From assembly GCA_002700385.1 (NCBI GenBank), contig PADC01000011.1, positions 62,001-126,000 of the forward strand: 64,000 nt of DNA, given 5' to 3'. Below the pieces are notes generated by a model. It had not been told where the DNA came from. It saw only the letters and a program-made list of their open reading frames with translations, and searched no databases. The position numbers and the translations under genes were made by a program. Positions 1-64,000 of the stretch are shown here, piece by piece (position 1 is the stretch's first letter; each line of letters begins with the position of its first letter). Source of the DNA: Cycloclasticus sp. Lineage in GTDB: Bacteria; Pseudomonadota; Gammaproteobacteria; Methylococcales; Cycloclasticaceae.

Positions 1-38
1 GCCCGACTTGTTTTCTCATCTCAAGAGCCTGTGACCTG

Positions 39-44
39 TATAAT
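39..44 (+). promoter_or_regulatory. Possible -10 element upstream of the CvfB-like gene
   Basis: A perfect TATAAT hexamer lies at 39-44, about 30 nt ahead of the ATG at 76, with an AGGAA ribosome-binding site between. No convincing -35 is seen at the right spacing, and the window starts too close upstream to judge activator sites. Confidence 0.35.
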
Positions 45-75
45 TCTTACCCACACCGCACATTAGGAACATATC

Positions 76-918
76 ATGGTTACGTTGGGTAAAACACATC
101 AACTGGAAGTGATCAAGTCACTCGACTTTGGCTTTTATTTAGATGCCAAAGAACTGGGTGAAATACTACTTCCAAACAAACAAGCCCCTAAAGATCTGGC
201 TGTAGGCTCACTCATTTATGTTTTTGTTTACCTTGATTCAGAAGACCGCCCCATTGCTACAACAAAAAAGCCAAAAGCCGAGGTCGGCGAATTTGCGTAC
301 CTAAAAACGGTGGCCCGAACACATGTTGGCGCTTTTTTAGACTGGGGGTTAGAAAAAGATATTCTCGTACCATTTGCTGAGCAGCATCGCCCGATGGAGG
401 TGGGAAAATCTTATTTGGTCTACCTGTACCTCGATAAGAATGATGGTCGCCTTGTCGCTTCATCAAAAATCGACAAATTTCTCGATGATGAAAAGCCGCA
501 CGATTTCAAGCCTCATCAAAAAGTGGACTTAATAATCGCCAACAGTACTGACCTGGGCTACAAAGCCATTATCAATAACAGCCATTGGGGCTTATTGTAT
601 AAAACTGAGGTGTTCCAAAAACTCAGCTTTGGGCAATCAAAAAAAGGCTTTATTAAGCATATTCGCCCCGATGGTAAAATAGACCTTAGCCTTCAGGGAG
701 GGCAAGAAACGCGTGATAAATACAGCAAAATTATCCTGAACTATTTAGACAAAAATCATGGCTTTGCGCCCCTTCATGACAAATCAGACCCTGATCTCAT
801 CGCAGATACATTTGGCATGAGCAAAGGCGCCTTTAAAAAAGCCATTGGTGCTTTATATAAGCAACGAATCATTACCATTTCCAAAGACGGCATCCGTCTT
901 GTGACACAAGACTCCTAA
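76..918 (+). CDS. CvfB/YitL-like S1-domain RNA-binding protein
   Basis: A 280-residue cytosolic protein of the CvfB family, whose members carry several S1-type OB folds followed by a winged helix and bind RNA; in Gram-positives the family affects virulence gene expression. The fold repeats can be followed here: an S1-like unit at about residues 8-65 (LDFGFYLDA), a second at 72-130 (THVGAFLDWGLEKDILVP), a third at 145-212, and a C-terminal helix-rich part (LIADTFGMSKGAFKKAIGALYKQ, residues about 242-264) that looks like the winged helix. Length is normal for the family. It starts 31 nt after a TATAAT box and is followed after 23 nt by a small gene on the same strand. Its role in this organism cannot be told from sequence. 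Confidence 0.85.
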   Translation: MVTLGKTHQLEVIKSLDFGFYLDAKELGEILLPNKQAPKDLAVGSLIYVFVYLDSEDRPIATTKKPKAEVGEFAYLKTVARTHVGAFLDWGLEKDILVPFAEQHRPMEVGKSYLVYLYLDKNDGRLVASSKIDKFLDDEKPHDFKPHQKVDLIIANSTDLGYKAIINNSHWGLLYKTEVFQKLSFGQSKKGFIKHIRPDGKIDLSLQGGQETRDKYSKIILNYLDKNHGFAPLHDKSDPDLIADTFGMSKGAFKKAIGALYKQRIITISKDGIRLVTQDS

Positions 919-941
919 CTTTCATTAACCGCTATAACATC

Positions 942-1166
942 ATGACTCAACGTAAAAAATACAGTTCCCTCACCCTTCAAGAAAAAGACAGTTGGCGTGC
1001 GAATATTCTTCGCCGTGCTAGTGCAAAAAAAACCATTGTCTCAAAAACGCTAGGTGGTTTTAAAACAGAAGCCGAAGCAACTGCGTGGGCAGAAAATGAA
1101 CTGAGTTTATTTACGACACTACAAAACGAGCGAAACAAACGCCAATCTCAAAAGCGCGCTGAATAG
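942..1166 (+). CDS. Small basic conserved hypothetical protein (DUF3622-like)
   Basis: A 74-residue, highly charged protein with no signal peptide or membrane segment. The core GFKTEAEATAWAENEL followed by a basic tail (NERNKRQSQKRAE) resembles the short DUF3622 proteins of marine Gammaproteobacteria, from memory of that family and not from a search. It lies between the CvfB-like gene and the FetB-like gene, 23 nt and 30 nt from them, on the same strand, so probably co-transcribed. Function unknown. Confidence 0.6.
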   Translation: MTQRKKYSSLTLQEKDSWRANILRRASAKKTIVSKTLGGFKTEAEATAWAENELSLFTTLQNERNKRQSQKRAE

Positions 1167-1196
1167 TCCAACATAACAACGCGGTAACGGCACTTT

Positions 1197-1925
1197 ATGG
1201 AACAAAGCATACAAAACATTCCTTTACTTAATCTGTCAGTTTCGTTTATTCCCGTAGCGCTCGCTTTATTTGTACTATTTAAGTGGTCGTTAAACTCAAG
1301 CAACGCCCTGTATGCCCTGGCGAGAATGCTGATTCAGCTCCTCCTCGTTGGCTATTTGTTAAGTTTTATTTTTGAATCGAATCATTCGGCCATGGTTATT
1401 GGTGTTTTGGCCATTATGGTGTTTGCTTCCAGCTGGATTGCACTTGGCACCCTGCCCACTAAACGCCGAACGTTATATCGGCATGCCTTACTCTCCATCT
1501 CAGCAGGCGGTGGATTTACCCTGCTCATTATTACCCAAGGCGTATTAACACTAGACCCTTGGTACTCGCCGCCATTAATCATTCCATTAGCCGGTATGGT
1601 TTTCGCCAATTCCATGAACAGTGTCAGCCTTGCTGCAGAAAGAATGTCTGCCGAAATACAGCGACAAGTGCGCTATATTGATGCGCGCCATATTGCCCTA
1701 CAGGCCTCTCTAATACCCATCATCAATTCTATGTTTGCCGTTGGGCTGGTCTCCTTACCCGGCATGATGACGGGACAAATTTTGTCGGGTGTTTCTCCGC
1801 TCATCGCCGTTCGCTATCAAATCATGGTGATGTGCATGATCTTCGCTTCATCCGTCCTATCCGCCGCCTTTTTTCTTCTCTTAGCCAAACCGATCTTCAC
1901 TGATATGGAAACAGAACAAAATTAA
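1197..1925 (+). CDS. FetB-like (UPF0014) ABC transporter permease
   Basis: A 242-residue inner-membrane protein with about seven hydrophobic segments, of the UPF0014 family. E. coli FetB (YbbM) of this family works with the ATPase FetA (YbbL) in iron export under oxidative stress. Family hallmarks are the cytoplasmic stretch GMVFANSMNSVSLAAERM (about residues 132-149) and the late PGMMTGQILSGVSPL segment. The ATPase partner is not next to it in this window, unlike the usual fetAB pair, so it must be encoded elsewhere or be missing. It is followed 5 nt later by arfB, suggesting co-transcription. Family assignment is firm; the substrate is inferred. Confidence 0.8.
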   Translation: MEQSIQNIPLLNLSVSFIPVALALFVLFKWSLNSSNALYALARMLIQLLLVGYLLSFIFESNHSAMVIGVLAIMVFASSWIALGTLPTKRRTLYRHALLSISAGGGFTLLIITQGVLTLDPWYSPPLIIPLAGMVFANSMNSVSLAAERMSAEIQRQVRYIDARHIALQASLIPIINSMFAVGLVSLPGMMTGQILSGVSPLIAVRYQIMVMCMIFASSVLSAAFFLLLAKPIFTDMETEQN

Positions 1926-1930
1926 GCGAC

Positions 1931-2344
1931 ATGCTCCGTATCAATTCAACTATCAACATTCCCGATGATGACATAGAGCTTACTGCCATTCGTGCCCAAG
2001 GCGCAGGCGGGCAAAATGTAAACAAAGTGTCATCCGCTATTCATTTACGTTTTGATGTTAGCGCCTCGTCACTGCCTGATTTTATTAAGCGACGCTTATT
2101 GCATCGAAAAGATCAACGCCTCAATAAAGAAGGCGTTATTATCATTAAGGCTCAGCAGTACCGCACGCAAGAAAAAAACCGTGCCGATGCCTTGAATCGC
2201 CTAAGCGCTATTATTAAGAGCGCAACTATCGTACAAAAACCACGTCGCGCTACCAAACCCAGCAAGAACGCCAAGAAAAAAAGAATGGACAGCAAAACAC
2301 AGCGTGGCAAACTAAAACAACTACGCAATAAAAACTTCGACTAA
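1931..2344 (+). CDS. arfB: Alternative ribosome-rescue factor / peptidyl-tRNA hydrolase ArfB
   Basis: ArfB (YaeJ) enters stalled ribosomes lacking a stop codon and hydrolyses the peptidyl-tRNA. The release-factor GGQ motif is plain ([20 protein letters not shown], residues about 22-41), and the C-terminal 35 residues are very rich in Lys and Arg, as needed to insert into the empty mRNA channel. The 137-residue length matches E. coli YaeJ (140). The gene begins 5 nt after the FetB-like gene and is followed 11 nt later by the yjdM-like gene, all on the plus strand. Confidence 0.92.
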
Positions 2345-2355
2345 CAGGACAACAA

Positions 2356-2694
2356 ATGAGCGCCTTACCCAACTGCCCACAATGCCATTCAGAATACACC
2401 TACGAAGATGGCAGCCTATACATTTGCCCTGAATGCGCTCACGAATGGCCCATAAAACCCCATGATGTGGACAATGACGAATTAATCATAAAAGACGCTA
2501 ACGGCAACCGCCTACACGATGGTGATACAGTCAGCGTCATTAAAGACCTGAAAGTAAAAGGCACGTCCACCGTGGTAAAAGTTGGCACCAAAGTTAAAAA
2601 TATTCGCTTGGTGGAAGGCGACCACGACATTGATTGTAAAATTACCGGCATTGGGCCAATGAAACTAAAATCACAGTTTGTCAAAAAAGCCTAA
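2356..2694 (+). CDS. yjdM: YjdM/PhnA-family zinc-ribbon protein
   Basis: A 112-residue protein with an N-terminal zinc ribbon ([13 protein letters not shown] then CPECAHEW, residues about 7-30) followed by the YjdM core ([21 protein letters not shown] and the closing [11 protein letters not shown]). The family was named PhnA for alkylphosphonate utilisation in E. coli, but it lies outside the C-P lyase operon and its function is not settled. A good AGGA ribosome site sits upstream. It is the last gene of the plus-strand run starting at 76. Confidence 0.9.
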
Positions 2695-2975
2695 GGGCAC
2701 TAACGTCAAATAACACTACAACTAACTTAGCTCGGACGACTTGCGTTAACCTTTTCGTTCCTTCTCATGTCCATAAGGGCTTCATACTTCATAATAAAAA
2801 ACCACAATAAGGTAACGTATATATTGTAAGTAACTTACAACGTGCTGAACTCGGTAATTAGACTTTCCCTTGCATCGACTGCGCTATTTCACGCTCCCGT
2901 CTAACAAATATAATCAAGCCGACAAAATAGCAACGACCGTGTGCCATCAATACACTATGCGCAGTTTTTTGCCGA
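2695..2975. other. Intergenic stretch without a recognisable gene
   Basis: About 280 nt between the yjdM-like gene and the decayed effector-binding gene. I see no open frame with protein-like content and no RNA gene. The only clear structure is the 17-bp palindrome at 2824-2840, described separately. Confidence 0.5.
2824..2840. promoter_or_regulatory. Perfect 17-bp palindrome, operator-like
   Basis: TTGTAAGT-A-ACTTACAA is perfectly symmetric around position 2832. Its shape and size (GTAAGTnACTTAC core) are those of operators bound by dimeric one-component repressors of the HxlR and TetR type. A TATATT sequence (2819-2824) touches its left edge and could be a -10 box. The nearest downstream gene is the decayed effector-binding gene. 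No regulator of this type is encoded in the window. The regulator assignment is inference. Confidence 0.45.
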
Positions 2976-3428
2976 GTGCTGTTATGTAACAGGGAAAATC
3001 AGAGATGCACTTGCCAATTTGATGAGAAAACGATCATCGTTATTGACGTCCATATGAAGAATTCTGATGAAATGCGACCACAAAAATTGGTAGATTATGG
3101 GAAAGTTTTATCAAGAGATTACCCCAACCCTCCAAGAAGGTACGACAGTATTTGGTGTTGACTACAACTACGAATCGGATGCTTCAGGAGAATTTTCAAT
3201 CATGGCAGGATCAGACAACGTAACAAAATCAAAACACACCCGTTTGGAACATGTCAAAATACCAATTGGAAAATTTCTCGTCTTTAAAGAAACCAGTGAC
3301 ATGCCTCCGGTAGTTAAGTACACTCGGTCTAGAATCTGGGATTAATTTTCCGCCGATACCAAAGAGCGTACACAACAGATTTTAAACTTTACAAAAGTCT
3401 AAATAAAATTGAGATTGCAGTCAGCTAG
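2976..3428 (+). pseudogene. Decayed GyrI-like / AraC effector-binding domain protein
   Basis: Successive pieces of one effector-binding (GyrI-like) domain can be read in three frames. The first piece is KNSDEMRPQ, ending near 3083 (frame of 2976). The second is KIGRLWES at 3083-3106 in another frame. The third is FYQEITPTLQEG through NYESDASGEFSIMAGSD to RIWD (frame of 3097), ending at a TAA (3343-3345) where the family normally has Tyr, as in IWDYF. FSADTKER then continues past the stop, and a further shift near 3366 gives AYTTDFKLYKSLNKIEIAVS, ending at TAG 3426-3428. That order matches the family's usual C-terminus. The count is three frame changes and one nonsense codon. The N-terminal limit is uncertain. 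Intact members bind small ligands and stand alone or behind AraC-type DNA-binding domains. Confidence 0.75.
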
Positions 3429-3542
3429 TTACATAACAACCGCACCGAGCCAATCTAAAAAATGCTTCACTTTTTTCAGTCAGCTGATGTGAAGCGTAAA
3501 ATTTAACTGACCCTTAAACTAAACCACTAAGAGGATAAAAAA

Positions 3543-4013
3543 ATGACTGATATTGATATAGGCATTAATGCTGAAAATAGAGTAATGATTGCTGAAGGCC
3601 TTAAACGCCTTTTAGCCGATTCATATACTTTATATTTGCAAACACATAATTTTCATTGGAATGTAAGTGGTCCCCAATTCCGCGAACTACATTTAATGTT
3701 TGAAGAACATTACACTGAACTGGCCATCGCAGTTGATGATATTGCGGAACGTATTCGCACTCTAGATGTGGCAGCTCCTGGAACCTACAAAGAATTTTCA
3801 AGGCTTAGTTCTATTGATGAAATTGAAGGCGTTCCGAGCTCAGAAAAAATGGTTGATTTATTGACAAAAGGACATGAGCAAGTAGTCAAAACCTCTAGAG
3901 AAGTATTGAAACTCGCACAGTCGGCGGATGACGAGTCTACAGCGGCTTTGGTCTCTGACCGTATGCGCATACATGAAAAAACATCATGGATGCTGAGAGC
4001 GACTAGAAAATAA
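3543..4013 (+). CDS. dps: Dps family DNA-protecting ferritin
   Basis: Dps forms a 12-subunit cage that oxidises and stores iron using H2O2 and shields DNA in starved or oxidatively stressed cells. The ferroxidase signature is clear: [20 protein letters not shown] (residues about 36-55) followed by [12 protein letters not shown], which together supply the His, Asp and Glu ligands formed across the dimer interface. The closing [10 protein letters not shown] is also typical. At 156 residues it is full length. The N-terminal tail is short and acidic and lacks the Lys-rich tail used by E. coli Dps for direct DNA binding. An AGAGGA ribosome site lies upstream. katG follows 276 nt later on the same strand, so two peroxide-defence genes sit together. 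Confidence 0.92.
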
Positions 4014-4058
4014 ATTGCCGCTCCAGGCCTTAACCAAGCAATCGCGGATTAACATCCA

Positions 4059-4094
4059 CCTTGTTTAGCTACACTACCGCGCAATTAAACAAGG
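4059..4094. repeat. Inverted repeat with 9-bp perfect arms
   Basis: CCTTGTTTA (4059-4067) and TAAACAAGG (4086-4094) are perfect reverse complements separated by 18 nt, in the gap between dps and katG. There is no T-run after the right arm, so it is a weak candidate for a terminator and could equally be a protein-binding site. Confidence 0.3.
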
Positions 4095-4181
4095 CATATG
4101 AAGCGGGATGACCTTAAAGGAACGAGATCCTTGCTAGAGCTATCGCTTCAAAAGCTAACTGCTTATCCGCCATTGCCGTTA

Positions 4182-4190
4182 TGCCATAAT
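4182..4190 (+). promoter_or_regulatory. Possible extended -10 promoter of katG
   Basis: TGCCATAAT at 4182-4190 matches an extended -10 (TGn plus a five-of-six TATAAT), about 100 nt before the katG start, with no good -35. Activator-dependent peroxide promoters often look like this, but no OxyR site could be confirmed by eye. Confidence 0.3.
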
Positions 4191-4277
4191 AAAAGGGAAC
4201 GCTTTAATTTCCCAAATTCAGAGTGCTTTTTAAATCTGCATTAAAAACGATTACGATGATAAAACAATCAACGTTAA

Positions 4278-6446
<2,169 letters not shown>

Positions 6447-6455
6447 CAATCGATA

Positions 6456-6492
6456 AAAACCTCCACACCAAGAGTATATGGTGTGGGGTTTT
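6456..6492 (+). terminator. Rho-independent terminator after katG
   Basis: Stem CCTCCACACCA / TGGTGTGGGG with an 8-nt loop, flanked by AAAA on the left and TTTT on the right, begins about 10 nt after the katG stop. The A-tract and T-tract make it usable on either strand, but only katG needs it here. Confidence 0.85.
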
Positions 6493-6512
6493 CTGAACTA
6501 AAATACACAAGC

Positions 6513-6557
6513 AACAACAAAGCTTACGCTCCATTGCCGCCGGTAAGCTTTGTTGTT
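6513..6557. repeat. Perfect 15-bp inverted repeat
   Basis: AACAACAAAGCTTAC (6513-6527) and GTAAGCTTTGTTGTT (6543-6557) are exact reverse complements with a 15-nt loop. It sits after the katG terminator and just before the truncated nitrobindin-like gene. No U-run follows. The right edge reads GTTAGAT, which resembles an integron attC R' box, but there is no matching left box. Its function is unknown. Confidence 0.6.
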
Positions 6558-6606
6558 AGATCGGAAAAAGTCCCATTAAACTATTTATAGAGGATGAAGT
6601 AATTCA

Positions 6607-7031
6607 ATAAGTACGATAACCAATAACGATGATCCTTTAGCTCAATTGCTTGGAGAAACAGGGAGGTCTGCTTGCTGGCCGGTGGAAAGCTTCAAAAAAA
6701 TAATGGTGAAAGTATTTTTAATGTAGAGGCCAAAACGGGCAGCCAAACATTTGGCATTGCGCAGTCACCTTTCATGCTGGACAAAGCTAAAACAAAAGCC
6801 TTTAAAATGAACCTATCCGTTAAAGGTGATGAGTTAAGCTATCATGAGGTCACTTCGTTGCCTGTTTATGGAAAAGATTTCGAGCATACTGATCAAAGCA
6901 CTTTATCGTGTGACATACGAGCAGGAGTAAAAAAGTTAACGAAGGCGTCCAGTGACTGTAAAAACTTTATTACGGTAACGACGGCAGGCATTAGATTTTT
7001 AAACAACATTTTCGGAGGCAAGAGTGACTGA
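6607..7031 (+). pseudogene. Internally deleted nitrobindin-like (FABP-type) haem-binding protein
   Basis: The open C-terminal part (6672-7031) matches the second half of the ~160-residue nitrobindin-like beta-barrel family: FNVEAKTGSQTFGIAQSPFM, then KAFKMNLSVKGDELSYHEV, then FEHTDQSTLSCD. The first half is missing. A stretch in another frame at 6607-6665 (ATA AGT ACG ... NNDDPLAQLLGETG) looks like the original N-terminus with its ATG changed to ATA, so the middle appears to have been deleted together with a frame change. A GGGAGG motif happens to precede a TTG at 6672, so a truncated product is not excluded. The stop overlaps the GTG start of the ACR3 gene. Confidence 0.55.
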
Positions 7032-8106
7032 ACTACCTGAAAAGAACCTATCGATTTTTGAGCGCTATTTAAGTGTTTGGGTTGTGCTTTGCATCGGTGG
7101 TGGAATTTTTCTAGGTAAAATTGCACCCAGTGTGGCGACAACGCTTAATGACTTTTCTTTTTATCAAGTCTCCATCCCCATTGCGGTGTGCTTATTCTTC
7201 ATGATGTACCCCATTATGGTAAAAATAGACTTTGCACAGGTGCTTAAATCGGCAAAGACCCCTAAGCCCGTGATGTTGACTTTGTTTATCAATTGGGGAA
7301 TTAAGCCCTTTAGTATGTTCGCCATCTCTTACTTATTCTTGGGGCATCTATTCAAAGATCTGTTACCGGGCACAGAGATACTGGCAAACGGTGAAGAGGT
7401 GGAATTGTGGCGCAGTTATATTGCGGGAACAATTTTGCTTGGTATTGCCCCTTGTACCGCGATGGTTTTAATGTGGGGACACTTATCTAAAGGAAACGAT
7501 GGCTTGACGTTGGTGATGGTTGCTATCAATTCACTTATGATGTTGTTTCTCTATGGCCCCTTGGGCGGGCTATTACTCAATGTAAACGCCATGCCCGTCC
7601 CTTGGGAAACGATGCTTCTTTCGGTTTCTGTTTATGTTGCGCTCCCCTTGGTTGCGGGGTATTTTTCAAGAAAATGGATCATTCAATCTAAGGGCATGAA
7701 TTGGTTTAACGACACGTTCTTGCATTGGCTAACGCCGGTGAGTATTTCTGCGCTCTTAGTGACCTTAATCCTGCTATTTTCTTTCAAAGGTGAGGTTATT
7801 GTGTCGAACCCCTTAACCATTTTGTGGATAGCCATTCCTTTATTAATACAAACCGTCGCTCTCTTTTCCTTAGGGTACTTTGTGTTGTCCAAGTGGTTTA
7901 AACTTCCGTACCAAGATGCTGCACCCGTCTCGCTGATTGGCGCTTCTAATCATTTTGAGGTCGCCATTGCTACGGCGATTATTCTTTTTGGCCTGTCTTC
8001 TGGGGCAGCATTGGCAACAGTTGTGGGGGTTTTAATCGAAGTGCCCCTGATGCTGATGCTGGTAGCTGTATGCAAAAAGACGTCTAATACCTTTGACAAA
8101 AAATAA
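7024..8106 (+). CDS. ACR3-family arsenite efflux permease
   Basis: An inner-membrane carrier that exports arsenite (and in some members antimonite), using the proton motive force or an ATPase partner. The 360-residue protein has about ten membrane segments and the family's conserved cysteine motif [13 protein letters not shown] (about residues 142-154), plus the second half-repeat motif [17 protein letters not shown]. The start is GTG at 7024, supported by a GGAGG site at 7014-7018, and overlaps the end of the decayed upstream frame by 8 nt. There is no arsR, arsC or arsH beside it, so this is a lone exporter and its regulation is not visible. Confidence 0.9.
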
Positions 8107-8199
8107 ACCTAGCGCCTAACAAAAATATAAGCGACGAGTGTCTGTTTATAGTATAGGTGTTCAGCTCTTCGTATTGCTTTCTCGACAGGCCAACGAAGC

Positions 8200-9195
8200 C
8201 TAAAAAGTAGTGCCAAACTGCTCTGTATATTCTGCTTTTATTTCTTCCAGCGTTACCGAGTGGTTTTGTGTGCCGGCATGAGCTATTTTTATCGCCCCCA
8301 TCAAGCCGGCAATACGGCCTGTGACGTCCCAATCTAAATCGTTCAAAAGCCCGTATAACAAACCGCCACGGTAAGCATCACCGCAGCCCGTTGGATCAAT
8401 AATGGCTTTCGGTGTAGCCGGTGGAATATCAACACGTTTGTCTTTTGTGTAAATCAGGGAACCTTCAGCGCCTTTGGTGATAATAAGCGCCTCGACCTGC
8501 TCGGCTATTTCGTGAGGAGACAAACCGGTTGTTTCTTGTAACATGGCCGCTTCATAATCATTCAACGTTATCCACGTTGCTTGCTGGATGAATGTTTTTA
8601 ACTCATCGGCATCAAACATCGGCATGCCTTGGCCGGGGTCAAAAATAAAGGGAATGCCGGCCTCCACAAATTGTTCGGCGTGCTCGATCATGCCCTTTTT
8701 TCCATCTGGGGAAACAATGCCTACTTTAATATCGGCATCATAAGGCACACGGTTTAATTCTGAACGGCTCATTGTACCGGGGTGAAAAGCAGTGATCTGG
8801 TTATCGTCCATATCGGTTGTGATATAGGCTTGGCCAGTGAAGTCATCATCCAGTACAGTCAAATAGTCACGGCTGACACCTTTTTGATCCATCCAATCAG
8901 CGTACGGGCCAAAATCTTTACCCACCGTTGCCATCGGCAAGGCTTTTTCACCTAATAAGTGAAGATTGTAAGCAATATTACCGGCACATCCACCAAACTC
9001 TCGTCGTAACTGTGGCACCAGAAACGACACATTTAACATGTGGACTTTATCCGGCAAGATGTGGTTTTTAAATTTATCATGGAAAACCATGATGGTATCA
9101 AATGCCATAGAACCGCAAATTAAAGCTGAATTAGACGGATTGCCTTTTCCATCCGTCTCAATGGAACTTATGCCCTGCGGGTGAAGTGCACTCAT
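8200..9195 (-). CDS. PfkB-family sugar/nucleoside kinase (adenosine kinase-like)
   Basis: A ribokinase-fold kinase. The N-terminal motif is [16 protein letters not shown] and the C-terminal signature [18 protein letters not shown] carries the catalytic Asp and the anion hole. Family members phosphorylate adenosine, ribose, fructose and similar hydroxyls; this subgroup is usually annotated as adenosine or carbohydrate kinase, and the substrate is not settled by sequence. The ATG at 9195 overlaps the gcvPB stop by 4 nt (ATGA), so translation is coupled. A longer reading to 9222 would cut into gcvPB and is less likely. It is the last gene of the glycine-cleavage operon. An adenosine kinase there could help methyl-cycle recycling, but that is inference. 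Confidence 0.85.
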
Positions 9196-10655
9196 GCCTT
9201 TAACGCCTCCGTCTTTTTCCAAACGACATCCAGCTGCTTCACGGCTTTTACATCATCCAAGCGCCTAACTGGTAAGGTGTAGGGTGCTTGCCTCAAAAGC
9301 GCTGAATCCTCTTTTGCTTCTAATAAAATTTTTGCCATGGTATCAACAAATTCGTCGAGTGTTTCTTTAGCCTCTGTTTCTGTTGGCTCAATCAATAAAC
9401 ACTCTGGAATAAGCAAGGGGAAATAAGTGGTTGGTGCATGGAAATCATAATCCAACAAACGCTTAGCGATATCCATGGCCGTCACATTCAGTTCTTTTGC
9501 TTGCTTTTTAAGTGTCAGAATAAACTCATGGGTTGCCCGTCTGTCTGGGTAGGCTGCTTCATAGCCCACATCCATCAGTTTTTTCAATAAGTAGTTAGCG
9601 TTTAACGTTGCAAACTCAGCGACTCGTGCCATCCCTTCACGGCCAAGCATTTTTGCATAAATATAAGCACGCAATAAGACCCCTGCATTGCCCGCGAAAG
9701 CAGACAGGCGGCCAATTGTTTGAGGGCAGTCATTTTCATCTAGCAAAACAAACTGTTCATCCTTTTTACCCACCATAGGGACAGGTAAATAAGGGCGAAG
9801 CCTTTCACTGACACCGACTGGGCCTGCTCCCGGCCCACCACCGCCATGTGGTGTTGAGAACGTTTTATGTAAATTCATATGAATAACATCAAACCCCATA
9901 TCGCCCGGCCGAACTTTACCTAAAATAGCATTCAAGTTAGCGCCATCGTAATAAAGCAATCCACCCGCTTTATGCACAATGTCGGCAATTTCCTTAATTT
10001 TTCGGTCAAATACGCCTAATGTGCTTGGATTTGTCAGCATAATGCCGGCTGTCTTAGGGCCAACCGATGCTTTAAGTGCGTCAATATCTACGTCGCCATT
10101 TTTTCCAGTAGGAATTTCTCGAACCTGATAACCACACATCACAGCCGAGGCAGGATTAGTGCCGTGGGCCGCGTCAGGCACTAAAATTTCACATCGTTCC
10201 GAGTCGTTGCGATCATCGTGGTAAGCCTTAATCATCGCTACACCGGCAAATTCACCTTGTGCACCGGCTGCTGGCGATAATGAAACGGCTTTCATCCCCG
10301 TCACTTCTTTTAAAATACCTTGAAGCTCATACATACACGCTAAAAAACCCTGCCCATGGAGGCTAGGGCCTAAAGGGTGACGGCCAGTAAATTCAGGCAA
10401 ACTAGCCAAGGTATTACATGCCCGCGGGTTATATTTCATTGTGCATGAACCGAGGGGGTAAAAGTGCGTATCGATAGAGAAATTTTTCTGCGATAAACGG
10501 GTGAAGTGCCTTACAACCTGCATTTCAGATACTTCGGGCAAGTTCGGCTTTGAGGTTCTGAGCGCGTTGCTAGGCAACGATATCAGTTCATCACAGCCTG
10601 TCGGCAACTGGGCTTTAGAAACCCGGCCGACGTGGGATTGTTCAAAAATTAACAT
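9192..10655 (-). CDS. gcvPB: Glycine dehydrogenase (decarboxylating) subunit 2
   Basis: The C-terminal-type half of the PLP-dependent P-protein, which decarboxylates glycine and passes the aminomethyl group to lipoyl-GcvH. The PLP lysine sits in [20 protein letters not shown], with the following glycine-rich loop intact. Length 487 is normal for the two-subunit form found in many bacteria and archaea; E. coli has a single fused GcvP of about 950 residues. No clear ribosome-binding site is seen before the ATG at 10655. It is separated from its partner gcvPA by tpx and overlaps the kinase gene downstream. Confidence 0.95.
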
Positions 10656-10667
10656 GAAAAAAGTTTG

Positions 10668-11168
10668 TTAGCTTAGTTTAGCAAAAGCCGCATCATAATC
10701 GGGCTCATCAGCCACTTCTGTGACTAATTCTGAACTGATCACTGTATTATTTTCATCCAATACAATCAGGGCTCTGCCTGTGATGCCATTAAACGGGCCA
10801 TCTTCAATAAACACGCCATAATCTTTTGCAAATTTGCGACCGCGCATCATAGAAAGAGGAATAACATTCTCTAACCCTTCATCACCACAAAAACGGGACA
10901 TTGCAAACGGTAAATCAGCCGACACAATTAACATCACTGTGTTAGGAAACTTGTCCGCATTTTCATTGAATTTCTTTGTTGATAGCTGACAAACAGGCGT
11001 ATCTAAACTCGGTACGATGCTGATCAATTTCTTTTTGCCTTCATAATCAGCCAATGAGACGTCAGCCAAGGTTTGCATTGTTAGCAAAAAGTCGGGTGCT
11101 GTTGTGCCAACAGCGGGTACATCTCCATTCGTATGAAACTCTGTGCCTTTTAAAGTAATAGTTGCCAT
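10668..11168 (-). CDS. tpx: Thiol peroxidase (Tpx-type peroxiredoxin)
   Basis: An atypical 2-Cys peroxiredoxin that reduces H2O2 and lipid hydroperoxides with thioredoxin. The peroxidatic Cys60 lies in PSLDTPVCQLS and the resolving Cys94 in MSRFCGDEGLENV, at the same positions and spacing as in E. coli Tpx. Length 166 is standard. It sits inside the gcv operon between gcvPA (11 nt upstream) and gcvPB (12 nt downstream), an unexpected place that puts it under the glycine riboswitch unless it has its own promoter, which I do not see. Confidence 0.95.
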   Translation of the reverse strand: MATITLKGTEFHTNGDVPAVGTTAPDFLLTMQTLADVSLADYEGKKKLISIVPSLDTPVCQLSTKKFNENADKFPNTVMLIVSADLPFAMSRFCGDEGLENVIPLSMMRGRKFAKDYGVFIEDGPFNGITGRALIVLDENNTVISSELVTEVADEPDYDAAFAKLS

Positions 11169-11179
11169 GGTGTTTCTCC

Positions 11180-12544
11180 TTAATTATTTAAAACGTTATC
11201 TAATGTTACTGCAAATTGTTCAATGTCTTCGTCAGTTCGCGTTTCAGTTGCGCAAACTAAAATAGCATTCCCTAACTCAGCGTAGTCTGTAGATAGATCA
11301 AAGCCCGCGAGAATATGATGATTTTTCGCCATATCATCAATCAACTGTTTTGTATCTGCCGCTATTTTTAACACACACTCGTGAAAAGTCGCCCCTTCAA
11401 ACATAACGGAAACGCCTTCAATTGAACGGAGTCTTTCAATTAATGCCTGCGTTTTTTTATGTGAATCAATCGCCACCTTCTTCAACCCCTCAGGGCCCAG
11501 CAAGGACATATAAATTGTCGCTGCCGTTACCAATAAACCTTGGTTTGTGCATATATTAGACGTTGCTTTTGACCGCCTAATGTGCTGCTCCCGTGCTTGT
11601 AGGGTTAAGGTAAAACCTTCTTTACCCTCCAAATCAGTTGTACGCCCAATGATACGCCCCGGCATTTGCCTGACATGCTGCTGCTTACAACACATGAAAC
11701 CAAAATACGGTCCGCCCGATGCCAACGGCACACCCAATGGCTGACCTTCGCCACACGCAATATCCACACCGACATCGGCCCATTCACCGGGTGGCTTTAA
11801 CAGCGCCATTGCCATCGGATTCACCACAGCAATCGATAGCATTTTATTGTCTGCTGCCCAAGCGGTTAGTGCATCCACATCTTCAATGACACCAAAAAAG
11901 TTTGGTTGAGGAATGACTAACGCCGCGAAGTCTTCACCGACGAATTGTGCCAGCGCTTTTAAATCGGTTTGGCCGGTTTGTGTGTCGTACGGCACGTCAA
12001 TGAGTTCAATGGCCTGATTTTTAACGATCGCTTCGGTCACTGAACGATAAACCGGGTGGATGGTTTGAGGTATTAAAATTTTACGCGACTTAGATTTTCT
12101 ATTGGCACGCACCGCCATCAACACAGCTTCCGATAGCGCTGAAGCACCGTCATATAACGAAGCATTTGAGACATCCATACCCATCAGGCTGGCCATCATG
12201 GACTGATATTCATACAATAATTGTAACGTCCCTTGAGATGCTTCTGCTTGATACGGTGTGTAGGCACTATAAAATTCGCCGCGCGTTGTGATTTCCCAAA
12301 CAGCTGCAGGGATGTGGTGTTCGTAGGCACCCGCGCCAAGGAAGCAAAGCGGCAAGCCATCTTCGGCGGCACGCTCGCGAAGCAACCGAGTCACCTGCAT
12401 TTCATTCATGCCCTTAGGGATTTTTTCTAGTTCATCGCATCGTAAATCGGCCGGTATTTCATCAAACAAGTCTTCTATACTATCTACGCCAATGGTCGAT
12501 AGCATTTGTTTTATATCTTGTTCTGAATGGGGAATAAAAGGCAT
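11180..12544 (-). CDS. gcvPA: Glycine dehydrogenase (decarboxylating) subunit 1
   Basis: The N-terminal-type half of the glycine-cleavage P-protein, pairing with GcvPB to form the active heterotetramer. Recognised by [38 protein letters not shown] and [15 protein letters not shown], all hallmarks of subunit 1; it lacks the PLP lysine, which is carried by subunit 2. Full length at 454 residues. It begins 4 nt after the gcvH stop. Confidence 0.95.
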
Positions 12545-12548
12545 TGTG

Positions 12549-12938
12549 TTACTCGTCTTCAGTAAAGCTTTCGTAGCCGTCAGCCTCTAGTAAATCATCC
12601 AGCTCAGCCGTATCAACCGGCTTTATAATAAATATCCAACCATCGTCATAGGGCGAATGATTGATCACTTCCGGGCTGTCTTCCAGTGAATCGTTAACAG
12701 CTACAATCTCACCGGTAACGGGGCTATAAATATCAGAGGCCGCTTTTACCGATTCCACAACGCTGCATTCATCGCCTTTACCAACGCTTTGGCCCACTTC
12801 AGGTAATTCAACAAACACCAAATCACCGAGTAATTCTTGCGCGTGATCGGTAATCCCAACACGAACGTTACCATCGGCTTCTAATAAGGCCCACTCGTGT
12901 GAATCAGCATATTTTCTATCATCAGGTGTATTTGACAT
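12549..12938 (-). CDS. gcvH: Glycine cleavage system H protein
   Basis: The lipoyl carrier that shuttles the aminomethyl intermediate between P-, T- and L-proteins. The lipoylation site is Lys65 in [15 protein letters not shown]. Length (129) and the opening [20 protein letters not shown] are standard. It lies 62 nt downstream of gcvT and directly before gcvPA. Confidence 0.97.
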
Positions 12939-13000
12939 GTTTTTTCCTCTATTTGCCCCAAAGGGTATCCAGTTTTTTTAAACAAAAATCTTGCTAAATT

Positions 13001-14092
13001 TTACTCATTCTCTATTTGTACTTTGCCTTGGCGTACAAAACAGGGCTTTACAACAGTCGCTTCTTTTAATTTGCCGCGAATATCAATTTTACATGTTTTA
13101 CCAATCGTTGCAGGCACACGTGCCAATGCTATTGAACGTTCCATAGTGGGAGAGTACCCGCCACTGGTAATTTCGCCTTTTAAGCCATCATCCAATACCA
13201 CTGTCTGGTGTCCTCTGAGTATTCCTTTGTCTTCTAGAATCAGCCCGACAAATTGATCATTTGTCTGCTTTCTATTAGCCTCTAGCGCCGATCGCCCAAT
13301 AAAATCTCGATCTTCCGGTTGCCATGCCACTGTCCATCCAAGACCTGACTCCAGTGGGTGTTTGCTCTCATCCATATCTTGACCGTATAGATTCATGCCC
13401 GCTTCCAGCCTCAAGGTATCACGTGCACCCAAGCCACACGGCTTAACACCCACTTCCAACAACTGTTTCCAAAAACCCTCTGCTTTATTTTCTGGCAATA
13501 TGATTTCAAAACCATCTTCACCCGTATAACCCGTTCTACCAACAAACCATTCGCCAAACCAGCAGGCGCTAAAGGGTTTAATTTCTGCTGCAGAAAAACC
13601 CAAACGATCCGGCAATAGCGGACACACTTTTTGACGGGCTTTAGGGCCTTGTACTGCTATCATTGCTAATGTTGGGCGTTCATTCACCGTCACATCAAAA
13701 GGACCTGCCTGCTTTTCAATCCACGCTAAATCTTTGTCACGTGTTGAGGCATTAACGACCATTCGGTAATGAGTGTCATCCAGAAAATAAACAATCAGAT
13801 CATCAATAATACCGGCTGTTTTATTCAGCATGCAACTATATAAAGCGTGACCCTGACGGGTTAATTTCGTCACATCATTCGCCAATAAATACTGTAAAAA
13901 CGGTTTAGCCTGCGTACCGTTAATATCAATAACCGTCATATGCGATACATCAAACATGCCAACGGCTTTTCTTACTTCGTGGTGCTCATCAATTTGCGAA
14001 CCATAATTCACGGGCATATCCCAGCCGCCAAAGTCCACCATTCGGGCACCTAATTCACGATGCGCATCATTCAATATTGTTTTTTTAGTCAT
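13001..14092 (-). CDS. gcvT: Glycine cleavage system T protein (aminomethyltransferase)
   Basis: Transfers the methylene carbon from aminomethyl-GcvH to tetrahydrofolate and releases ammonia. Characteristic segments are VDFGGWDMPVNYGSQIDEHH, VGMFDVSHM and GRTGYTGEDGFEI. I choose the ATG at 14092 (MTKKTILNDAHRELGARM, 363 residues); the open frame runs on to 14134, but that extension would lie inside the riboswitch terminator hairpin. It is the first gene of the operon gcvT-gcvH-gcvPA-tpx-gcvPB-kinase and is controlled by the glycine riboswitch just upstream. Downstream of ubiI on the same strand, it keeps the E. coli neighbourhood. Confidence 0.96.
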   Translation of the reverse strand: MTKKTILNDAHRELGARMVDFGGWDMPVNYGSQIDEHHEVRKAVGMFDVSHMTVIDINGTQAKPFLQYLLANDVTKLTRQGHALYSCMLNKTAGIIDDLIVYFLDDTHYRMVVNASTRDKDLAWIEKQAGPFDVTVNERPTLAMIAVQGPKARQKVCPLLPDRLGFSAAEIKPFSACWFGEWFVGRTGYTGEDGFEIILPENKAEGFWKQLLEVGVKPCGLGARDTLRLEAGMNLYGQDMDESKHPLESGLGWTVAWQPEDRDFIGRSALEANRKQTNDQFVGLILEDKGILRGHQTVVLDDGLKGEITSGGYSPTMERSIALARVPATIGKTCKIDIRGKLKEATVVKPCFVRQGKVQIENE

Positions 14093-14106
14093 CCATTTTC
14101 CCAGCA

Positions 14107-14143
14107 CAAAAAAAGGGCGGCACGCGCAAACCACATGCCGCCC
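14107..14143 (-). terminator. Intrinsic terminator of the glycine riboswitch
   Basis: On the minus strand GGGCGGCATG pairs with CGTGCCGCCC (one G-U) around a 10-nt loop, followed by seven Ts, only about 15 nt before the gcvT start. It directly follows the second aptamer, as expected for a transcription-terminating expression platform that is relieved by glycine. Confidence 0.85.
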
Positions 14144-14322
14144 CTCTGTCCAAAACCTGAAAGTTTAAGAGCCAACGCCCTCTTTCCTCTTCGGTGGGTT
14201 TCATAACCGCTCTCCAGAGCCAACTGATCACCAACTGAATGGCGACCTCCCTCATGGTCCATTTGCCTGAGCGATTCCGGACGGGTTGCGCCTTCGGCGT
14301 CGGTGCATGACCGATCTCTCCC
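14141..14322 (-). ncRNA. Tandem glycine riboswitch
   Basis: Read on the minus strand, the first aptamer starts GGGAGAG (14322-14316). It continues with CGCCGAAGGCGCAA and closes with AATCGCTCAGGCAAATGGACC. The second starts GCTCTGGAGAG (about 14220), continues with CACCGAAGAGGAAAG and closes with AAACTTTCAGG and GGACAGAGGGG (14151-14141). These are the conserved boxes of the two-aptamer gcvT element, including the short linker. Known elements of this type upstream of gcvT turn the operon on when glycine is plentiful. Placement before gcvT and the terminator overlap fit that role. Confidence 0.93.
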
Positions 14323-14344
14323 AAAAGGGGTAAATTGATTGTGC

Positions 14345-14350
14345 ATTGTA
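14345..14350 (-). promoter_or_regulatory. Probable -10 box of the gcv operon
   Basis: TACAAT on the minus strand (14350-14345) would place the transcript start near 14338, about 16 nt before the first riboswitch helix. A convincing -35 is not seen. Confidence 0.4.
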
Positions 14351-14468
14351 CCTTGCCGGAATCGCTATTTCCATCTACAAAAAATTTCCGACAACTCCAT
14401 TTACTCTTTTTGCTCAGCATAAAAAATAGTGTTACTGTTTTAGGCTCAATAATAATGAGGTCGTCACC

Positions 14469-14711
14469 ATGACATTTAGCCAAGACACCCTTGATGAACT
14501 TAACATTCTATTGCAATACGACCTGAGCAATACGCAACAAGGCATAAAAATCCATCACGATGCCTCTCAATCAATCATAAAAGCAGCTATACGCTTATTC
14601 AACAAAGGGCTGATAGACAAAACTGACGGTGGATATCTAACACCTATTGGCATAAAAGCCGCCGAACACACGCACTCCCTTTCGGGCTTATTAACGGTTG
14701 ACCCACTTTAA
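14469..14711 (+). CDS. TIGR02647-family small conserved protein
   Basis: An 80-residue protein with the pattern of the proteobacterial TIGR02647 family: LDELNILLQYDLSNTQQGIK, then AAIRLFNKGLIDKTDGGYLT and PIGIKAAEH. The predicted fold is helical and winged-helix-like, possibly DNA-binding, but no function is established. It diverges from the gcv operon and converges with ubiI, whose stop overlaps its end by 4 nt. A GAGG ribosome site precedes the ATG. Confidence 0.8.
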   Translation: MTFSQDTLDELNILLQYDLSNTQQGIKIHHDASQSIIKAAIRLFNKGLIDKTDGGYLTPIGIKAAEHTHSLSGLLTVDPL

Positions 14712-15889
14712 TGACCCATCGCATATTTGCAAATTTGATTTTTTAACAGGGTAGATTGATTAATGAGTCTCATCCCCGTGCTCCGGGTGAATTGTGTCAA
14801 CGTGTCATCTGCGCCGAATAAACGCTTAAACCCGTCCATTATGCTCATCATCAATAAATTATCGCCCTTGCGTTGGCGCTCGTAGCGCCGTAATACCTGT
14901 TGACTTGCGATATCTCTTCGAGCTTTCTTCGCTTTTAAAATCTCATCGACTAAAACTTGCGCATCTTTTAACCCTAAATTTGCACCCTGACCAGCCAACG
15001 GATGAATCGTATGAATCGCATCACCGATCAGCACCAATCGATCTTGACAATATTCCGATGAAAACTGGAGTTTTAATGGGAACGCTGCCCGTTCCCCAAG
15101 CAATTCAAAATGCCCCAATTGATACTCTGAAGCCTCAGCCAAGGCCTTGCAAAATTCGACATCAGATAATTCCAAATAGGCATCAGAGGTTTCTGTCGCT
15201 GATGTCCAAACGATAGAGATTAAACCCTCTCGAAGCGGCAATAGCGCTAACGGCCCTTCCGGCAGGAATCGTTGCCAGGCGGTGTTTTGATGTGACTTTT
15301 CGGGCTTAACTGTCGCCACCAAGGCCGATTGCTGATAATTCCAGCCATACTGTTTTATTTCACTCAATTGACGTATTTTAGAGTTAGAACCGTCCGCACC
15401 CACTAATAACTGCGCCGTCATCTTAAGCCCAGTTGAGAGCTGAATATCTACGGCTTTATCGTTTACCTCAAAACGCTCTAATTGAGTGGATTTAAAGACA
15501 TCACCGCTAGGAAGCGCTTGTATTTTCCGCCATAGAGCCAACACAGTAATGCGGTTTTCCACCACCGAACCCATTTTCGGTTCGCCAGCATCCGCCGAAT
15601 CGATCACCAACTCGCCGCTTCCAAAATGATCCCATACACACATTTTTTCAAGACGTTGTTCGCCCAACTGAACGATGTCATCCCAAATATTTAACGACTT
15701 TAACAGATTAACGGATGCAAGGGTCAGCGCTGAAACCCTGAGGTCGAAACTGTCCTCAGGCCATGTTTCCGTTGGGTCTGCTGCATCAATAAGCGCAACA
15801 GATATATCTTTTTCAGCCAATAAGCACGCCACCGTTGCGCCAACCAGCCCTCCACCAACAATCACAACCTGATAGGCTTTATCACCCAT
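14708..15889 (-). CDS. ubiI: UbiI/VisC-type FAD monooxygenase of ubiquinone synthesis
   Basis: An aromatic-ring hydroxylase of the UbiH/UbiF/VisC/Coq6 family. The FAD-binding GxGxxG is VVIVGGGLVGATVACLLAE (about 8-26), the DG motif is LLVGADGSNSKIRQ, and the GD motif is RLVLIGDAIHTIHPLAGQGA. In E. coli the gene at this position (pepP-ubiH-ubiI-gcv) is the C5 hydroxylase, so I assign UbiI by synteny; sequence alone separates UbiH and UbiI poorly. Its ATG overlaps the ubiH stop by 1 nt. Coq7, the C6 hydroxylase, is encoded at 54.5 kb in this window. Confidence 0.88.
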   Translation of the reverse strand: MGDKAYQVVIVGGGLVGATVACLLAEKDISVALIDAADPTETWPEDSFDLRVSALTLASVNLLKSLNIWDDIVQLGEQRLEKMCVWDHFGSGELVIDSADAGEPKMGSVVENRITVLALWRKIQALPSGDVFKSTQLERFEVNDKAVDIQLSTGLKMTAQLLVGADGSNSKIRQLSEIKQYGWNYQQSALVATVKPEKSHQNTAWQRFLPEGPLALLPLREGLISIVWTSATETSDAYLELSDVEFCKALAEASEYQLGHFELLGERAAFPLKLQFSSEYCQDRLVLIGDAIHTIHPLAGQGANLGLKDAQVLVDEILKAKKARRDIASQQVLRRYERQRKGDNLLMMSIMDGFKRLFGADDTLTQFTRSTGMRLINQSTLLKNQICKYAMGH

Positions 15890-17088
15890 TAATTCACCTT
15901 TATTCTCGCAAACCGTGAGCTTAAACCCATTGTTTGTTGCGCAAATTGATTTTTTAACATGGGTAGCTTATCCAATATCAACAATCCACTGTTTCGCAAC
16001 ACACTTAACAGGGCATTATCCGTCGAAAATAACTTAATAAGATTGTCCGTAAGGCCTGTGACCAATTGTTGGTCTGTTTTACGACGCCGCGCATATATTT
16101 CAAGCACCTCATCAACCCCTTTATTTTGTAGATTATGGGCTAACACATCGGCCAATATGGCCGCGTCTCGCAAACCAAGGTTAAACCCTTGCCCCGCGAC
16201 AGGGTGAAGCTGATGAGCCGCGTTACCAATTAGCACCACACGTGCAGCGGTATTATTTGGAACGTACTGTAAATTCAAAGGAAACACTTGACGCTCACCG
16301 GCTAGCGACAGCTCCCCAAGCCATTGCCCGAAACGGGCCTGCAATCTTTCAATAAACGCGTCTTCCGACAATTTTTTTACCTGCACCGCCTTATCCGACG
16401 ACATTGTCCAAACCAGGGAATATTGCCCGCCAACGTGCGGCAACATAGCAATCGGCCCTTCCGAAGTAAATCGTTCGTAAGCGACGTCGCATTGGGCTGA
16501 TTCCGTTTTGATGAGGCCGGTCACCGCTTGTTGATCATACGCGTATTCTTTCAGTTCAAACTGACCTAATTGGCGCACTTTGGATAACCCGCCATCTGCC
16601 CCCACCAATAAATGACAGCATAATGTTCTTTCTTCGCCGTCAAGATTAACCGTAACAACCGCTTGGCTATCGTCAATTTGGTAATCTATCAACTCTGCTG
16701 GGCATAAAATAGTAACGCCCGCCTTTGTTAAGCGGGCCGCCATTACTGACTCTATTTTTGCCGCCTCTACAACATACCCTAAGGCATCAACCTGTTGGGC
16801 TTTCGCTGACAAGCGTGTTTTACCAAAGTGACCCTTGTCTGACACATGAATATCGCGTATCGGCATGGCACTTTCATTAATTTGTTGCCAACTATTTAAT
16901 TGCTCCAAAATACACCGGCTTCCCCAAGATAAAGCAATCGCTCGCTGACCTGCGCTATCAGTTTGTTTTTCAGCAAATGAACTGGCCTCAACAACCACAA
17001 CCCGAAGTGGCGTCTGACTTAATGCCAACGCTAAGCACCCTCCGACCAGACCACCGCCGATGATGATCACATCATAATCAACTTGCAC
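15889..17088 (-). CDS. ubiH: UbiH-type FAD monooxygenase of ubiquinone synthesis
   Basis: 2-octaprenyl-6-methoxyphenol hydroxylase type (C1 hydroxylation). FAD motif DVIIIGGGLVGGCLALALSQ (about 6-25), DG motif LLVGADGGLSKVRQ, and GD motif RVVLIGNAAHQLHPVAGQGF, in which the usual Asp of GD is Asn, a change commonly seen in this subgroup. 399 residues, full length. It overlaps pepP by 11 nt and ubiI by 1 nt, so the three are one operon. The UbiH/UbiI choice rests on order. Confidence 0.88.
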   Translation of the reverse strand: MQVDYDVIIIGGGLVGGCLALALSQTPLRVVVVEASSFAEKQTDSAGQRAIALSWGSRCILEQLNSWQQINESAMPIRDIHVSDKGHFGKTRLSAKAQQVDALGYVVEAAKIESVMAARLTKAGVTILCPAELIDYQIDDSQAVVTVNLDGEERTLCCHLLVGADGGLSKVRQLGQFELKEYAYDQQAVTGLIKTESAQCDVAYERFTSEGPIAMLPHVGGQYSLVWTMSSDKAVQVKKLSEDAFIERLQARFGQWLGELSLAGERQVFPLNLQYVPNNTAARVVLIGNAAHQLHPVAGQGFNLGLRDAAILADVLAHNLQNKGVDEVLEIYARRRKTDQQLVTGLTDNLIKLFSTDNALLSVLRNSGLLILDKLPMLKNQFAQQTMGLSSRFARIKVN

Positions 17089-18403
17089 GCGCCTCCCCCA
17101 TTAACGCCTCGATATCTTTTATTTCTTTTGGCGCGCGATCTGTGAGTACTTCATGCCCTTTTTTAGTCACTAACACATCATCTTCTATGCGTATGCCAAT
17201 GCCTCGCCATTTTATGTCCACTTCCTTTGCATTCGGTTGAATATACAAACCCGGTTCAACCGTTAGCACCATTCCTGGTTCTAATAAACGCCATTGATTA
17301 TCTAATTTATAATCACCCACATCATGCACATCCATGCCCAACCAATGGCCGGTACGGTGCATATAATAGGGTTTATAGGCCTCATTCTTAATCAGTGTTG
17401 GCACTCGGCCTTTTAATATGCCGAGCTTTACCAAGCCCTTGGTTAACACCTGAATGGCGGCTTCATGCGGTGCATTCCAGTGATGCCCAGGTTTTACCTG
17501 CTCAATTGCGGCATACTGCGCATCCAACACCAGCTGATAGAGTGCTTTTTGTTCCTCATTAAACACGCCATTAACTGGAAAGGTCCGCGTAATATCAGAG
17601 GCATATTTTTGCCACTCACAGCCTGCATCAATCAGCAATAGATCGCCATCGTTCAGCACCGCCTTGTTGTCAATATAATGAAGAACACACCCATTTTTTC
17701 CGCCCCCAACGATAGCAGGATAAGCTTCATGCTGGGCGCCTTGAGTCATAAAACTGTGCTTAATGTTCGCATCTACCTGATATTCATACATCGTTGGCCT
17801 GCATGTCTGCATGGCCTGCCTATGTGCTTTAACGGATATTTTTGCTGCCTTTTTCATCAGCTTGATTTCGTGCGCTGATTTGATTAACCGCATTTCATGC
17901 AATATATGATCGGATGAAATAAATTCTGCCGGCGCAGAAATACCCGCTCTTGAGCGATTTCGTACTTGTTGCGACCAGTCCATTAATTTCTGATCAAATT
18001 CTGGTTGCGCGCCCATTGGAAAGTACAAACGATTTTTATTTTCAAGCAAGCCCGGCAAAATATCGTCGATATCATCAATAGGAAACGCATCGTCAACGGC
18101 ATACTGCTTGACCGCACCCTCCAGGCCAGCATTCGCTCCAACCCATAAAGCGGTCTGCTCATCAAACTCACGGCAAAATATAAGGTATTCACCGTTCTCT
18201 CTGCCCGGCACAAAAACAATCACGGCCTCAGGCTCATCAAAACCACTTAAATAATAAAAGTCACTATTCTGTCTAAAAGGGTACTCAACATCTCCATTAC
18301 GGTGCACCATCGACGCACTGGCAATAACCGCAATATTTCCTGCGCCAACCATCTGCAAAAACTGTTTTCTTCGACGAGCGAACTCTTTTTGTTCTTCTAA
18401 CAC
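17078..18403 (-). CDS. pepP: Xaa-Pro aminopeptidase (aminopeptidase P)
   Basis: A Mn-dependent M24 peptidase that removes an N-terminal residue preceding proline. The metal ligands can all be placed: LLIDAGCEWQKYASDITRTF (two Asp), HRTGHWLGMDVHDVG (His), LTVEPGLYI (Glu) and GIRIEDDVLVT (Glu). The N-terminal creatinase-like domain covers about residues 1-170. 441 residues, as in E. coli. It lies between ygfB (21 nt upstream) and ubiH (overlapping). Confidence 0.95.
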   Translation of the reverse strand: MLEEQKEFARRRKQFLQMVGAGNIAVIASASMVHRNGDVEYPFRQNSDFYYLSGFDEPEAVIVFVPGRENGEYLIFCREFDEQTALWVGANAGLEGAVKQYAVDDAFPIDDIDDILPGLLENKNRLYFPMGAQPEFDQKLMDWSQQVRNRSRAGISAPAEFISSDHILHEMRLIKSAHEIKLMKKAAKISVKAHRQAMQTCRPTMYEYQVDANIKHSFMTQGAQHEAYPAIVGGGKNGCVLHYIDNKAVLNDGDLLLIDAGCEWQKYASDITRTFPVNGVFNEEQKALYQLVLDAQYAAIEQVKPGHHWNAPHEAAIQVLTKGLVKLGILKGRVPTLIKNEAYKPYYMHRTGHWLGMDVHDVGDYKLDNQWRLLEPGMVLTVEPGLYIQPNAKEVDIKWRGIGIRIEDDVLVTKKGHEVLTDRAPKEIKDIEALMGEARAS

Positions 18404-18424
18404 GTAACACCCTCTACCGTTATG

Positions 18425-19000
18425 TTAATGAATCGTCGGCGACTCATCATCCGACTCATCATCCGACTCAACATCTTGTTGCAGCTCTTGCATTAAAACA
18501 TTTACACCCATCCGCACGTACTCCTGCAACTCCATAAAGGCTTGTTCGTCCGAATCATCCGTATTATCTGCATCCAGACGCGAAATTTCCATCAAATCGC
18601 GCAGAACGCCTCGGCTATCTTCGCTCCAATTTTTATCATCCCCTACACCCATATAGGCAACACCATACAAGAAACCCTGGCACCACTCGCCCATTGCAAC
18701 CGCACGATCGCTGATACGAACATCATCGTCGGGCAATAACAAATCAAAAATAAACTCATCCGCCTGGAGTAACTCCAACGTCCCTTGGAACAAATTAATC
18801 AAACTTTGCTTATCATCATTCGTCAGCGCATTTAACTGTTCTTCGGTATCAAAAATTGCGCTCACCCAACGATTAAAATCTGCATCAGTTTGCACACAAA
18901 GCATACCCGACGCTAAACCATGTGCCTCTGAAACATTCATGTCTACATCACGTTCATCAAAAATTAACTGCAAATCATCATAATTACCCAAACGTCTCAC
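18425..19000 (-). CDS. ygfB: UPF0149 (YgfB/YecA) family protein
   Basis: A 191-residue acidic cytosolic protein of the UPF0149 family, identified by MNVSEAHGLASGMLCV, the central WCQGFLYGVAYMG and the long acidic C-terminus. In E. coli ygfB heads the ygfB-pepP-ubiH-ubiI operon, as here. The C-terminus ends in a DDESDDES run encoded by a 12-bp direct repeat (about 18439-18462), a likely slippage product. Molecular function is not firmly known. Confidence 0.88.
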   Translation of the reverse strand: MRRLGNYDDLQLIFDERDVDMNVSEAHGLASGMLCVQTDADFNRWVSAIFDTEEQLNALTNDDKQSLINLFQGTLELLQADEFIFDLLLPDDDVRISDRAVAMGEWCQGFLYGVAYMGVGDDKNWSEDSRGVLRDLMEISRLDADNTDDSDEQAFMELQEYVRMGVNVLMQELQQDVESDDESDDESPTIH

Positions 19001-19125
19001 TGCCTACTCCAAACTGTTTATAAACAAACCCTATGCTATCACCCTGTGACCAAGGTACCAAAATTTAGCAACTAAAATTCATTGTAGTATTGACCTCTAC
19101 AACGATCACACCTACTATTTAGCGT

Positions 19126-19344
19126 GTGAATGACGAACAAAATCCAGAAGTTGCCCTGCAACACCTTGAGAAAAAAATTGATGCGCTTGTCAGCGTATGC
19201 CAAACCCTGCACGAGGAAAATCAACAACTCAAGAAACAACAGGCCGATCTCATTCAACAACGCAGTGCATTAATGGATAAAACTGAAAAAGCAAAAACCC
19301 GTGTTGAGTCGATGATCTCCAGACTTAAATTAATGGAAATATGA
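19126..19344 (+). CDS. TIGR02449-family coiled-coil protein, upstream of zapA
   Basis: A 72-residue protein, almost entirely heptad-patterned coiled coil (LEKKIDALVSVCQTLHEENQ onward). It is of the TIGR02449 family found just upstream of zapA in many Gammaproteobacteria and is often described as ZapB-like. It starts with GTG at 19126. Its TGA overlaps the zapA ATG (ATGA), so the two are translationally coupled. A cell-division role is inferred from the pairing and the coiled-coil form. Confidence 0.75.
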   Translation: MNDEQNPEVALQHLEKKIDALVSVCQTLHEENQQLKKQQADLIQQRSALMDKTEKAKTRVESMISRLKLMEI

Positions 19345-19649
19345 CCATGTCGACACCGACAACCGCCACTTTACACATCTTAGACAAAGAGTACCGAGTT
19401 AGCTGTACTGAAGAGGAACGAGCCGGGCTTGAGTCTTCTGCTCGATTCCTAGATGAAAAAATGCAAACCATTAAAAACTCCGGTCGTGTCGTAGGCCTCG
19501 ATCGTATTGCCGTCATGGCCGGTCTTAATATTACCCACGACTTTCTCGCTGAAGAACAGAAAAAGAGCGGTGCAAATTTAGGCATTAGCGATAAAATAAA
19601 TGCGCTGCATAATAAGTTAGATTTTGCCATCAACACTTTCAGCAAATAA
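19341..19649 (+). CDS. zapA: Cell division protein ZapA
   Basis: ZapA binds FtsZ filaments and cross-links them at the Z-ring. The globular domain shows the family motifs TLHILDKEYRVSCTEEERAG and DRIAVMAGLNITHDFL, followed by a C-terminal helix that forms the tetramer. 102 residues is typical. Start choice is between ATG 19341 and ATG 19347 (MSTPT); the first gives the 4-nt overlap with the upstream gene. 6S RNA follows at once, the arrangement known from E. coli (zapA-ssrS-ygfA). Confidence 0.93.
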   Translation: MTMSTPTTATLHILDKEYRVSCTEEERAGLESSARFLDEKMQTIKNSGRVVGLDRIAVMAGLNITHDFLAEEQKKSGANLGISDKINALHNKLDFAINTFSK

Positions 19650-19770
19650 TCTTTTCAGTGCAACCCGCTTTATTCTTTAAGAGAATTAAATAATAAAAAC
19701 CTTTTTCTATATGCTTTTAAGTCGTAAAAGATTTACTGTTATCTTGCTCACTTCAGAGTACACTGTCAGT

Positions 19771-19952
19771 GCGTTCCCTGCGGTGTTCGAGATAAGGTGA
19801 ATTGCCCTTGGACCTAATCACCTACTCGGGAAGAAGGATCATTTACTGGTGTGCATGCTCTTATAGAGAAGCCTGATGTCAATGTCTGACTCCCACTTAA
19901 ACCATTTGGTTTAAGGTAGAAACCTGAAGACGACACTAGCGGGGAACGTTTT
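19771..19952 (+). ncRNA. ssrS: 6S RNA
   Basis: The ends pair: GCGTTCCCTGCGGTGTTCG (19771 on) with CACTAGCGGGGAACG (to about 19948). Inside are the family's known boxes: TGCCCTTGGACC..., GGTGTGCATGCTC followed by GAGAAGCCTGATG, then the short hairpin CTTAAACC / GGTTTAAG and the closing CCTGAAGACGACAC. Position between zapA and the 5-formyl-THF cyclo-ligase gene is the classic 6S location. 6S RNA binds housekeeping RNA polymerase holoenzyme by mimicking an open promoter. Exact ends are approximate. Confidence 0.92.
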
Positions 19953-19958
19953 ACTTTT

Positions 19959-20567
19959 ATGTCTGAAGACGTCTTGTCATTGAGAAAATCGTTACGTCAA
20001 CAACGTAACCATCTTCACCCCAATGATAGAAAAATATTTGATCTATCTATCAATCGGACACTGCTAAAAAGCGGCATTCTTCTTCGCTTGCCTCGCATTG
20101 CCAGCTACTTAGCCAATGATGGCGAACCCGCTCTCGATTTTTTTTTAATAAATAGTGCTGAAATGCACTGTCAACATTACCTTCCCACTTTATACCAACA
20201 ACAACTCAAATTTGCCGCATATTCTTGGGGGGATACATTAAAAAACAATCGTTTCAACATTCCTGAACCTGAGTTTAAGCAATTTTTCTCCGCTAAACTG
20301 CTTGACATGATCTTAGTACCTCTTGTTGGGTTTGATGCGCAAGGGCACCGCATCGGTATGGGAGGTGGTTTTTATGATCGTACACTCAACTTCATGCTCA
20401 ATCCCGCATGTAAACGAAAACCTCTGTTAATTGGCATCGCATACAATATCCAGCGTGTACAAATAATCACACCTCAAAGGTGGGACATACCACTGGATGC
20501 TATCATCACTGAATTGGGGCTAACCTGTTTTTCAAACCGCGCACGACTGCTCCTAAGAACATCTTAG
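19959..20567 (+). CDS. ygfA: 5-formyltetrahydrofolate cyclo-ligase
   Basis: Converts 5-formyl-THF to 5,10-methenyl-THF with ATP, clearing an inhibitory folate. The family signature GHRIGMGGGFYDRTLNFM (about residues 126-143) and the N-terminal basic ATP-binding region (SLRKSLRQQRNHLHP) are present. 202 residues. It starts 7 nt after the 6S RNA end and is probably processed from the same transcript. The gcv operon nearby also feeds one-carbon folates. Confidence 0.93.
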   Translation: MSEDVLSLRKSLRQQRNHLHPNDRKIFDLSINRTLLKSGILLRLPRIASYLANDGEPALDFFLINSAEMHCQHYLPTLYQQQLKFAAYSWGDTLKNNRFNIPEPEFKQFFSAKLLDMILVPLVGFDAQGHRIGMGGGFYDRTLNFMLNPACKRKPLLIGIAYNIQRVQIITPQRWDIPLDAIITELGLTCFSNRARLLLRTS

Positions 20568-20663
20568 TCAACGCTCTAAAAAAAACAGCAAATCATTTTT
20601 TCTAATCGCCAAGGCGATATATCATAGCGAAAACCCCTCATCACAAAAACTTATTAACTACCT

Positions 20664-21320
20664 ATGCAAGAAAACCTTAAAAAACAAGCCGCCATAGCTG
20701 CTCTCCCCTACATAAAAAACTGTCGTATTTTAGGCATCGGTACTGGCTCTACAGTGAACCACTTTATTGACCAATTAGCGCCACTTAAAGCTCAATTTGA
20801 AGGCGCGGTGTCCAGCTCAGAGACCAGCACAGAAAAATTACTGTCATTGGGTATTCCTATCCTTGATTTGAATGCCGTTGGCACCCTGGATGTTTATATT
20901 GATGGCGCTGATGAAATCAACAACAATCTGCAACTCGTTAAAGGCGGTGGCGGAGCACTCACTCGAGAAAAAATCATTGCCGCTGCCAGCCGGCGATTTA
21001 TTTGTATTGCAGACCAAAGCAAATTGGTCTCTCGCCTTGGCAGCTTCCCCTTACCACTTGAGGTTATTCCTATGGCCAGAAGCTATGTTGCTCGAGAAGT
21101 TATTGCATTAGGAGGCCGTCCCGTTTGGCGAGAAAACTTTATAACAGACAACGGCAACATTATTTTAGACATCCATGGTCTGGATATTTTAGAGCCCATG
21201 AAACTGGAAAACACCCTCAACAACATCACAGGCGTTGTCACCAACGGATTATTTGCTAAACGTTCTGCAGATACGGTATTACTGGCCAGCGAAAAAAGCA
21301 CTCAAACGTTAACGCTCTAA
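20664..21320 (+). CDS. rpiA: Ribose-5-phosphate isomerase A
   Basis: Interconverts ribose-5-P and ribulose-5-P in the pentose-phosphate pathway. Substrate loop [13 protein letters not shown] (about 24-36), catalytic [20 protein letters not shown] (about 80-99) and the Lys in ALTREK are intact. 218 residues, normal. It is followed by a rho-independent terminator at 21362. In E. coli rpiA is also near ygfA. Confidence 0.96.
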
Positions 21321-21361
21321 ACATTACAAAAGCACTCAATTCATTTCTTATAGGCAAAAAA

Positions 21362-21394
21362 AAAGGGGCTATAAGCCCCCCAGTCTTTTATTTT
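21362..21394 (+). terminator. Terminator after rpiA
   Basis: GGGGCT-ATA-AGCCCC hairpin (21365-21379) preceded by a nine-A run and followed, after a short CCAG, by a T-rich tract. It is the first hairpin downstream of rpiA. Confidence 0.6.
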
Positions 21395-21729
21395 TATTAT
21401 TGTTCTTAACGCAGTTTCTTTATCAAAAACAAAGGAACTGCCTCCTCCTCTCCTTGTTCTTGAAAAACATAATACTTAGCCTTTTGCAAAAAGGCAACAA
21501 AAAAAATCACATTAACTCATTGATTTCATTATTTTTTTTATTGCATTGCAACAAAAAAGCAACTAAAGCCCAGCCTCTTCATAGCAAGCAGGGTGGGTTA
21601 CAAAAATAACCCAAAAAAAATAATAGCATATGCTTATTCTTTATTGGTATATTAAATATGCACTTAAAACTCATTTCACAGGCATGATTCTTTTCACATA
21701 AAAGAGTACTCAACACCTACGTTTATATA
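21395..21729. other. AT-rich intergenic stretch before the SulP gene
   Basis: About 335 nt, strongly AT-rich with many A and T runs. An open frame at 21400-21609 is low-complexity (Lys, Leu, Phe, Asn from homopolymers) and has no ribosome site, so I do not count it as a gene. Likely the promoter region of the SulP gene; no specific box is convincing. Confidence 0.45.
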
Positions 21730-23496
21730 ATGGATGAAACGAGCTCAAGCAGGTTTCGTATGATATTTTTACCCAATTGGTTAAAGGACTATAAAAAAAA
21801 CCAACTCAACGGAGATATTACTGCAGGCATCATTGTGGCTGTCGTTCTCGTTCCTCAAGCGATGGCCTACGGGATGTTGGCAGGCTTACCTGTCGAAGTG
21901 GCTTTATACTCTTCGACCTTACCACTTATTTTATATGCCGCTTTTGGCAGCAGTAGAACATTGGCCGTCGGCCCCGTCGGACTCATGTCGTTGATGACAG
22001 GCGCAACGCTGATTGAGCTGAATATTAACAACGTTAACCAAATGGTCAGCGCCGCCCATACCTTAGCTTTTTTAATTGGCATCTTGCTGCTCTCTATGAG
22101 GGTTGCCAAACTCGGTGCTGTTATAAACTTTCTAAGCCACCCTGTTATCTCCGGTTTTGTCAGTGCTTCAGCGATTATTATTGCCTTAAGCCAAGCGAAA
22201 CACCTGCTTGGCCTAGAGATCCCTCGAGGACTACCCTCCTACCAAACACTTTACCATCTTACTATTAAATTACCTGATGCCAATCTAGCCACCACCGCCC
22301 TTGGCGTTGGCAGCTTGATGTTGTTGTGGTGCTTTAAAAATCCGCTTTCCAGCCTATTGAATAAAAAAAGAGTGAGCGATTATATCGCTCAATTCATTTC
22401 AAAATCAGGCCCCTTGGTCGTCGTCATTTTCAGCACTTTGTGCGTCTACTGCCTTAATTTAAACTCGCAACATAATGTCTCAATGATTGGCAGCATCCCA
22501 TCTGGATTACCCACACTGCTTATACCCAATGTCGACAGCGAACTGATAAAAACACTCCTGCCTAATGCCATACTGATTGCTTTAATTGGCTACCTAGAAA
22601 GCGTTTCCATTGCAAAATCAATGGCCAGCCAAAAACGTCAGAAAATTGATTCTAATAAAGAATTGACCGGCTTAGGCGCCGCTAACCTTGCGTCAGCTTT
22701 CAGTGGCGGTTACCCCGTAGCGGGAGGCTTTGGGCGTTCAATGGTGAACTTCTCTGCTGGCGCGAATTCTCCTCTCGCTTCAATTTTCTCAGCCTGCTTG
22801 GTTGCTTTAACCTTGGCCACTTTAACCCCTTTATTTTTTTTCTTACCCAAAGCAGCCTTAGCCGCCATTATCGTACTGGCCGTTTTACCACTTATCGATT
22901 TCCATACGTTTAAGCACGCGTGGAGTTACGACCGAACCGATGCTTTTTCGATGTTGATTACTTTTTTTACGGTGCTAATCGTTGATGTAGAAAGTGGCAT
23001 ACTTGCTGGCATCATTCTGTCTATCGGACTCTATTTACACAGAAGCAGCCAACCGCATATCGCCGTTGTTGGACAAGTGGAAAATACCGAACATTACAGA
23101 AACATTCATCGTCATAAAGTGAAAACTGATAAGGCCATTCTTGCATTAAGAGTCGATGAAAACCTGTATTTTGCTAATACAAACCACCTTGAAGACACCA
23201 TTATGGAGCTTGTGGCAGATAACCCATCCATTAACCATGTCTTACTTATTTGTAGCTCAATCAGCTTTATCGACACAAGCGCACTAGAATCTTTAGACGA
23301 CATCCTTTATCGGCTTGAAAAAGCAGGTATTCAATTACATCTGGCTGAAATTAAAGGCCCCGTTATGGATAAACTGAGAAAGACGGCTTTTATCGAAAAA
23401 ATTGGTGAAACGAATATTTTCTTAAGCACCCATCAAGCCATGGAATCTTTAAAAAAACTTGATAACGCACCGTTAAAAAAGGACGCCAGACTATAG
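21730..23496 (+). CDS. SulP-family anion transporter with STAS domain
   Basis: An inner-membrane SLC26/SulP carrier for sulfate, bicarbonate or another anion. The opening transmembrane signature is LVPQAMAYGMLAGLPVEVAL (about residues 41-60), followed by SSRTLAVGPVGLMSLMTG, and about 11-14 membrane segments occupy residues 25-440. A cytosolic STAS domain follows (about 470-575; RVDENLYFANTNHLED and SFIDTSALESLDDI). The substrate cannot be read from sequence. Sulfate would fit the PAPS and sulfotransferase genes at 39-53 kb, bicarbonate is equally possible. It ends tail to tail with the diguanylate cyclase gene, the two stops sharing the palindrome CTATAG. Confidence 0.88.
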   Translation: MDETSSSRFRMIFLPNWLKDYKKNQLNGDITAGIIVAVVLVPQAMAYGMLAGLPVEVALYSSTLPLILYAAFGSSRTLAVGPVGLMSLMTGATLIELNINNVNQMVSAAHTLAFLIGILLLSMRVAKLGAVINFLSHPVISGFVSASAIIIALSQAKHLLGLEIPRGLPSYQTLYHLTIKLPDANLATTALGVGSLMLLWCFKNPLSSLLNKKRVSDYIAQFISKSGPLVVVIFSTLCVYCLNLNSQHNVSMIGSIPSGLPTLLIPNVDSELIKTLLPNAILIALIGYLESVSIAKSMASQKRQKIDSNKELTGLGAANLASAFSGGYPVAGGFGRSMVNFSAGANSPLASIFSACLVALTLATLTPLFFFLPKAALAAIIVLAVLPLIDFHTFKHAWSYDRTDAFSMLITFFTVLIVDVESGILAGIILSIGLYLHRSSQPHIAVVGQVENTEHYRNIHRHKVKTDKAILALRVDENLYFANTNHLEDTIMELVADNPSINHVLLICSSISFIDTSALESLDDILYRLEKAGIQLHLAEIKGPVMDKLRKTAFIEKIGETNIFLSTHQAMESLKKLDNAPLKKDARL

Positions 23497-25002
23497 ATCA
23501 AGCTCACTTAGACATTTGTTCCGTCCAGTCTGTTTAGCTTTATATAAGACTTTATCCGCTCGGTCATAGGTGCTCTCAGGGTCACCTCCCTCACTAAACT
23601 GAGCGCAACCAATTGAGGTTGTAATGATAATGCGCTTACCCTTGTACCCAAACTTACAATTTTCTACAAGCTGTCTAAATTGATTCAACCGCTTCATTGA
23701 ATTATTTAAATCACTACCGGTAAAAATTATCGCAAATTCTTCGCCGCCTATCCGGCCAAAAAAATCGCTGTTTCTTACCTGTTTGTTAATTAACTGTGCG
23801 ATTGTGCATAACACCTTATCGCCTATCGAATGGCCATAACTGTCATTGATCTTCTTAAAATGATCAATATCCAATATCGCCAACAACAAAGGCTCTTTAT
23901 GCCGCTTCCATCGCTCATACTCAAGCCGGATACGTTCATCATATGCCCGTCTGTTGGGTATCCCTGTCAACACATCAACTAGCGCTTCTTCATGCGCCTG
24001 GTCAAGAGACCGCTTAAGGTCTGAGGCTTCTAATTCTAACTGATTTAATTTATTGGTCACTGAAAGTGCATATTTTTCAGCCTCATTTGCACGTGCCTCT
24101 TCTAATTCAGTAAATTTAACGACCGTTTGATTAAATTCCCCAAGGCGTTCAGTCAGCACCGATTTTAATACATCCAAATTCTCTGATTGCAGCACTGAAT
24201 TCTGCAAGGTATTAATTTGACCTCCCATCAATTCAGTTAAGCGCCAACGGTCTTTATGCGCTTCTAGTTCATGAGCGCCTTCTTTCTTCAAATCTAAAGT
24301 CAGCTCGGCAAGCTGATGCACAACCGTTTCAACAAGACCTGATAACTCGACAATAAATTGATTTTTTTTCGCCAGCGGCAACCTTAATCTTTCAAAAACT
24401 TGTTTGTAAAAACGTTCTAAACCTTTAACATCCTCCACCTTGTCAAGGTGCTTTCGTAAATCGGTCATACCAATAGCTCCGGCCAACTCAACATCCTGCT
24501 CTTCAAGCTGGGCTAATTGGAGCATTAAGCCTCTTTTGATACTATCAATGTCCTCTCTGAGAGACGCGTTCTCCTTACCCAAATTTTTGAGCACTAAAGC
24601 CGCAATTTTTTGCCCTATTGCAACCAGCTCCTTTTGTGTCTGAGTGTTGACTAGGCTTTTTTCAATAACTTCAGCGCCCTCATGTAAGTCATCAGACAGT
24701 TTTAACATTGATAGTAGCGCGCCAAGCGCGTGGCAGCCCGCCGCAACCTCAGTATCACGATCAAAGTAGCTACCGACCATCTCTCTAATCCGGGATAACT
24801 CTTCGATAGGCGTTTGCCCATCCATTGAAATTTTGCCAGGCAACTGATTAATAGCAATATCGACCTCTGGATGTCGCCCTTTTAGCTCTTTTAAAATTGA
24901 TAGCGATGCTTGATATAACGTTTGAATACGGCTTGCTGCTTCCTTTTCAGCTTCATCAAGCTCTTTAACAGCCCGCATGTATTTATTTTTAAAATCAGCC
25001 AT
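23491..25002 (-). CDS. GGDEF-domain diguanylate cyclase with long coiled-coil N-terminus
   Basis: Makes cyclic di-GMP from two GTP. The C-terminal domain (about residues 335-500) has an intact active site FFGRIGGEEFAIIF and the substrate helix NDSYGHSIGDKVL. An RNSD motif five residues ahead of GGEEF fits the product-inhibition I-site RxxD. Upstream are about 330 residues of mostly helical, soluble sequence ending in a coiled coil (ANEAEKYALSVTNKLNQLEL), with no membrane segment or signal peptide. I choose ATG 25002 (MADFKNKYMRAV), which has an AGAGGTG ribosome site. The open frame extends to 25107 but would run into the rpsI terminator. The input signal is unknown. Confidence 0.9.
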   Translation of the reverse strand: MADFKNKYMRAVKELDEAEKEAASRIQTLYQASLSILKELKGRHPEVDIAINQLPGKISMDGQTPIEELSRIREMVGSYFDRDTEVAAGCHALGALLSMLKLSDDLHEGAEVIEKSLVNTQTQKELVAIGQKIAALVLKNLGKENASLREDIDSIKRGLMLQLAQLEEQDVELAGAIGMTDLRKHLDKVEDVKGLERFYKQVFERLRLPLAKKNQFIVELSGLVETVVHQLAELTLDLKKEGAHELEAHKDRWRLTELMGGQINTLQNSVLQSENLDVLKSVLTERLGEFNQTVVKFTELEEARANEAEKYALSVTNKLNQLELEASDLKRSLDQAHEEALVDVLTGIPNRRAYDERIRLEYERWKRHKEPLLLAILDIDHFKKINDSYGHSIGDKVLCTIAQLINKQVRNSDFFGRIGGEEFAIIFTGSDLNNSMKRLNQFRQLVENCKFGYKGKRIIITTSIGCAQFSEGGDPESTYDRADKVLYKAKQTGRNKCLSELDL

Positions 25003-25091
25003 TTTCACACCTCTATCATTACTAATGATTATAGACCAATCATCAAAGACCGAAAGGTATACGGCGTTGACCTCTTGACTTTTATCTAGCA

Positions 25092-25120
25092 CAAAAAAAA
25101 AGCCCATTTCAAAATGGGCT
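25092..25120 (-). terminator. Terminator of the rplM-rpsI operon
   Basis: AGCCCATT / AATGGGCT hairpin (25101-25120) followed on the minus strand by nine Ts, about 45 nt after the rpsI stop. It also has a T-run on the plus side, so it could work both ways. Confidence 0.85.
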
Positions 25121-25164
25121 TTTTAAAACTACTCAGACGAATCGCCTTATCTTTTTCATCACTC

Positions 25165-25557
25165 TTAACGCTTAGAGTATTGTGGGCGTTTTCTCGCTTT
25201 GTGTAAGCCCACTTTTTTACGCTCAACCTCACGAGAATCACGTGTTACAAAGCCGGCTTTACGAAGCGACGGTCTTAGCTCACCATCAAACTCTATTAAC
25301 GCACGTGTAATACCAAGTCTGATTGCACCTGCCTGGCCAGATGTTCCACCCCCTTTTACCGTGATAAGCAAATCGAATTTATCCATTGCTTCGGCTGTTT
25401 CTAAGGGCTGGCGAACAATCATACGGTCAGTTTCACGCCCGAAATAAGTATCTAACGTTGTATTATTGATTTTAATCTCGCCTTTGCCAGGACGTGCAAA
25501 AACACGCGCTACTGAACTTTTACGACGACCGGTTCCATAATATTGGTTTTGTGCCAT
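25165..25557 (-). CDS. rpsI: 30S ribosomal protein S9
   Basis: Small-subunit head protein whose C-terminal tail reaches the P-site tRNA. Recognised by [15 protein letters not shown] at the start and the conserved end [25 protein letters not shown], ending in the invariant KR. 130 residues as in E. coli. It follows rplM by 15 nt. Confidence 0.98.
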
Positions 25558-25572
25558 GATAATAAACTCTTG

Positions 25573-26001
25573 TTATAGTTCTAACGTTTTGGGTTGTTGC
25601 GCTTGATGCGTATGTTCAGACCCTACAAATACTTTCATTTTCTTGAACATCTCTCTACCCAATGAGTTCTTTGGCAACATCCCTCTAACTGCTGATTGGA
25701 TAATACGCTCCGGGTGTTTTTCACGGAGTTTACCTAAAGAGATAGACTTCAAGTTACCAACATAACCCGTATGATGATAATACATTTTATCTTTTTCTTT
25801 GTTGCCCGTTACTCCAATTTTTTCAGCATTAATGACAACAATATAATCTCCCGTATCAACATGCGGGGTATATTCAGGCTTATGCTTACCGCGTAAACGG
25901 TGTGCTATTTCTGTGGCTAAGCGACCTAACGCTTTGCCTTCGGCATCAACAACATACCAATCGTGTTCTACTTTTTCTGCTTTTGCACTAAATGTTTTCA
26001 T
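25573..26001 (-). CDS. rplM: 50S ribosomal protein L13
   Basis: Early-assembly large-subunit protein. [20 protein letters not shown] at the start, the [19 protein letters not shown]-type core ([20 protein letters not shown]) and [15 protein letters not shown] are all standard. 142 residues. First gene of the rplM-rpsI operon; in E. coli L13 represses this mRNA, but no leader structure was worked out here. Confidence 0.98.
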
Positions 26002-26160
26002 TTCTTAATTCCACTCACTCGGGATGCAGGTCTATCAAAGAGCCGCGTATTCTATCTATTTTTTCACTCAACCACAATGCTAAGTTTGCATTCTTTATCA
26101 AACCTCCATCAAGGTCACTGATCAACCAACCTTTTATGCTAGACTTGAAACTTTTTTTAA

Positions 26161-27423
26161 TTAACGACCCACGCCTAGATAGTCAAAACCATGTAGCTCC
26201 ATCATTTCTTTATCGAAGACATTCCGACCATCAATGATTAACGGCTGCCGCATCTTTTTATAAAGCTCATCGTAGTTAGGCGACCAATATAAAGACCATT
26301 CACTTACAAGTAACAACCCGTCAACATTATCAAGCATCTCCATATGATCTTCATGAAAACTCACTAGTTTTTTGTCTCCATACCGAGCCCTCAAATTATC
26401 CAACGCTTCAGGGTCATGAGCACGCACGTAAACGCCTTGAGAAATAAGTGCCTCTATAATTTTCAGGCTAGGCGCATTATCAATGCTCGCAGACCCTGGT
26501 TTAAATGAAACTCCCCACAGAGCCACTCTTTTACCTGATAATTTTCCATCGTAATATCGCCATAACTTCCTGAACAATAACTCTTTCTGCACCTCATTTT
26601 CATCGACCACCGTTTTTAATAACGATTGCTGGCGATGATCTTTTAACACCCCTGAAAACTTTGAAACATATTCATGAAAATTTTGCCCGCCAAAACCACA
26701 ACCCGGGGATAAGTAATGACGCCCTATTCTGGAATCTGCACCCATACCATCTTGCACGACTGAAATATCAACACCTAATTGATCCGCCAAATTGGCCAAT
26801 TCATTGATGTACCCCAATCGAATAGCCAACATGCCGGTAATAGCAAATTTGGTAAATTCTGCTTCACGCGAGCTCATAATTTGCAGCCCTTCCAGCTTAC
26901 TACTAAACGGTCTTAACAACGCCTTTACTTTTGCTAAAGCAGCGTCATTATCCAAACCCAAAATAATTCTTTTAGGTGTACTGAAACCTTTTAAGGCAAC
27001 ACCTTCTTGTAGATTATCAGGCATGTAAACAACATCGCCCGCATTCCCCAAATGGGATTGTAGACTAGCGGTTGCTCCTACTGAAAAATTACATTGGCTC
27101 ACAACCAGTATCTTCATAGACCGCAGGCCTCGAAGTTGCCCAATAATTTTTTCTGCTAACTCGAATTCATTGGATTCCAATGCTAACCAATATATATCAG
27201 CTTTTACTATTGAATCTTTACTTTGTCTTGAGACCCTTCCCTGCTCCATCTGTCGCTGCAACTCATCCAATAACCCTGCTTCATCTCTAATGACAGAAAT
27301 ATCGCTCAGTTCTTTGTTATCGCAGGCCATCATTTCATTAATGACAACCTCATTACCCACCTTAGCCAAACAGGCTGTCGCCACCCAAGCAGTAAGACTG
27401 GATCCATAAACACTAACCTTCAT
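26161..27423 (-). CDS. UDP-glucose/GDP-mannose dehydrogenase-like protein lacking the catalytic Cys
   Basis: The overall pattern is that of nucleotide-sugar 6-dehydrogenases: MPDNLQEGVALKGF, AEFTKFAITGMLAIRLGYIN, SRIGRHYLSPGCGFGG, and a C-terminal domain with ALWGVSFKPGSASIDNAPSL. Two key sites are changed. The motif GGSCFPKD, which carries the catalytic thiol, reads GGQNFHEYV. The N-terminal dinucleotide loop (normally GxGxxG) reads YGSSLTAWVATACLA. It is otherwise full length (420 residues) and uninterrupted. It is therefore either a divergent enzyme or a non-oxidising relative. ATG 27423 (MKVSVYGSS) is preferred over TTG 27432; it overlaps the pgi stop by 11 nt, so it is in the pgi/galU operon. 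Confidence 0.75.
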   Translation of the reverse strand: MKVSVYGSSLTAWVATACLAKVGNEVVINEMMACDNKELSDISVIRDEAGLLDELQRQMEQGRVSRQSKDSIVKADIYWLALESNEFELAEKIIGQLRGLRSMKILVVSQCNFSVGATASLQSHLGNAGDVVYMPDNLQEGVALKGFSTPKRIILGLDNDAALAKVKALLRPFSSKLEGLQIMSSREAEFTKFAITGMLAIRLGYINELANLADQLGVDISVVQDGMGADSRIGRHYLSPGCGFGGQNFHEYVSKFSGVLKDHRQQSLLKTVVDENEVQKELLFRKLWRYYDGKLSGKRVALWGVSFKPGSASIDNAPSLKIIEALISQGVYVRAHDPEALDNLRARYGDKKLVSFHEDHMEMLDNVDGLLLVSEWSLYWSPNYDELYKKMRQPLIIDGRNVFDKEMMELHGFDYLGVGR

Positions 27424-29059
27424 AACCACCAACCTGACGTTTTCTTTGCGTATATTTCAAAAGACCTTGAGTGGATGAGTCTAAACGTTGTCCACCCGTC
27501 ACATGATCCAATTCATTCAAGAGCGACGTTGCCACTTGCTTCCCTTTTTCAACGCCCCATTGATCGAATGGGTTGATTTCCCAAATGACAGACTGCACAA
27601 ACACCTTATGTTCATAAAGTGCGATCAATCCACCAAAGGTTTCGGGAGTCAGCTCATCCAGCAAAATGGTGGTACTGGGCTGATTGCCATCATAATGCTG
27701 GTAGTCTTTGCTATTGTCATCCTGTTCTAACGCACCCTGCCCAAGAGCCAATAACCTTGACTGCGCAAAGCAATTGGCTAACGACAAATCATGTTGCTGC
27801 TGTAGTTCTTCTCCATTATCTTCATAGCGTCTCGCCGGCACGATAAAATCACACATCACATCCTCTGTACCCTGATGTAACAATTGATAAAAAGCATGTT
27901 GCGCATTCGACCCCACTTCCCCCCATAAAACAGGGCACGTTCGATAATTAATTCTCTCTCCGTCTCGATTGATACTTTTACCGTTGCTCTCCATTTCCAG
28001 TTGTTCAAGATAAGCCGGTAATTGAGCCAAACGTCCATCATAAGGTAATATCGCGTGGGCATGAATATTGAGAAAATTGATATTCCAAACACCCACAAGC
28101 CCGAGCAAAACTGGCAGATTTTGTTCAAACGGCGCTGCTTTAAAATGTTTGTCCATTTGATGAGCGCCTTTCAACATGTCTCTAAAGTGCTCCATACCAA
28201 TTTTCAGCGCAATCGGCATCCCTATGACAGACCACATCGAATAGCGTCCACCGACCCAATCCCAGAATAATAATTGGTTTTTTTTGGGCACACCCCATGC
28301 TTTTGCCGCTTTAGGATTGCCGGTTGCGGCGATAAAATGATGCTGAATAATCCGCTCCGCGCTGATTTGACTCGCTTTCAGCAACCACTCACGCGCTGTA
28401 TTTGCGTTAGCTAACGTATCGACCGTCGAAAACGTTTTTGAAGAAATAATAAAAAGGGTGGTCGCTGGTTCCAATGTCGGCAGTAATTTTTCTAACTCGC
28501 TTCCGTCCATAGATGAGACAAAATGAACATCCAGACGCCCCAATTCTTCACTGGCGTACTGCTCTAATGCATCACAAGCTAATAGCGGCCCTAAATTAGA
28601 GCCGCCCACGCCGATGTTAACGACACTCTTAATTGGGCTACCATCAAAGCCTCGCCATTGGCCATTTTGAATTTGCTTAACTAACCGCCCCATTTTAGCC
28701 AGTGACTGATGCACATCTGCCGTCACAGCTTGCCCATCAATCTCCTTCAATTCATTCCCTGGAAGACGTAATGCTGTATGTAAAGCGGCTCGATTTTCCG
28801 AAATATTAACCTTCTCACCCGCAAACAACCGATCAATCCACGACGCCAACTGCTGTTGACGAGCTAGATTAATTAACTTATCCAGGGTATCGACCGTGAT
28901 TCGTTGCTTCGACAAATCCAGCAAAAAATGCCCTTCTAATATACTTAACGAATCAAACCGATTGTCATCTGATTGAAAAAGGTCGTTAAGGTGAATAGCT
29001 GCCATCTCTTCAGCATGCTGCTGCAAGCCCACCCATGCCTTAATATTTGTGTTATTCAT
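27413..29059 (-). CDS. pgi: Glucose-6-phosphate isomerase
   Basis: Interconverts glucose-6-P and fructose-6-P, linking central carbon flow to both UDP-glucose/dTDP-rhamnose and GDP-mannose/GDP-fucose synthesis. Family signatures VGGRYSMWSVIG and INPFDQWGVEKGK are present, with the phosphate-binding GVGGSNLGPLLACDAL. 548 residues, as in E. coli (549). Lies between galU (4 nt upstream) and the dehydrogenase-like gene. Confidence 0.96.
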   Translation of the reverse strand: MNNTNIKAWVGLQQHAEEMAAIHLNDLFQSDDNRFDSLSILEGHFLLDLSKQRITVDTLDKLINLARQQQLASWIDRLFAGEKVNISENRAALHTALRLPGNELKEIDGQAVTADVHQSLAKMGRLVKQIQNGQWRGFDGSPIKSVVNIGVGGSNLGPLLACDALEQYASEELGRLDVHFVSSMDGSELEKLLPTLEPATTLFIISSKTFSTVDTLANANTAREWLLKASQISAERIIQHHFIAATGNPKAAKAWGVPKKNQLLFWDWVGGRYSMWSVIGMPIALKIGMEHFRDMLKGAHQMDKHFKAAPFEQNLPVLLGLVGVWNINFLNIHAHAILPYDGRLAQLPAYLEQLEMESNGKSINRDGERINYRTCPVLWGEVGSNAQHAFYQLLHQGTEDVMCDFIVPARRYEDNGEELQQQHDLSLANCFAQSRLLALGQGALEQDDNSKDYQHYDGNQPSTTILLDELTPETFGGLIALYEHKVFVQSVIWEINPFDQWGVEKGKQVATSLLNELDHVTGGQRLDSSTQGLLKYTQRKRQVGGYEG

Positions 29060-29063
29060 TTTA

Positions 29064-29960
29064 CTAGTCTAGCTGAGCTATAAACTGCTTCAAGCCTTCT
29101 GCCGTTTCTCCATGAAGCAAGCCATACGCTATATTTGCCTTCAAATAACCAAGCTTTTCTCCGCAATCATAGGTGTTACCGATCATCTTATAGGCCTCAA
29201 CGGGTTGTTTAGCCAATAAACCATCAATCGCGTCTGTTAATTGAATTTCCCCCCCAGCTCCCGGTTTCCCTTCGGCCAAAAAACCCATGACTTCGGCTGG
29301 CAAGATATAGCGACCTATAACCGCAAGATTAGAGGGCGCTTTATCTATAGCAGGCTTTTCAACCATGCCTTTAATGTCTACTGATTCTCCTGCTTTTGGC
29401 ATCACTTGATGACAATCAACAACACCGTATAAATGGACTTTATCAAACGGCACCTCTCCCACCATAATCTGAGCAGCTTGCCGGGTCTCAAATTTTTCAA
29501 GCATGCCCGCCAAATCATTCGCCTGTGTCACTTCATTTTTGACCAAGACATCGGGCAACATAACGGCAAAGGGTTCATCGTTAATCATTGTTGCAGCACA
29601 GTGAACAGCATGCCCTAACCCTTTTGCTTCAGGCTGACGGATAGACACAATAGTCACATCATCAGGCACTATTTCCTGTATTTGCACCAACAAGGCTGTT
29701 TTGCCTTTTTTTGCTAGCTCGGCCTCTAACTCATAATGCTTATCAAAGTGGTCTTCTATTGAAGATTTACCGCTACGCGTCACGAGAATAATTTCCTTAA
29801 TCCCTGCCGCAACAGCTTCTTCCACCACATACTGAATAACCGGCTTATCCACCACGGGCATCATTTCTTTGGGTATCGCCTTGCTAGCGGGCAAAACACG
29901 TGTGCCTAGGCCAGCAACTGGTATAACTGCCTTTCGAACCTTAATATCCTTATTTATCAT
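29064..29960 (-). CDS. galU: UTP-glucose-1-phosphate uridylyltransferase
   Basis: Makes UDP-glucose from UTP and glucose-1-P. The nucleotide loop GLGTRVLPASKAIPKE, the VDKPVIQYVVEEAVAAGI segment and VEKPAIDKAPSNLAVIGRY are diagnostic for GalU and not RfbA. 298 residues. An AGAGGAATG site precedes the start. Co-directional with the dTDP-rhamnose genes upstream and pgi downstream. Confidence 0.95.
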   Translation of the reverse strand: MINKDIKVRKAVIPVAGLGTRVLPASKAIPKEMMPVVDKPVIQYVVEEAVAAGIKEIILVTRSGKSSIEDHFDKHYELEAELAKKGKTALLVQIQEIVPDDVTIVSIRQPEAKGLGHAVHCAATMINDEPFAVMLPDVLVKNEVTQANDLAGMLEKFETRQAAQIMVGEVPFDKVHLYGVVDCHQVMPKAGESVDIKGMVEKPAIDKAPSNLAVIGRYILPAEVMGFLAEGKPGAGGEIQLTDAIDGLLAKQPVEAYKMIGNTYDCGEKLGYLKANIAYGLLHGETAEGLKQFIAQLD

Positions 29961-29984
29961 TCAAACATTCCTCTTTCTATAATA

Positions 29985-31058
29985 CTATTCAGCCTCAATA
30001 CAGCCCAAACGCTCTCGTTGATAGCTGCCATCTTGTACATTCAAACACCACTGCTGATTATTTAAATACCACTCAACAGTTTTACGAATGCCACTTGCAA
30101 ACGTTTCTTGCGGGACCCAACCGAGTTCACGTTTTATTTTACTGGCATCAATTGCATATCGCACATCATGACCGGCTCGGTCTTCGACAAACGTTATCAA
30201 GTCTTGATAGGCACTCACGCCCTCAGGTTTTTGTGGAACCAGCTCTTCTAATAACTCACAAATGGTTTGTACCACTTGGATATTTTGCATCTCATTATGC
30301 CCACCAATATTGTAGGTTTCATTTAACGAACCTTGTGTGGCCACGAGGACTAGTGCACGCGCATGATCTTCCACATAAAGCCAGTCACGAATTTGATGCC
30401 CTTGGCCATAAACAGGCAAGGGCTTTCCCTCCAGTGCATTCAATATCATGAGAGGAATTAATTTTTCAGGAAAATGGTAAGGCCCATAATTATTTGAACA
30501 ATTTGTAATAACAGCAGGAAATTTAAACGTCCGCTGCCAGGCTCTCACTAGATGGTCTGAACTGGCTTTACTGGCTGAATAAGGTGAACTTGGCGCGTAA
30601 GGAGTCGTTTCGGTAAACAAATCTTCTGTGCCTTCCAGATCACCGTACACCTCATCTGTCGAAATATGATGAAAACGGAAGCCCGTCTTCTTTTTAGGGT
30701 CTAACCCAACCCAATAGGATCTGGCCTGTTCAAGCATATTATAAGTACCAACAATATTGGTTTGAATGAACTCTCTCGGCCCATCAATGGAACGATCAAC
30801 GTGCGACTCTGCAGCAAGGTGCATCACCATATCAGGGCTATATTGCTTAAATACCCGCCTTACCTCAACTTCATCACAAATATCAACTTGTTCAAACACA
30901 TACTTTGGGCTACTACTACAATCGGCGAGGGATTCTAAATTACCTGCATACGTTAACTTATCAAGATTTACCACACTAAAATCGGTATCGTTAATAAGGT
31001 GCCGAATAACGGCAGACCCAATAAAACCAGCCCCGCCTGTAACCAATATTGTTTTCAC
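29985..31058 (-). CDS. rfbB: dTDP-glucose 4,6-dehydratase
   Basis: Second step of dTDP-L-rhamnose synthesis, an extended SDR enzyme with tightly bound NAD. NAD loop [18 protein letters not shown], catalytic [13 protein letters not shown] (Asp-Glu pair) and [15 protein letters not shown] (Tyr, Lys). 357 residues. Starts with GTG at 31058, overlapping the rfbD stop by 4 nt. The four rhamnose genes run rfbA-rfbC-rfbD-rfbB as one operon. Confidence 0.96.
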
Positions 31059-31948
31059 GCTTTACTGTCCTGTATTTTATTTAAACACTGTTTCAAGCTG
31101 TCTTTCCAATACGGAATATTTATCCCGTAAGTTTGCTTAATCTTCGATTTATTTAAGAGGCTGTAGTTTGGGCGCTTTGCAGGCGTAGGATATTCTTTTG
31201 TTTCAATCGGCTTAACGAGACACTTTTTGTGACTTATTTCAAACACACTGCACGCAAAATCATACCAACTACAAACACCTTCATTAGTATAGTGGTAAAT
31301 ATCAGTTTTAAGGTTTGTTTGACTAAATGTGTTATTTTTTATAATCCGTAAAATCGCCTGAGCTAAATCCCCCGCATATGTCGGCGTCCCCACCTGATCA
31401 TAAATAACATTTAGTTCTTCTCTTTGCTCACTTAAACGAAGCATTGTTTTAACAAAGTTATGGCCAAATTCAGAAAACACCCAGCTCGTTCGAATAATCA
31501 TCGCGTTGACCGGCATAATTTGACTTAAAGCTTGCTCACCTTTTAATTTACTTAAGCCATAGATACTTTGTGGGTCAACCGCGTCAGTTTCTTCATACGG
31601 TTTGAAGTGCTTACCCGAAAAAACATAGTCTGTTGAAATATGAATAAGCTTGGCTTGTTGAGCTAACGCCGTGTTAGCTAACTGTTTAACCGCCAGATGA
31701 TTGACCTGATCAGCCAACTTTTGTTCAGATTCTGCTTTGTCCACTGCTGTATACGCAGCGCAGTTGATTATTATGTCAACGGCATGCTCTTTAAAATAAG
31801 CCTCTATGCTCTTAGCATCACTTAAATCTAATTCCTCTCGTGTGGGAAAGCTAAATTTGAAGCACGTGTTTTCATCAACCAAACTTTTTATCGACTGCCC
31901 TAACTGGCCTCGACCACCCGTAACACAAACAGCTGGTATTTTAGACAT
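31055..31948 (-). CDS. rfbD: dTDP-4-dehydrorhamnose reductase
   Basis: Final, NADPH-dependent step to dTDP-L-rhamnose. Signature [15 protein letters not shown] at the N-terminus, [14 protein letters not shown], and the catalytic YGLSKLKGE; the closing PKRPNYSLL-type motif ([14 protein letters not shown]) is typical. I choose ATG 31948 (MSKIPAVCV), which overlaps the rfbC stop by 8 nt; an upstream ATG at 31987 would lie within rfbC. Confidence 0.94.
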
Positions 31949-32513
31949 CATTCTTTGCCATGTTGAAGCATTCCGGCAAGTCAGCAAAAAGCGGCTGACG
32001 CCTGTCCTTTTCCGACAAAATCAGGTCTTTTTTTGGCAAGCACCAATTAATATCTAACTCTGGGTCATCAAAAGCCAGTCCACGATCACACTCAGGTGAA
32101 TAATAATTATCGACCTTGTACACAAACGTGGCGGCCTCACTCAAAACCACGAAACCGTGCGCAAAACCTCGAGGCACAAATAATTGACGTTTATTATCGG
32201 CCGACAGCTCAACAGCCACATGCTGGCCAAAATTAGGGCTCCCAACACGAATGTCAACAGCCACATCTAAAACACGGCCCTCAATAACTCGCACCAATTT
32301 ACTTTGCGCAAAAGGTGCCAGCTGAAAATGCAAGCCTCTTAACACACCTTTTGAAGACCTTGATTCGTTATCTTGTAGAAAGTTAACTTGATATCCCACG
32401 GCTTTTTCAAACAAATCCTGTCTAAATGTTTCTGTGAAATATCCCCGCGCATCCCCGTGCACCGTTGGCTCTATAACGATAACATCCGGTATTGATTGTT
32501 TGATAAATTGCAT
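31941..32513 (-). CDS. rfbC: dTDP-4-dehydrorhamnose 3,5-epimerase
   Basis: Cupin-type epimerase, third step of dTDP-L-rhamnose synthesis. GDARGYFTETFRQDLF, SSKGVLRGLHFQ (catalytic His in the last part) and FVPRGFAHGFVVLSE are family hallmarks. ATG 32513 ([11 protein letters not shown]) overlaps the rfbA stop by 1 nt; the open frame reaches 32537 but that would be inside rfbA. Confidence 0.95.
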   Translation of the reverse strand: MQFIKQSIPDVIVIEPTVHGDARGYFTETFRQDLFEKAVGYQVNFLQDNESRSSKGVLRGLHFQLAPFAQSKLVRVIEGRVLDVAVDIRVGSPNFGQHVAVELSADNKRQLFVPRGFAHGFVVLSEAATFVYKVDNYYSPECDRGLAFDDPELDINWCLPKKDLILSEKDRRQPLFADLPECFNMAKNDV

Positions 32514-33397
32514 TAGATACCCGCCTCTTCGGCGCACCGTAACAAGTATTGGCCATACTGATTTTTTGCAAGCGGTTGTGCCAAGGCGATTAATTGTTCT
32601 TTATTAATGTAACCCTGCTCAAAAGCAATTTCTTCAAGACAAGCGACTTTTAAACCTTGTCGCTTTTCGATAATTTCTATGAATTGCGCGGCTTCTAGTA
32701 AACTTTCATGGGTACCTGTATCAAGCCACGCATAACCACGCCCCATGAGTTCTACTTTTAAGCGTTCTTCATCTAAATACAATTGGTTTACCGAGGTAAT
32801 TTCAAGTTCACCACGATGCGATGGTTTCACCTCTTTTGCTTTTTGGATGACATCATTAGGGTAAAAGTACAGCCCTGTCACAGCAAAATGACTTTTTGGT
32901 TGAACGGGCTTTTCCTCCAAGCTTATCACCTTACCTTTCTGATCAAACTCAACCACTCCATACCGTTCAGGATCAGCAACACGGTACCCAAAGACAGTCG
33001 CGCTTTTTTGCTCTTTCACGTTTTTAACGGCTTGGGCGAGTAGGCTAGTCAAATCATGTCCATGATAAATATTATCCCCCAGCACTAAACACACGTCATC
33101 TTCAGCAATAAATTCCTCGCCTAAGATGAACGCTTGCGCCAACCCATCAGGAGACGGCTGAACAACATATTCAAAATGGACCCCTAACTCTTCACCATTT
33201 CCCAGCAAACGCTGAAAACCGTTCTGATCTTCCGGTGTTGTGATAATTAATATATCGGTAATACCCGCTAACATCAAAACTGAGATGGGGTAGTAAATCA
33301 TTGGTTTATCGTAAAGAGGGACCAACTGTTTGGACACCCCTCTCGTAATCGGATACAACCGTGTTCCACTACCACCCGCTAAAACTATTCCTTTCAT
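32513..33397 (-). CDS. rfbA: Glucose-1-phosphate thymidylyltransferase
   Basis: First step of dTDP-L-rhamnose synthesis (dTTP + glucose-1-P). Nucleotide loop [32 protein letters not shown], and the [17 protein letters not shown] motif. 294 residues, standard. First gene of the rfbACDB run, about 120 nt downstream of the 4,6-dehydratase gene. Confidence 0.96.
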
Positions 33398-33518
33398 TCA
33401 CTTATCCCCTCGCGATGACACTTTTATCACCTAATGACTAAATTAAATTTTATCACGTGGTGCCATACCCAAAAAAACACGCACTACCTTTTTTTATAAG
33501 GTGTCATTCCACACCTAT

Positions 33519-35504
33519 CTACCCACTCAAATCATCTATAACAACAGCATGACCTGTTGATACGCCCTTACCAGTCAATTTCGGTTCTATTGATAGGGGT
33601 TTTTGGACATTTGATATTGGATTAAAACCACTGACCACTTCTGCCAAAAGTGTTCTCATTTCGGCCACATCATCCTGCTTAGCGGCCTCCGTCAGCCTGA
33701 TTAATAACGGCTCTAATACTTCCCACGGGACAACAGATTCTTCTGCACGCATTATTTTAGGATGCTCAGTCGACGACACATTATTGCCAATCAGCAGTTC
33801 TTCGTATAATTTTTCACCGGGCCTCAACCCTGTGTACACAATTTCCATATCTCCATCAGGCCGGTTTTCATCGCGTATCTCCAAACCACTCAAATGAATC
33901 ATCTTTCGCGCCATCTGGAGAATATTTACCGGCTCCCCCATATCTAACACAAAAACATCCCCGCCTTTCATCATGGCACCGGCCTGAATAACTAACTGAA
34001 CCGCTTCAGAAACAGTCATAAAATATCGAATGACTTTAGGGTCTGTTACCGTGACTGGCCCACCTTGTTTGATCTGCTTTTTAAACAAAGGAATCACCGA
34101 GCCTGATGAGCCCAACACATTGCCAAATCGCACCATGCTAAAGCATGTGCCACTGACTTCTTGATCCAGAGCTTGCAAAACCAGCTCAGCCACACGTTTA
34201 GAAGCACCCATTATATTGGTTGGGCGCACCGCCTTATCTGTTGACACAAGAATGAACGAGGCAACCTCTGCCGAAATAGCCGCTTGTGCAGTATGCAGTG
34301 TCCCCAATACATTATTAAAAACAGCTACACTTGGGTTTTGCTCCACCAAAGGCACATGCTTGTAGGCTGCCGCGTGATAAATCGTTTCCACGTTGCATTC
34401 ACGGCATATCTTCTCAACCCGGTTTTTGTTATACACTGAACCTAATATCGGTAAAATATTCACCGTTTCTCTACTGCTCAAGGTGCCCAGCATTTGAGCA
34501 AGCTCTTTCTCTAAGCGATAGAGCGCATATTCACTATTTTCAAATAAAATTAACTTTTTGGGTTGTAAACGCAAAATTTGTCGGCACAACTCTGACCCTA
34601 TGGAACCACCCGCGCCGGTAACCATAACCACTTTGTCGTTTATATTTCTCCCCATTAGCGATTCAACTGGCGCAACGGGATCACGACCTAGCAGATCTTC
34701 AATATCAACATCACGGATATCATCAACCGTTACCTCTCCCTTTGCTATTTCAGCCAGTGTGGGCAATGTTTGCACTTTAACAGGGTAAGGCTCCAGCAAT
34801 GCCACAATTTGTTGACGCCGACCACGAGGAACAGAGGGCATTGCCAGCAAAACATCCGTCACGCCCTGGCGTTCAACTAAGCGACTTAAATGTGTAAATG
34901 GAAAGACTCTAATGTCACGAATTTGGCGCTTATGTAACGACACGTCATCATCAATAAAACCAACAACTACTATGTCACTTCTAAGGGCTAATTGAGCTGC
35001 CAACTGCACACCTGAAGAACCCGCACCATAAATGAGCATTCTGTTCGCAATTGCCGGCGTTTCGTTATTACCCAAAAGTCCAGCAAACCACCAACGGGCA
35101 ATCATTCGGCTGCCACCAATTGTTAATAACACCAAAAACCAGTTAATGATATGCACTGAGCGCGGCACAAGTTCCAGCCCAACCAACAAAACAAAGAAGG
35201 CTAAAAGCAAGGCATAAAGCGACACCGCTTTTACCACCACCCATAAAGAATAAAAACCCAAATAGCGGATAATGGCTCTATACAAACCTAACCGAATAAA
35301 AAGAGGGACTGCAATGAATGGCGCCAATAGAAATAAAAACCCCACACCAGTTGTAGGCCAATAAAACTCACCCAAACGAAGAGAAAAAGACAACCAAAGC
35401 GTCGCAATTATTACTACGGTGTCAAATAATAATGTAATACTTCTCTTTACTTGTCGATTTTGAGAAAGAAGCCACCTTGGCAATAAAGACAACGCCTTAT
35501 CCAT
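33519..35504 (-). CDS. Membrane UDP-GlcNAc 4,6-dehydratase (WbpM/FlaA1-like, long form)
   Basis: A polysaccharide enzyme with four N-terminal membrane helices (about residues 20-130), a first Rossmann fold (about 155-280; LIYGAGSSGVQLAAQLALRS) and a C-terminal SDR domain (about 290-600; VMVTGAGGSIGSELCRQIL, with the active-site run LVSTDKAVRPTNIMGASKR). The long WbpM type makes UDP-4-keto-6-deoxy-GlcNAc, the precursor of UDP-QuiNAc, UDP-FucNAc and bacillosamine. 661 residues is full length. Next to it are a phosphosugar transferase and an SDR 4-reductase candidate, which suggests QuiNAc (see findings). Confidence 0.9.
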   Translation of the reverse strand: MDKALSLLPRWLLSQNRQVKRSITLLFDTVVIIATLWLSFSLRLGEFYWPTTGVGFLFLLAPFIAVPLFIRLGLYRAIIRYLGFYSLWVVVKAVSLYALLLAFFVLLVGLELVPRSVHIINWFLVLLTIGGSRMIARWWFAGLLGNNETPAIANRMLIYGAGSSGVQLAAQLALRSDIVVVGFIDDDVSLHKRQIRDIRVFPFTHLSRLVERQGVTDVLLAMPSVPRGRRQQIVALLEPYPVKVQTLPTLAEIAKGEVTVDDIRDVDIEDLLGRDPVAPVESLMGRNINDKVVMVTGAGGSIGSELCRQILRLQPKKLILFENSEYALYRLEKELAQMLGTLSSRETVNILPILGSVYNKNRVEKICRECNVETIYHAAAYKHVPLVEQNPSVAVFNNVLGTLHTAQAAISAEVASFILVSTDKAVRPTNIMGASKRVAELVLQALDQEVSGTCFSMVRFGNVLGSSGSVIPLFKKQIKQGGPVTVTDPKVIRYFMTVSEAVQLVIQAGAMMKGGDVFVLDMGEPVNILQMARKMIHLSGLEIRDENRPDGDMEIVYTGLRPGEKLYEELLIGNNVSSTEHPKIMRAEESVVPWEVLEPLLIRLTEAAKQDDVAEMRTLLAEVVSGFNPISNVQKPLSIEPKLTGKGVSTGHAVVIDDLSG

Positions 35505-35716
35505 GCTAAAACTTATATGGTTGAGTTAGAATTTAAATATTACGCTCAGTATAGCGCTACAGAACGAAAACAGGATCATTTTACTGCACCTTTTCTTCCC
35601 CCTTAAAATAACAAGGGGTTGTACTAAACAAATAACCCTGAACATTAAACAAGGCTCACCACAGTCACAAAAAGCCGTTTTAAAATAGCCTGTTAATCAC
35701 CCACGCCACCATAAAA

Positions 35717-36277
35717 CTAATGCGACACCCCATCGCGTTTTATCACCTTTACAAAGGTAAGCCACAAAACATAAAGATCAAAGAAAAACGACCGTCGTTG
35801 CAAATACTCAACATCTAAAGCCACTTTCTGAGGAATTGGCAGCTCATCACGCCCGTTCACCTGCGCCCAACCCGTTAGGCCAGGCAGCAACTCATGAACT
35901 TTCTTTTCTGTACGAAGTGCAACCAAATCATCTTGGTTAAATAAAGCAGGGCGCGGCCCAACAAAACTCATATCACCTTTTAAAATACACCATAATTGAG
36001 GCAACTCATCTAAGCTCGATTTACGCAAAAAATCACCGATTGGCGTTAATACACTTTTAGGGTTTTCCAACAAATGAGTCGCAACAGCAGGCGTGTCAAA
36101 TTTCATACTGCGAAACTTTGGCATTTTAAAAATTGCGTTATTAATCCCAATTCGGTTAGACCAATACAAGGCAGGTCCTTTTGATGTTAAACGCACTGTT
36201 ATCGCTATCAAAAGAACAGGAATAGCAAATAAAATCATGGCACTTAGCGCTAAGACTAAATCAAAGGTTCTTTTCAC
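35717..36277 (-). CDS. Initiating phosphosugar (undecaprenyl-phosphate) transferase, small form
   Basis: A monotopic phosphoglycosyl transferase (Bac_transf, PF02397). It has one N-terminal membrane helix (LVLALSAMILFAIPVLLIAI), then KFRSMKFDT, the catalytic DFLRKSSLDELPQLWCILKG (Asp-Glu dyad) and SFVGPRP, and ends with LPGLTGWAQVNGRDELP. At 186 residues it is the compact catalytic form, without the extra N-terminal membrane bundle of WcaJ/WbaP. It should load the first sugar-1-P onto undecaprenyl phosphate. Start overlaps the end of the reductase gene upstream by 17 nt. Confidence 0.9.
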   Translation of the reverse strand: MKRTFDLVLALSAMILFAIPVLLIAITVRLTSKGPALYWSNRIGINNAIFKMPKFRSMKFDTPAVATHLLENPKSVLTPIGDFLRKSSLDELPQLWCILKGDMSFVGPRPALFNQDDLVALRTEKKVHELLPGLTGWAQVNGRDELPIPQKVALDVEYLQRRSFFFDLYVLWLTFVKVIKRDGVSH

Positions 36278-37247
36278 TTAAGTACCACTCCGCCGTTTTA
36301 TGTAATTGCTCATCCATCCTGATCACAGGTTTCCAACCTAATACATCACGCGCTTTAGAGCTATCTACCTGCAAAGAATTCAAAACCTTACCCGCCTCAT
36401 CTTCTCGCCCCAATATCTTAGCCACTGATCTCAGCCATCGCTCTGGCACAGGCATTAAGCAACTCTTTTTACCCAATGCTTTCGACATTTTTTGTAAAAG
36501 CACTGTTGTTGATACGTCTTCACCATCAGAAATCAAAAAAATCTCATTCGCAGCTTTAGGGTGATCGATGCAATGAATTATAAAACTTACTAAATTATCT
36601 AACGCAATAAATGAGCGCCTATTATCGATAGCGCCAAAAGGAAGAGGGATTCCTCTTTGCATCCATCTTATCATCGAGGCAAAATTTGCTCGCACACCCG
36701 GACCATATACTAAAGGCGGCCGGATAATCACCACTTCCATGCCAGTTTCTGCAGCTATCGTCAATAGGCCTTGCTCAGCCTCGTATTTAGACAATCCATA
36801 GTGATCTGTTGGAATATGAGTATCACCCGCTCTAAAAGCCATGCCTCTTGATGTAGATTCACCATTGACTTTAATTGAACTCAAAAAGATGAAACGTTTT
36901 GCCCCAGCCCTCGCGGCTTGCTGAGCTAAACGTAGTGTTGCCTGAACATTTATGCTTCTGAACTCTGCTAAGGAAGAGGCGTCATCGTTACTCATCACAT
37001 GAACACGAGCCGCTAAATGAATGACCACTGGTGTCATTTGTAAACTTTGCTCAAGCTTGCATTGAAACAGAGAATCAGCGCTGTCTATCGATAATTCCCT
37101 TAAATCACCAGCAATTTGCTCAACCTTAGGTGGCAAATCACTTGAATGTTGCCGTAAAATCGAAACCACTGAATGACCGGCAAAAGCAAGTGCCTTAATA
37201 AGCGACCGCCCTACATATCCAACCCCACCTGTAACCAATACCTTCAT
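36261..37247 (-). CDS. SDR sugar-nucleotide epimerase/reductase (WbpV/WreQ-like)
   Basis: An extended SDR protein of 328 residues. NAD loop VLVTGGVGYVGRSLIKAL, catalytic YGLSKYEAEQGL, and VVIIRPPLVYGPGVRANFA. The pairing with a WbpM-type 4,6-dehydratase and a small phosphosugar transferase is the arrangement seen for the UDP-QuiNAc 4-reductase (WbpV in Pseudomonas, WreQ in Rhizobium). A UDP-hexose 4-epimerase is the alternative. Overlaps the glycosyltransferase gene upstream by 4 nt. Confidence 0.75.
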   Translation of the reverse strand: MKVLVTGGVGYVGRSLIKALAFAGHSVVSILRQHSSDLPPKVEQIAGDLRELSIDSADSLFQCKLEQSLQMTPVVIHLAARVHVMSNDDASSLAEFRSINVQATLRLAQQAARAGAKRFIFLSSIKVNGESTSRGMAFRAGDTHIPTDHYGLSKYEAEQGLLTIAAETGMEVVIIRPPLVYGPGVRANFASMIRWMQRGIPLPFGAIDNRRSFIALDNLVSFIIHCIDHPKAANEIFLISDGEDVSTTVLLQKMSKALGKKSCLMPVPERWLRSVAKILGREDEAGKVLNSLQVDSSKARDVLGWKPVIRMDEQLHKTAEWYLSEKNL

Positions 37248-38011
37248 CTGGTTTTTAATCTAAATAACAACATTTGGAAGAACTTAATGGGCAAGCGTAG
37301 CAATATCATTAAGTAGTTAGAATAGATATTATTTTCTCTTAATGAATACAGCATTTCTTTTGTAGATGTAATGTAACTTTTGACCCCTGCCGTGCTAACG
37401 CCCCCTATCCTCATTCGAACGAGTGTTTTATTCATTTTAAAATATGGTAATTTTCCCACAACAAGCATCCGTACAAACATGTCAAAGTCCGCAGCAATCC
37501 GATAGTGCAATTTATATGTTCCAATCTGATGATAGGCGGAGCTTTTTATAAAAGCAGCTGAGTGCGCAGGCATAAAACCAAATCGCATCTTCCACGGTTC
37601 GAACCTAAAAGATGAATAATATCGAATGCTCCTACCTACTTTCTCTGGTGTTATAAAATCCACATTACCAAGTAATAAATCAACATTTTTATTATTGTGA
37701 AGGACCTTAACAACATCGGAAATAACATGCGCATGAAGATAAAAGTCATCCGAATTTAAAATTGCAATAACATCACCTGTCGCTAAAGCAAGCCCCTTGT
37801 TTATCGCATCATAAATGCCTTGGTCTGGCTCGCTAACAACCGCAGTAATGCGTTCTTTATATTCATTAATAACTCTAATTGTCGAATCACTCGAGCCTCC
37901 ATCAATCAACAGGTATTCAACATTATCGTAATCTTGCAAAAGCACAGACTCTATTGCAGAGCGAATAAACTCAGCAGCGTTATAACAAACCGTAATAACT
38001 GTAACTTTCAA
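37244..38011 (-). CDS. Family 2 glycosyltransferase
   Basis: An inverting GT-A enzyme of 255 residues. N-terminal VTVITVCYNAAEFIRSAIES, LIDGGSSDSTI, the substrate stretch SEPDQGIYDAINKGLALATG, and the metal-binding VIAILNSDDFY. The C-terminus is hydrophobic and basic, probably lying on the inner membrane. Donor and acceptor are unknown; it is one of three GT2 domains encoded in this cluster. Confidence 0.88.
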   Translation of the reverse strand: MKVTVITVCYNAAEFIRSAIESVLLQDYDNVEYLLIDGGSSDSTIRVINEYKERITAVVSEPDQGIYDAINKGLALATGDVIAILNSDDFYLHAHVISDVVKVLHNNKNVDLLLGNVDFITPEKVGRSIRYYSSFRFEPWKMRFGFMPAHSAAFIKSSAYHQIGTYKLHYRIAADFDMFVRMLVVGKLPYFKMNKTLVRMRIGGVSTAGVKSYITSTKEMLYSLRENNIYSNYLMILLRLPIKFFQMLLFRLKTR

Positions 38012-38013
38012 AA

Positions 38014-38856
38014 TTATATGCTTGGTAGGCGGTAACAGGTTATAAAAGCCAGCCCATTAACTAATATGTACAAACACTTTGATACCAGCTTTCCAAAAGC
38101 ACCTAGCTGATCCAACCCTTTCACTATTTTCCCTACATATTTTAAATATGTAGAACGCACTGAGTTTCGCCCAAACTTTATTTCCTCAAACAGTGCTAAC
38201 TCAGCAATTCTTTCAGGCCGAACCGTCATAGATTTATTCTTACCATGCAAACGATATCCAACTATTGGCTCTGGAAATTCAACCCATTTATACGCCTTTT
38301 GATAAATACTATAAAAGAACACCACATCAAACACGTAGTTAAACTTTCTGGGCCACCTGGTAGCATCAAAGACATCTTTTTTCCAATAAGTAGCTGGTTG
38401 TAGCACCGCTGTGCGGTATCGCATCAAGTGCTGCCCATCTAAAGGGTGATACCGGTAGTTAATGGGCTTAGTATATCGCCCCAACTCATCGATATAATAT
38501 CCGCCGAAGCTAACAATTTTTACGCTCTTATCAGACATGAAAGCATTAATTACGCAAGCGAGGGCATCACGAGAAATGTAACAATCATCAGCATTCAAAA
38601 AACATAAAATACCTCCCGTTGCACGCCGAAATGCCTTATAAATAGCATCAGACTGGCCATCGTCTTCCATGCTCACAAATTGGAATCTACTATCGTCACT
38701 GCAATAACTTCGAATTATGTCTAACGACCCATCTGAAGAACCACCATCAGCTATCAATACTTCGAAATCTGTATAACTCTGGTTTTTTATACTATTAAGG
38801 CAAGCTTCTAAAAACACTGCATAGTTAAATGAAGGAACCGCAATACTTATTTTCAT
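38014..38856 (-). CDS. Family 2 glycosyltransferase
   Basis: A GT-A glycosyltransferase of 280 residues. ISIAVPSFNYAVFLEACLNS, VLIADGGSSDGSLDI, EDDGQSDAIYKAFRRATGG and the metal-binding LCFLNADDCYIS are all clear. It begins 2 nt before the next gene's start region, with the stop 3 nt from the following GT2 start, so it is in the same transcript. Donor unknown. Confidence 0.88.
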   Translation of the reverse strand: MKISIAVPSFNYAVFLEACLNSIKNQSYTDFEVLIADGGSSDGSLDIIRSYCSDDSRFQFVSMEDDGQSDAIYKAFRRATGGILCFLNADDCYISRDALACVINAFMSDKSVKIVSFGGYYIDELGRYTKPINYRYHPLDGQHLMRYRTAVLQPATYWKKDVFDATRWPRKFNYVFDVVFFYSIYQKAYKWVEFPEPIVGYRLHGKNKSMTVRPERIAELALFEEIKFGRNSVRSTYLKYVGKIVKGLDQLGAFGKLVSKCLYILVNGLAFITCYRLPSI

Positions 38857-38911
38857 ATGATTATTCCAATCTTTAACTGCATTAGGAATGACTTCTTTTC
38901 ATAGCAAACCT

Positions 38912-39152
38912 TTATCGCGACAACCCCAGATTTTTAACCATTCTATTATTTAAAAAATGGGGCGAATTCAGATAATTACGCCATGCCCTCTTTAAGCCAT
39001 CATTTCAATAAGCGGGCGTTAAATTTCTGTGTTCAACGCCATACATACAAAATAACTCAAGCGCTATCATAAGCTTCAATTAATGAATAAGCAGAATGTG
39101 CAATGCTGCTATTACCAAGGTTATAGCGCTCGCAATCGCCTTTAAAAGGCAT
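38912..39152 (-). pseudogene. Fossil of an unrecognised protein-coding gene
   Basis: This gap between the 882-residue fusion gene and the GT2 gene reads as decayed coding sequence on the minus strand. From ATG 39152 the first part is MPFKGDCERYNLGNSSIAHS, then AYSLIEAYDSA before a stop. After a frame change it continues LELFCMYGVEHRNLTPAY, a TGA, then NDGLKRAWRNYLNSPHF and LNNRMVKNLGLSR, ending at TAA 38914-38912. Composition and continuity look like real protein with one frameshift and one nonsense codon. I do not recognise the family. It may be the 3' end of a larger lost gene. Confidence 0.5.
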
Positions 39153-39239
39153 CTAGCTTGATATTAAGCTTACATTAAACGGTGTACGTAACTTATAGAC
39201 AGTTAAAACCACTCAAACTTTTTCATCAACAACTTTAAG

Positions 39240-41888
39240 TTAATTAACGTGAATTCCCATTCGTGTCTTAATTCGATAAGCTAAATCTACAATAATATGA
39301 CTTGCTAAAAAAGGCATTATTTTTATTCTTATTGTATTCTCAGAAGGCTCATAACCATTCTCTCTACTGCGAATACGAGTCATTTCCTGAATTCCAATCT
39401 TATTTATTACTGAGGACGTTTTTTGAGCCCCATGTATCCGAAACGCACCCAAGAACCGCGGAATATGAGCAAATTTAGCACCTGCTTTTTTGAATCGCAT
39501 AATCAAATCCCAATCCATTGCAAACCGGAATGACTCATCAATTTCCCCGCCTGACTTATCCCAAATACTACGGCGCCAAAACATTGTCTCTTGGGGAATA
39601 AAATCCGCCCAATTCAGCGCTTTATTACTGTGGTAGGGCAGAATCCATCGACCAATTTCCATGTCTTCATCATCAATCATCAAACGGTTACCGTAAACAA
39701 CATCCACATCAGGATGTTTATTAAAATATTCTGCAACAATACGCAAAGTATCTGGCAGGAGTAAATCATCAGAATTCAACCAGGCCATAATTTCACCCGA
39801 GGTTTGCACGAGCCCCCTATTAATAGCCTGTGATTGCCCATTGTCTGACTCTGACTCCCAGCCAGTTAGCCTATCTCCATATTCCTTTAGCACATCAACC
39901 GTCTCATCACTTGATCCTCCATCTTGAACAAAAAATTCAAGGTTAGGGTAATTTTGACTCAATACACTATCGATTGTTTTACCGATAAAATTGGCTTGAT
40001 TAAATGAAGGTGTGACAATAGAAATCATAGGGTAAGCATTTAGCTGCTCACTTTCAATTAAAAAGGAGCGCTCCTGCTTTAAAGGCCTACCTTCATATTG
40101 ATTCAACCAACCCAAACGTGGACGAAAGATTATTGGAATCCTTGCTGGTATTGACATGAGCGTTCTTAAGCCAACGGCGTCAGCAACAATCCGAAGTTTT
40201 TCTTTTCGCTTTCGTCGTGACTCGTATGCTTGTATAACGCGCTCTTTTTCTGCAGCTAATTTAGATAGGTTCTGTATAGATTTTTCTTTTTCTTGTAACG
40301 AAATTTCCTGAGCTTGATTAGTATCTTCTTTTTCTTGTTGCGAAACTTCCAAGCACTTAACTACCTGTTCTTTTTGTCGCAATGATGCCGATAGACCTTG
40401 TATTACGGCTTCTTTTTGTTCAAGCTCTGACTGGAGCCTTGCTATAAATTTACATTTCGAACTATAGGAGTTTCTGGATAATTCTTCAATAAATACTTCC
40501 ATGTTTGTATAGTTAAAATCCTTGTGGACAAAAAATACATTTCCCCAATCGCCCTTTACAGACCAAGAAGTATTACTTTCGACCGTTTCCATTTGGCCAT
40601 TTCTGCGTACAACCACAGACTCACAATACCCATTCTGTTTTGCCCATTCAGTTAGATCTCTAAGAGTATATTCACTAGTTCCACTTGTTTCTGGAAGATC
40701 ATCCCAGTACTCAGCCATAATAATAGTCGGCCTTATTTTGCCTAATCCATGCAGCACATTTAAATCATGCCCATCCGTGTCGATTTTCAAAAAATCGATA
40801 TGATTCGGCTCAGAACAATTATTAATAAAATTAGCTAAGGTTGTAATTTCTACATTAATAACTTTAGCCGTTCTGTTAACTGTGGCAGAGTCTCCTAAAT
40901 CACTTAATGTGTGATGGTAATCCAGTTCATTCCCAGCACTATCAAGCGCCACATGAAATTGTGCGTCTCCCGTTTTATCAGAAACAGCATATGGGTTGAT
41001 GGTGACCAAATCTGATGTTCCATACTTTTTGTTCAAGTATTCAAGATGTCTAGGCAAAGGCTCAAAGCCATCAACTTTTTCAGCACCGTGCTGCACTGCC
41101 AACTCAATAAAACTTCCTCGTTCGACCCCAATATCAATAACATACGGCTCAGTAAAACAACTTAAAAACTTAGCTGCAATATCAAATTCTACTTCTTGCC
41201 CATAGTCATCCGTATCAATATAGCCATATTGACGTAGCCAAGTTGAAAACTCGGCCTGGACTTGATCATAGATTTGCTTATCCACCTCTGCTAGGTTTTC
41301 TGGCTCAGGTTGAAAAGTCCTATGACCAGGTAATATCATCGAGTCTATTGAGTAGTTAACTTCATCCGTAGTCTGTTTGCCTTGAAAACTTTTTTCAACT
41401 TGTTGGCGCACTGCTTGACTATCTTCATACAGCTTAAGTCCTGGTTTTTTTCGTCTAATCACATCAATAATCTTGATTAAACCCTCTTCTTCATTGTTAA
41501 CGAGATCTTCATATTGCAAACTTATATCCGCATAATTCATCCATGCTTTTTGGGCATCAATCCAAGACGCAATAAAACCATAGGAATATTTCGAGTTAAA
41601 TTTCCTATGACAGCTAACCGCCGCAGCCCTGATATCTCTATATGAATAAATAATGAAATCTGCATTATCAGCCAACGCTTTACTATAGTGATGACATTTA
41701 GCAATACACACGCCTTTTGAGGTCAAGAATTGTTGTTCGGCATCATGGTCAGATGGATCGATCCACAGTTTTTTGGGTTGGTAATCAGACGTTAATTCGG
41801 AAACCACATTAAAAATCCATGTGGTCATTGATCGTGGCATACCACAAATCAATATTTTAAAATTTTGGTGTGTAATATTATCCTTCAT
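39240..41888 (-). CDS. Sulfotransferase-like / FkbM methyltransferase / GT2 fusion protein
   Basis: An 882-residue protein with three enzyme-like parts. Residues about 10-220 are sulfotransferase-like: ILICGMPRSMTTWIFNVVSE (PAPS 5'-phosphosulfate loop, with Met where Gly is usual) and YSYRDIRAAAVSCHRKF (3'-phosphate region). Residues about 245-460 are an FkbM-type methyltransferase: YVIDIGVERGSFIELAVQHG, VDGFEPLPRHLEYL, AVSDKTGDAQFHV, IDFLKIDTDGHDLNVLHGL. Residues 489-558 form five 14-residue coiled-coil repeats. Residues about 620-860 are a GT2 glycosyltransferase: MISIVTPSFNQANFIGKTID, VQDGGSSDETV, SDNGQSQAINRGL, IMAWLNSDDLLLP. No membrane helix or signal peptide is seen. It probably adds a sugar and modifies it with methyl and sulfate on the cytosolic side; this is inference. 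Confidence 0.85.
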   Translation of the reverse strand: MKDNITHQNFKILICGMPRSMTTWIFNVVSELTSDYQPKKLWIDPSDHDAEQQFLTSKGVCIAKCHHYSKALADNADFIIYSYRDIRAAAVSCHRKFNSKYSYGFIASWIDAQKAWMNYADISLQYEDLVNNEEEGLIKIIDVIRRKKPGLKLYEDSQAVRQQVEKSFQGKQTTDEVNYSIDSMILPGHRTFQPEPENLAEVDKQIYDQVQAEFSTWLRQYGYIDTDDYGQEVEFDIAAKFLSCFTEPYVIDIGVERGSFIELAVQHGAEKVDGFEPLPRHLEYLNKKYGTSDLVTINPYAVSDKTGDAQFHVALDSAGNELDYHHTLSDLGDSATVNRTAKVINVEITTLANFINNCSEPNHIDFLKIDTDGHDLNVLHGLGKIRPTIIMAEYWDDLPETSGTSEYTLRDLTEWAKQNGYCESVVVRRNGQMETVESNTSWSVKGDWGNVFFVHKDFNYTNMEVFIEELSRNSYSSKCKFIARLQSELEQKEAVIQGLSASLRQKEQVVKCLEVSQQEKEDTNQAQEISLQEKEKSIQNLSKLAAEKERVIQAYESRRKRKEKLRIVADAVGLRTLMSIPARIPIIFRPRLGWLNQYEGRPLKQERSFLIESEQLNAYPMISIVTPSFNQANFIGKTIDSVLSQNYPNLEFFVQDGGSSDETVDVLKEYGDRLTGWESESDNGQSQAINRGLVQTSGEIMAWLNSDDLLLPDTLRIVAEYFNKHPDVDVVYGNRLMIDDEDMEIGRWILPYHSNKALNWADFIPQETMFWRRSIWDKSGGEIDESFRFAMDWDLIMRFKKAGAKFAHIPRFLGAFRIHGAQKTSSVINKIGIQEMTRIRSRENGYEPSENTIRIKIMPFLASHIIVDLAYRIKTRMGIHVN
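40215..40424 (-). repeat. Five tandem 42-bp repeats encoding a coiled coil
   Basis: Within the fusion gene, residues 489-558 form five consecutive 14-residue units: LEQKEAVIQGLSAS, LRQKEQVVKCLEVS, QQEKEDTNQAQEIS, LQEKEKSIQNLSKL, AAEKERVIQAYESR. The shared core is (Q/E)KE at positions 3-5. They separate the methyltransferase and glycosyltransferase domains. Confidence 0.85.
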
Positions 41889-41939
41889 TTATTAATCCTC
41901 TATATGCTGAACCCAAACTAATTGCACATCCAAGCGTCT

Positions 41940-42270
41940 CTAATATTTTTCTAAATTTTGTTGATATCCAAGTAAAACCATTTTTTTATAGCTATCATGG
42001 CGCAACTGCCCTATATGACTTTTTTTACTTTCGTTAGAATTAACACAGGTAGCTGACTCTATATCTACCGGTGCTAAATATATTTTTTACGAAACCGCCC
42101 TCTGTAGCTGTTTGTTCTGTCGCATATAAACTTGACCATTGTTTAATATACTTTCTGCGCTCAATAATAGACGGCATATCCGTATCCGATGACTCAATAA
42201 TATCCTCTGCCCTTAATCTTGATTTATAGCTATACGAATCAATGCTCAATAATTCATTTATAGCAGCCAT
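41940..42270 (-). pseudogene. Decayed ORF between the fusion gene and the sulfotransferase fossil
   Basis: An open frame from ATG 42270 reads MAAINELLSIDSYSYKSRLR and runs to a stop at 42040 (76 residues). A one-frame change near the stop then gives a further protein-like stretch, SNESKKSHIGQLRHDSYKK and MVLLGYQQNLEKY, ending at TAG 41942-41940. It starts directly after the stop of the fossil upstream. I do not recognise a family; it could be a real short gene or the continued remains of the sulfotransferase neighbour. Confidence 0.4.
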
Positions 42271-43129
42271 CTAAAGCTTAAATTTCTTTGCCGATAACCC
42301 TTGTATTACTTTTTCTTTTTCCTTTTCAATTAACTGCAGCATGTTGTCAAAACGTTCTCTAGCTGTTTGTAGCGTAGATAACATCAGCTTTTGATGTCTC
42401 CTCTCAACACCAATAAAGTCTTTTGCTAACTGAAGCTCTTCTTTTGTTGTGCATCCTAATTTTTTCATCTGAGAACCATGAGTAAATAAAAACATCTTCT
42501 CATCCAAGTCTGTTCTATAACCCGGTCGCTTTCAGTGATTTATGCCACGCTTCCTTTCTAACAACTTCTTCTTCTTGCTTACTCATTAACCTTGTTAAAA
42601 AGGCCTTACCTCACCACGATATCTAAATGAAATGAGCTATTCCCTCAAGTATTTCTTGCGTTGGTTCAACAATGTCTTCGTAACGCAAGACAACTCTCTT
42701 TGTTTTACCCCACTGAAGCCAAGCACTATAATGATTATTCCAATCTGGGTAGTAGCCTCTTCCAATAACTAGTCTGAATAACCGGTAACGAAAACATCAA
42801 AGATGGGTGATTCAATTGCCCTCTTTTGATAGTGTTTACGTAACTTTATACGACAAGGCGTCCGTCCCGGACAATATACATCACAGGGAAATCACCTGTA
42901 GGAAAAGAATGCGTCTTGATAATTACTGTTTCGTTACTATTTTAGCGCTTTCGTAACACTCATCCCATGTGCCCCCACACTTTAAAACACCATAATCGTT
43001 AACTAATGCTTCTGTTGAAGCAATGGCGCTCCCATGTTTGCTGTAAGACGTCAGCCCCATGCTTTTTTTTAAAATATTCCTCATCAACGTATTTCCACTT
43101 CTGGGATATGAGGCCAACCAAATAATCAC
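42271..43129 (-). pseudogene. Decayed sulfotransferase gene
   Basis: All parts of one sulfotransferase can be followed on the minus strand. The first is MIIWLASYPRSGNTLMRNIL (PAPS loop) from ATG 43129. After a one-base loss near 42925 comes VIIKTHSFPTGDFPVMYIVR, then DGRLVV, a TAA (42847-42845) and SYVNTIKRGQ. In another frame follows VIGRGYYPDWNNHYSAWLQW, then GKTKRVVLRYEDIVEPTQEI, ending at TAG 42625-42623. Further shifts give DIVVR, KAFLTRLMSKQEEEVV and KEAWHKSLKATG. The frame from 42507 supplies the C-terminus LDEKMFLFTHGSQMKKLGC plus a coiled-coil tail. At least five disruptions. Its ATG overlaps the stop of the intact sulfotransferase gene upstream, so it was once part of that operon. 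Confidence 0.8.
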
Positions 43130-43974
43130 TTTAAACTCTTGTTTCTTAGTCGATAGCTAATGCAGCTGTTACTGAGCTTGTACCCAAAAGCTTCTAATAT
43201 ATCTACAAATTTTTCTTCCAAATCTTGCTGAGTTTGGACAGAGAGTTTGTTCTTATAATCGTTTGGATGCACGTTTCTTACGTGAGAATCTTGATCTTCC
43301 TTTTCAGGAAAAACGTCATACCTTTTACTGACTGTTGCAATATTGTTTTTTCCAACATTCCATTCAAAGAAATCACAAATATCAGCTAAAAAATTTTCCT
43401 TTTCATAGATAATATCTTCATACCTATATACTCTCGTGTTTTCATACTCTATGATTTTCAAATAATCAATGAACTTTTTGTAGTGTCGATCCGCTTCTTG
43501 TAGCACAAATTCATCAATACTTTGAGCCTTGGCATTTTTTCTATTCCTCTCCCATACTTTTTTCAACTTCCCTAACTTGGGTATCTCATGCGTTTTTATC
43601 GTAGAGTAATACCATGAGACCAAAGCATCCATTGGATTTCTCACCAGTAATATTTTTTTAGCAGTCTTAATGTTTGGTATCAAATAATTATCTGGATAAA
43701 GTCTAAACCCACCAAAAACATACCCATTATCATCAAATATATTTTCTATTTTCTCTAAAGCAGGAGCTTTCATCATGGCGGGAACTCCTTGCTTAAACAT
43801 TTGATCCTGAATACTAAAATAAGTATATTCAGCATGAGGTGCTATATCTGCAAGCATGTTGAATAAAAGCGTACTGCCCGACTTATGTAATGAAAAAGCA
43901 TAGACGCTTGGCACTTTATTATTCGCAGCCTTAGGAAGCTGTAATTCACTAACAAACTTTTCATACTCGCCCAT
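43126..43974 (-). CDS. Sulfotransferase
   Basis: A 282-residue PAPS-dependent sulfotransferase, apparently intact. The 5'-phosphosulfate loop is SVYAFSLHKSGSTLLFNML (about 23-41), the 3'-phosphate motif KILLVRNPMDALVSWYYS (about 107-124), and YRYEDIIYEKENFL follows at about 184. It should move sulfate from PAPS to a hydroxyl, most likely on a sugar of the glycan made by this cluster. It overlaps the decayed sulfotransferase by 4 nt. The genes for PAPS synthesis lie 5-10 kb upstream on the same strand. A GAGGG ribosome site precedes the ATG. Confidence 0.85.
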   Translation of the reverse strand: MGEYEKFVSELQLPKAANNKVPSVYAFSLHKSGSTLLFNMLADIAPHAEYTYFSIQDQMFKQGVPAMMKAPALEKIENIFDDNGYVFGGFRLYPDNYLIPNIKTAKKILLVRNPMDALVSWYYSTIKTHEIPKLGKLKKVWERNRKNAKAQSIDEFVLQEADRHYKKFIDYLKIIEYENTRVYRYEDIIYEKENFLADICDFFEWNVGKNNIATVSKRYDVFPEKEDQDSHVRNVHPNDYKNKLSVQTQQDLEEKFVDILEAFGYKLSNSCISYRLRNKSLK

Positions 43975-44095
43975 TTTTATATAACCCTCTCATCATATTA
44001 TTCACCATTTTGCATTTGTTTCGATAAAAATTGAACCTGTGAAGGCATTAATTATCAGCCTCCTCCTGCTTTACTAGACTACCTTTACTACTATT

Positions 44096-44791
44096 TTAGG
44101 CGCTCTTACTGTTGTATTGCTCGAAAACTTCATTTGTTGCCCCATCCATTTTGACCCGACCTTTTTCTAACCACACAACTCTTTTACACAAACGTCTAAC
44201 TTGGGATTCATTGTGAGAAACAAAAATCACACTTTGCTGAGAATTAATTTTTTTCAACAAGTATTGCTCTGCCTTTTGCCGAAAAGAAGCGTCCCCCACT
44301 CCAAGCACTTCATCCACTAGTAATAAATCCACTTTAAGGGTTACCGCCACTGAAAAACCGAGACGCGCTTTCATTCCTGTCGAGTAAGTCTTCATTGGTT
44401 GGTAAATAAAATCTCCCAACTCCGAAAATTCAATAATACCTTCCAACAGCTTCATTGCCTGTTTCTTAGTTGCACCTAATAACATAGCGCTAATAATTGC
44501 ATTATCTCGACCAGATAGCTCAGCATCGAAACCGACACCTAAAGTCAATAATGATATACGCTCACAGAATTGAGTAATACTGCCTTTATCGGGCTTATAA
44601 ATACCGGCCAACAATTTAAGTAACGTGGATTTTCCACAGCCGTTTTTACCTATAACTCCTAGGGTCTCACCTTTTGATACATTAAAACTGATACTATCAA
44701 GCGCTGTGAACCTTTTTTGTCGAAAAAAAGCCAGCCGCGTCCGGTAACTCAGCGTTACATTGTCTATGATCAAAAGATTGTTTGCCGTCAT
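44096..44791 (-). CDS. Polysaccharide ABC exporter ATPase (Wzt/KpsT-like, short form)
   Basis: Walker A GKNGCGKSTLLKL (about 48-60), signature region YSTGMKARLGFSVAV, Walker B LLLVDEVLGVGDASF and the H-loop VIFVSHNE are complete. This is the ATPase of a two-gene exporter that moves undecaprenyl-linked or lipid-linked glycan across the inner membrane. At 231 residues it has no C-terminal carbohydrate-binding domain, unlike Wzt proteins that recognise a modified chain end. Its ATG overlaps the permease stop by 1 nt. Confidence 0.92.
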   Translation of the reverse strand: MTANNLLIIDNVTLSYRTRLAFFRQKRFTALDSISFNVSKGETLGVIGKNGCGKSTLLKLLAGIYKPDKGSITQFCERISLLTLGVGFDAELSGRDNAIISAMLLGATKKQAMKLLEGIIEFSELGDFIYQPMKTYSTGMKARLGFSVAVTLKVDLLLVDEVLGVGDASFRQKAEQYLLKKINSQQSVIFVSHNESQVRRLCKRVVWLEKGRVKMDGATNEVFEQYNSKSA

Positions 44792-45618
44792 TATTGCATC
44801 ACCAAACGCGCGTAGGTCGTGTCTGTTTTCTTAAACCAGACATTCATCGCAATAATAGCCAGTACACTAGCTAAGCAAATCACCCCCAGCGCATGCCAAT
44901 CTGGAGTGATATTATCAATCAACACCTCTCGATAGTTTTTAAATAGATTGGCTAAAGGATTCATTAAAAACAGCTCTTGGTGACGTTCAGATAAGAATTC
45001 TTTGTAACTGTAGAAAATGCCAGAACCAAACATTAGTATCATTAGACCCGTTCCGACTAGAAACTTAAAATCTGGAATAAATGGGGTGATCGCCGACACC
45101 AGTAACGCACAAGCGGTAATAAGCAACATTTGAGTTAGTATTACCGGCAGTACATAAATCCAATGTGCAACTGACCCATCACCATAGATCGCTAGAAATA
45201 CGAAAAGAAAGAAAAATACAAATAATTGTTTAATAAAGTCTTGTGCAACCACCAGTAATGGAAAAAACTGTTTTGGAATTGCAATTTGAAGAATTAAGCC
45301 TCTGCCAGCTACAATGGAATTAGATGCATTAGAGATTGATTTGGAAAACCATAAAAACGGTATTTTGCCACATAGTAAAAACAACAAAAAATCGTCTGTA
45401 CCACGGTTGAGGATAACACTAAACACCAAATAAAATACTGAGACATACAAAGCCGGTTCTAACAGCCACCATGCATAACTAAGGTACGTTTTTTTTGTTT
45501 CAGACTTTAAGTTCAGCCTTAGTTTTGTAAAAAAAACTTCGACTATATGATGCTTTGTATTAACCACAATATTTACTTTTCCTATAAATGTACTGTAAGC
45601 ATAAAAAGAGCTTGTCAA
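44791..45618 (-). CDS. Polysaccharide ABC exporter permease (Wzm/KpsM-like)
   Basis: An ABC-2 permease with about six membrane helices between residues 50 and 265 (for example LLEPALYVSVFYLVFSVIL and FFFLFVFLAIYGDG). It pairs with the downstream ATPase. The start is uncertain: TTG 45618 is the longest, but GTG 45567 (VVNTKHHIVEVF) has an AGGAAAA site about 9 nt upstream and gives a length closer to family size. Together with the ATPase it indicates ABC-dependent export; no Wzx or Wzy is seen in the window. Confidence 0.9.
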   Translation of the reverse strand: MTSSFYAYSTFIGKVNIVVNTKHHIVEVFFTKLRLNLKSETKKTYLSYAWWLLEPALYVSVFYLVFSVILNRGTDDFLLFLLCGKIPFLWFSKSISNASNSIVAGRGLILQIAIPKQFFPLLVVAQDFIKQLFVFFFLFVFLAIYGDGSVAHWIYVLPVILTQMLLITACALLVSAITPFIPDFKFLVGTGLMILMFGSGIFYSYKEFLSERHQELFLMNPLANLFKNYREVLIDNITPDWHALGVICLASVLAIIAMNVWFKKTDTTYARLVMQ

Positions 45619-45804
45619 TTAACTAACCCGTTTCCTACTCCGAAATAGTTAGCCCAAAGAATAACCATTTTAATTTTTCAACTTGATACGGCTTTACTAT
45701 GTAAAACCTGAAATGTAATTGCGCCCAATATAGGCACTATGACTCTACCGCGGGTGTTCATAATTCGCCCATCTCGTACGCTGCGAACACACCCAACCAT
45801 CTCC

Positions 45805-46779
45805 CTATAGCCTCAAGTTATCATCTGTTTGATTAGCCAAAAACCATCGATATGTTGCAGTTAATCCTTGTTCCAGACTCATGCTAGCTTTCCAACCTAA
45901 CTGTTCTAACCGTGATACATCCATCAGCTTGCGCGCTGTTCCATCTGGTTTTGTTGTATCAAATGTTAACTGGCCTTTAAAATCCACCACTTTTTTAAGC
46001 GTTTCGGCTAACTCTCTAATGGTGCAATCAACACCGGTACCTACGTTAATGTGGCTTAACATCGGCTCGGTATTAGCCTGATACAGTTGTTCCTCTAATT
46101 GCATCACATGTATAGAGGCTGCAGCCATATCATCTACGTGTAAAAACTCTCGCATTGGTTTACCTGTACCCCACACTACCACTTCGTTTTCGCCCTTCTC
46201 TTTTGCCTCATGAAAGCGACGCATCATGGCCGGAATGACATGGCTGTTTTCGGGGTGAAAATTATCATTCTCGCCATACAAGTTTGTAGGCATAACACTG
46301 CGGTAATCCGTACCGTATTGTCGATTGTACGACTCACATAGTTTAATACCCGCAATTTTGGCAATGGCATATGGCTCATTTGTTGATTCTAATATGCCTG
46401 TTAACAATGCTTTTTCTGTCATTGGTTGTTCCGCCGCCTTAGGATAGATGCATGAACTGCCTAAAAATAGCAGGTTACGACAGCCTGATTGATAAGCCTC
46501 GTTAATCACATTGGCTTCCATCATTAAATTTTGATAAATAAACTCTGCAGGATATGTATTGTTAGCATGAATACCCCCAACTTTAGCGGCTGCTAACACC
46601 ACATAATCAGGTTGCTCTGATTGCATAAACTCTCGAACAGCACCCTGATTACATAAATCTAATTCTGCATGTGTTCGACAAATAATGTTGCTATACCCTA
46701 ACGATTGTAACTGTCGAATAATAGCCGAACCCACCATACCCCGATGGCCCGCCACATATATTTTAGATGTTTTTAACAT
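45805..46779 (-). CDS. fcl: GDP-L-fucose synthase
   Basis: Epimerase-reductase turning GDP-4-keto-6-deoxymannose into GDP-L-fucose. NADP loop [31 protein letters not shown] (catalytic Cys region), and [13 protein letters not shown] (Tyr, Lys). 324 residues. Follows gmd by 19 nt on the same strand. Confidence 0.95.
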
Positions 46780-46798
46780 AGACGTTTCAGATCAACCC

Positions 46799-47926
46799 TT
46801 AGTTTTCCAAAGCGACGGAAACATCATGGCCGTGTAGCTTCAACAGCGCATGACGTTTTGCACTCTCCAAATCATTGGCAACCATTTCCGAGCACATTTC
46901 TTCAACGGTAATTTCTGGCACCCAACCTAGCTTTTCTTTTGCCTTTGCTGGGTTGCCGAGCAAAGTTTCTACTTCGGCTGGGCGGAAATAACGCGGATCA
47001 ACCTTAACAATCACATCGCCAATATTCACAGCATCTGCTTTATCTCCTGTTATTGCCACAACGGTGGCCACCTCATCGATACCCTTGCCACTAAACTCCA
47101 GTTCGATACCTAATTCGCGTGCACTTAATTGTATAAATTCGCGTACTGATATTTGTTTTCCTGTCGCGATCACAAAGTCTTCTGGCTGATCTTGCTGAAG
47201 CATCATCCATTGCATACGAACATAGTCTTTAGCATGCCCCCAGTCACGAAGCGCATCCATATTACCTAGATACAAGCACTGCTCTAACCCTTGTGAGATA
47301 TTGGCTAATGCACGTGTAATTTTTCGCGTTACAAACGTTTCGCCTCTGCGCGGTGATTCGTGATTAAACAATATGCCATTACACGCGTACATCCCATAAG
47401 ACTCGCGATAATTGACTGTAATCCAATAGGCATACATCTTAGCAACGGCATAGGGTGAACGGGGATGAAAGGGTGTGGTTTCTGTTTGTGGGATTTCTTG
47501 TACCTCACCATATAGCTCTGAGGTTGATGCTTGATAGAACCGCGTTTTCTTTTCTAACCCTAAAAAGCGTATCGCTTCTAGTAAACGTAGCGCACCCATC
47601 GCATCAACATCTGCCGTGTATTCCGGCGATTCAAACGACACGGCAACATGTGATTGAGCACCCAAATTGTAAATTTCATCGGGCTGTACATCATTAATGA
47701 TACGCGTCAGGTTCGAAGAGTCTGTTAAATCGCCATAATGAAGATGGAAGTGACTATTTGATTCGTGCAGGTCATGATAAATATGATCAATACGCTGCGT
47801 ATTAAAAGAAGACGCTCGTCTTTTAATCCCATGAACTTCGTACCCTTTTTCTAATAAAAACTCAGCTAAATACGAACCATCTTGCCCTGTTACACCTGTT
47901 ATTAGTGCTATTTTTTTCTTTTTCAC
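46799..47926 (-). CDS. gmd: GDP-mannose 4,6-dehydratase
   Basis: First committed step to GDP-fucose (also GDP-rhamnose or GDP-perosamine). [35 protein letters not shown] (Thr, Glu), and [17 protein letters not shown] (Tyr, Lys) are intact. 375 residues. With fcl downstream the product is GDP-L-fucose. GDP-mannose synthesis genes are not in the window. Confidence 0.96.
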
Positions 47927-48203
47927 TTTTATCCTTTAATTAACATGAGAAAAAGCAAGATTGACTTCACTTGTATACATCACCCATACACTTTCCCACG
48001 GTCCTAAATATTATACGCCAACAGTAATCGTACAAAATTTCTCAAAATCTAGTTTTTCTAAGGTAACTGATTTTTTACCAATTTTTCGCTTCACCTAGTC
48101 CATTGCTCTCAACAAAATCTTTCGCTTTTTTCAGTTTTTAAGAAAAACCAAGCAATGCTCAATCACTTTTTCATATTTTTTAAACCCAACAACTGATCAC
48201 CCC

Positions 48204-48512
48204 CTAAACAATCAACCGCTCAACTTTTTCATTATACTGAAGATGCTGTTCGAAAATTTCATCAATGTCAGATTTTGACTGATAGCGATACCATGTTTCA
48301 TCCGGATAAATCACTAATATTGGCCCTAAACCACACCGATCTAGGCAACCAGCATTATTTATCCGGACACCATTGGGTCCATTTAATTTATATTCTTTAA
48401 TTTTTTTCTTGAGATAGTCGCGCATTTCTTGTGCCTGATGATCCTGGCACGAGGCGCGACCGTCTGTTCTTTGGTTTGTACAAAAAAACACGTGGTGTTT
48501 ATAAAATGACAT
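48204..48512 (-). CDS. Thioredoxin-fold [2Fe-2S] ferredoxin
   Basis: A 102-residue soluble protein with four cysteines in the pattern of thioredoxin-like [2Fe-2S] ferredoxins (Shethna type): Cys11 in FFCTNQRT, Cys22 in RASCQDH, Cys56 and Cys60 in NAGCLDRCGLGP. Electron donor or acceptor role is likely, partner unknown. It stands alone, about 280 nt from gmd and 150 nt from cysQ, on the same strand as both. Confidence 0.88.
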   Translation of the reverse strand: MSFYKHHVFFCTNQRTDGRASCQDHQAQEMRDYLKKKIKEYKLNGPNGVRINNAGCLDRCGLGPILVIYPDETWYRYQSKSDIDEIFEQHLQYNEKVERLIV

Positions 48513-48664
48513 ACAGACCCCTGATCACTATTTAACTGGCTACAAATTATAGGTCATTATTATGCTTAATAACTCATACTACGCACAATGAAAAATAATC
48601 GTCGTAATGTGCAGGGTTATTGAAAAAATCAACACTCAGCTTCGCTACACCCACCATCTTTAGG

Positions 48665-49441
48665 TTATGCCACTATAAAAAACGGATTTAGTAAGTTTTG
48701 TTTATTGTATGCCAAACCAGCCATTTTTTCGCCTTGCTGATAAACATTGATAACCTTGCCAGCTTCTAAAACAACCGCATGTGCCGCGGCGGTATCCCAT
48801 TCCATCGTTGGCCCAAGTCTTGGGTATATATCAGCCTCGCCTTCTGCAACTAAACAAATTTTTAAAGAGCTGCCGATAGAGACCAGCTCTTTTTGTTTAT
48901 CTGTTTGTATCGCGTCAACATATGCTTGCGTCTCTTCGGACATGTGCGAGCGACTTGCCACTATTTTATAGGTTTCTCGTTGATGCGCTTTTTTTATTGG
49001 CAGTTGCTTTGCGTCCTTAAAAGCCCCTTCGCCTTTTTTTGCCCAATACATTTGGTTTAACGCGGGGGCATAAACAACGCCTAAAACGGGGACACCTTGG
49101 TGTATCAGCGCAATATTGACCGTAAATTCCCCATTTTTTTTAACAAATTCTTTCGTCCCATCCACGGGGTCTACCATCCAGAAATAGTCCCAGCTTTTTC
49201 TTTCTTCATAAGGGATATTTTTCCCTTCTTCAGACATTAGTGGAATTGACGTATTATTTTGTTGATCTAAAACTTTTAAGCCACGCTCAATAATGGCATG
49301 TGCCGTTTTATCTGCTTCAGTCAAAGGCGATTCATCGGCTTTATATTCAATTTCAACGTCTTTTTGATAAATGTCCATGATCGCTTCACCGGCTTTTTTT
49401 GCCAACGCGACAACATCCTGTACGTCTATTTTATTTAGCAT
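48665..49441 (-). CDS. cysQ: 3'(2'),5'-bisphosphate nucleotidase CysQ
   Basis: Hydrolyses PAP, the by-product of sulfotransferases, to AMP and phosphate, which removes a strong sulfotransferase inhibitor. Mg ligands are seen in MSEEGKNIP, WMVDPVDGTKEFVKKNGEF and MEWDTAAAHAVVLEAG. 258 residues. It begins 2 nt after the cysC stop, so PAPS production and PAP removal are co-transcribed. Confidence 0.94.
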   Translation of the reverse strand: MLNKIDVQDVVALAKKAGEAIMDIYQKDVEIEYKADESPLTEADKTAHAIIERGLKVLDQQNNTSIPLMSEEGKNIPYEERKSWDYFWMVDPVDGTKEFVKKNGEFTVNIALIHQGVPVLGVVYAPALNQMYWAKKGEGAFKDAKQLPIKKAHQRETYKIVASRSHMSEETQAYVDAIQTDKQKELVSIGSSLKICLVAEGEADIYPRLGPTMEWDTAAAHAVVLEAGKVINVYQQGEKMAGLAYNKQNLLNPFFIVA

Positions 49442-49442
49442 G

Positions 49443-50036
49443 TTAGATATAAGCGTGTTGTTTAAGGTAATCCACCACCTGTGCCGCTGCTTCTTCGATA
49501 CTGATGCCGTGATTGACTACGTGTAGCTCGGGTGTTTTCGGTTCTTCGTAGGGGGAGTCTATACCGGTAAAGTCTTTAATTTCTCCCGCCCGTGCTTTTT
49601 TATAGAGGCCTTTTGGGTCTCTTTGTTCACAAACGCTCAAGGGCGCATCAATAAAGACTTCAACAAATTGGCCTTTCATCGCCATGTTTCGCACCATTTC
49701 CCGGTCTTTTTCGAACGGTGAAATAAAAGCCGTCACCACCACTAAACCGGCATCACAAAATAAATTAGCCACTTCGCCAACACGGCGAATATTTTCTACG
49801 CGATCTTCTTCACTGAAGGTAAGCCCCTTATTCAGCCCTTGGCGAACATTATCACCATCCAATAAATAGGTATGCTTTTTCATCCCAAACAGCAGGTTCT
49901 CTACGGCATTTGCAATGGTTGATTTGCCACTGCCGCTCAGCCCTGTAAACCATAAAATACAAGGCTTTTGCTGCTTTAGAATCGCACGCTGTTGTTGACT
50001 CACATGATGCTCATGCCAGACCGTATTGTTAGTCAT
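49443..50036 (-). CDS. cysC: Adenylylsulfate (APS) kinase
   Basis: Phosphorylates APS to PAPS. Walker A WFTGLSGSGKSTIANAVE (about 29-46), LLDGDNVRQGLNKGLTFSEE, the serine-containing VTAFISPFEKDREMVR, and the lid region DPKGLYKKARAGEIKDFTG are all standard. 197 residues, soluble. A second, membrane-anchored kinase is encoded 65 nt upstream in the same direction. Confidence 0.95.
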   Translation of the reverse strand: MTNNTVWHEHHVSQQQRAILKQQKPCILWFTGLSGSGKSTIANAVENLLFGMKKHTYLLDGDNVRQGLNKGLTFSEEDRVENIRRVGEVANLFCDAGLVVVTAFISPFEKDREMVRNMAMKGQFVEVFIDAPLSVCEQRDPKGLYKKARAGEIKDFTGIDSPYEEPKTPELHVVNHGISIEEAAAQVVDYLKQHAYI

Positions 50037-50101
50037 TTTTTATAATTCCTGAATTTTGTACGCTAATTAATGCCACCGTGACATCCTTGTTTTGAAACCC
50101 A

Positions 50102-50827
50102 TTATTTCACGTAATGTTTCTTGATGTATTTAACAATGAGCGAGGCCGCCTCGTCCACACTTGTTGTCTCTGTATTGATCACAATCTCTGCTCGTTGCGG
50201 CTCTTCGTAGACCTCATCGACACCCGGGAAATTTTTAAATTCTCCTGCTAATGCTTTTGCATAAGCCCCTTTATAATCACGGCTTTTGCACGTTTCAACG
50301 TCGGCTTTCACATACACGATAACGTTGTTTTTGACCATATCACGAATAGCACGTCGTGACTCTTTGTAAGGGGAAACAAACGAAGCCACTGTAGATATTG
50401 AGTTATTCTGCAGCGTACAGATCAGGTTGCCAATGCGATGCATATGACGATTTCTATCCTCTCGCTCATACCCAATGTCGGGGATTAAATCGCGAATATC
50501 TTTCGAATCAATGCGTTCCAGAGGAATGTCAATTTTCTCTAATTCGTCATACACCTTGTCGGCAATGGTCGTTTTTCCACTAAGAGGCAAGCCGGTAAAC
50601 CATAAATTAAAAGGCTCAATTCTTTTTTTACCCCAACGCACTTTAAACCAGGCCCTTTCATGAAGCCAAAACAAGCCAATTTTTAACGTGGTTTCTATCG
50701 CACCTGCGGCAATAGCCAGATCAAGCCGATCAAAGAACACATAAACAATAACAATGGTGGTGGTGGTTGCAACAAGCCGCCACGTAATTCCTTTTACGAT
50801 AGAACGTTTATTGGTCTCTTTGTACAT
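50102..50827 (-). CDS. DUF2061-APS kinase fusion (membrane-anchored APS kinase)
   Basis: Residues about 1-60 are a DUF2061 domain (RSIVKGITWRLVATTTTIVI, then ETTLKIGLFWLHERAW) with two short membrane helices. Residues about 72-241 are an APS kinase. Walker A reads GLPLSGKTT in place of the usual GLSGSGKST but keeps the key Gly, Lys and Thr. RIDSKDIRDLIPDIGYEREDR, STVASFVSPYKESRRA and DYKGAYAKALAGEFKNFPG correspond to the other catalytic segments. It lies between cysN (91 nt) and cysC (65 nt). The second kinase suggests PAPS production at the inner membrane. Activity is inferred. Confidence 0.85.
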   Translation of the reverse strand: MYKETNKRSIVKGITWRLVATTTTIVIVYVFFDRLDLAIAAGAIETTLKIGLFWLHERAWFKVRWGKKRIEPFNLWFTGLPLSGKTTIADKVYDELEKIDIPLERIDSKDIRDLIPDIGYEREDRNRHMHRIGNLICTLQNNSISTVASFVSPYKESRRAIRDMVKNNVIVYVKADVETCKSRDYKGAYAKALAGEFKNFPGVDEVYEEPQRAEIVINTETTSVDEAASLIVKYIKKHYVK

Positions 50828-50918
50828 TGATTACATACATCCTGAAACTTCAAAGGATCAATCTTAACTGTTCAGGCTTGTTTACACCAACTATATGATG
50901 ACATCCATGTCATTTTAG

Positions 50919-52355
50919 CTACAACTCATCAAGCGAGCGACAACCCCATTCAGGAAAGTTTTCCCGGATCATTTTATTCAGATCTTTTTCAAACGCCGAA
51001 TACTCACGAACCCTCTTTTGTTGATCAACTTTGGTCGACGCTTTCTGAATCATTCCCGCCGCCAGCGTTGCGTGGGTGTACTTATCTATAACAATAAAAC
51101 TCCCTGTCCCTTTAATATCGGCATACGGATCAAAGGAGATTGCTTTATTCAACACCAACTGGCACTGGGCAATTTCATTCAGCTGAAGTTCTGCCGCCTT
51201 TTTCTTCTCCAAGGTGTTTACGTCAATCTTATGATGGATTTGTTTAAATTGTCCCGGCACAACATTCGTGGCTCGTTTAATTAAATAGTCTGTGTTTGGC
51301 TGCATTGGAATCTCGCCCATCCAGACTAACATCACTTCTAATTGATCGGCCATTTCAGGAATATCGGCAGTTTTGACCATCATATCGCCACGGCTCACAT
51401 CCACTTCATCTTCCAATGTCAGTGTTACTGCCATCGGCGCAAAGGCCTCACCCACATTCATCTCTTCTTCATTCACGGCCGGTTGGATCACCTGTTTAAC
51501 GATGGATGTTTTCTTTGATGGCAACACCGTGATTGAATCACCAACTTTAACCGTGCCTGCGGCAATCGTGCCACAAAACCCTCTAAAATCCAGATGAGGC
51601 CGATTAACGTATTGAACGGGCAAACGGAAATTATTCAGGTTAACGGTCTCTTCCAATGGAATGGTATCCAGCTGCTCCATCAAGGGAGCACCCATGTTCC
51701 AAGACATCTTCTCACTGCGATTCACAACATTGTCGCCTGTTAGTGCTGAAACCGGCACAAAAATAGGTGATTGAATACCGATCTCTTTGGCAAAGTTCAG
51801 GTATTCGTCTTTTATTTCATTAAAACGCTGCTCACTAAAATCCACCAAGTCCATTTTATTCACGGCAACAATGATATGCTTGATACCCAACAGGTTAGTA
51901 ATAAAGCTATGGCGACGTGTTTGCGTTTGCACACCATGACGCGCGTCAATAAGAATAATAGCAAGATCCGCTGTCGACGCACCGGTGGCCATATTTCGCG
52001 TATATTGTTCATGGCCGGGCGTATCCGCGATAATAAATTTACGTTTATCGGTGGCGAAAAAACGATACGCAACATCAATCGTAATTCCTTGCTCCCTTTC
52101 AGACTGAAGCCCATCTACTAACAAGGCCAAATCCACCTCTTCGCCTGTTGTACCGTGTTTTTTAGAATCTTTATTGATCGCCGCCAATTGATCTTCGAAA
52201 ATCATTTTACTGTCATGTAACAATCGACCAATTAAGGTGCTTTTGCCATCATCCACGCTACCGCAAGTGATAAAGCGCAATAGCTCCTTATTTTCATGCT
52301 GATGAAGATACGCCTCAATATCTGATTCGATTAGATTGTTTTGCTCAATCGCCAT
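50919..52355 (-). CDS. cysN: Sulfate adenylyltransferase GTPase subunit CysN
   Basis: The GTPase of ATP sulfurylase, which couples GTP hydrolysis to APS formation by CysD. G1 GSVDDGKSTLIGRLL, G3 DTPGHEQYTRN, and G4 VNKMDLVD are complete, followed by EF-Tu-like barrels. 478 residues, so there is no fused CysC domain as in some CysNC proteins. ATG overlaps the cysD stop by 1 nt. Confidence 0.96.
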   Translation of the reverse strand: MAIEQNNLIESDIEAYLHQHENKELLRFITCGSVDDGKSTLIGRLLHDSKMIFEDQLAAINKDSKKHGTTGEEVDLALLVDGLQSEREQGITIDVAYRFFATDKRKFIIADTPGHEQYTRNMATGASTADLAIILIDARHGVQTQTRRHSFITNLLGIKHIIVAVNKMDLVDFSEQRFNEIKDEYLNFAKEIGIQSPIFVPVSALTGDNVVNRSEKMSWNMGAPLMEQLDTIPLEETVNLNNFRLPVQYVNRPHLDFRGFCGTIAAGTVKVGDSITVLPSKKTSIVKQVIQPAVNEEEMNVGEAFAPMAVTLTLEDEVDVSRGDMMVKTADIPEMADQLEVMLVWMGEIPMQPNTDYLIKRATNVVPGQFKQIHHKIDVNTLEKKKAAELQLNEIAQCQLVLNKAISFDPYADIKGTGSFIVIDKYTHATLAAGMIQKASTKVDQQKRVREYSAFEKDLNKMIRENFPEWGCRSLDEL

Positions 52356-53269
52356 TAGAAATACCCCTCAATCTTTTTCTTTTCCATAGAGCCTGATTCA
52401 TCGTGATCAATCAATCGGCCTTGGCGTTCTGACACCTTTGTTAACAACATTTCTTGAATAATTTCAGGCAAGGTTTCTGCATTTGACTCAACTGCGCCCG
52501 TTAAAGGATAGCAGCCCAAGGTTCTAAAGCGCACCTTTTCCATCACCGCCTTGGCGCGTAACTCTTCTGGCATACGGTCATCATCCACCATGATCTTCGT
52601 ACCACCGTATTCAACCACAGGGCGCTCTTTAGCAAAATACAAATCAGGAATTGGAATGCCTTCTAAATAGATGTACTGCCAAATATCCAACTCAGTCCAA
52701 TTAGACAGTGGAAACACACGAATGGACTCGCCTTGTTGATGACGACCATTGTAGACATCCCATAACTCTGGACGCTGATTTTTTGGATCCCACCGGTGAT
52801 TCTTATCACGAAATGAATAAATACGTTCTTTCGCACGAGACTTTTCTTCATCACGTCGCGCCCCACCAAAAACAGCATCAAATTGATACTGGTCTAACGC
52901 CTGCCGTAACCCTTCTGTTTTCATGATATCCGTATGCATAGAAGAGCCGTGCGTAAAGGGCGAGATATTCAGCTCCTCGCCTTTGGGATTAATATGAACA
53001 ATCAACTCCATTCCAACATCTTTTGCACGTTGATTACGAAACGCTATCATTTCTTTAAACTTCCATTGCGTATCCACATGCACTAGCGGAAACGGTGGGT
53101 TTGCAGGAAAAAAAGCCTTTTGCGCAAGATGCAACATAACCGACGAATCCTTGCCAACACTATAAAGCATGGCGGGGTTATCAAATTCCGCGATCACTTC
53201 ACGTATAATATGGATAGACTCGGCTTCCAATCGCTTAAGGTGTGTTAATTGTTTTTTACTTATAACCAT
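52355..53269 (-). CDS. cysD: Sulfate adenylyltransferase catalytic subunit CysD
   Basis: Forms APS from ATP and sulfate together with CysN. The PP-loop-type nucleotide site is [20 protein letters not shown] (about 34-53), followed by [20 protein letters not shown] and the closing [21 protein letters not shown]-type tail. 304 residues. First gene of the run cysD-cysN-DUF2061/cysC-cysC-cysQ; a divergent AT-rich promoter region lies upstream. Confidence 0.97.
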
Positions 53270-53280
53270 AATGTTTGTTT

Positions 53281-53306
53281 TAATTAAATTATATATTATT
53301 TAATTA
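53281..53306. promoter_or_regulatory. AT-only inverted repeat with divergent -10 boxes
   Basis: TAATTAAAT (53281-53289) and ATTTAATTA (53298-53306) are perfect reverse complements around an 8-nt spacer. TATAAT occurs on the minus strand at 53293-53288, facing cysD, and on the plus strand at 53305-53310, facing the Fe-S protein gene. The repeat therefore sits between or over two divergent promoters. No -35 is convincing. Regulator unknown. Confidence 0.4.
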
Positions 53307-53342
53307 TAATGAATTCTTTACATTTTTGCTTGTCTTATTGCT

Positions 53343-54518
53343 TTGACCATTCAATCTAAATTTTCTGATGTCGATCTCTGCGTCAAATGTGGATTATGCC
53401 TGCCACACTGTCCTACGTATACCCTTAGCCAAAATGAAAACGAATCTCCCCGCGGCCGTTTAGCGCTCATTCAAGGCTGGTCGGAAGGCCAACTTGAACT
53501 GTCAGACACCTTAACCCAACACATCGGCAACTGCCTGACCTGCCGTGCGTGTGAAAAAATGTGCCCCGCTCAAGTGCCCTATGCTGAAATCAGCAATCGC
53601 TTTCGCAGCGAGACCGCCACCTCCAGCACGCATCAACTTGGCCTGTTGGAACGTTCAGCTATAAAGGCGCTCACAGGGCCTTATAGAAAAGCCTTTAACG
53701 CGCTACTGCGTTTTTATTTAAAAACCGGCTTAAACAAATGCTCTTTAACGCTGAACGAGGTGCTTCCTGGCAAGGTGTTGGCCAATCAATTAAAACAAAC
53801 CTACCCTTCCCTTGCACCCGTTAAGCAAGGGCATGTTGCACTTTTTACGGGGTGTGCCAGCGAGGTGCTGGATTCGAAAACGATAAAAGACGCCATTTTC
53901 CTACTGCAACATTGTGGCTTTAACGTCACGCTACCTAAAACACAACGCTGCTGCGGTGCGATTGATCTTCATGCTGGGAACAAAAAGCAGGTCGAATTAT
54001 ATACCCAACAAAACCACCTTGCCTTTTCTGATAACAACTATGACGCGATTATTACCGTCGCCAGTGGTTGTGGCGCGACCTTATCTGAGTATGACCCTCC
54101 CTTAACGACTCAGGTCATCGATATAAGCGACTTTATTGCGCCTTTTTTGCCTGCTTTATCCTTTAAACCGCTGACAGCTTCAGCCTGGCTCCATACCCCT
54201 TGCACACTAAAAAATGTGCAGTCCAAGGGGACTGATATCGTAGAGCTGCTCAACAACATCAGTGAGTTGGACATTCGCTCTTTCAACACGGATCAAATGT
54301 GCTGTGGAGCCGCTGGCACACAAATGCTCACCCACAAAAAAACAGCACAAACCTTGCGCAAACAAACGTTAATGCCAATAAAACAACGACCCGCTGATTA
54401 TTTACTAAGCAGTAACATCGGTTGCGCCCTGCATTTAAACGCAGGATTAAAATCCGAAGGACTTAACAGTCAGGTCTTACATCCGGTATCATTGCTGTCA
54501 CAACAATTAAAGGTTTAA
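53343..54518 (+). CDS. GlcF/LutA-type Fe-S oxidoreductase subunit
   Basis: Two [4Fe-4S] motifs near the N-terminus (CVKCGLCLPHCPTY and CLTCRACEKMCPAQVPYAE) are followed by two CCG domains (RCCGAIDLHAGN and MCCGAAGTQM), the build of the iron-sulfur subunit of glycolate oxidase (GlcF) and of lactate-utilisation proteins. 391 residues. The start is TTG at 53343; no ATG lies close by. The FAD-binding partners glcD and glcE are not in the window, so the substrate stays open. coq7 follows 2 nt later, placing it in an operon that ends in bioA. Confidence 0.85.
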   Translation: MTIQSKFSDVDLCVKCGLCLPHCPTYTLSQNENESPRGRLALIQGWSEGQLELSDTLTQHIGNCLTCRACEKMCPAQVPYAEISNRFRSETATSSTHQLGLLERSAIKALTGPYRKAFNALLRFYLKTGLNKCSLTLNEVLPGKVLANQLKQTYPSLAPVKQGHVALFTGCASEVLDSKTIKDAIFLLQHCGFNVTLPKTQRCCGAIDLHAGNKKQVELYTQQNHLAFSDNNYDAIITVASGCGATLSEYDPPLTTQVIDISDFIAPFLPALSFKPLTASAWLHTPCTLKNVQSKGTDIVELLNNISELDIRSFNTDQMCCGAAGTQMLTHKKTAQTLRKQTLMPIKQRPADYLLSSNIGCALHLNAGLKSEGLNSQVLHPVSLLSQQLKV

Positions 54519-54520
54519 CC

Positions 54521-55162
54521 ATGCAAAGAGCCTACTCTCCTGCCGACACCCTCATTGCTCATACCGACCGCGTATTACGCACCTTGACTGGGCACGCCAA
54601 AACAACAGGGCGAGATAATCCGGCCAACACCCGTGATGAAAATGAATTAAGCGCGGATGAAGCAAAACTATCCGCTCAATTAATGCGCGTTAACCATGCC
54701 GGTGAAGTAGCGGCGCAAGCCTTATACCAAGGCCAATCATTAACTGCTCGCAACAAAGATGTACAGGAAAAACTCACGCAAGCGGCGGAAGAAGAAAACG
54801 ATCACCTGGCGTGGTGTAAATCACGCCTTAATGAACTGGACGAAAAAACCAGTCTGCTAGACCCCTTTTGGTACTTCGGTTCTTTAGCCATTGGCGCCAC
54901 CGCCGGCCTTGCCGGAGATAAGTGGAGTCTTGGTTTTTTAGCCGAAACCGAACGGCAAGTTGTGCAACATATTGACAGCCACCTCGAAAAATTACCCCAT
55001 ACCGACCAGAAGACACGGGCCATTCTTGAGCAGATGCGCGAAGATGAAAATCAACATGCCACCACGGCCATCGAACAAGGTGCTGCTGAGTTACCAAGCT
55101 TTATCAAACAAGGCATGCGCTTAACCTCAAAAATAATGACCAAAACCTCTTTTTGGATTTAA
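54521..55162 (+). CDS. coq7: Di-iron ubiquinone C6 hydroxylase Coq7
   Basis: Hydroxylates demethoxyubiquinone, replacing UbiF in lineages that lack it. Di-iron carboxylate ligands are seen in MRVNHAGEVAAQALYQGQ, AEEENDHLAWCKSRL, and EDENQHATTAIEQGA; the hydrophobic membrane-contact stretch FGSLAIGATAGLAG lies between. 213 residues. It complements UbiH and UbiI encoded at 15-17 kb. Confidence 0.95.
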   Translation: MQRAYSPADTLIAHTDRVLRTLTGHAKTTGRDNPANTRDENELSADEAKLSAQLMRVNHAGEVAAQALYQGQSLTARNKDVQEKLTQAAEEENDHLAWCKSRLNELDEKTSLLDPFWYFGSLAIGATAGLAGDKWSLGFLAETERQVVQHIDSHLEKLPHTDQKTRAILEQMREDENQHATTAIEQGAAELPSFIKQGMRLTSKIMTKTSFWI

Positions 55163-55168
55163 CCCCAG

Positions 55169-56458
55169 ATGAGCGACAACTGGAACGCACTGGTCGATTT
55201 CGACAAAAAACACCTATGGCACCCATACACCAGCCTGAGTCACCCCTCACCTGTTTTCCCAGTTAAATCAGCCTCTGGCGTCCGCATCACATTGGTTGAC
55301 GGGCGCGAACTGATCGATGGCATGTCTTCTTGGTGGGCAGCCATTCACGGCTACAACCATCCTGCCTTAAATGCAGCCATTGAGAATCAACTCAAATCCA
55401 TGTCGCATATTATGTTTGGTGGGCTCACTCATCAACCTGCCGTTGAGTTAGCTCAACGCCTCATTCAAATGACACCAAATGATTTACAGCACGTATTTTT
55501 TGCAGACTCCGGCTCGGTTTCTGTTGAAGTCGCCATCAAAATGGCCATTCAATATTGGGCTTCACAAGGTCAACCAAAAAAACAGCGCTTACTGACCATC
55601 AAAAATGGCTATCACGGCGATACCTTTGGCGCAATGGCTGTCTGCGACCCCGATAACGGCATGCACCATTTGTTTAACGATGTTCTTGCTCAGCACCTCT
55701 TTGCACAAAGCCCAAACTGTTATGGCCAAGAACAATACGATCAAGAAGCCATTGATGACCTTGAGCAATTGCTGAAAAGCAACCGACCGACCATTGCAGC
55801 CGTTATGATCGAGCCCCTGGTTCAAGGTGCTGGTGGCATGCGTTTTTATAGCGCCGCTTACCTAAAAAAAATCCGCGACGTATGCAATGAGCACGATGTT
55901 TTATTGATTCTTGATGAAATAGCCACCGGGTTTGGTCGCACTGGCAGTCTTTTTGCCTACGAGCAAGCCAGCATCGTCCCCGATATTCTCTGTGTTGGCA
56001 AAGCACTAACTGGAGGCTACCTAAGTCTGGCGGCTACCCTATGTTCCACCAAGGTTGCTCATGGTATCGGCGAAGGCCAGCACCCCACCCTCATGCATGG
56101 CCCCACTTTTATGGCCAACCCTTTAGCCTGCGCGGTGGCAAATGCCAGTTTAGAACTCTTGCTCAATTCACCTTGGCAGCAGCGTGTCAATGCGATAGAA
56201 CAACAACTGTTAGCCGAACTTCAGCCATGCCACCAGCTCAATGCCGTTAAAGATGTTCGAGTAAAAGGCGCTATCGGCGTCATTGAAATGCACAAACCCA
56301 TCGATATTCAGTGGATGCAACCACGTTTTGTGGAACTGGGCGTCTGGGTTCGACCTTTTTCGAACCTCGTTTATATCATGCCTCCCTTTATTATTGAAAA
56401 AGCAGAGCTAACTCAAATGACCTCGGCCATGAGACAAGTCGTTTCTGAAGTTCACTAA
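55169..56458 (+). CDS. bioA: Adenosylmethionine-8-amino-7-oxononanoate aminotransferase
   Basis: PLP enzyme of biotin synthesis using S-adenosylmethionine as amino donor. DGMSSWWAAIHGYNHPALN, FFADSGSVSVEVAIKMA, ILDEIATGFGRTGSLFA (PLP ring contact) and VGKALTGGYLSLAATL (PLP Lys) are diagnostic of BioA within class III aminotransferases. 429 residues. Starts 6 nt after coq7. Other bio genes are not in the window. Confidence 0.95.
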   Translation: MSDNWNALVDFDKKHLWHPYTSLSHPSPVFPVKSASGVRITLVDGRELIDGMSSWWAAIHGYNHPALNAAIENQLKSMSHIMFGGLTHQPAVELAQRLIQMTPNDLQHVFFADSGSVSVEVAIKMAIQYWASQGQPKKQRLLTIKNGYHGDTFGAMAVCDPDNGMHHLFNDVLAQHLFAQSPNCYGQEQYDQEAIDDLEQLLKSNRPTIAAVMIEPLVQGAGGMRFYSAAYLKKIRDVCNEHDVLLILDEIATGFGRTGSLFAYEQASIVPDILCVGKALTGGYLSLAATLCSTKVAHGIGEGQHPTLMHGPTFMANPLACAVANASLELLLNSPWQQRVNAIEQQLLAELQPCHQLNAVKDVRVKGAIGVIEMHKPIDIQWMQPRFVELGVWVRPFSNLVYIMPPFIIEKAELTQMTSAMRQVVSEVH

Positions 56459-56640
56459 GTTTCAACTCAACCTCTGTGAGTTTAAAGTAACGGAAGGGCT
56501 TTGAATTATCGCCTTAAAGGAAATTTTATAATGAGCAAACTCGTACAATGACGCGCCCTGTTATTGTTAAATAAACAGCGTTACGCGGAGCCTTTGTAGC
56601 TCTATTCAAAAAAACAACGCCAAGCAAAGGAGAAACTCTG

Positions 56641-57378
56641 ATGATTTATCAACGTATCGGACTGATATTTTTTATGGTGTTTGTTTCGTCTGTCAACGCC
56701 GCGAACTCAGACAAACACCTCTTTATCCTTTCAGGTCAGTCGAACATGGTCGGTCTCAACCCCAGCACCTCTTTCACACCGATAGTCAAGGCAGCCTTTG
56801 GAAAAGATAACGTCACTGTTGTAAAGAATGCCCAGAATGGCCAACCGATTCGACGCTGGTACAAGCAGTGGAAACCGGCAACAGGAAACAAACCAACGGC
56901 AACCGGTGACCTGTATGACCGACTGATGAAAAAAGTCCATGCTGCCACCAAAAACGAAAAGTATTCAACCGTAACATTCGTTTGGATGCAAGGCGAGAGA
57001 GACGCACATGATAAACATGGAGACGTTTATGCCGACAGCGTTCGAGGTTTAATACAACAACTCAGCTCAGATATGGGCCGCGATGATATTAACTTTGTTA
57101 TTGGTCGGCTCAGTGATCATGACATGGACAATACAATACTTCCGCATTGGACACTGGTAAGGCAAGCACAAGTTAAGGTATCGGAAGCTGATCCTCGCGG
57201 TGCCTGGGTCAATACCGACGACTTGAACGAAGGAAAGAATGAAAAGGGCCAACACATCATGAATGACCTCCATTACTCTGTCGACGGTTACAAAATTCTT
57301 GGCAAACGATTTGCCGAAAAATCCATTGAGCTGATACATAATAATGCCCAACAAATGGGTGCAGTAGAAAAAAAATAG
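56641..57378 (+). CDS. Secreted SASA/CE6-like carbohydrate esterase
   Basis: An N-terminal signal peptide (about residues 1-20, hydrophobic IGLIFFMVFVSSVNA, cut after NA) is followed by a SASA-type SGNH-like esterase fold. FILSGQSNMVGLN carries the nucleophilic Ser, FVWMQGERDAHDKHG corresponds to the usual QGE(S)D block, and NDLHYSVDGYKILG gives the catalytic Asp-His pair. Family members remove acetyl groups from sugars such as acetylxylan or sialic acids. 245 residues. It could act on environmental polysaccharide or on the cell's own glycan. An AAGGAGA ribosome site precedes the ATG. Stands alone. Confidence 0.8.
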   Translation: MIYQRIGLIFFMVFVSSVNAANSDKHLFILSGQSNMVGLNPSTSFTPIVKAAFGKDNVTVVKNAQNGQPIRRWYKQWKPATGNKPTATGDLYDRLMKKVHAATKNEKYSTVTFVWMQGERDAHDKHGDVYADSVRGLIQQLSSDMGRDDINFVIGRLSDHDMDNTILPHWTLVRQAQVKVSEADPRGAWVNTDDLNEGKNEKGQHIMNDLHYSVDGYKILGKRFAEKSIELIHNNAQQMGAVEKK

Positions 57379-57484
57379 CTGTTCACTGATGCACACAATA
57401 CTTTCTAATAGACTAAAACGTTTTATATCGTGTACATTCCTAACAACCAACGCTCTCTATTCGAAACCCTAAAAAGGAGAAAAA

Positions 57485-57835
57485 ATGAATGAAGTAACGC
57501 AACAAGCACCCAGTTCTGAAGGCACGGCGAAGGTCGTCTATATTCTTTATTTAGTTGGCATCATCTTTGGCCTGACTGGAATCATCGGGGTAGTGATGGC
57601 TTACATCAACAAACGTGAGGCACCCGACTGGTTACAAACCCATTATCAATTTCAAATCAGAACATTCTGGATTGGGCTGCTTTATGTATTGATTGGCATG
57701 ATATTGTCGATCATTCTTATCGGTTATCTGGTGCTTTTATTCTGGGTGGTATGGCTTGTTATTCGTTGCGTTAAAGGCATGAAGTCACTCGACCAAAAAG
57801 AAGCCCACCCTGATCCTGCTGGTTGGCTGTTTTAA
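57485..57835 (+). CDS. DUF4870-like small membrane protein
   Basis: A 116-residue protein with three membrane segments (about 17-40, 60-80, 80-98). VYILYLVGIIFGLTGIIGVV, then WLQTHYQFQIRTFWIGLLYV and VVWLVIRCVKGMKSLDQ, match the pattern of DUF4870 proteins. Function unknown. An AAAAGGAG ribosome site precedes the ATG, and a hairpin terminator follows at 57872. Confidence 0.75.
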   Translation: MNEVTQQAPSSEGTAKVVYILYLVGIIFGLTGIIGVVMAYINKREAPDWLQTHYQFQIRTFWIGLLYVLIGMILSIILIGYLVLLFWVVWLVIRCVKGMKSLDQKEAHPDPAGWLF

Positions 57836-57871
57836 CTCTCTTCCGCAGAATGTAAAGTTAGCACATTCATC

Positions 57872-57915
57872 CATGTCGCGGGTTATCAGGCCCTTTATAA
57901 CCAGCGACATGTTTT
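57872..57915 (+). terminator. Hairpin terminator after the DUF4870-like gene
   Basis: CATGTCGCGGGTTAT pairs with ATAACCAGCGACATG (one mismatch) and is followed by TTTT. It lies in the convergent gap ahead of the VOC gene, 37 nt after the stop. Confidence 0.6.
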
Positions 57916-57950
57916 CAGATCGCTAAAATGTTCAGCCGCTAGCGAAACAG

Positions 57951-58343
57951 CTATTTCCCAACCAACGGTGGGTGACAAATAATTTGTACTGTCACGCCCT
58001 CTGGGTCATAGCAATAAAAACTTTTCGCGCCATCACGGTGTTTACGTGGTTGTGTTTTCATTTTAATGTCATGATACTTTAAGAAGGCAAACCAATCGTC
58101 TACATCTTCTTCTGAATCAAGAAAAAAACCAATATGGTCCAGTGTTGGCACGCCGCTTTGTTCACCGTTCACTTTGTGAAGCGCTAAATTATCATTGCCG
58201 GAGGTTAAATAAACATTATCGCCATCGGGCCGCCACTCAACAGACATCCCCATTAAATCCACATAAAAATGCTCCGCCGCCGTCAAGTCACGAACATTAA
58301 GCGCCACATGCCTTAAACCTGTTGTTGCATTAGGCCGCTTCAC
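57951..58343 (-). CDS. VOC-superfamily (glyoxalase-like) protein
   Basis: A 130-residue single-domain member of the vicinal oxygen chelate superfamily: GLRHVALNVRDLTAAEHFYV at the start, LDHIGFFLDSEEDVDDWFAF in the middle and FYCYDPEGVTVQIICHPP at the end, giving His and Glu metal-ligand positions. These proteins act as lyases, dioxygenases or resistance proteins; no substrate can be named. Its ATG overlaps the osmC-like stop by 4 nt, so the two are co-translated. Confidence 0.85.
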   Translation of the reverse strand: MKRPNATTGLRHVALNVRDLTAAEHFYVDLMGMSVEWRPDGDNVYLTSGNDNLALHKVNGEQSGVPTLDHIGFFLDSEEDVDDWFAFLKYHDIKMKTQPRKHRDGAKSFYCYDPEGVTVQIICHPPLVGK

Positions 58344-58771
58344 GGTGCCTCCACGTCGATAATTTCATAATCGTGTGTGATTTCAACAGCTTTGCTTAAC
58401 ATAATGGATGCTGAACAATATTTTTCAGCTGATAAATTCACTGCGCGCGCCACAGCTTTATCGGTTAAGCCTTTCCCTGAAACAATGAAATGTACGTGAA
58501 TTTTGGTGAAAACCGCGGGAACGGTATCTGCCCGCTCTGCATGAATTTCCGCTACGCAATCAGTCACCTGTTGACGCGCTTTATCCAATATCATTTTTAC
58601 ATCAAAGGCGGTACAGCCCCCCATACCCGTTAATAACATTTCCATGGGTCGAAGACCTAAATTTCTACCGCCATTTTCTGGCGCACCATCCATCACGACA
58701 GTATGCCCGCTCCCAGATTCACCGAGAAACATGGCGCCTTCAACCCATTTTATTCTTACATCCATCGTCAT
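58340..58771 (-). CDS. OsmC-family protein (YhfA-type)
   Basis: A 143-residue OsmC-like protein. The thiol site is seen as GGCTAFDVKMILDKARQQV (Cys about 53) and SAEKYCSASIMLSKAVEI (Cys about 117), with NLGLRPMEMLLTGMGG preceding. OsmC/Ohr relatives reduce organic hydroperoxides; the YhfA branch is less well understood. It lies divergently from the Crp-family gene, and E. coli yhfA is also divergent from crp, so the gene order is conserved. Confidence 0.88.
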   Translation of the reverse strand: MTMDVRIKWVEGAMFLGESGSGHTVVMDGAPENGGRNLGLRPMEMLLTGMGGCTAFDVKMILDKARQQVTDCVAEIHAERADTVPAVFTKIHVHFIVSGKGLTDKAVARAVNLSAEKYCSASIMLSKAVEITHDYEIIDVEAP

Positions 58772-58895
58772 ACCTTAGTTTTCATTTAGCGCAAAGAATA
58801 TCACATAATCGTTTAACCTCTGGACTTTGCCAACGTAATTCATTGGCTTATTTTTGCTGACTGTTATTTTATAAATCTCTGCTACACTTCAGCTC

Positions 58896-59579
58896 ATGAG
58901 CAGACAAAAGCCTATTCTCAATTTTTCTGGTATGCCGGATGACTCCTTTGCCCGTTTCATCAGTTTTTGCCATCGTCGGGAATACTCTAACAAAACAGAT
59001 ATTATTCAACCCGGTGATGATTTAGACACCTTGTATTATTTTGTTGAAGGGTCTGCTCACGTCCGTGTTGACGAAGTAGATGGCCATGAATTTATTGTGG
59101 CCACCCTTAGCCGAGGAGATTTTATTGGCGAAGCAGGGTTTTTTGAACCTAATGAAAATCGAGAAAAACGAGATGTTTATGTGCGAACCAGCTCGCCTTG
59201 TCAGCTCGCTGGCATCAGTTATAACCGATTAAATTCCCTGTTAGATAATGAACTTAAAGCTGATAGCAGAGCGATTATTACCGCGCTTGGTCAACAGCTT
59301 GCTAAACGTTTATTACATACCAGTCGAAAAGCGGGAGATCTCGCCTTTCTGGATGTCAGTGGCCGTGTTGCAAAAACATTGAAAGATTTAACCGAAGCAC
59401 CCGAAGCAATGACTCACCCCGAAGGCATACAAATCAGAATTACTCGCCAGGATATTGGTCGAATGGTTGGCTGTTCTCGTGAAATGGCAGGGCGTGTTTT
59501 AAAAACACTGGGTGAACAAGGGCAGATTAAGGTCAATGGCAAAACAATACTGGTCACAAAACAAGCACTAAGCCATTAA
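58896..59579 (+). CDS. crp: CRP/Clp-family global transcription regulator
   Basis: Cyclic-nucleotide-binding domain (about 10-125; [32 protein letters not shown]), dimer helix (about 130-155) and helix-turn-helix (about 171-195; [20 protein letters not shown]). 227 residues. The C-helix Thr-Ser contact ([13 protein letters not shown]) is kept, but the phosphate loop after GFFEP is [13 protein letters not shown], lacking the usual Arg-Ser pair. The recognition helix [10 protein letters not shown] resembles Xanthomonas Clp, a c-di-GMP-responsive relative, as much as E. coli CRP. Position beside an osmC/yhfA-type gene and before trp genes fits crp. Ends convergently with trpC with a 12-nt overlap. 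Confidence 0.88.
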
Positions 59580-60365
59580 ATTTTTCAGTGCCTTCCCTGG
59601 ATCATCGCAACGCATAAAGGCTTCACCAATCAAAAAGGTATGGACTTGATGCTCTTTTAGCATCGTAATATCTTCTGGCTTATGCAAGCCGCTTTCACTT
59701 ACGACAATAATGTCATCAGGGATACTCTTAAGCAAATCCACCGTCGTCGTTAATGAGGTTTCAAATGTTCTTAAATTACGATTATTGATCCCAACCAAGT
59801 CCAGATTTAATCGTAAGGCACGTTGCAGCTCTTCCGCATCGTGCACTTCTACCAACACATCCATCCCCAGTTCACCGGCTAATTGGTACAAGTCTGCCAA
59901 CGTCGCATCGTCCAAGGCGGCAACAATCAACAAAATGCAATCTGCTCCTATGGCTCGCGCTTCATAAACTTGATAACGGTCAACAATAAAATCTTTACGA
60001 ATAACAGGCAAGCCACAGGCAGCACGCGCCTCTTTTAAATAAGCTTCGGCACCTTGAAAAAAGTCTTTGTCTGTTAATACCGACAAACAAGCCGCCCCAC
60101 CGATCTCATAACTGAGGGCTATCTCAGCTGGATTAAAATGCTCACGCAACAAACCTTTACTCGGCGAGGCCTTTTTCACCTCAGCAATCACCGCTGTTTC
60201 ACCTTGGCTTAGTTTTTTCTTAATTGAATCCATAAATCCTCTAACCGGCGAAGCTGTCGAAATTTGTCGTTTCAAATCCTCAAGGGAAGTCTGCTCAAGC
60301 CGCTCGGCAATTTCTTCATGTTTTCGAGCCAATATTTTTACTAATACGTCGGGGGTGTCGGTCAT
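59568..60365 (-). CDS. trpC: Indole-3-glycerol phosphate synthase
   Basis: Closes the indole ring in tryptophan synthesis. A TIM-barrel enzyme with [60 protein letters not shown] and [11 protein letters not shown], then [12 protein letters not shown]. 265 residues, monofunctional (no TrpF fusion as in E. coli). ATG overlaps the trpD stop by 4 nt. Last gene of the trpEGDC run. Confidence 0.96.
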
Positions 60366-61396
60366 CTTAAAAAGCGCTGTGTTTTTTCTTTTAGTTCAAC
60401 AAGTTTTTGCAAGGCTTTGCCAGAGTTAATCATGTCTTGAGCTAAGGCCACACCGGATTTAATGCTGTCTGATTTGCCACAAACGTATAAAGCAGCCCCT
60501 GCATTTAACGCCAGCATATCGGCGGCGTTTTTTCCTTCTACCGTTTTTTGCGAGCCTAAAGCATCGTTTATCAAAGCTAACGACTCTTCGGCACTCTCAA
60601 CCGTTAAACCAATCAAACTTTGGCTCTCCACACCCACGTCTTCGGGCGTTATTTTATATTCTTGAACCGTGCCGTTCTTCAATTCTGCAATATGTGTCGG
60701 TGTGGCCAGGCTTATTTCATCCAGCCCATCTTGTGCATGAACAACCAACACGTGCTCACTACCCAAACGCTGTAAAACATGAGCGATGGGCTGACACAGC
60801 GCTTCGTTAAAGACGCCGATCAACTGAGATTTCACATCAGCCGGGTTTGTCATTGGTCCCAGCATGTTAAAAATGGTGCGTTGTGCTAACTCTTTACGTG
60901 GCCCAATAGCATACTTCATCGCACTGTGATGAGCAGGCGCAAACATAAAACCGATGCCAACGTCTTGAATGCAAGTTGATACTTGTTCAGGACTTAAATC
61001 CAAATAAATACCCGCCGCTTCGAGCACATCGGCACTCCCAGTTGAACTGGAAACCGAACGATTGCCGTGCTTTGCTACTTTTCCACCCGCAGCCGAAACA
61101 ATAAATGCGCTTGCGGTTGATACATTAAATAAATCTGACCCATCACCGCCGGTACCGCAAGTGTCTACTAAAAAATCTCCCGTCACCGCCACTTTTGTAG
61201 CCAGCTCGCGCATGACAATGGCCGCCCCTTCGATTTCATCGAGTGATTCGCCTTTCATTCTCAACGCCACCAGAAAACCACCAATTTGTGCGGGCGTGGC
61301 TTCACCTAACATAATTTGACGCATCACGTCGATCATCTGCTCAGTAGAAAGGTCTTGATAATTAATAGCCGCTTCAAGCGCTTGTTTAATATCCAC
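60362..61396 (-). CDS. trpD: Anthranilate phosphoribosyltransferase
   Basis: Joins anthranilate and PRPP. The PRPP/Mg motif [20 protein letters not shown] (about 79-98), [19 protein letters not shown] and [19 protein letters not shown] are typical. 344 residues, with no fused glutaminase. Starts 4 nt after trpG. Confidence 0.96.
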
Positions 61397-61399
61397 GAT

Positions 61400-61993
61400 T
61401 CACCCTTTGTTTAAAAAATTTCTTAATAAATCATGCCCGTGCTCAGTCAAAATAGACTCAGGGTGAAACTGCACGCCTTCAACCTCTAATTCACGATGCT
61501 TGAAGCCCATAATTTCATCCATCTCGCCCGCTGCTGTTTGTGTCCAAGCCGTTATTTCCAAACAATCGGGCAGCGACTCTTTTTCCACGACTAGCGAATG
61601 ATACCGAGTTGCCTTAAAGGGGTTGCTTAATCCTTTAAAAACGCCCACTTCGTTATGGTACATATCGGACGTTTTGCCGTGCATAATATTGTTCGCGTGC
61701 ACGACTTTACCACCGAACACTTCACCAATACTTTGATGGCCCAAGCAAACCCCTAAGATGGGAACAGTGCCGGCCATCCTTTTAATCAATTCAACAGAAA
61801 TACCGGCTTGCGTTGGCGTACAAGGCCCCGGGGAAATGACAATTTTATCAGCTTGCATCGCGATCACTTCGTCAACACTGGCCTGATCATTACGTACAAC
61901 GTGAACATCCGCACCTAATTCTGCAAAATATTGCACCAAGTTATAAGTGAACGAATCGTAATTGTCGATCATCACTAATTTACACGCAGCCAT
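61400..61993 (-). CDS. trpG: Anthranilate synthase glutamine amidotransferase subunit
   Basis: Supplies ammonia to TrpE. Class I amidotransferase triad: Cys in [16 protein letters not shown], His and Glu in [33 protein letters not shown] at the N-terminus. 197 residues. Such subunits often also serve as PabA for folate synthesis. ATG overlaps the trpE stop by 1 nt. Confidence 0.95.
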
Positions 61994-63495
61994 TAGGCTT
62001 TACCTCCTGTTAAACCCCGTTGCGCCATGGCCACTGCTTTAAAAATTGCCCGCCCTTTATTCATTGTTTCGGCCCACTCGTTCTCAGGTACAGAATCATG
62101 CACAATGCCCGCACCTGCTTGTATATTTAACTTTCCATCCTTTATGACTGCTGTTCGAATAGCAATCGCGGTGTCTAAATTCCCCGACCACGACATATAG
62201 CCAACAGCACCAGAGTAGATACCGCGTTTAACCGGCTCCAGTTCATCGATGATTTGCATGGCTCTAATTTTCGGCGCACCGCTAACGGTACCTGCGGGAA
62301 ACGTCGCCTCCAGCACGTCAATCGCATCAAGGCCGGGTTTTAACTCGCCCGTCACATTTGACACAATATGCATCACATGGGAATAGCGTTCAATCACCAT
62401 TTTATCGGTCAGCTCCACGGTCCCTGTTTTCGACACACGACCTGCATCATTGCGGCCTAAGTCAATCAACATTAAATGCTCGGCACACTCTTTTGGGTCG
62501 GCCAACAGTTCTTTTTCTAGTGCGTCGTCTTCTTCTCGCGTTGCGCCTCTTGGGCGAGTGCCGGCAATCGGTCTAACGGTTACTTCACCGTCATCTAAAC
62601 GGGTTAAAATTTCAGGTGATGAACCGACCACGTGAGTATCGTCTAAATTTAAATGGTACATATAAGGTGATGGGTTTAAACAACGTAACGCTCGGTACAA
62701 ATCAATCGGGGACTCTTGGTAAGGAATTGTCATCCTTTGCGATAAAACCACTTGCATCACATCGCCCTCAACGATGTAGTCTTTCACTTTGTTTACTGCG
62801 TCTTGAAAACCCTGTTGGGTAAACCCTGAAATAAAATCAGCCTCGCCGACTTCCGTTGTCTGGCTCTCCCCAAATGTTGAGTTAATGTCTGTTGTGTTTA
62901 ACGTTTTAATAATCTCTTCAAGGCGAGCCACACCCAGTTGATAGGCATTTTCTTGAGCTGGATCCACATGTGTCACAATCATCAGTTGATTGTTGACGTT
63001 ATCAAACACCAAGACCTCTTCAGAAATCATCAACAAAATGTCGTCTGAACCAATGGGGTCTTGTTTTTTATTCTGTTCATTATTTAGGGCTACTTTTGGC
63101 TCTATATAATGGATGGTTTCATAGCCAAAATACCCAACCAGTCCCCCACTGAAACGGGGCAACCCTTCAATATCGGGTATTTTGAATGTCTCTGCATAAC
63201 GACGCACCCAATCCAATGGTGAAGCACTATCAACCGTTTTAACGACCTGACCTTTAGACTGTATGCTAACCGTGCTGCCATTGATTTTTATGACCTGTTG
63301 ACATGGCAAACCGATAATGGAATATCGCCCCCAATTTTCGCCCCCCTGTACAGATTCAAAAAGGTAGCTATAGGGCTTATTTGCCAATTTCATATACGCA
63401 CTGAGGGGGGTTTCTAAATCAGCTAAAATGGTTTTCATCAGGGGAATTTTGTTATATCCCTGATCGGCATATTGTTTAAATTGTTCGGGTGTCAT
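61993..63495 (-). CDS. trpE: Anthranilate synthase component I
   Basis: Converts chorismate to anthranilate with TrpG ammonia. Catalytic region [48 protein letters not shown], and [18 protein letters not shown] are all present; an N-terminal region carries the Trp feedback site ([11 protein letters not shown]). 500 residues. First trp gene, about 100 nt after gph. No Trp-rich leader peptide is visible in that gap, so attenuation is not supported. Confidence 0.96.
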
Positions 63496-63594
63496 GACTC
63501 TTTCTCTTAATTACTTCTTCAATGGACTGCTGATACGTTTAGAATCGCCATCGTCTTTTCATTAAACTTTTCTCACCCGTACTCAACATCCGTC

Positions 63595-64000
63595 TCACGC
63601 TGCCTGTTGAATCAATTGAACAATATCTGGAAATTGGCTGATCACCCTGTCGGCACCAAGCTGATGGACGTTATCGCCACCATGATAGCCATAGTCCACA
63701 CAAATAGAGTAAAAACCGGCCGCTTGCGCCGCTGCTATGTCATTCACTGAATCCCCCACCATCATCGATTGCTCTGGCAGCACATTAAAAAACTGCGCTG
63801 TTTCTAATAACGGCATCGGGTGAGGTTTACGCTCTTCAAAGGTATCACCGCACACCACTTTATCAAACAAGCCTTCAAGGCCGAGTTGTTTTAATAACGG
63901 CGTTGTGAATTGCTCGGGTTTATTAGTAATGCAGGCCATCGCAATACCTTTTGTCCTTAATACGTTCAACGTTTCCTCAACGCCATCGTACAATACGCTA
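63595..64000 (-). CDS. gph: Phosphoglycolate phosphatase, partial (runs off the window)
   Basis: The C-terminal part of a HAD-superfamily phosphatase: DGVEETLNVLRTKGIAMACI, TNKPEQFTTPLLKQLGL (motif II Thr), CGDTFEERKPHPMPLLE (motif III Lys) and MMVGDSVNDIAAAQAAG (motif IV). The N-terminal nucleophile motif lies beyond position 64000. Gph removes 2-phosphoglycolate. Location just upstream of trpE is common in Gammaproteobacteria (rpe-gph-trpE). A start codon inside the window is not expected. Confidence 0.88.
   Translation of the reverse strand, partial: SVLYDGVEETLNVLRTKGIAMACITNKPEQFTTPLLKQLGLEGLFDKVVCGDTFEERKPHPMPLLETAQFFNVLPEQSMMVGDSVNDIAAAQAAGFYSICVDYGYHGGDNVHQLGADRVISQFPDIVQLIQQAA

Follow-up and report, generated by a model that had tools for sequence, protein, structure and literature searches.

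A sulfotransferase, an FkbM methyltransferase and a GT2 glycosyltransferase on one coil-joined chain beside an ABC exporter locus in Cycloclasticus

A single open frame in a 64,000-nucleotide stretch of a Cycloclasticus contig (hereafter the window) joins a sulfotransferase, an FkbM methyltransferase and, beyond a coiled coil, a GT2 glycosyltransferase on one chain (Table 1). The combination is real, and it seems rare, though its parts are individually ordinary. Most likely the fusion modifies an exported glycan at its growing end. Our preferred reading, still tentative at a probability of about 45%, is a cytoplasmic trifunctional enzyme that finishes the chain end of an ABC-exported surface polysaccharide, much as coil ruler terminators do. 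The frame, which starts with ATG and runs through 882 codons without an internal stop, is exactly as the initial annotation had described it, and the three families stand in the order given there.

Table 1. Features of the fusion gene and its surroundings, in window coordinates
Feature	Position	Strand	Basis
882-aa fusion gene: sulfotransferase, FkbM methyltransferase, coiled coil, GT2	39240..41888	-	ORF, Pfam, alignment of copies
PAPS-type sulfotransferase domain (predicted), residues 8-225	41214..41867	-	AF2, VIA-align, Foldseek; Pfam sub-threshold
5′-phosphosulfate loop GMPRSMTTW, residues 16-24, Met21 replacing Gly	41817..41843	-	motif, alignment
FkbM (Methyltransf_21) SAM methyltransferase domain, residues 235-460	40509..41186	-	PF05050, TIGR01444, motifs
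Coiled coil, five 14-residue repeats, residues 489-558	40215..40424	-	repeat self-identity
GT2 glycosyltransferase domain, residues 617-850	39339..40040	-	PF00535, chondroitin synthase match, NSDD
Decayed second sulfotransferase gene	42295..43129	-	tblastn pieces in three frames, internal stops
ST1, stand-alone sulfotransferase, 282 aa	43126..43974	-	PF00685 2.3e-7
Wzt-type ABC ATPase, 231 aa	44096..44791	-	Pfam; no Wzt_C found
Wzm-type ABC-2 permease	44791..45618	-	PF01061 9.4e-5 (below cut-off); adjoins Wzt
GDP-L-fucose pathway genes, Fcl-type epimerase/reductase and Gmd	45805..47926	-	TIGR01472 gmd 5.7e-179; PF01370 (from which the name Fcl is inferred)
PAPS supply/recycling: CysQ-like, CysC, DUF2061-CysC, CysN-like, CysD-like	48665..53269	-	Pfam (names from families and order)

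Two of the three enzymes are recognized by sequence profiles. Searched whole against Pfam, the 882-aa chain gives Glycos_transf_2 and Methyltransf_21/FkbM above their cut-offs and no sulfotransferase family at E ≤ 0.01. The FkbM domain matches PF05050 over residues 252–394 (4e-15, 56.8 bits against a cut-off of 22.7) and TIGR01444 (3.1e-18, 66.6 bits against 37.7). It carries the motifs LKIDTDG (367–373) and DIGVERG (252–258), the latter invariant in all three copies of the fusion known to us and of the form D-x-G-x-x-x-G, which we take to be the SAM loop. This domain is under purifying selection (omega 0.09 against the L009 copy described below), and a PDB search using its alignment returned 0 matches at 0.01. 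The GT2 domain matches PF00535 over residues 623–747 (9e-26, 91.2 bits against 23.3) as well as chondroitin synthase 2z87 (2.7e-21), and has the acidic motif NSDD at 705–708, in which SDD is presumably the metal motif of GT2. The repeat coiled coil that had been proposed as the joint is borne out by five 14-residue repeats, kept in all three copies, whose lag-14 self-identity of 0.38 was equalled by 0/5000 shuffles. Residues 461–564 form one continuous helix in a full-length structure model of poor quality (pLDDT 37.5, three alignment rows). This coil is the most variable part of the protein (omega 0.25 and 0.52). Our crude coil scan overlooked the L009 coil and falsely flagged a sulfotransferase helix.

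The sulfotransferase is recognized by predicted structure. Residues 1–240 searched alone score below the Pfam cut-offs for both Sulfotransfer_3 (E = 3.3e-4, 21.4 bits against 27) and Sulfotransfer_1 (E = 0.0041, 17.0 bits against 22), as does this domain in all three copies, and no NCBIfam profile matches it at 0.001. The separate profile searches suggested by the initial annotation thus upheld the methyltransferase and the glycosyltransferase and left the sulfotransferase sub-threshold. The suggested structure prediction gave a sulfotransferase fold: an AF2 model of residues 1–236, built from eight sequences (pLDDT 82.2, pTM 0.81), has the sulfotransferase Teg12 as its top VIA-align match (Z 13.8, rmsd 4.1, 206 residues). 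Titles or names identify 46 of the 50 listed VIA-align matches as sulfotransferases; the other four are retinol dehydratase, which we take to be a sulfotransferase relative. Foldseek likewise returned Teg12 (3mgb_B, 5.2e-7) and human SULT1E1 (1.4e-6), and residues 1–236 are predicted from this model to adopt the sulfotransferase fold. When the three fusion copies are aligned with five other sulfotransferases, 12 columns are invariant; R19, S20, T23, K64, H66, R84 and S92 are found in all eight sequences, and T22 is also present here. By comparison with SULT enzymes, we take R19/S20/T23 to be the PAPS loop, K64/H66 the catalytic residues and R84/S92 the 3′-phosphate site.

The same domain order recurs in two other assemblies, as a search for further proteins of this architecture revealed. 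One copy lies in a sibling one-contig genome (G014; 865 aa, 60% identity) and the other on a separately assembled MAG contig (L009, JADFVK010000287.1; at least 625 aa, 70% identity, the contig ending within GT2). A search of genome contigs gave 11 pattern matches and two relatives, one of which (L010) matches by its GT2 only. With its own genome counted, the sulfotransferase domain was found in 2/61 relatives at 1e-3, in 2/369 class genomes at 1e-6 and in 4/398 phylum genomes at 1e-4. The FkbM part, counted in the same way, was found in 2/61 relatives at 1e-10 and in 1/369 class genomes at 1e-20, the latter being its own genome. We rejected a phage or plasmid origin, as the sulfotransferase domain had no tblastn match among plasmids or phages; two scans of viral contigs also found no relative. 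A protein in another genome (G650) was considered as two sulfotransferase halves and discarded, its first 295 residues alone matching no sulfotransferase at 0.01. Among the open-access papers searched, none combined all the features sought.

The surroundings of the fusion fit an ABC-exported polysaccharide. Wzt and a stand-alone sulfotransferase lie upstream in all three copies, and Wzm in both copies with enough flank (L009 shows the Wzt end only). ST1 is 51% identical to the genes preceding the fusion in G014 and L009, which likewise match PF00685, and the decayed second sulfotransferase has an intact counterpart in L009 (PF00685, 3.1e-15). The cap-recognizing type of domain Wzt_C was not found in the Wzt of the window or of G014 (254 aa); among the three copies only the L009 Wzt has it. 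In the window and G014 alike, the fusion has Fcl and Gmd genes some 4 kb away (72% and 82% identical between the two loci). PAPS-making genes and a PAP-phosphatase-like gene are about 7–11 kb distant in the window; in G014 they are no more than about 5 kb off. CysN was found in 10/13 genus genomes searched, and PAPS supply is therefore not specific to the fusion locus. Fcl was found in four of the 10 genus genomes tested, namely both fusion carriers and 2/8 without the fusion. In a further sibling (G007), the same chromosomal slot is occupied by Wzm, a Wzt that does have Wzt_C, and a methyltransferase of 562 aa whose long tail resembles a coil.

These features suggest how the enzyme might work. 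The C-terminal GT2 would add sugar to a lipid-linked chain, while the sulfotransferase and FkbM domains, paired at the far end of the coil, would modify the non-reducing end of that chain, placing sulfate and O-methyl on different hydroxyls, perhaps of a fucose. Such an end modification would stop or finish the chain before export, in the manner of the rulers WbdD and Klebsiella O7 ORF6, with the sulfotransferase standing in for a kinase. All three domains are probably active, the exported glycan is their putative acceptor, and the terminal modification may set chain length; capping itself is proposed by analogy. The initial annotation had suggested that the protein adds a sugar and then methylates and sulfates that same sugar, which is possible; chain-end modification at a distance fits better because the coil separates GT2 from the methyltransferase–sulfotransferase pair. 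Somewhat more speculative is a sulfo-methyl cap, that is, a sulfated, O-methylated end residue made by a coil-ruler pair fused to the polymerizing GT2 of an ABC-exported polysaccharide. Caps already described are methyl, methyl-phosphate and Kdo (PMC11231755).

Characterized coil proteins provide the closest parallels. Klebsiella pneumoniae O7 ORF6 consists of a methyltransferase-kinase, a coiled coil and two GT2 domains, and thus shares with the fusion N-terminal modifying enzymes including a methyltransferase, a coil, a C-terminal GT2 and an ABC-exported polysaccharide (PMC11231755). The fusion differs in having a sulfotransferase rather than a kinase, placed before the methyltransferase, in the FkbM type of that methyltransferase, in its single GT2 and in lacking a carbohydrate-binding domain detectable by Pfam; chain termination by the fusion is a proposal. 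WbdD has a kinase, not a sulfotransferase, and its polymerase glycosyltransferases are on another protein. The analogy with WbdD is also inexact: WbdD methylates its phosphate, a step that a sulfate would not undergo. WbdD of Escherichia coli O9a and Klebsiella O3/O5 resembles the fusion in that one end of its coil bears a methyltransferase together with another small-group transferase, and it belongs to an ABC-transporter-dependent O-antigen pathway (PMC3482155). Wzt_C recognizes the cap in characterized systems, whereas the Wzt of the window is without it. The modifying modules do sit at the coil end away from GT2 and Wzm/Wzt are in the locus; with Wzt_C absent from the window and G014 and present only in L009, we therefore do not class the fusion as a ruler terminator and say only that it would work like one. 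In the Aeromonas salmonicida wbsalmo locus, a sulfotransferase-domain gene lies between Wzt and the ruler-type glycosyltransferase protein WbbB; there, unlike in the fusion, the sulfotransferase is a separate 216-aa gene, and the available portion of the source mentions no FkbM and reports no O-antigen sulfate (PMC4483657). On that portion, a sulfotransferase in such a locus is therefore no proof of a sulfated glycan.

Alternative explanations differ in what they make of the coil, the sulfotransferase and the frame itself. A tentative alternative, somewhat less probable than our preferred reading, has the three domains act in turn on one sugar per repeat, the coil being only a tether: GT2 would add (say) fucose, FkbM would methylate it and the sulfotransferase would sulfate it, as Nod-factor genes do. 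We take NoeI to be FkbM-like and NoeE to sulfate the fucose. In Sinorhizobium fredii NGR234, according to PMC4881576, the nodZ cluster directs fucosylation of the Nod factor, noeI methylation of the fucosyl residue and noeE sulfation, a precedent that differs from the fusion in using separate genes and in yielding a Nod factor rather than an exported polymer. Gmd and Fcl near the fusion, the presence of Fcl in both carriers and a Wzt without Wzt_C, which suggests that export needs no cap, all agree with decoration of each repeat; Fcl also occurs in genomes without the fusion, however, and the regularity of the 14-residue repeats exceeds the needs of a tether.

It is improbable that the sulfotransferase domain has lost catalysis and now binds acceptor or PAPS/PAP, leaving only methyl and sugar transfer. 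The Met for Gly in PRSMTTW that the initial annotation pointed out is indeed there, identical in all three copies and seen in 0/5 of the other aligned sulfotransferases, where the loop consensus is Gly; this and the sub-threshold Pfam scores would suit such a loss. Against it, the remaining PAPS and catalytic positions are retained, PAPS genes and another sulfotransferase lie in the locus, and the domain is under purifying selection (omega 0.17 against G014 and 0.22 against L009, the latter rough because identity is unusually high over one stretch of the region). Because Met21 is invariant in all copies and the domain is constrained, the substitution does not look like decay of the predicted sulfotransferase. 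An assembly or annotation artefact uniting neighboring genes has a negligible probability: although in one genome (G557) a GT2 gene and a separate gene related to the sulfotransferase domain are neighbors, the frame has no internal stop, and the assembly error that had been named as a possible refutation is ruled out by the matching order in G014 and L009 at 60–70% identity.

Genes are a poor guide to sulfated surface glycans in bacteria, since the acceptors of sulfotransferases are rarely known. Here a single chain ties a predicted sulfotransferase and a methyltransferase to the glycosyltransferase of what would be the same polymer, an association that points to the acceptor. Should the pair act at the chain end, as we favor, sulfate would join the known terminators and the ruler would become testable. 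At least 17 FkbM frames of at least 600 aa were recorded, of which 15, the best-scoring among the matches listed rather than a random sample, were scanned (a 4456-aa protein of G437 was omitted and one of G553 treated apart). A glycosyltransferase shares the chain with FkbM in 8/15 of these, with a coil between the two in 3/8 (crude scan), and none of the 15 matched a sulfotransferase at 1e-3. FkbM–glycosyltransferase fusions are thus common, and an added sulfotransferase rare, among the long FkbM proteins scanned. The G553 protein (L019:7316-11296) also has three activities on one chain, in the order TPR, GT41, sulfotransferase, FkbM. Unlike the fusion, it has GT41 instead of GT2, its glycosyltransferase comes first, no coil was found in it by the crude scan, and it adjoins flagellin and FliD genes rather than an ABC exporter. 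Its different glycosyltransferase and order, beside flagellin, suggest that fusion of the three activities was not a single event.

A single frame opening with ATG encodes a sulfotransferase, an FkbM methyltransferase, a coiled coil, and a GT2 glycosyltransferase in one chain (see table). The initial annotation had claimed such a three-family frame correctly, and both order and domains are borne out by Pfam, NCBIfam, and a structure model. The sequence AGAGGA, read by eye, ends 7 bases 5′ of the ATG. Pfam places GT2 (9e-26) and the FkbM methyltransferase (4e-15) above their cut-offs on the whole chain, and NCBIfam adds TIGR01444 fkbM_fam (3.1e-18).

The same whole-chain Pfam search returned no sulfotransferase match at 0.01. 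Residues 1–240 alone match Sulfotransfer_3 (3.3e-4) and Sulfotransfer_1 (0.0041), both under the curated Pfam cut-offs, and Sulfotransfer_1 also matches, again under the cut-off, the equivalent N-terminal regions of the copies in a sibling species genome (G014, 0.0074) and a MAG contig (L009, JADFVK010000287.1, 0.019). The predicted fold settles the question: residues 1–236 were modeled from an 8-row alignment (pLDDT 82.2, pTM 0.81), with Teg12 (5.2e-7) and human SULT1E1 (1.4e-6) as top Foldseek matches. The best VIA-align match has Z 13.8 and rmsd 4.1 over 206 residues; among the matches listed, 46/50 are sulfotransferases and the remaining 4 are retinol dehydratase, which we take to be a sulfotransferase relative. 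Motifs agree with the model in supporting a fold that the initial annotation had doubted. Invariant across the 8 rows are R19, S20, T23, N27, K64, H66, R84, D85, R87, S92, Y126, and H189, which by analogy with SULT enzymes presumably include the 5′-phosphosulfate loop, the catalytic Lys/His, and the 3′-phosphate Arg/Ser. Position 21 is Met in all three fusion copies and Gly in the other 5 rows.

The coil (residues 489–558) is built from a 14-residue unit of the type LEQKEAVIQGLSAS, present five times in succession; visual inspection counts five such units in G014 and three to four in L009. At a lag of 14, self-identity across 70 residues reaches 0.38, 0.46, and 0.32 in the three copies, a level matched by 0/5000 shuffles in each. 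The full-length model gives a single helix at 461–564 and is otherwise too poor for use (pLDDT 37.5). In L009 the second sulfotransferase likewise ends in a coil-like stretch, as does the decayed version of that gene in the window.

Features of the fusion, its neighborhood, and related loci
Feature	Location	Strand	Description
Fusion	window 39240-41888	-	882 codons
Identity patch	window 41169-41438		fusion residues 151-240; third-position identity to L009 0.83-0.93, rest of gene 0.30-0.70
Decayed second sulfotransferase	window 42295-43129	-	stops and frame changes; between the 282-aa sulfotransferase and the fusion
APS kinase–DUF2061	window 50102-50827	-	fused to membrane domain; adjoins a second, plain APS kinase
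Intact second sulfotransferase	L009:1686-2573		counterpart of the decayed gene
G007 methyltransferase	L068:9846-11534	-	562 aa; long coil-like tail; beside Wzt with Wzt_C
G553 chain	L019:7316-11296	+	1327 aa; TPR, GT41 (3.8e-57), Sulfotransfer_1 (8.8e-18), FkbM (7.4e-16)
G557 locus	L020:8489-16757	-	Wzm/Wzt locus; four sulfotransferase genes and GT2
G650 genes	L021:5797-9143	+	594-aa mostly coiled-coil protein, then 515-aa protein with C-terminal sulfotransferase half

Both other copies have the identical domain order, at 60% identity in G014 (865 aa, one-contig genome) and 70% over 625 residues in L009, whose 4.5-kb contig stops inside GT2; these matching copies rule out an assembly artefact. 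Nei-Gojobori estimates of omega for the sulfotransferase are 0.22 (vs. L009) and 0.17 (vs. G014), because of which selection seems to maintain this domain. Corresponding values vs. L009 are 0.09 for FkbM and 0.18 for GT2 (from 41 codons), both saturated vs. G014; the coil gives 0.25 and 0.52. The identity patch, which lies where the sulfotransferase domain ends, looks like the product of recombination.

On the minus strand of the window the order is Gmd, Fcl, Wzm, Wzt, a 282-aa sulfotransferase, the decayed second sulfotransferase, and the fusion; upstream of Gmd lie CysD/CysN-like genes, a CysQ-like phosphatase, and two APS kinases, one of which carries a DUF2061 membrane part. In G014 the fusion follows Wzm, Wzt, and a sulfotransferase, and after it comes a matching Cys set on the opposite strand, including by eye a similar APS kinase pair; in L009 the fusion is preceded by the end of Wzt, one sulfotransferase, and a second, intact one of 295 aa. 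The first sulfotransferases of G014 and L009 are each 51% identical to that of the window. Between the window and G014, Wzm is 19% and Wzt 41% identical, against 72–83% for Gmd, Fcl, CysN, and CysQ, so the exporters seem, from sequence comparison, to have been swapped and the fusion retained. Other genes fill the slot beside cysN in the four fetched fusion-less siblings (G007, G008, G011, and G012); those of G007 include Wzm, Wzt with Wzt_C (1.3e-37), a 1020-aa double GT4, and a methyltransferase that is a candidate ordinary ruler terminator. This has the appearance of a surface-polysaccharide locus that varies in a serotype-like way. CysN is present in 10/13 genus genomes searched, and PAPS supply is therefore not specific to the fusion.

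PMC11231755 describes ABC-exported O-polysaccharides in which a coiled coil serves as ruler with the terminating enzyme at its distal end, and Klebsiella O7 ORF6, where polymerising GT2 modules occupy the C-terminus of the terminator's own chain; in WbdD, kinase and methyltransferase are combined (PMC3482155). The fusion shares the layout of such ruler-type terminators but has a sulfotransferase where the kinase stands. Because of this layout, we propose, at a probability of roughly 0.45, that its GT2 would extend a chain whose growing end the fusion would sulfate and O-methylate. The main rival is that every repeat would be decorated, much as separate rhizobial genes fucosylate, methylate, and sulfate Nod factors (PMC4881576). 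Nearby Gmd and Fcl genes favor decoration of every repeat, as does Wzt, in which no Wzt_C domain was found in the window or G014; since Wzt_C on Wzt defines the terminator family, we do not place the fusion there. In the wbsalmo locus of Aeromonas salmonicida, a separate gene with a sulfotransferase domain stands between Wzt and the ruler-type protein WbbB, with no sulfate reported in the O-antigen (PMC4483657).

The fusion is conserved, rare within the genomes searched, and testable. Counting the window's own genome throughout, its sulfotransferase domain occurs in 2/61 relatives (2/18 within the genus), 2/369 class genomes (the second a stand-alone 251-aa protein), and 4/398 phylum genomes, the others being G557, G650, and G553. 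One of the four G557 sulfotransferases stands alone and is related to the N-terminal domain of the fusion, and that of G650 is the C-terminal half of its protein. The G553 chain has the three activities in common with the fusion, but GT type and domain order differ; adjoining flagellin (PF00669, 1.4e-32) and FliD (PF07195, 9.7e-41) genes, it is possibly a one-chain enzyme that would glycosylate, methylate, and sulfate flagellin. Within the order of G553, the sulfotransferase domain of this chain occurs in 2/78 genomes, and in a long frame only in G553. FkbM itself occurs in 171/299 phylum genomes at 1e-8. Among the matches listed, we scanned 15 long FkbM frames for further domains at 1e-3: 8 carry a GT (GT4 in 3, GT41 in 3, GT2 in 1, and a weak GT9 in 1), 2 an aminotransferase, 5 no other enzyme class, and none a sulfotransferase. 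FkbM–GT fusions are therefore commonplace; what is unusual is the added sulfotransferase. The window's genome is small (2.52 Mb, 13 contigs) and holds 16 matches to ring-hydroxylating dioxygenase alpha subunits.
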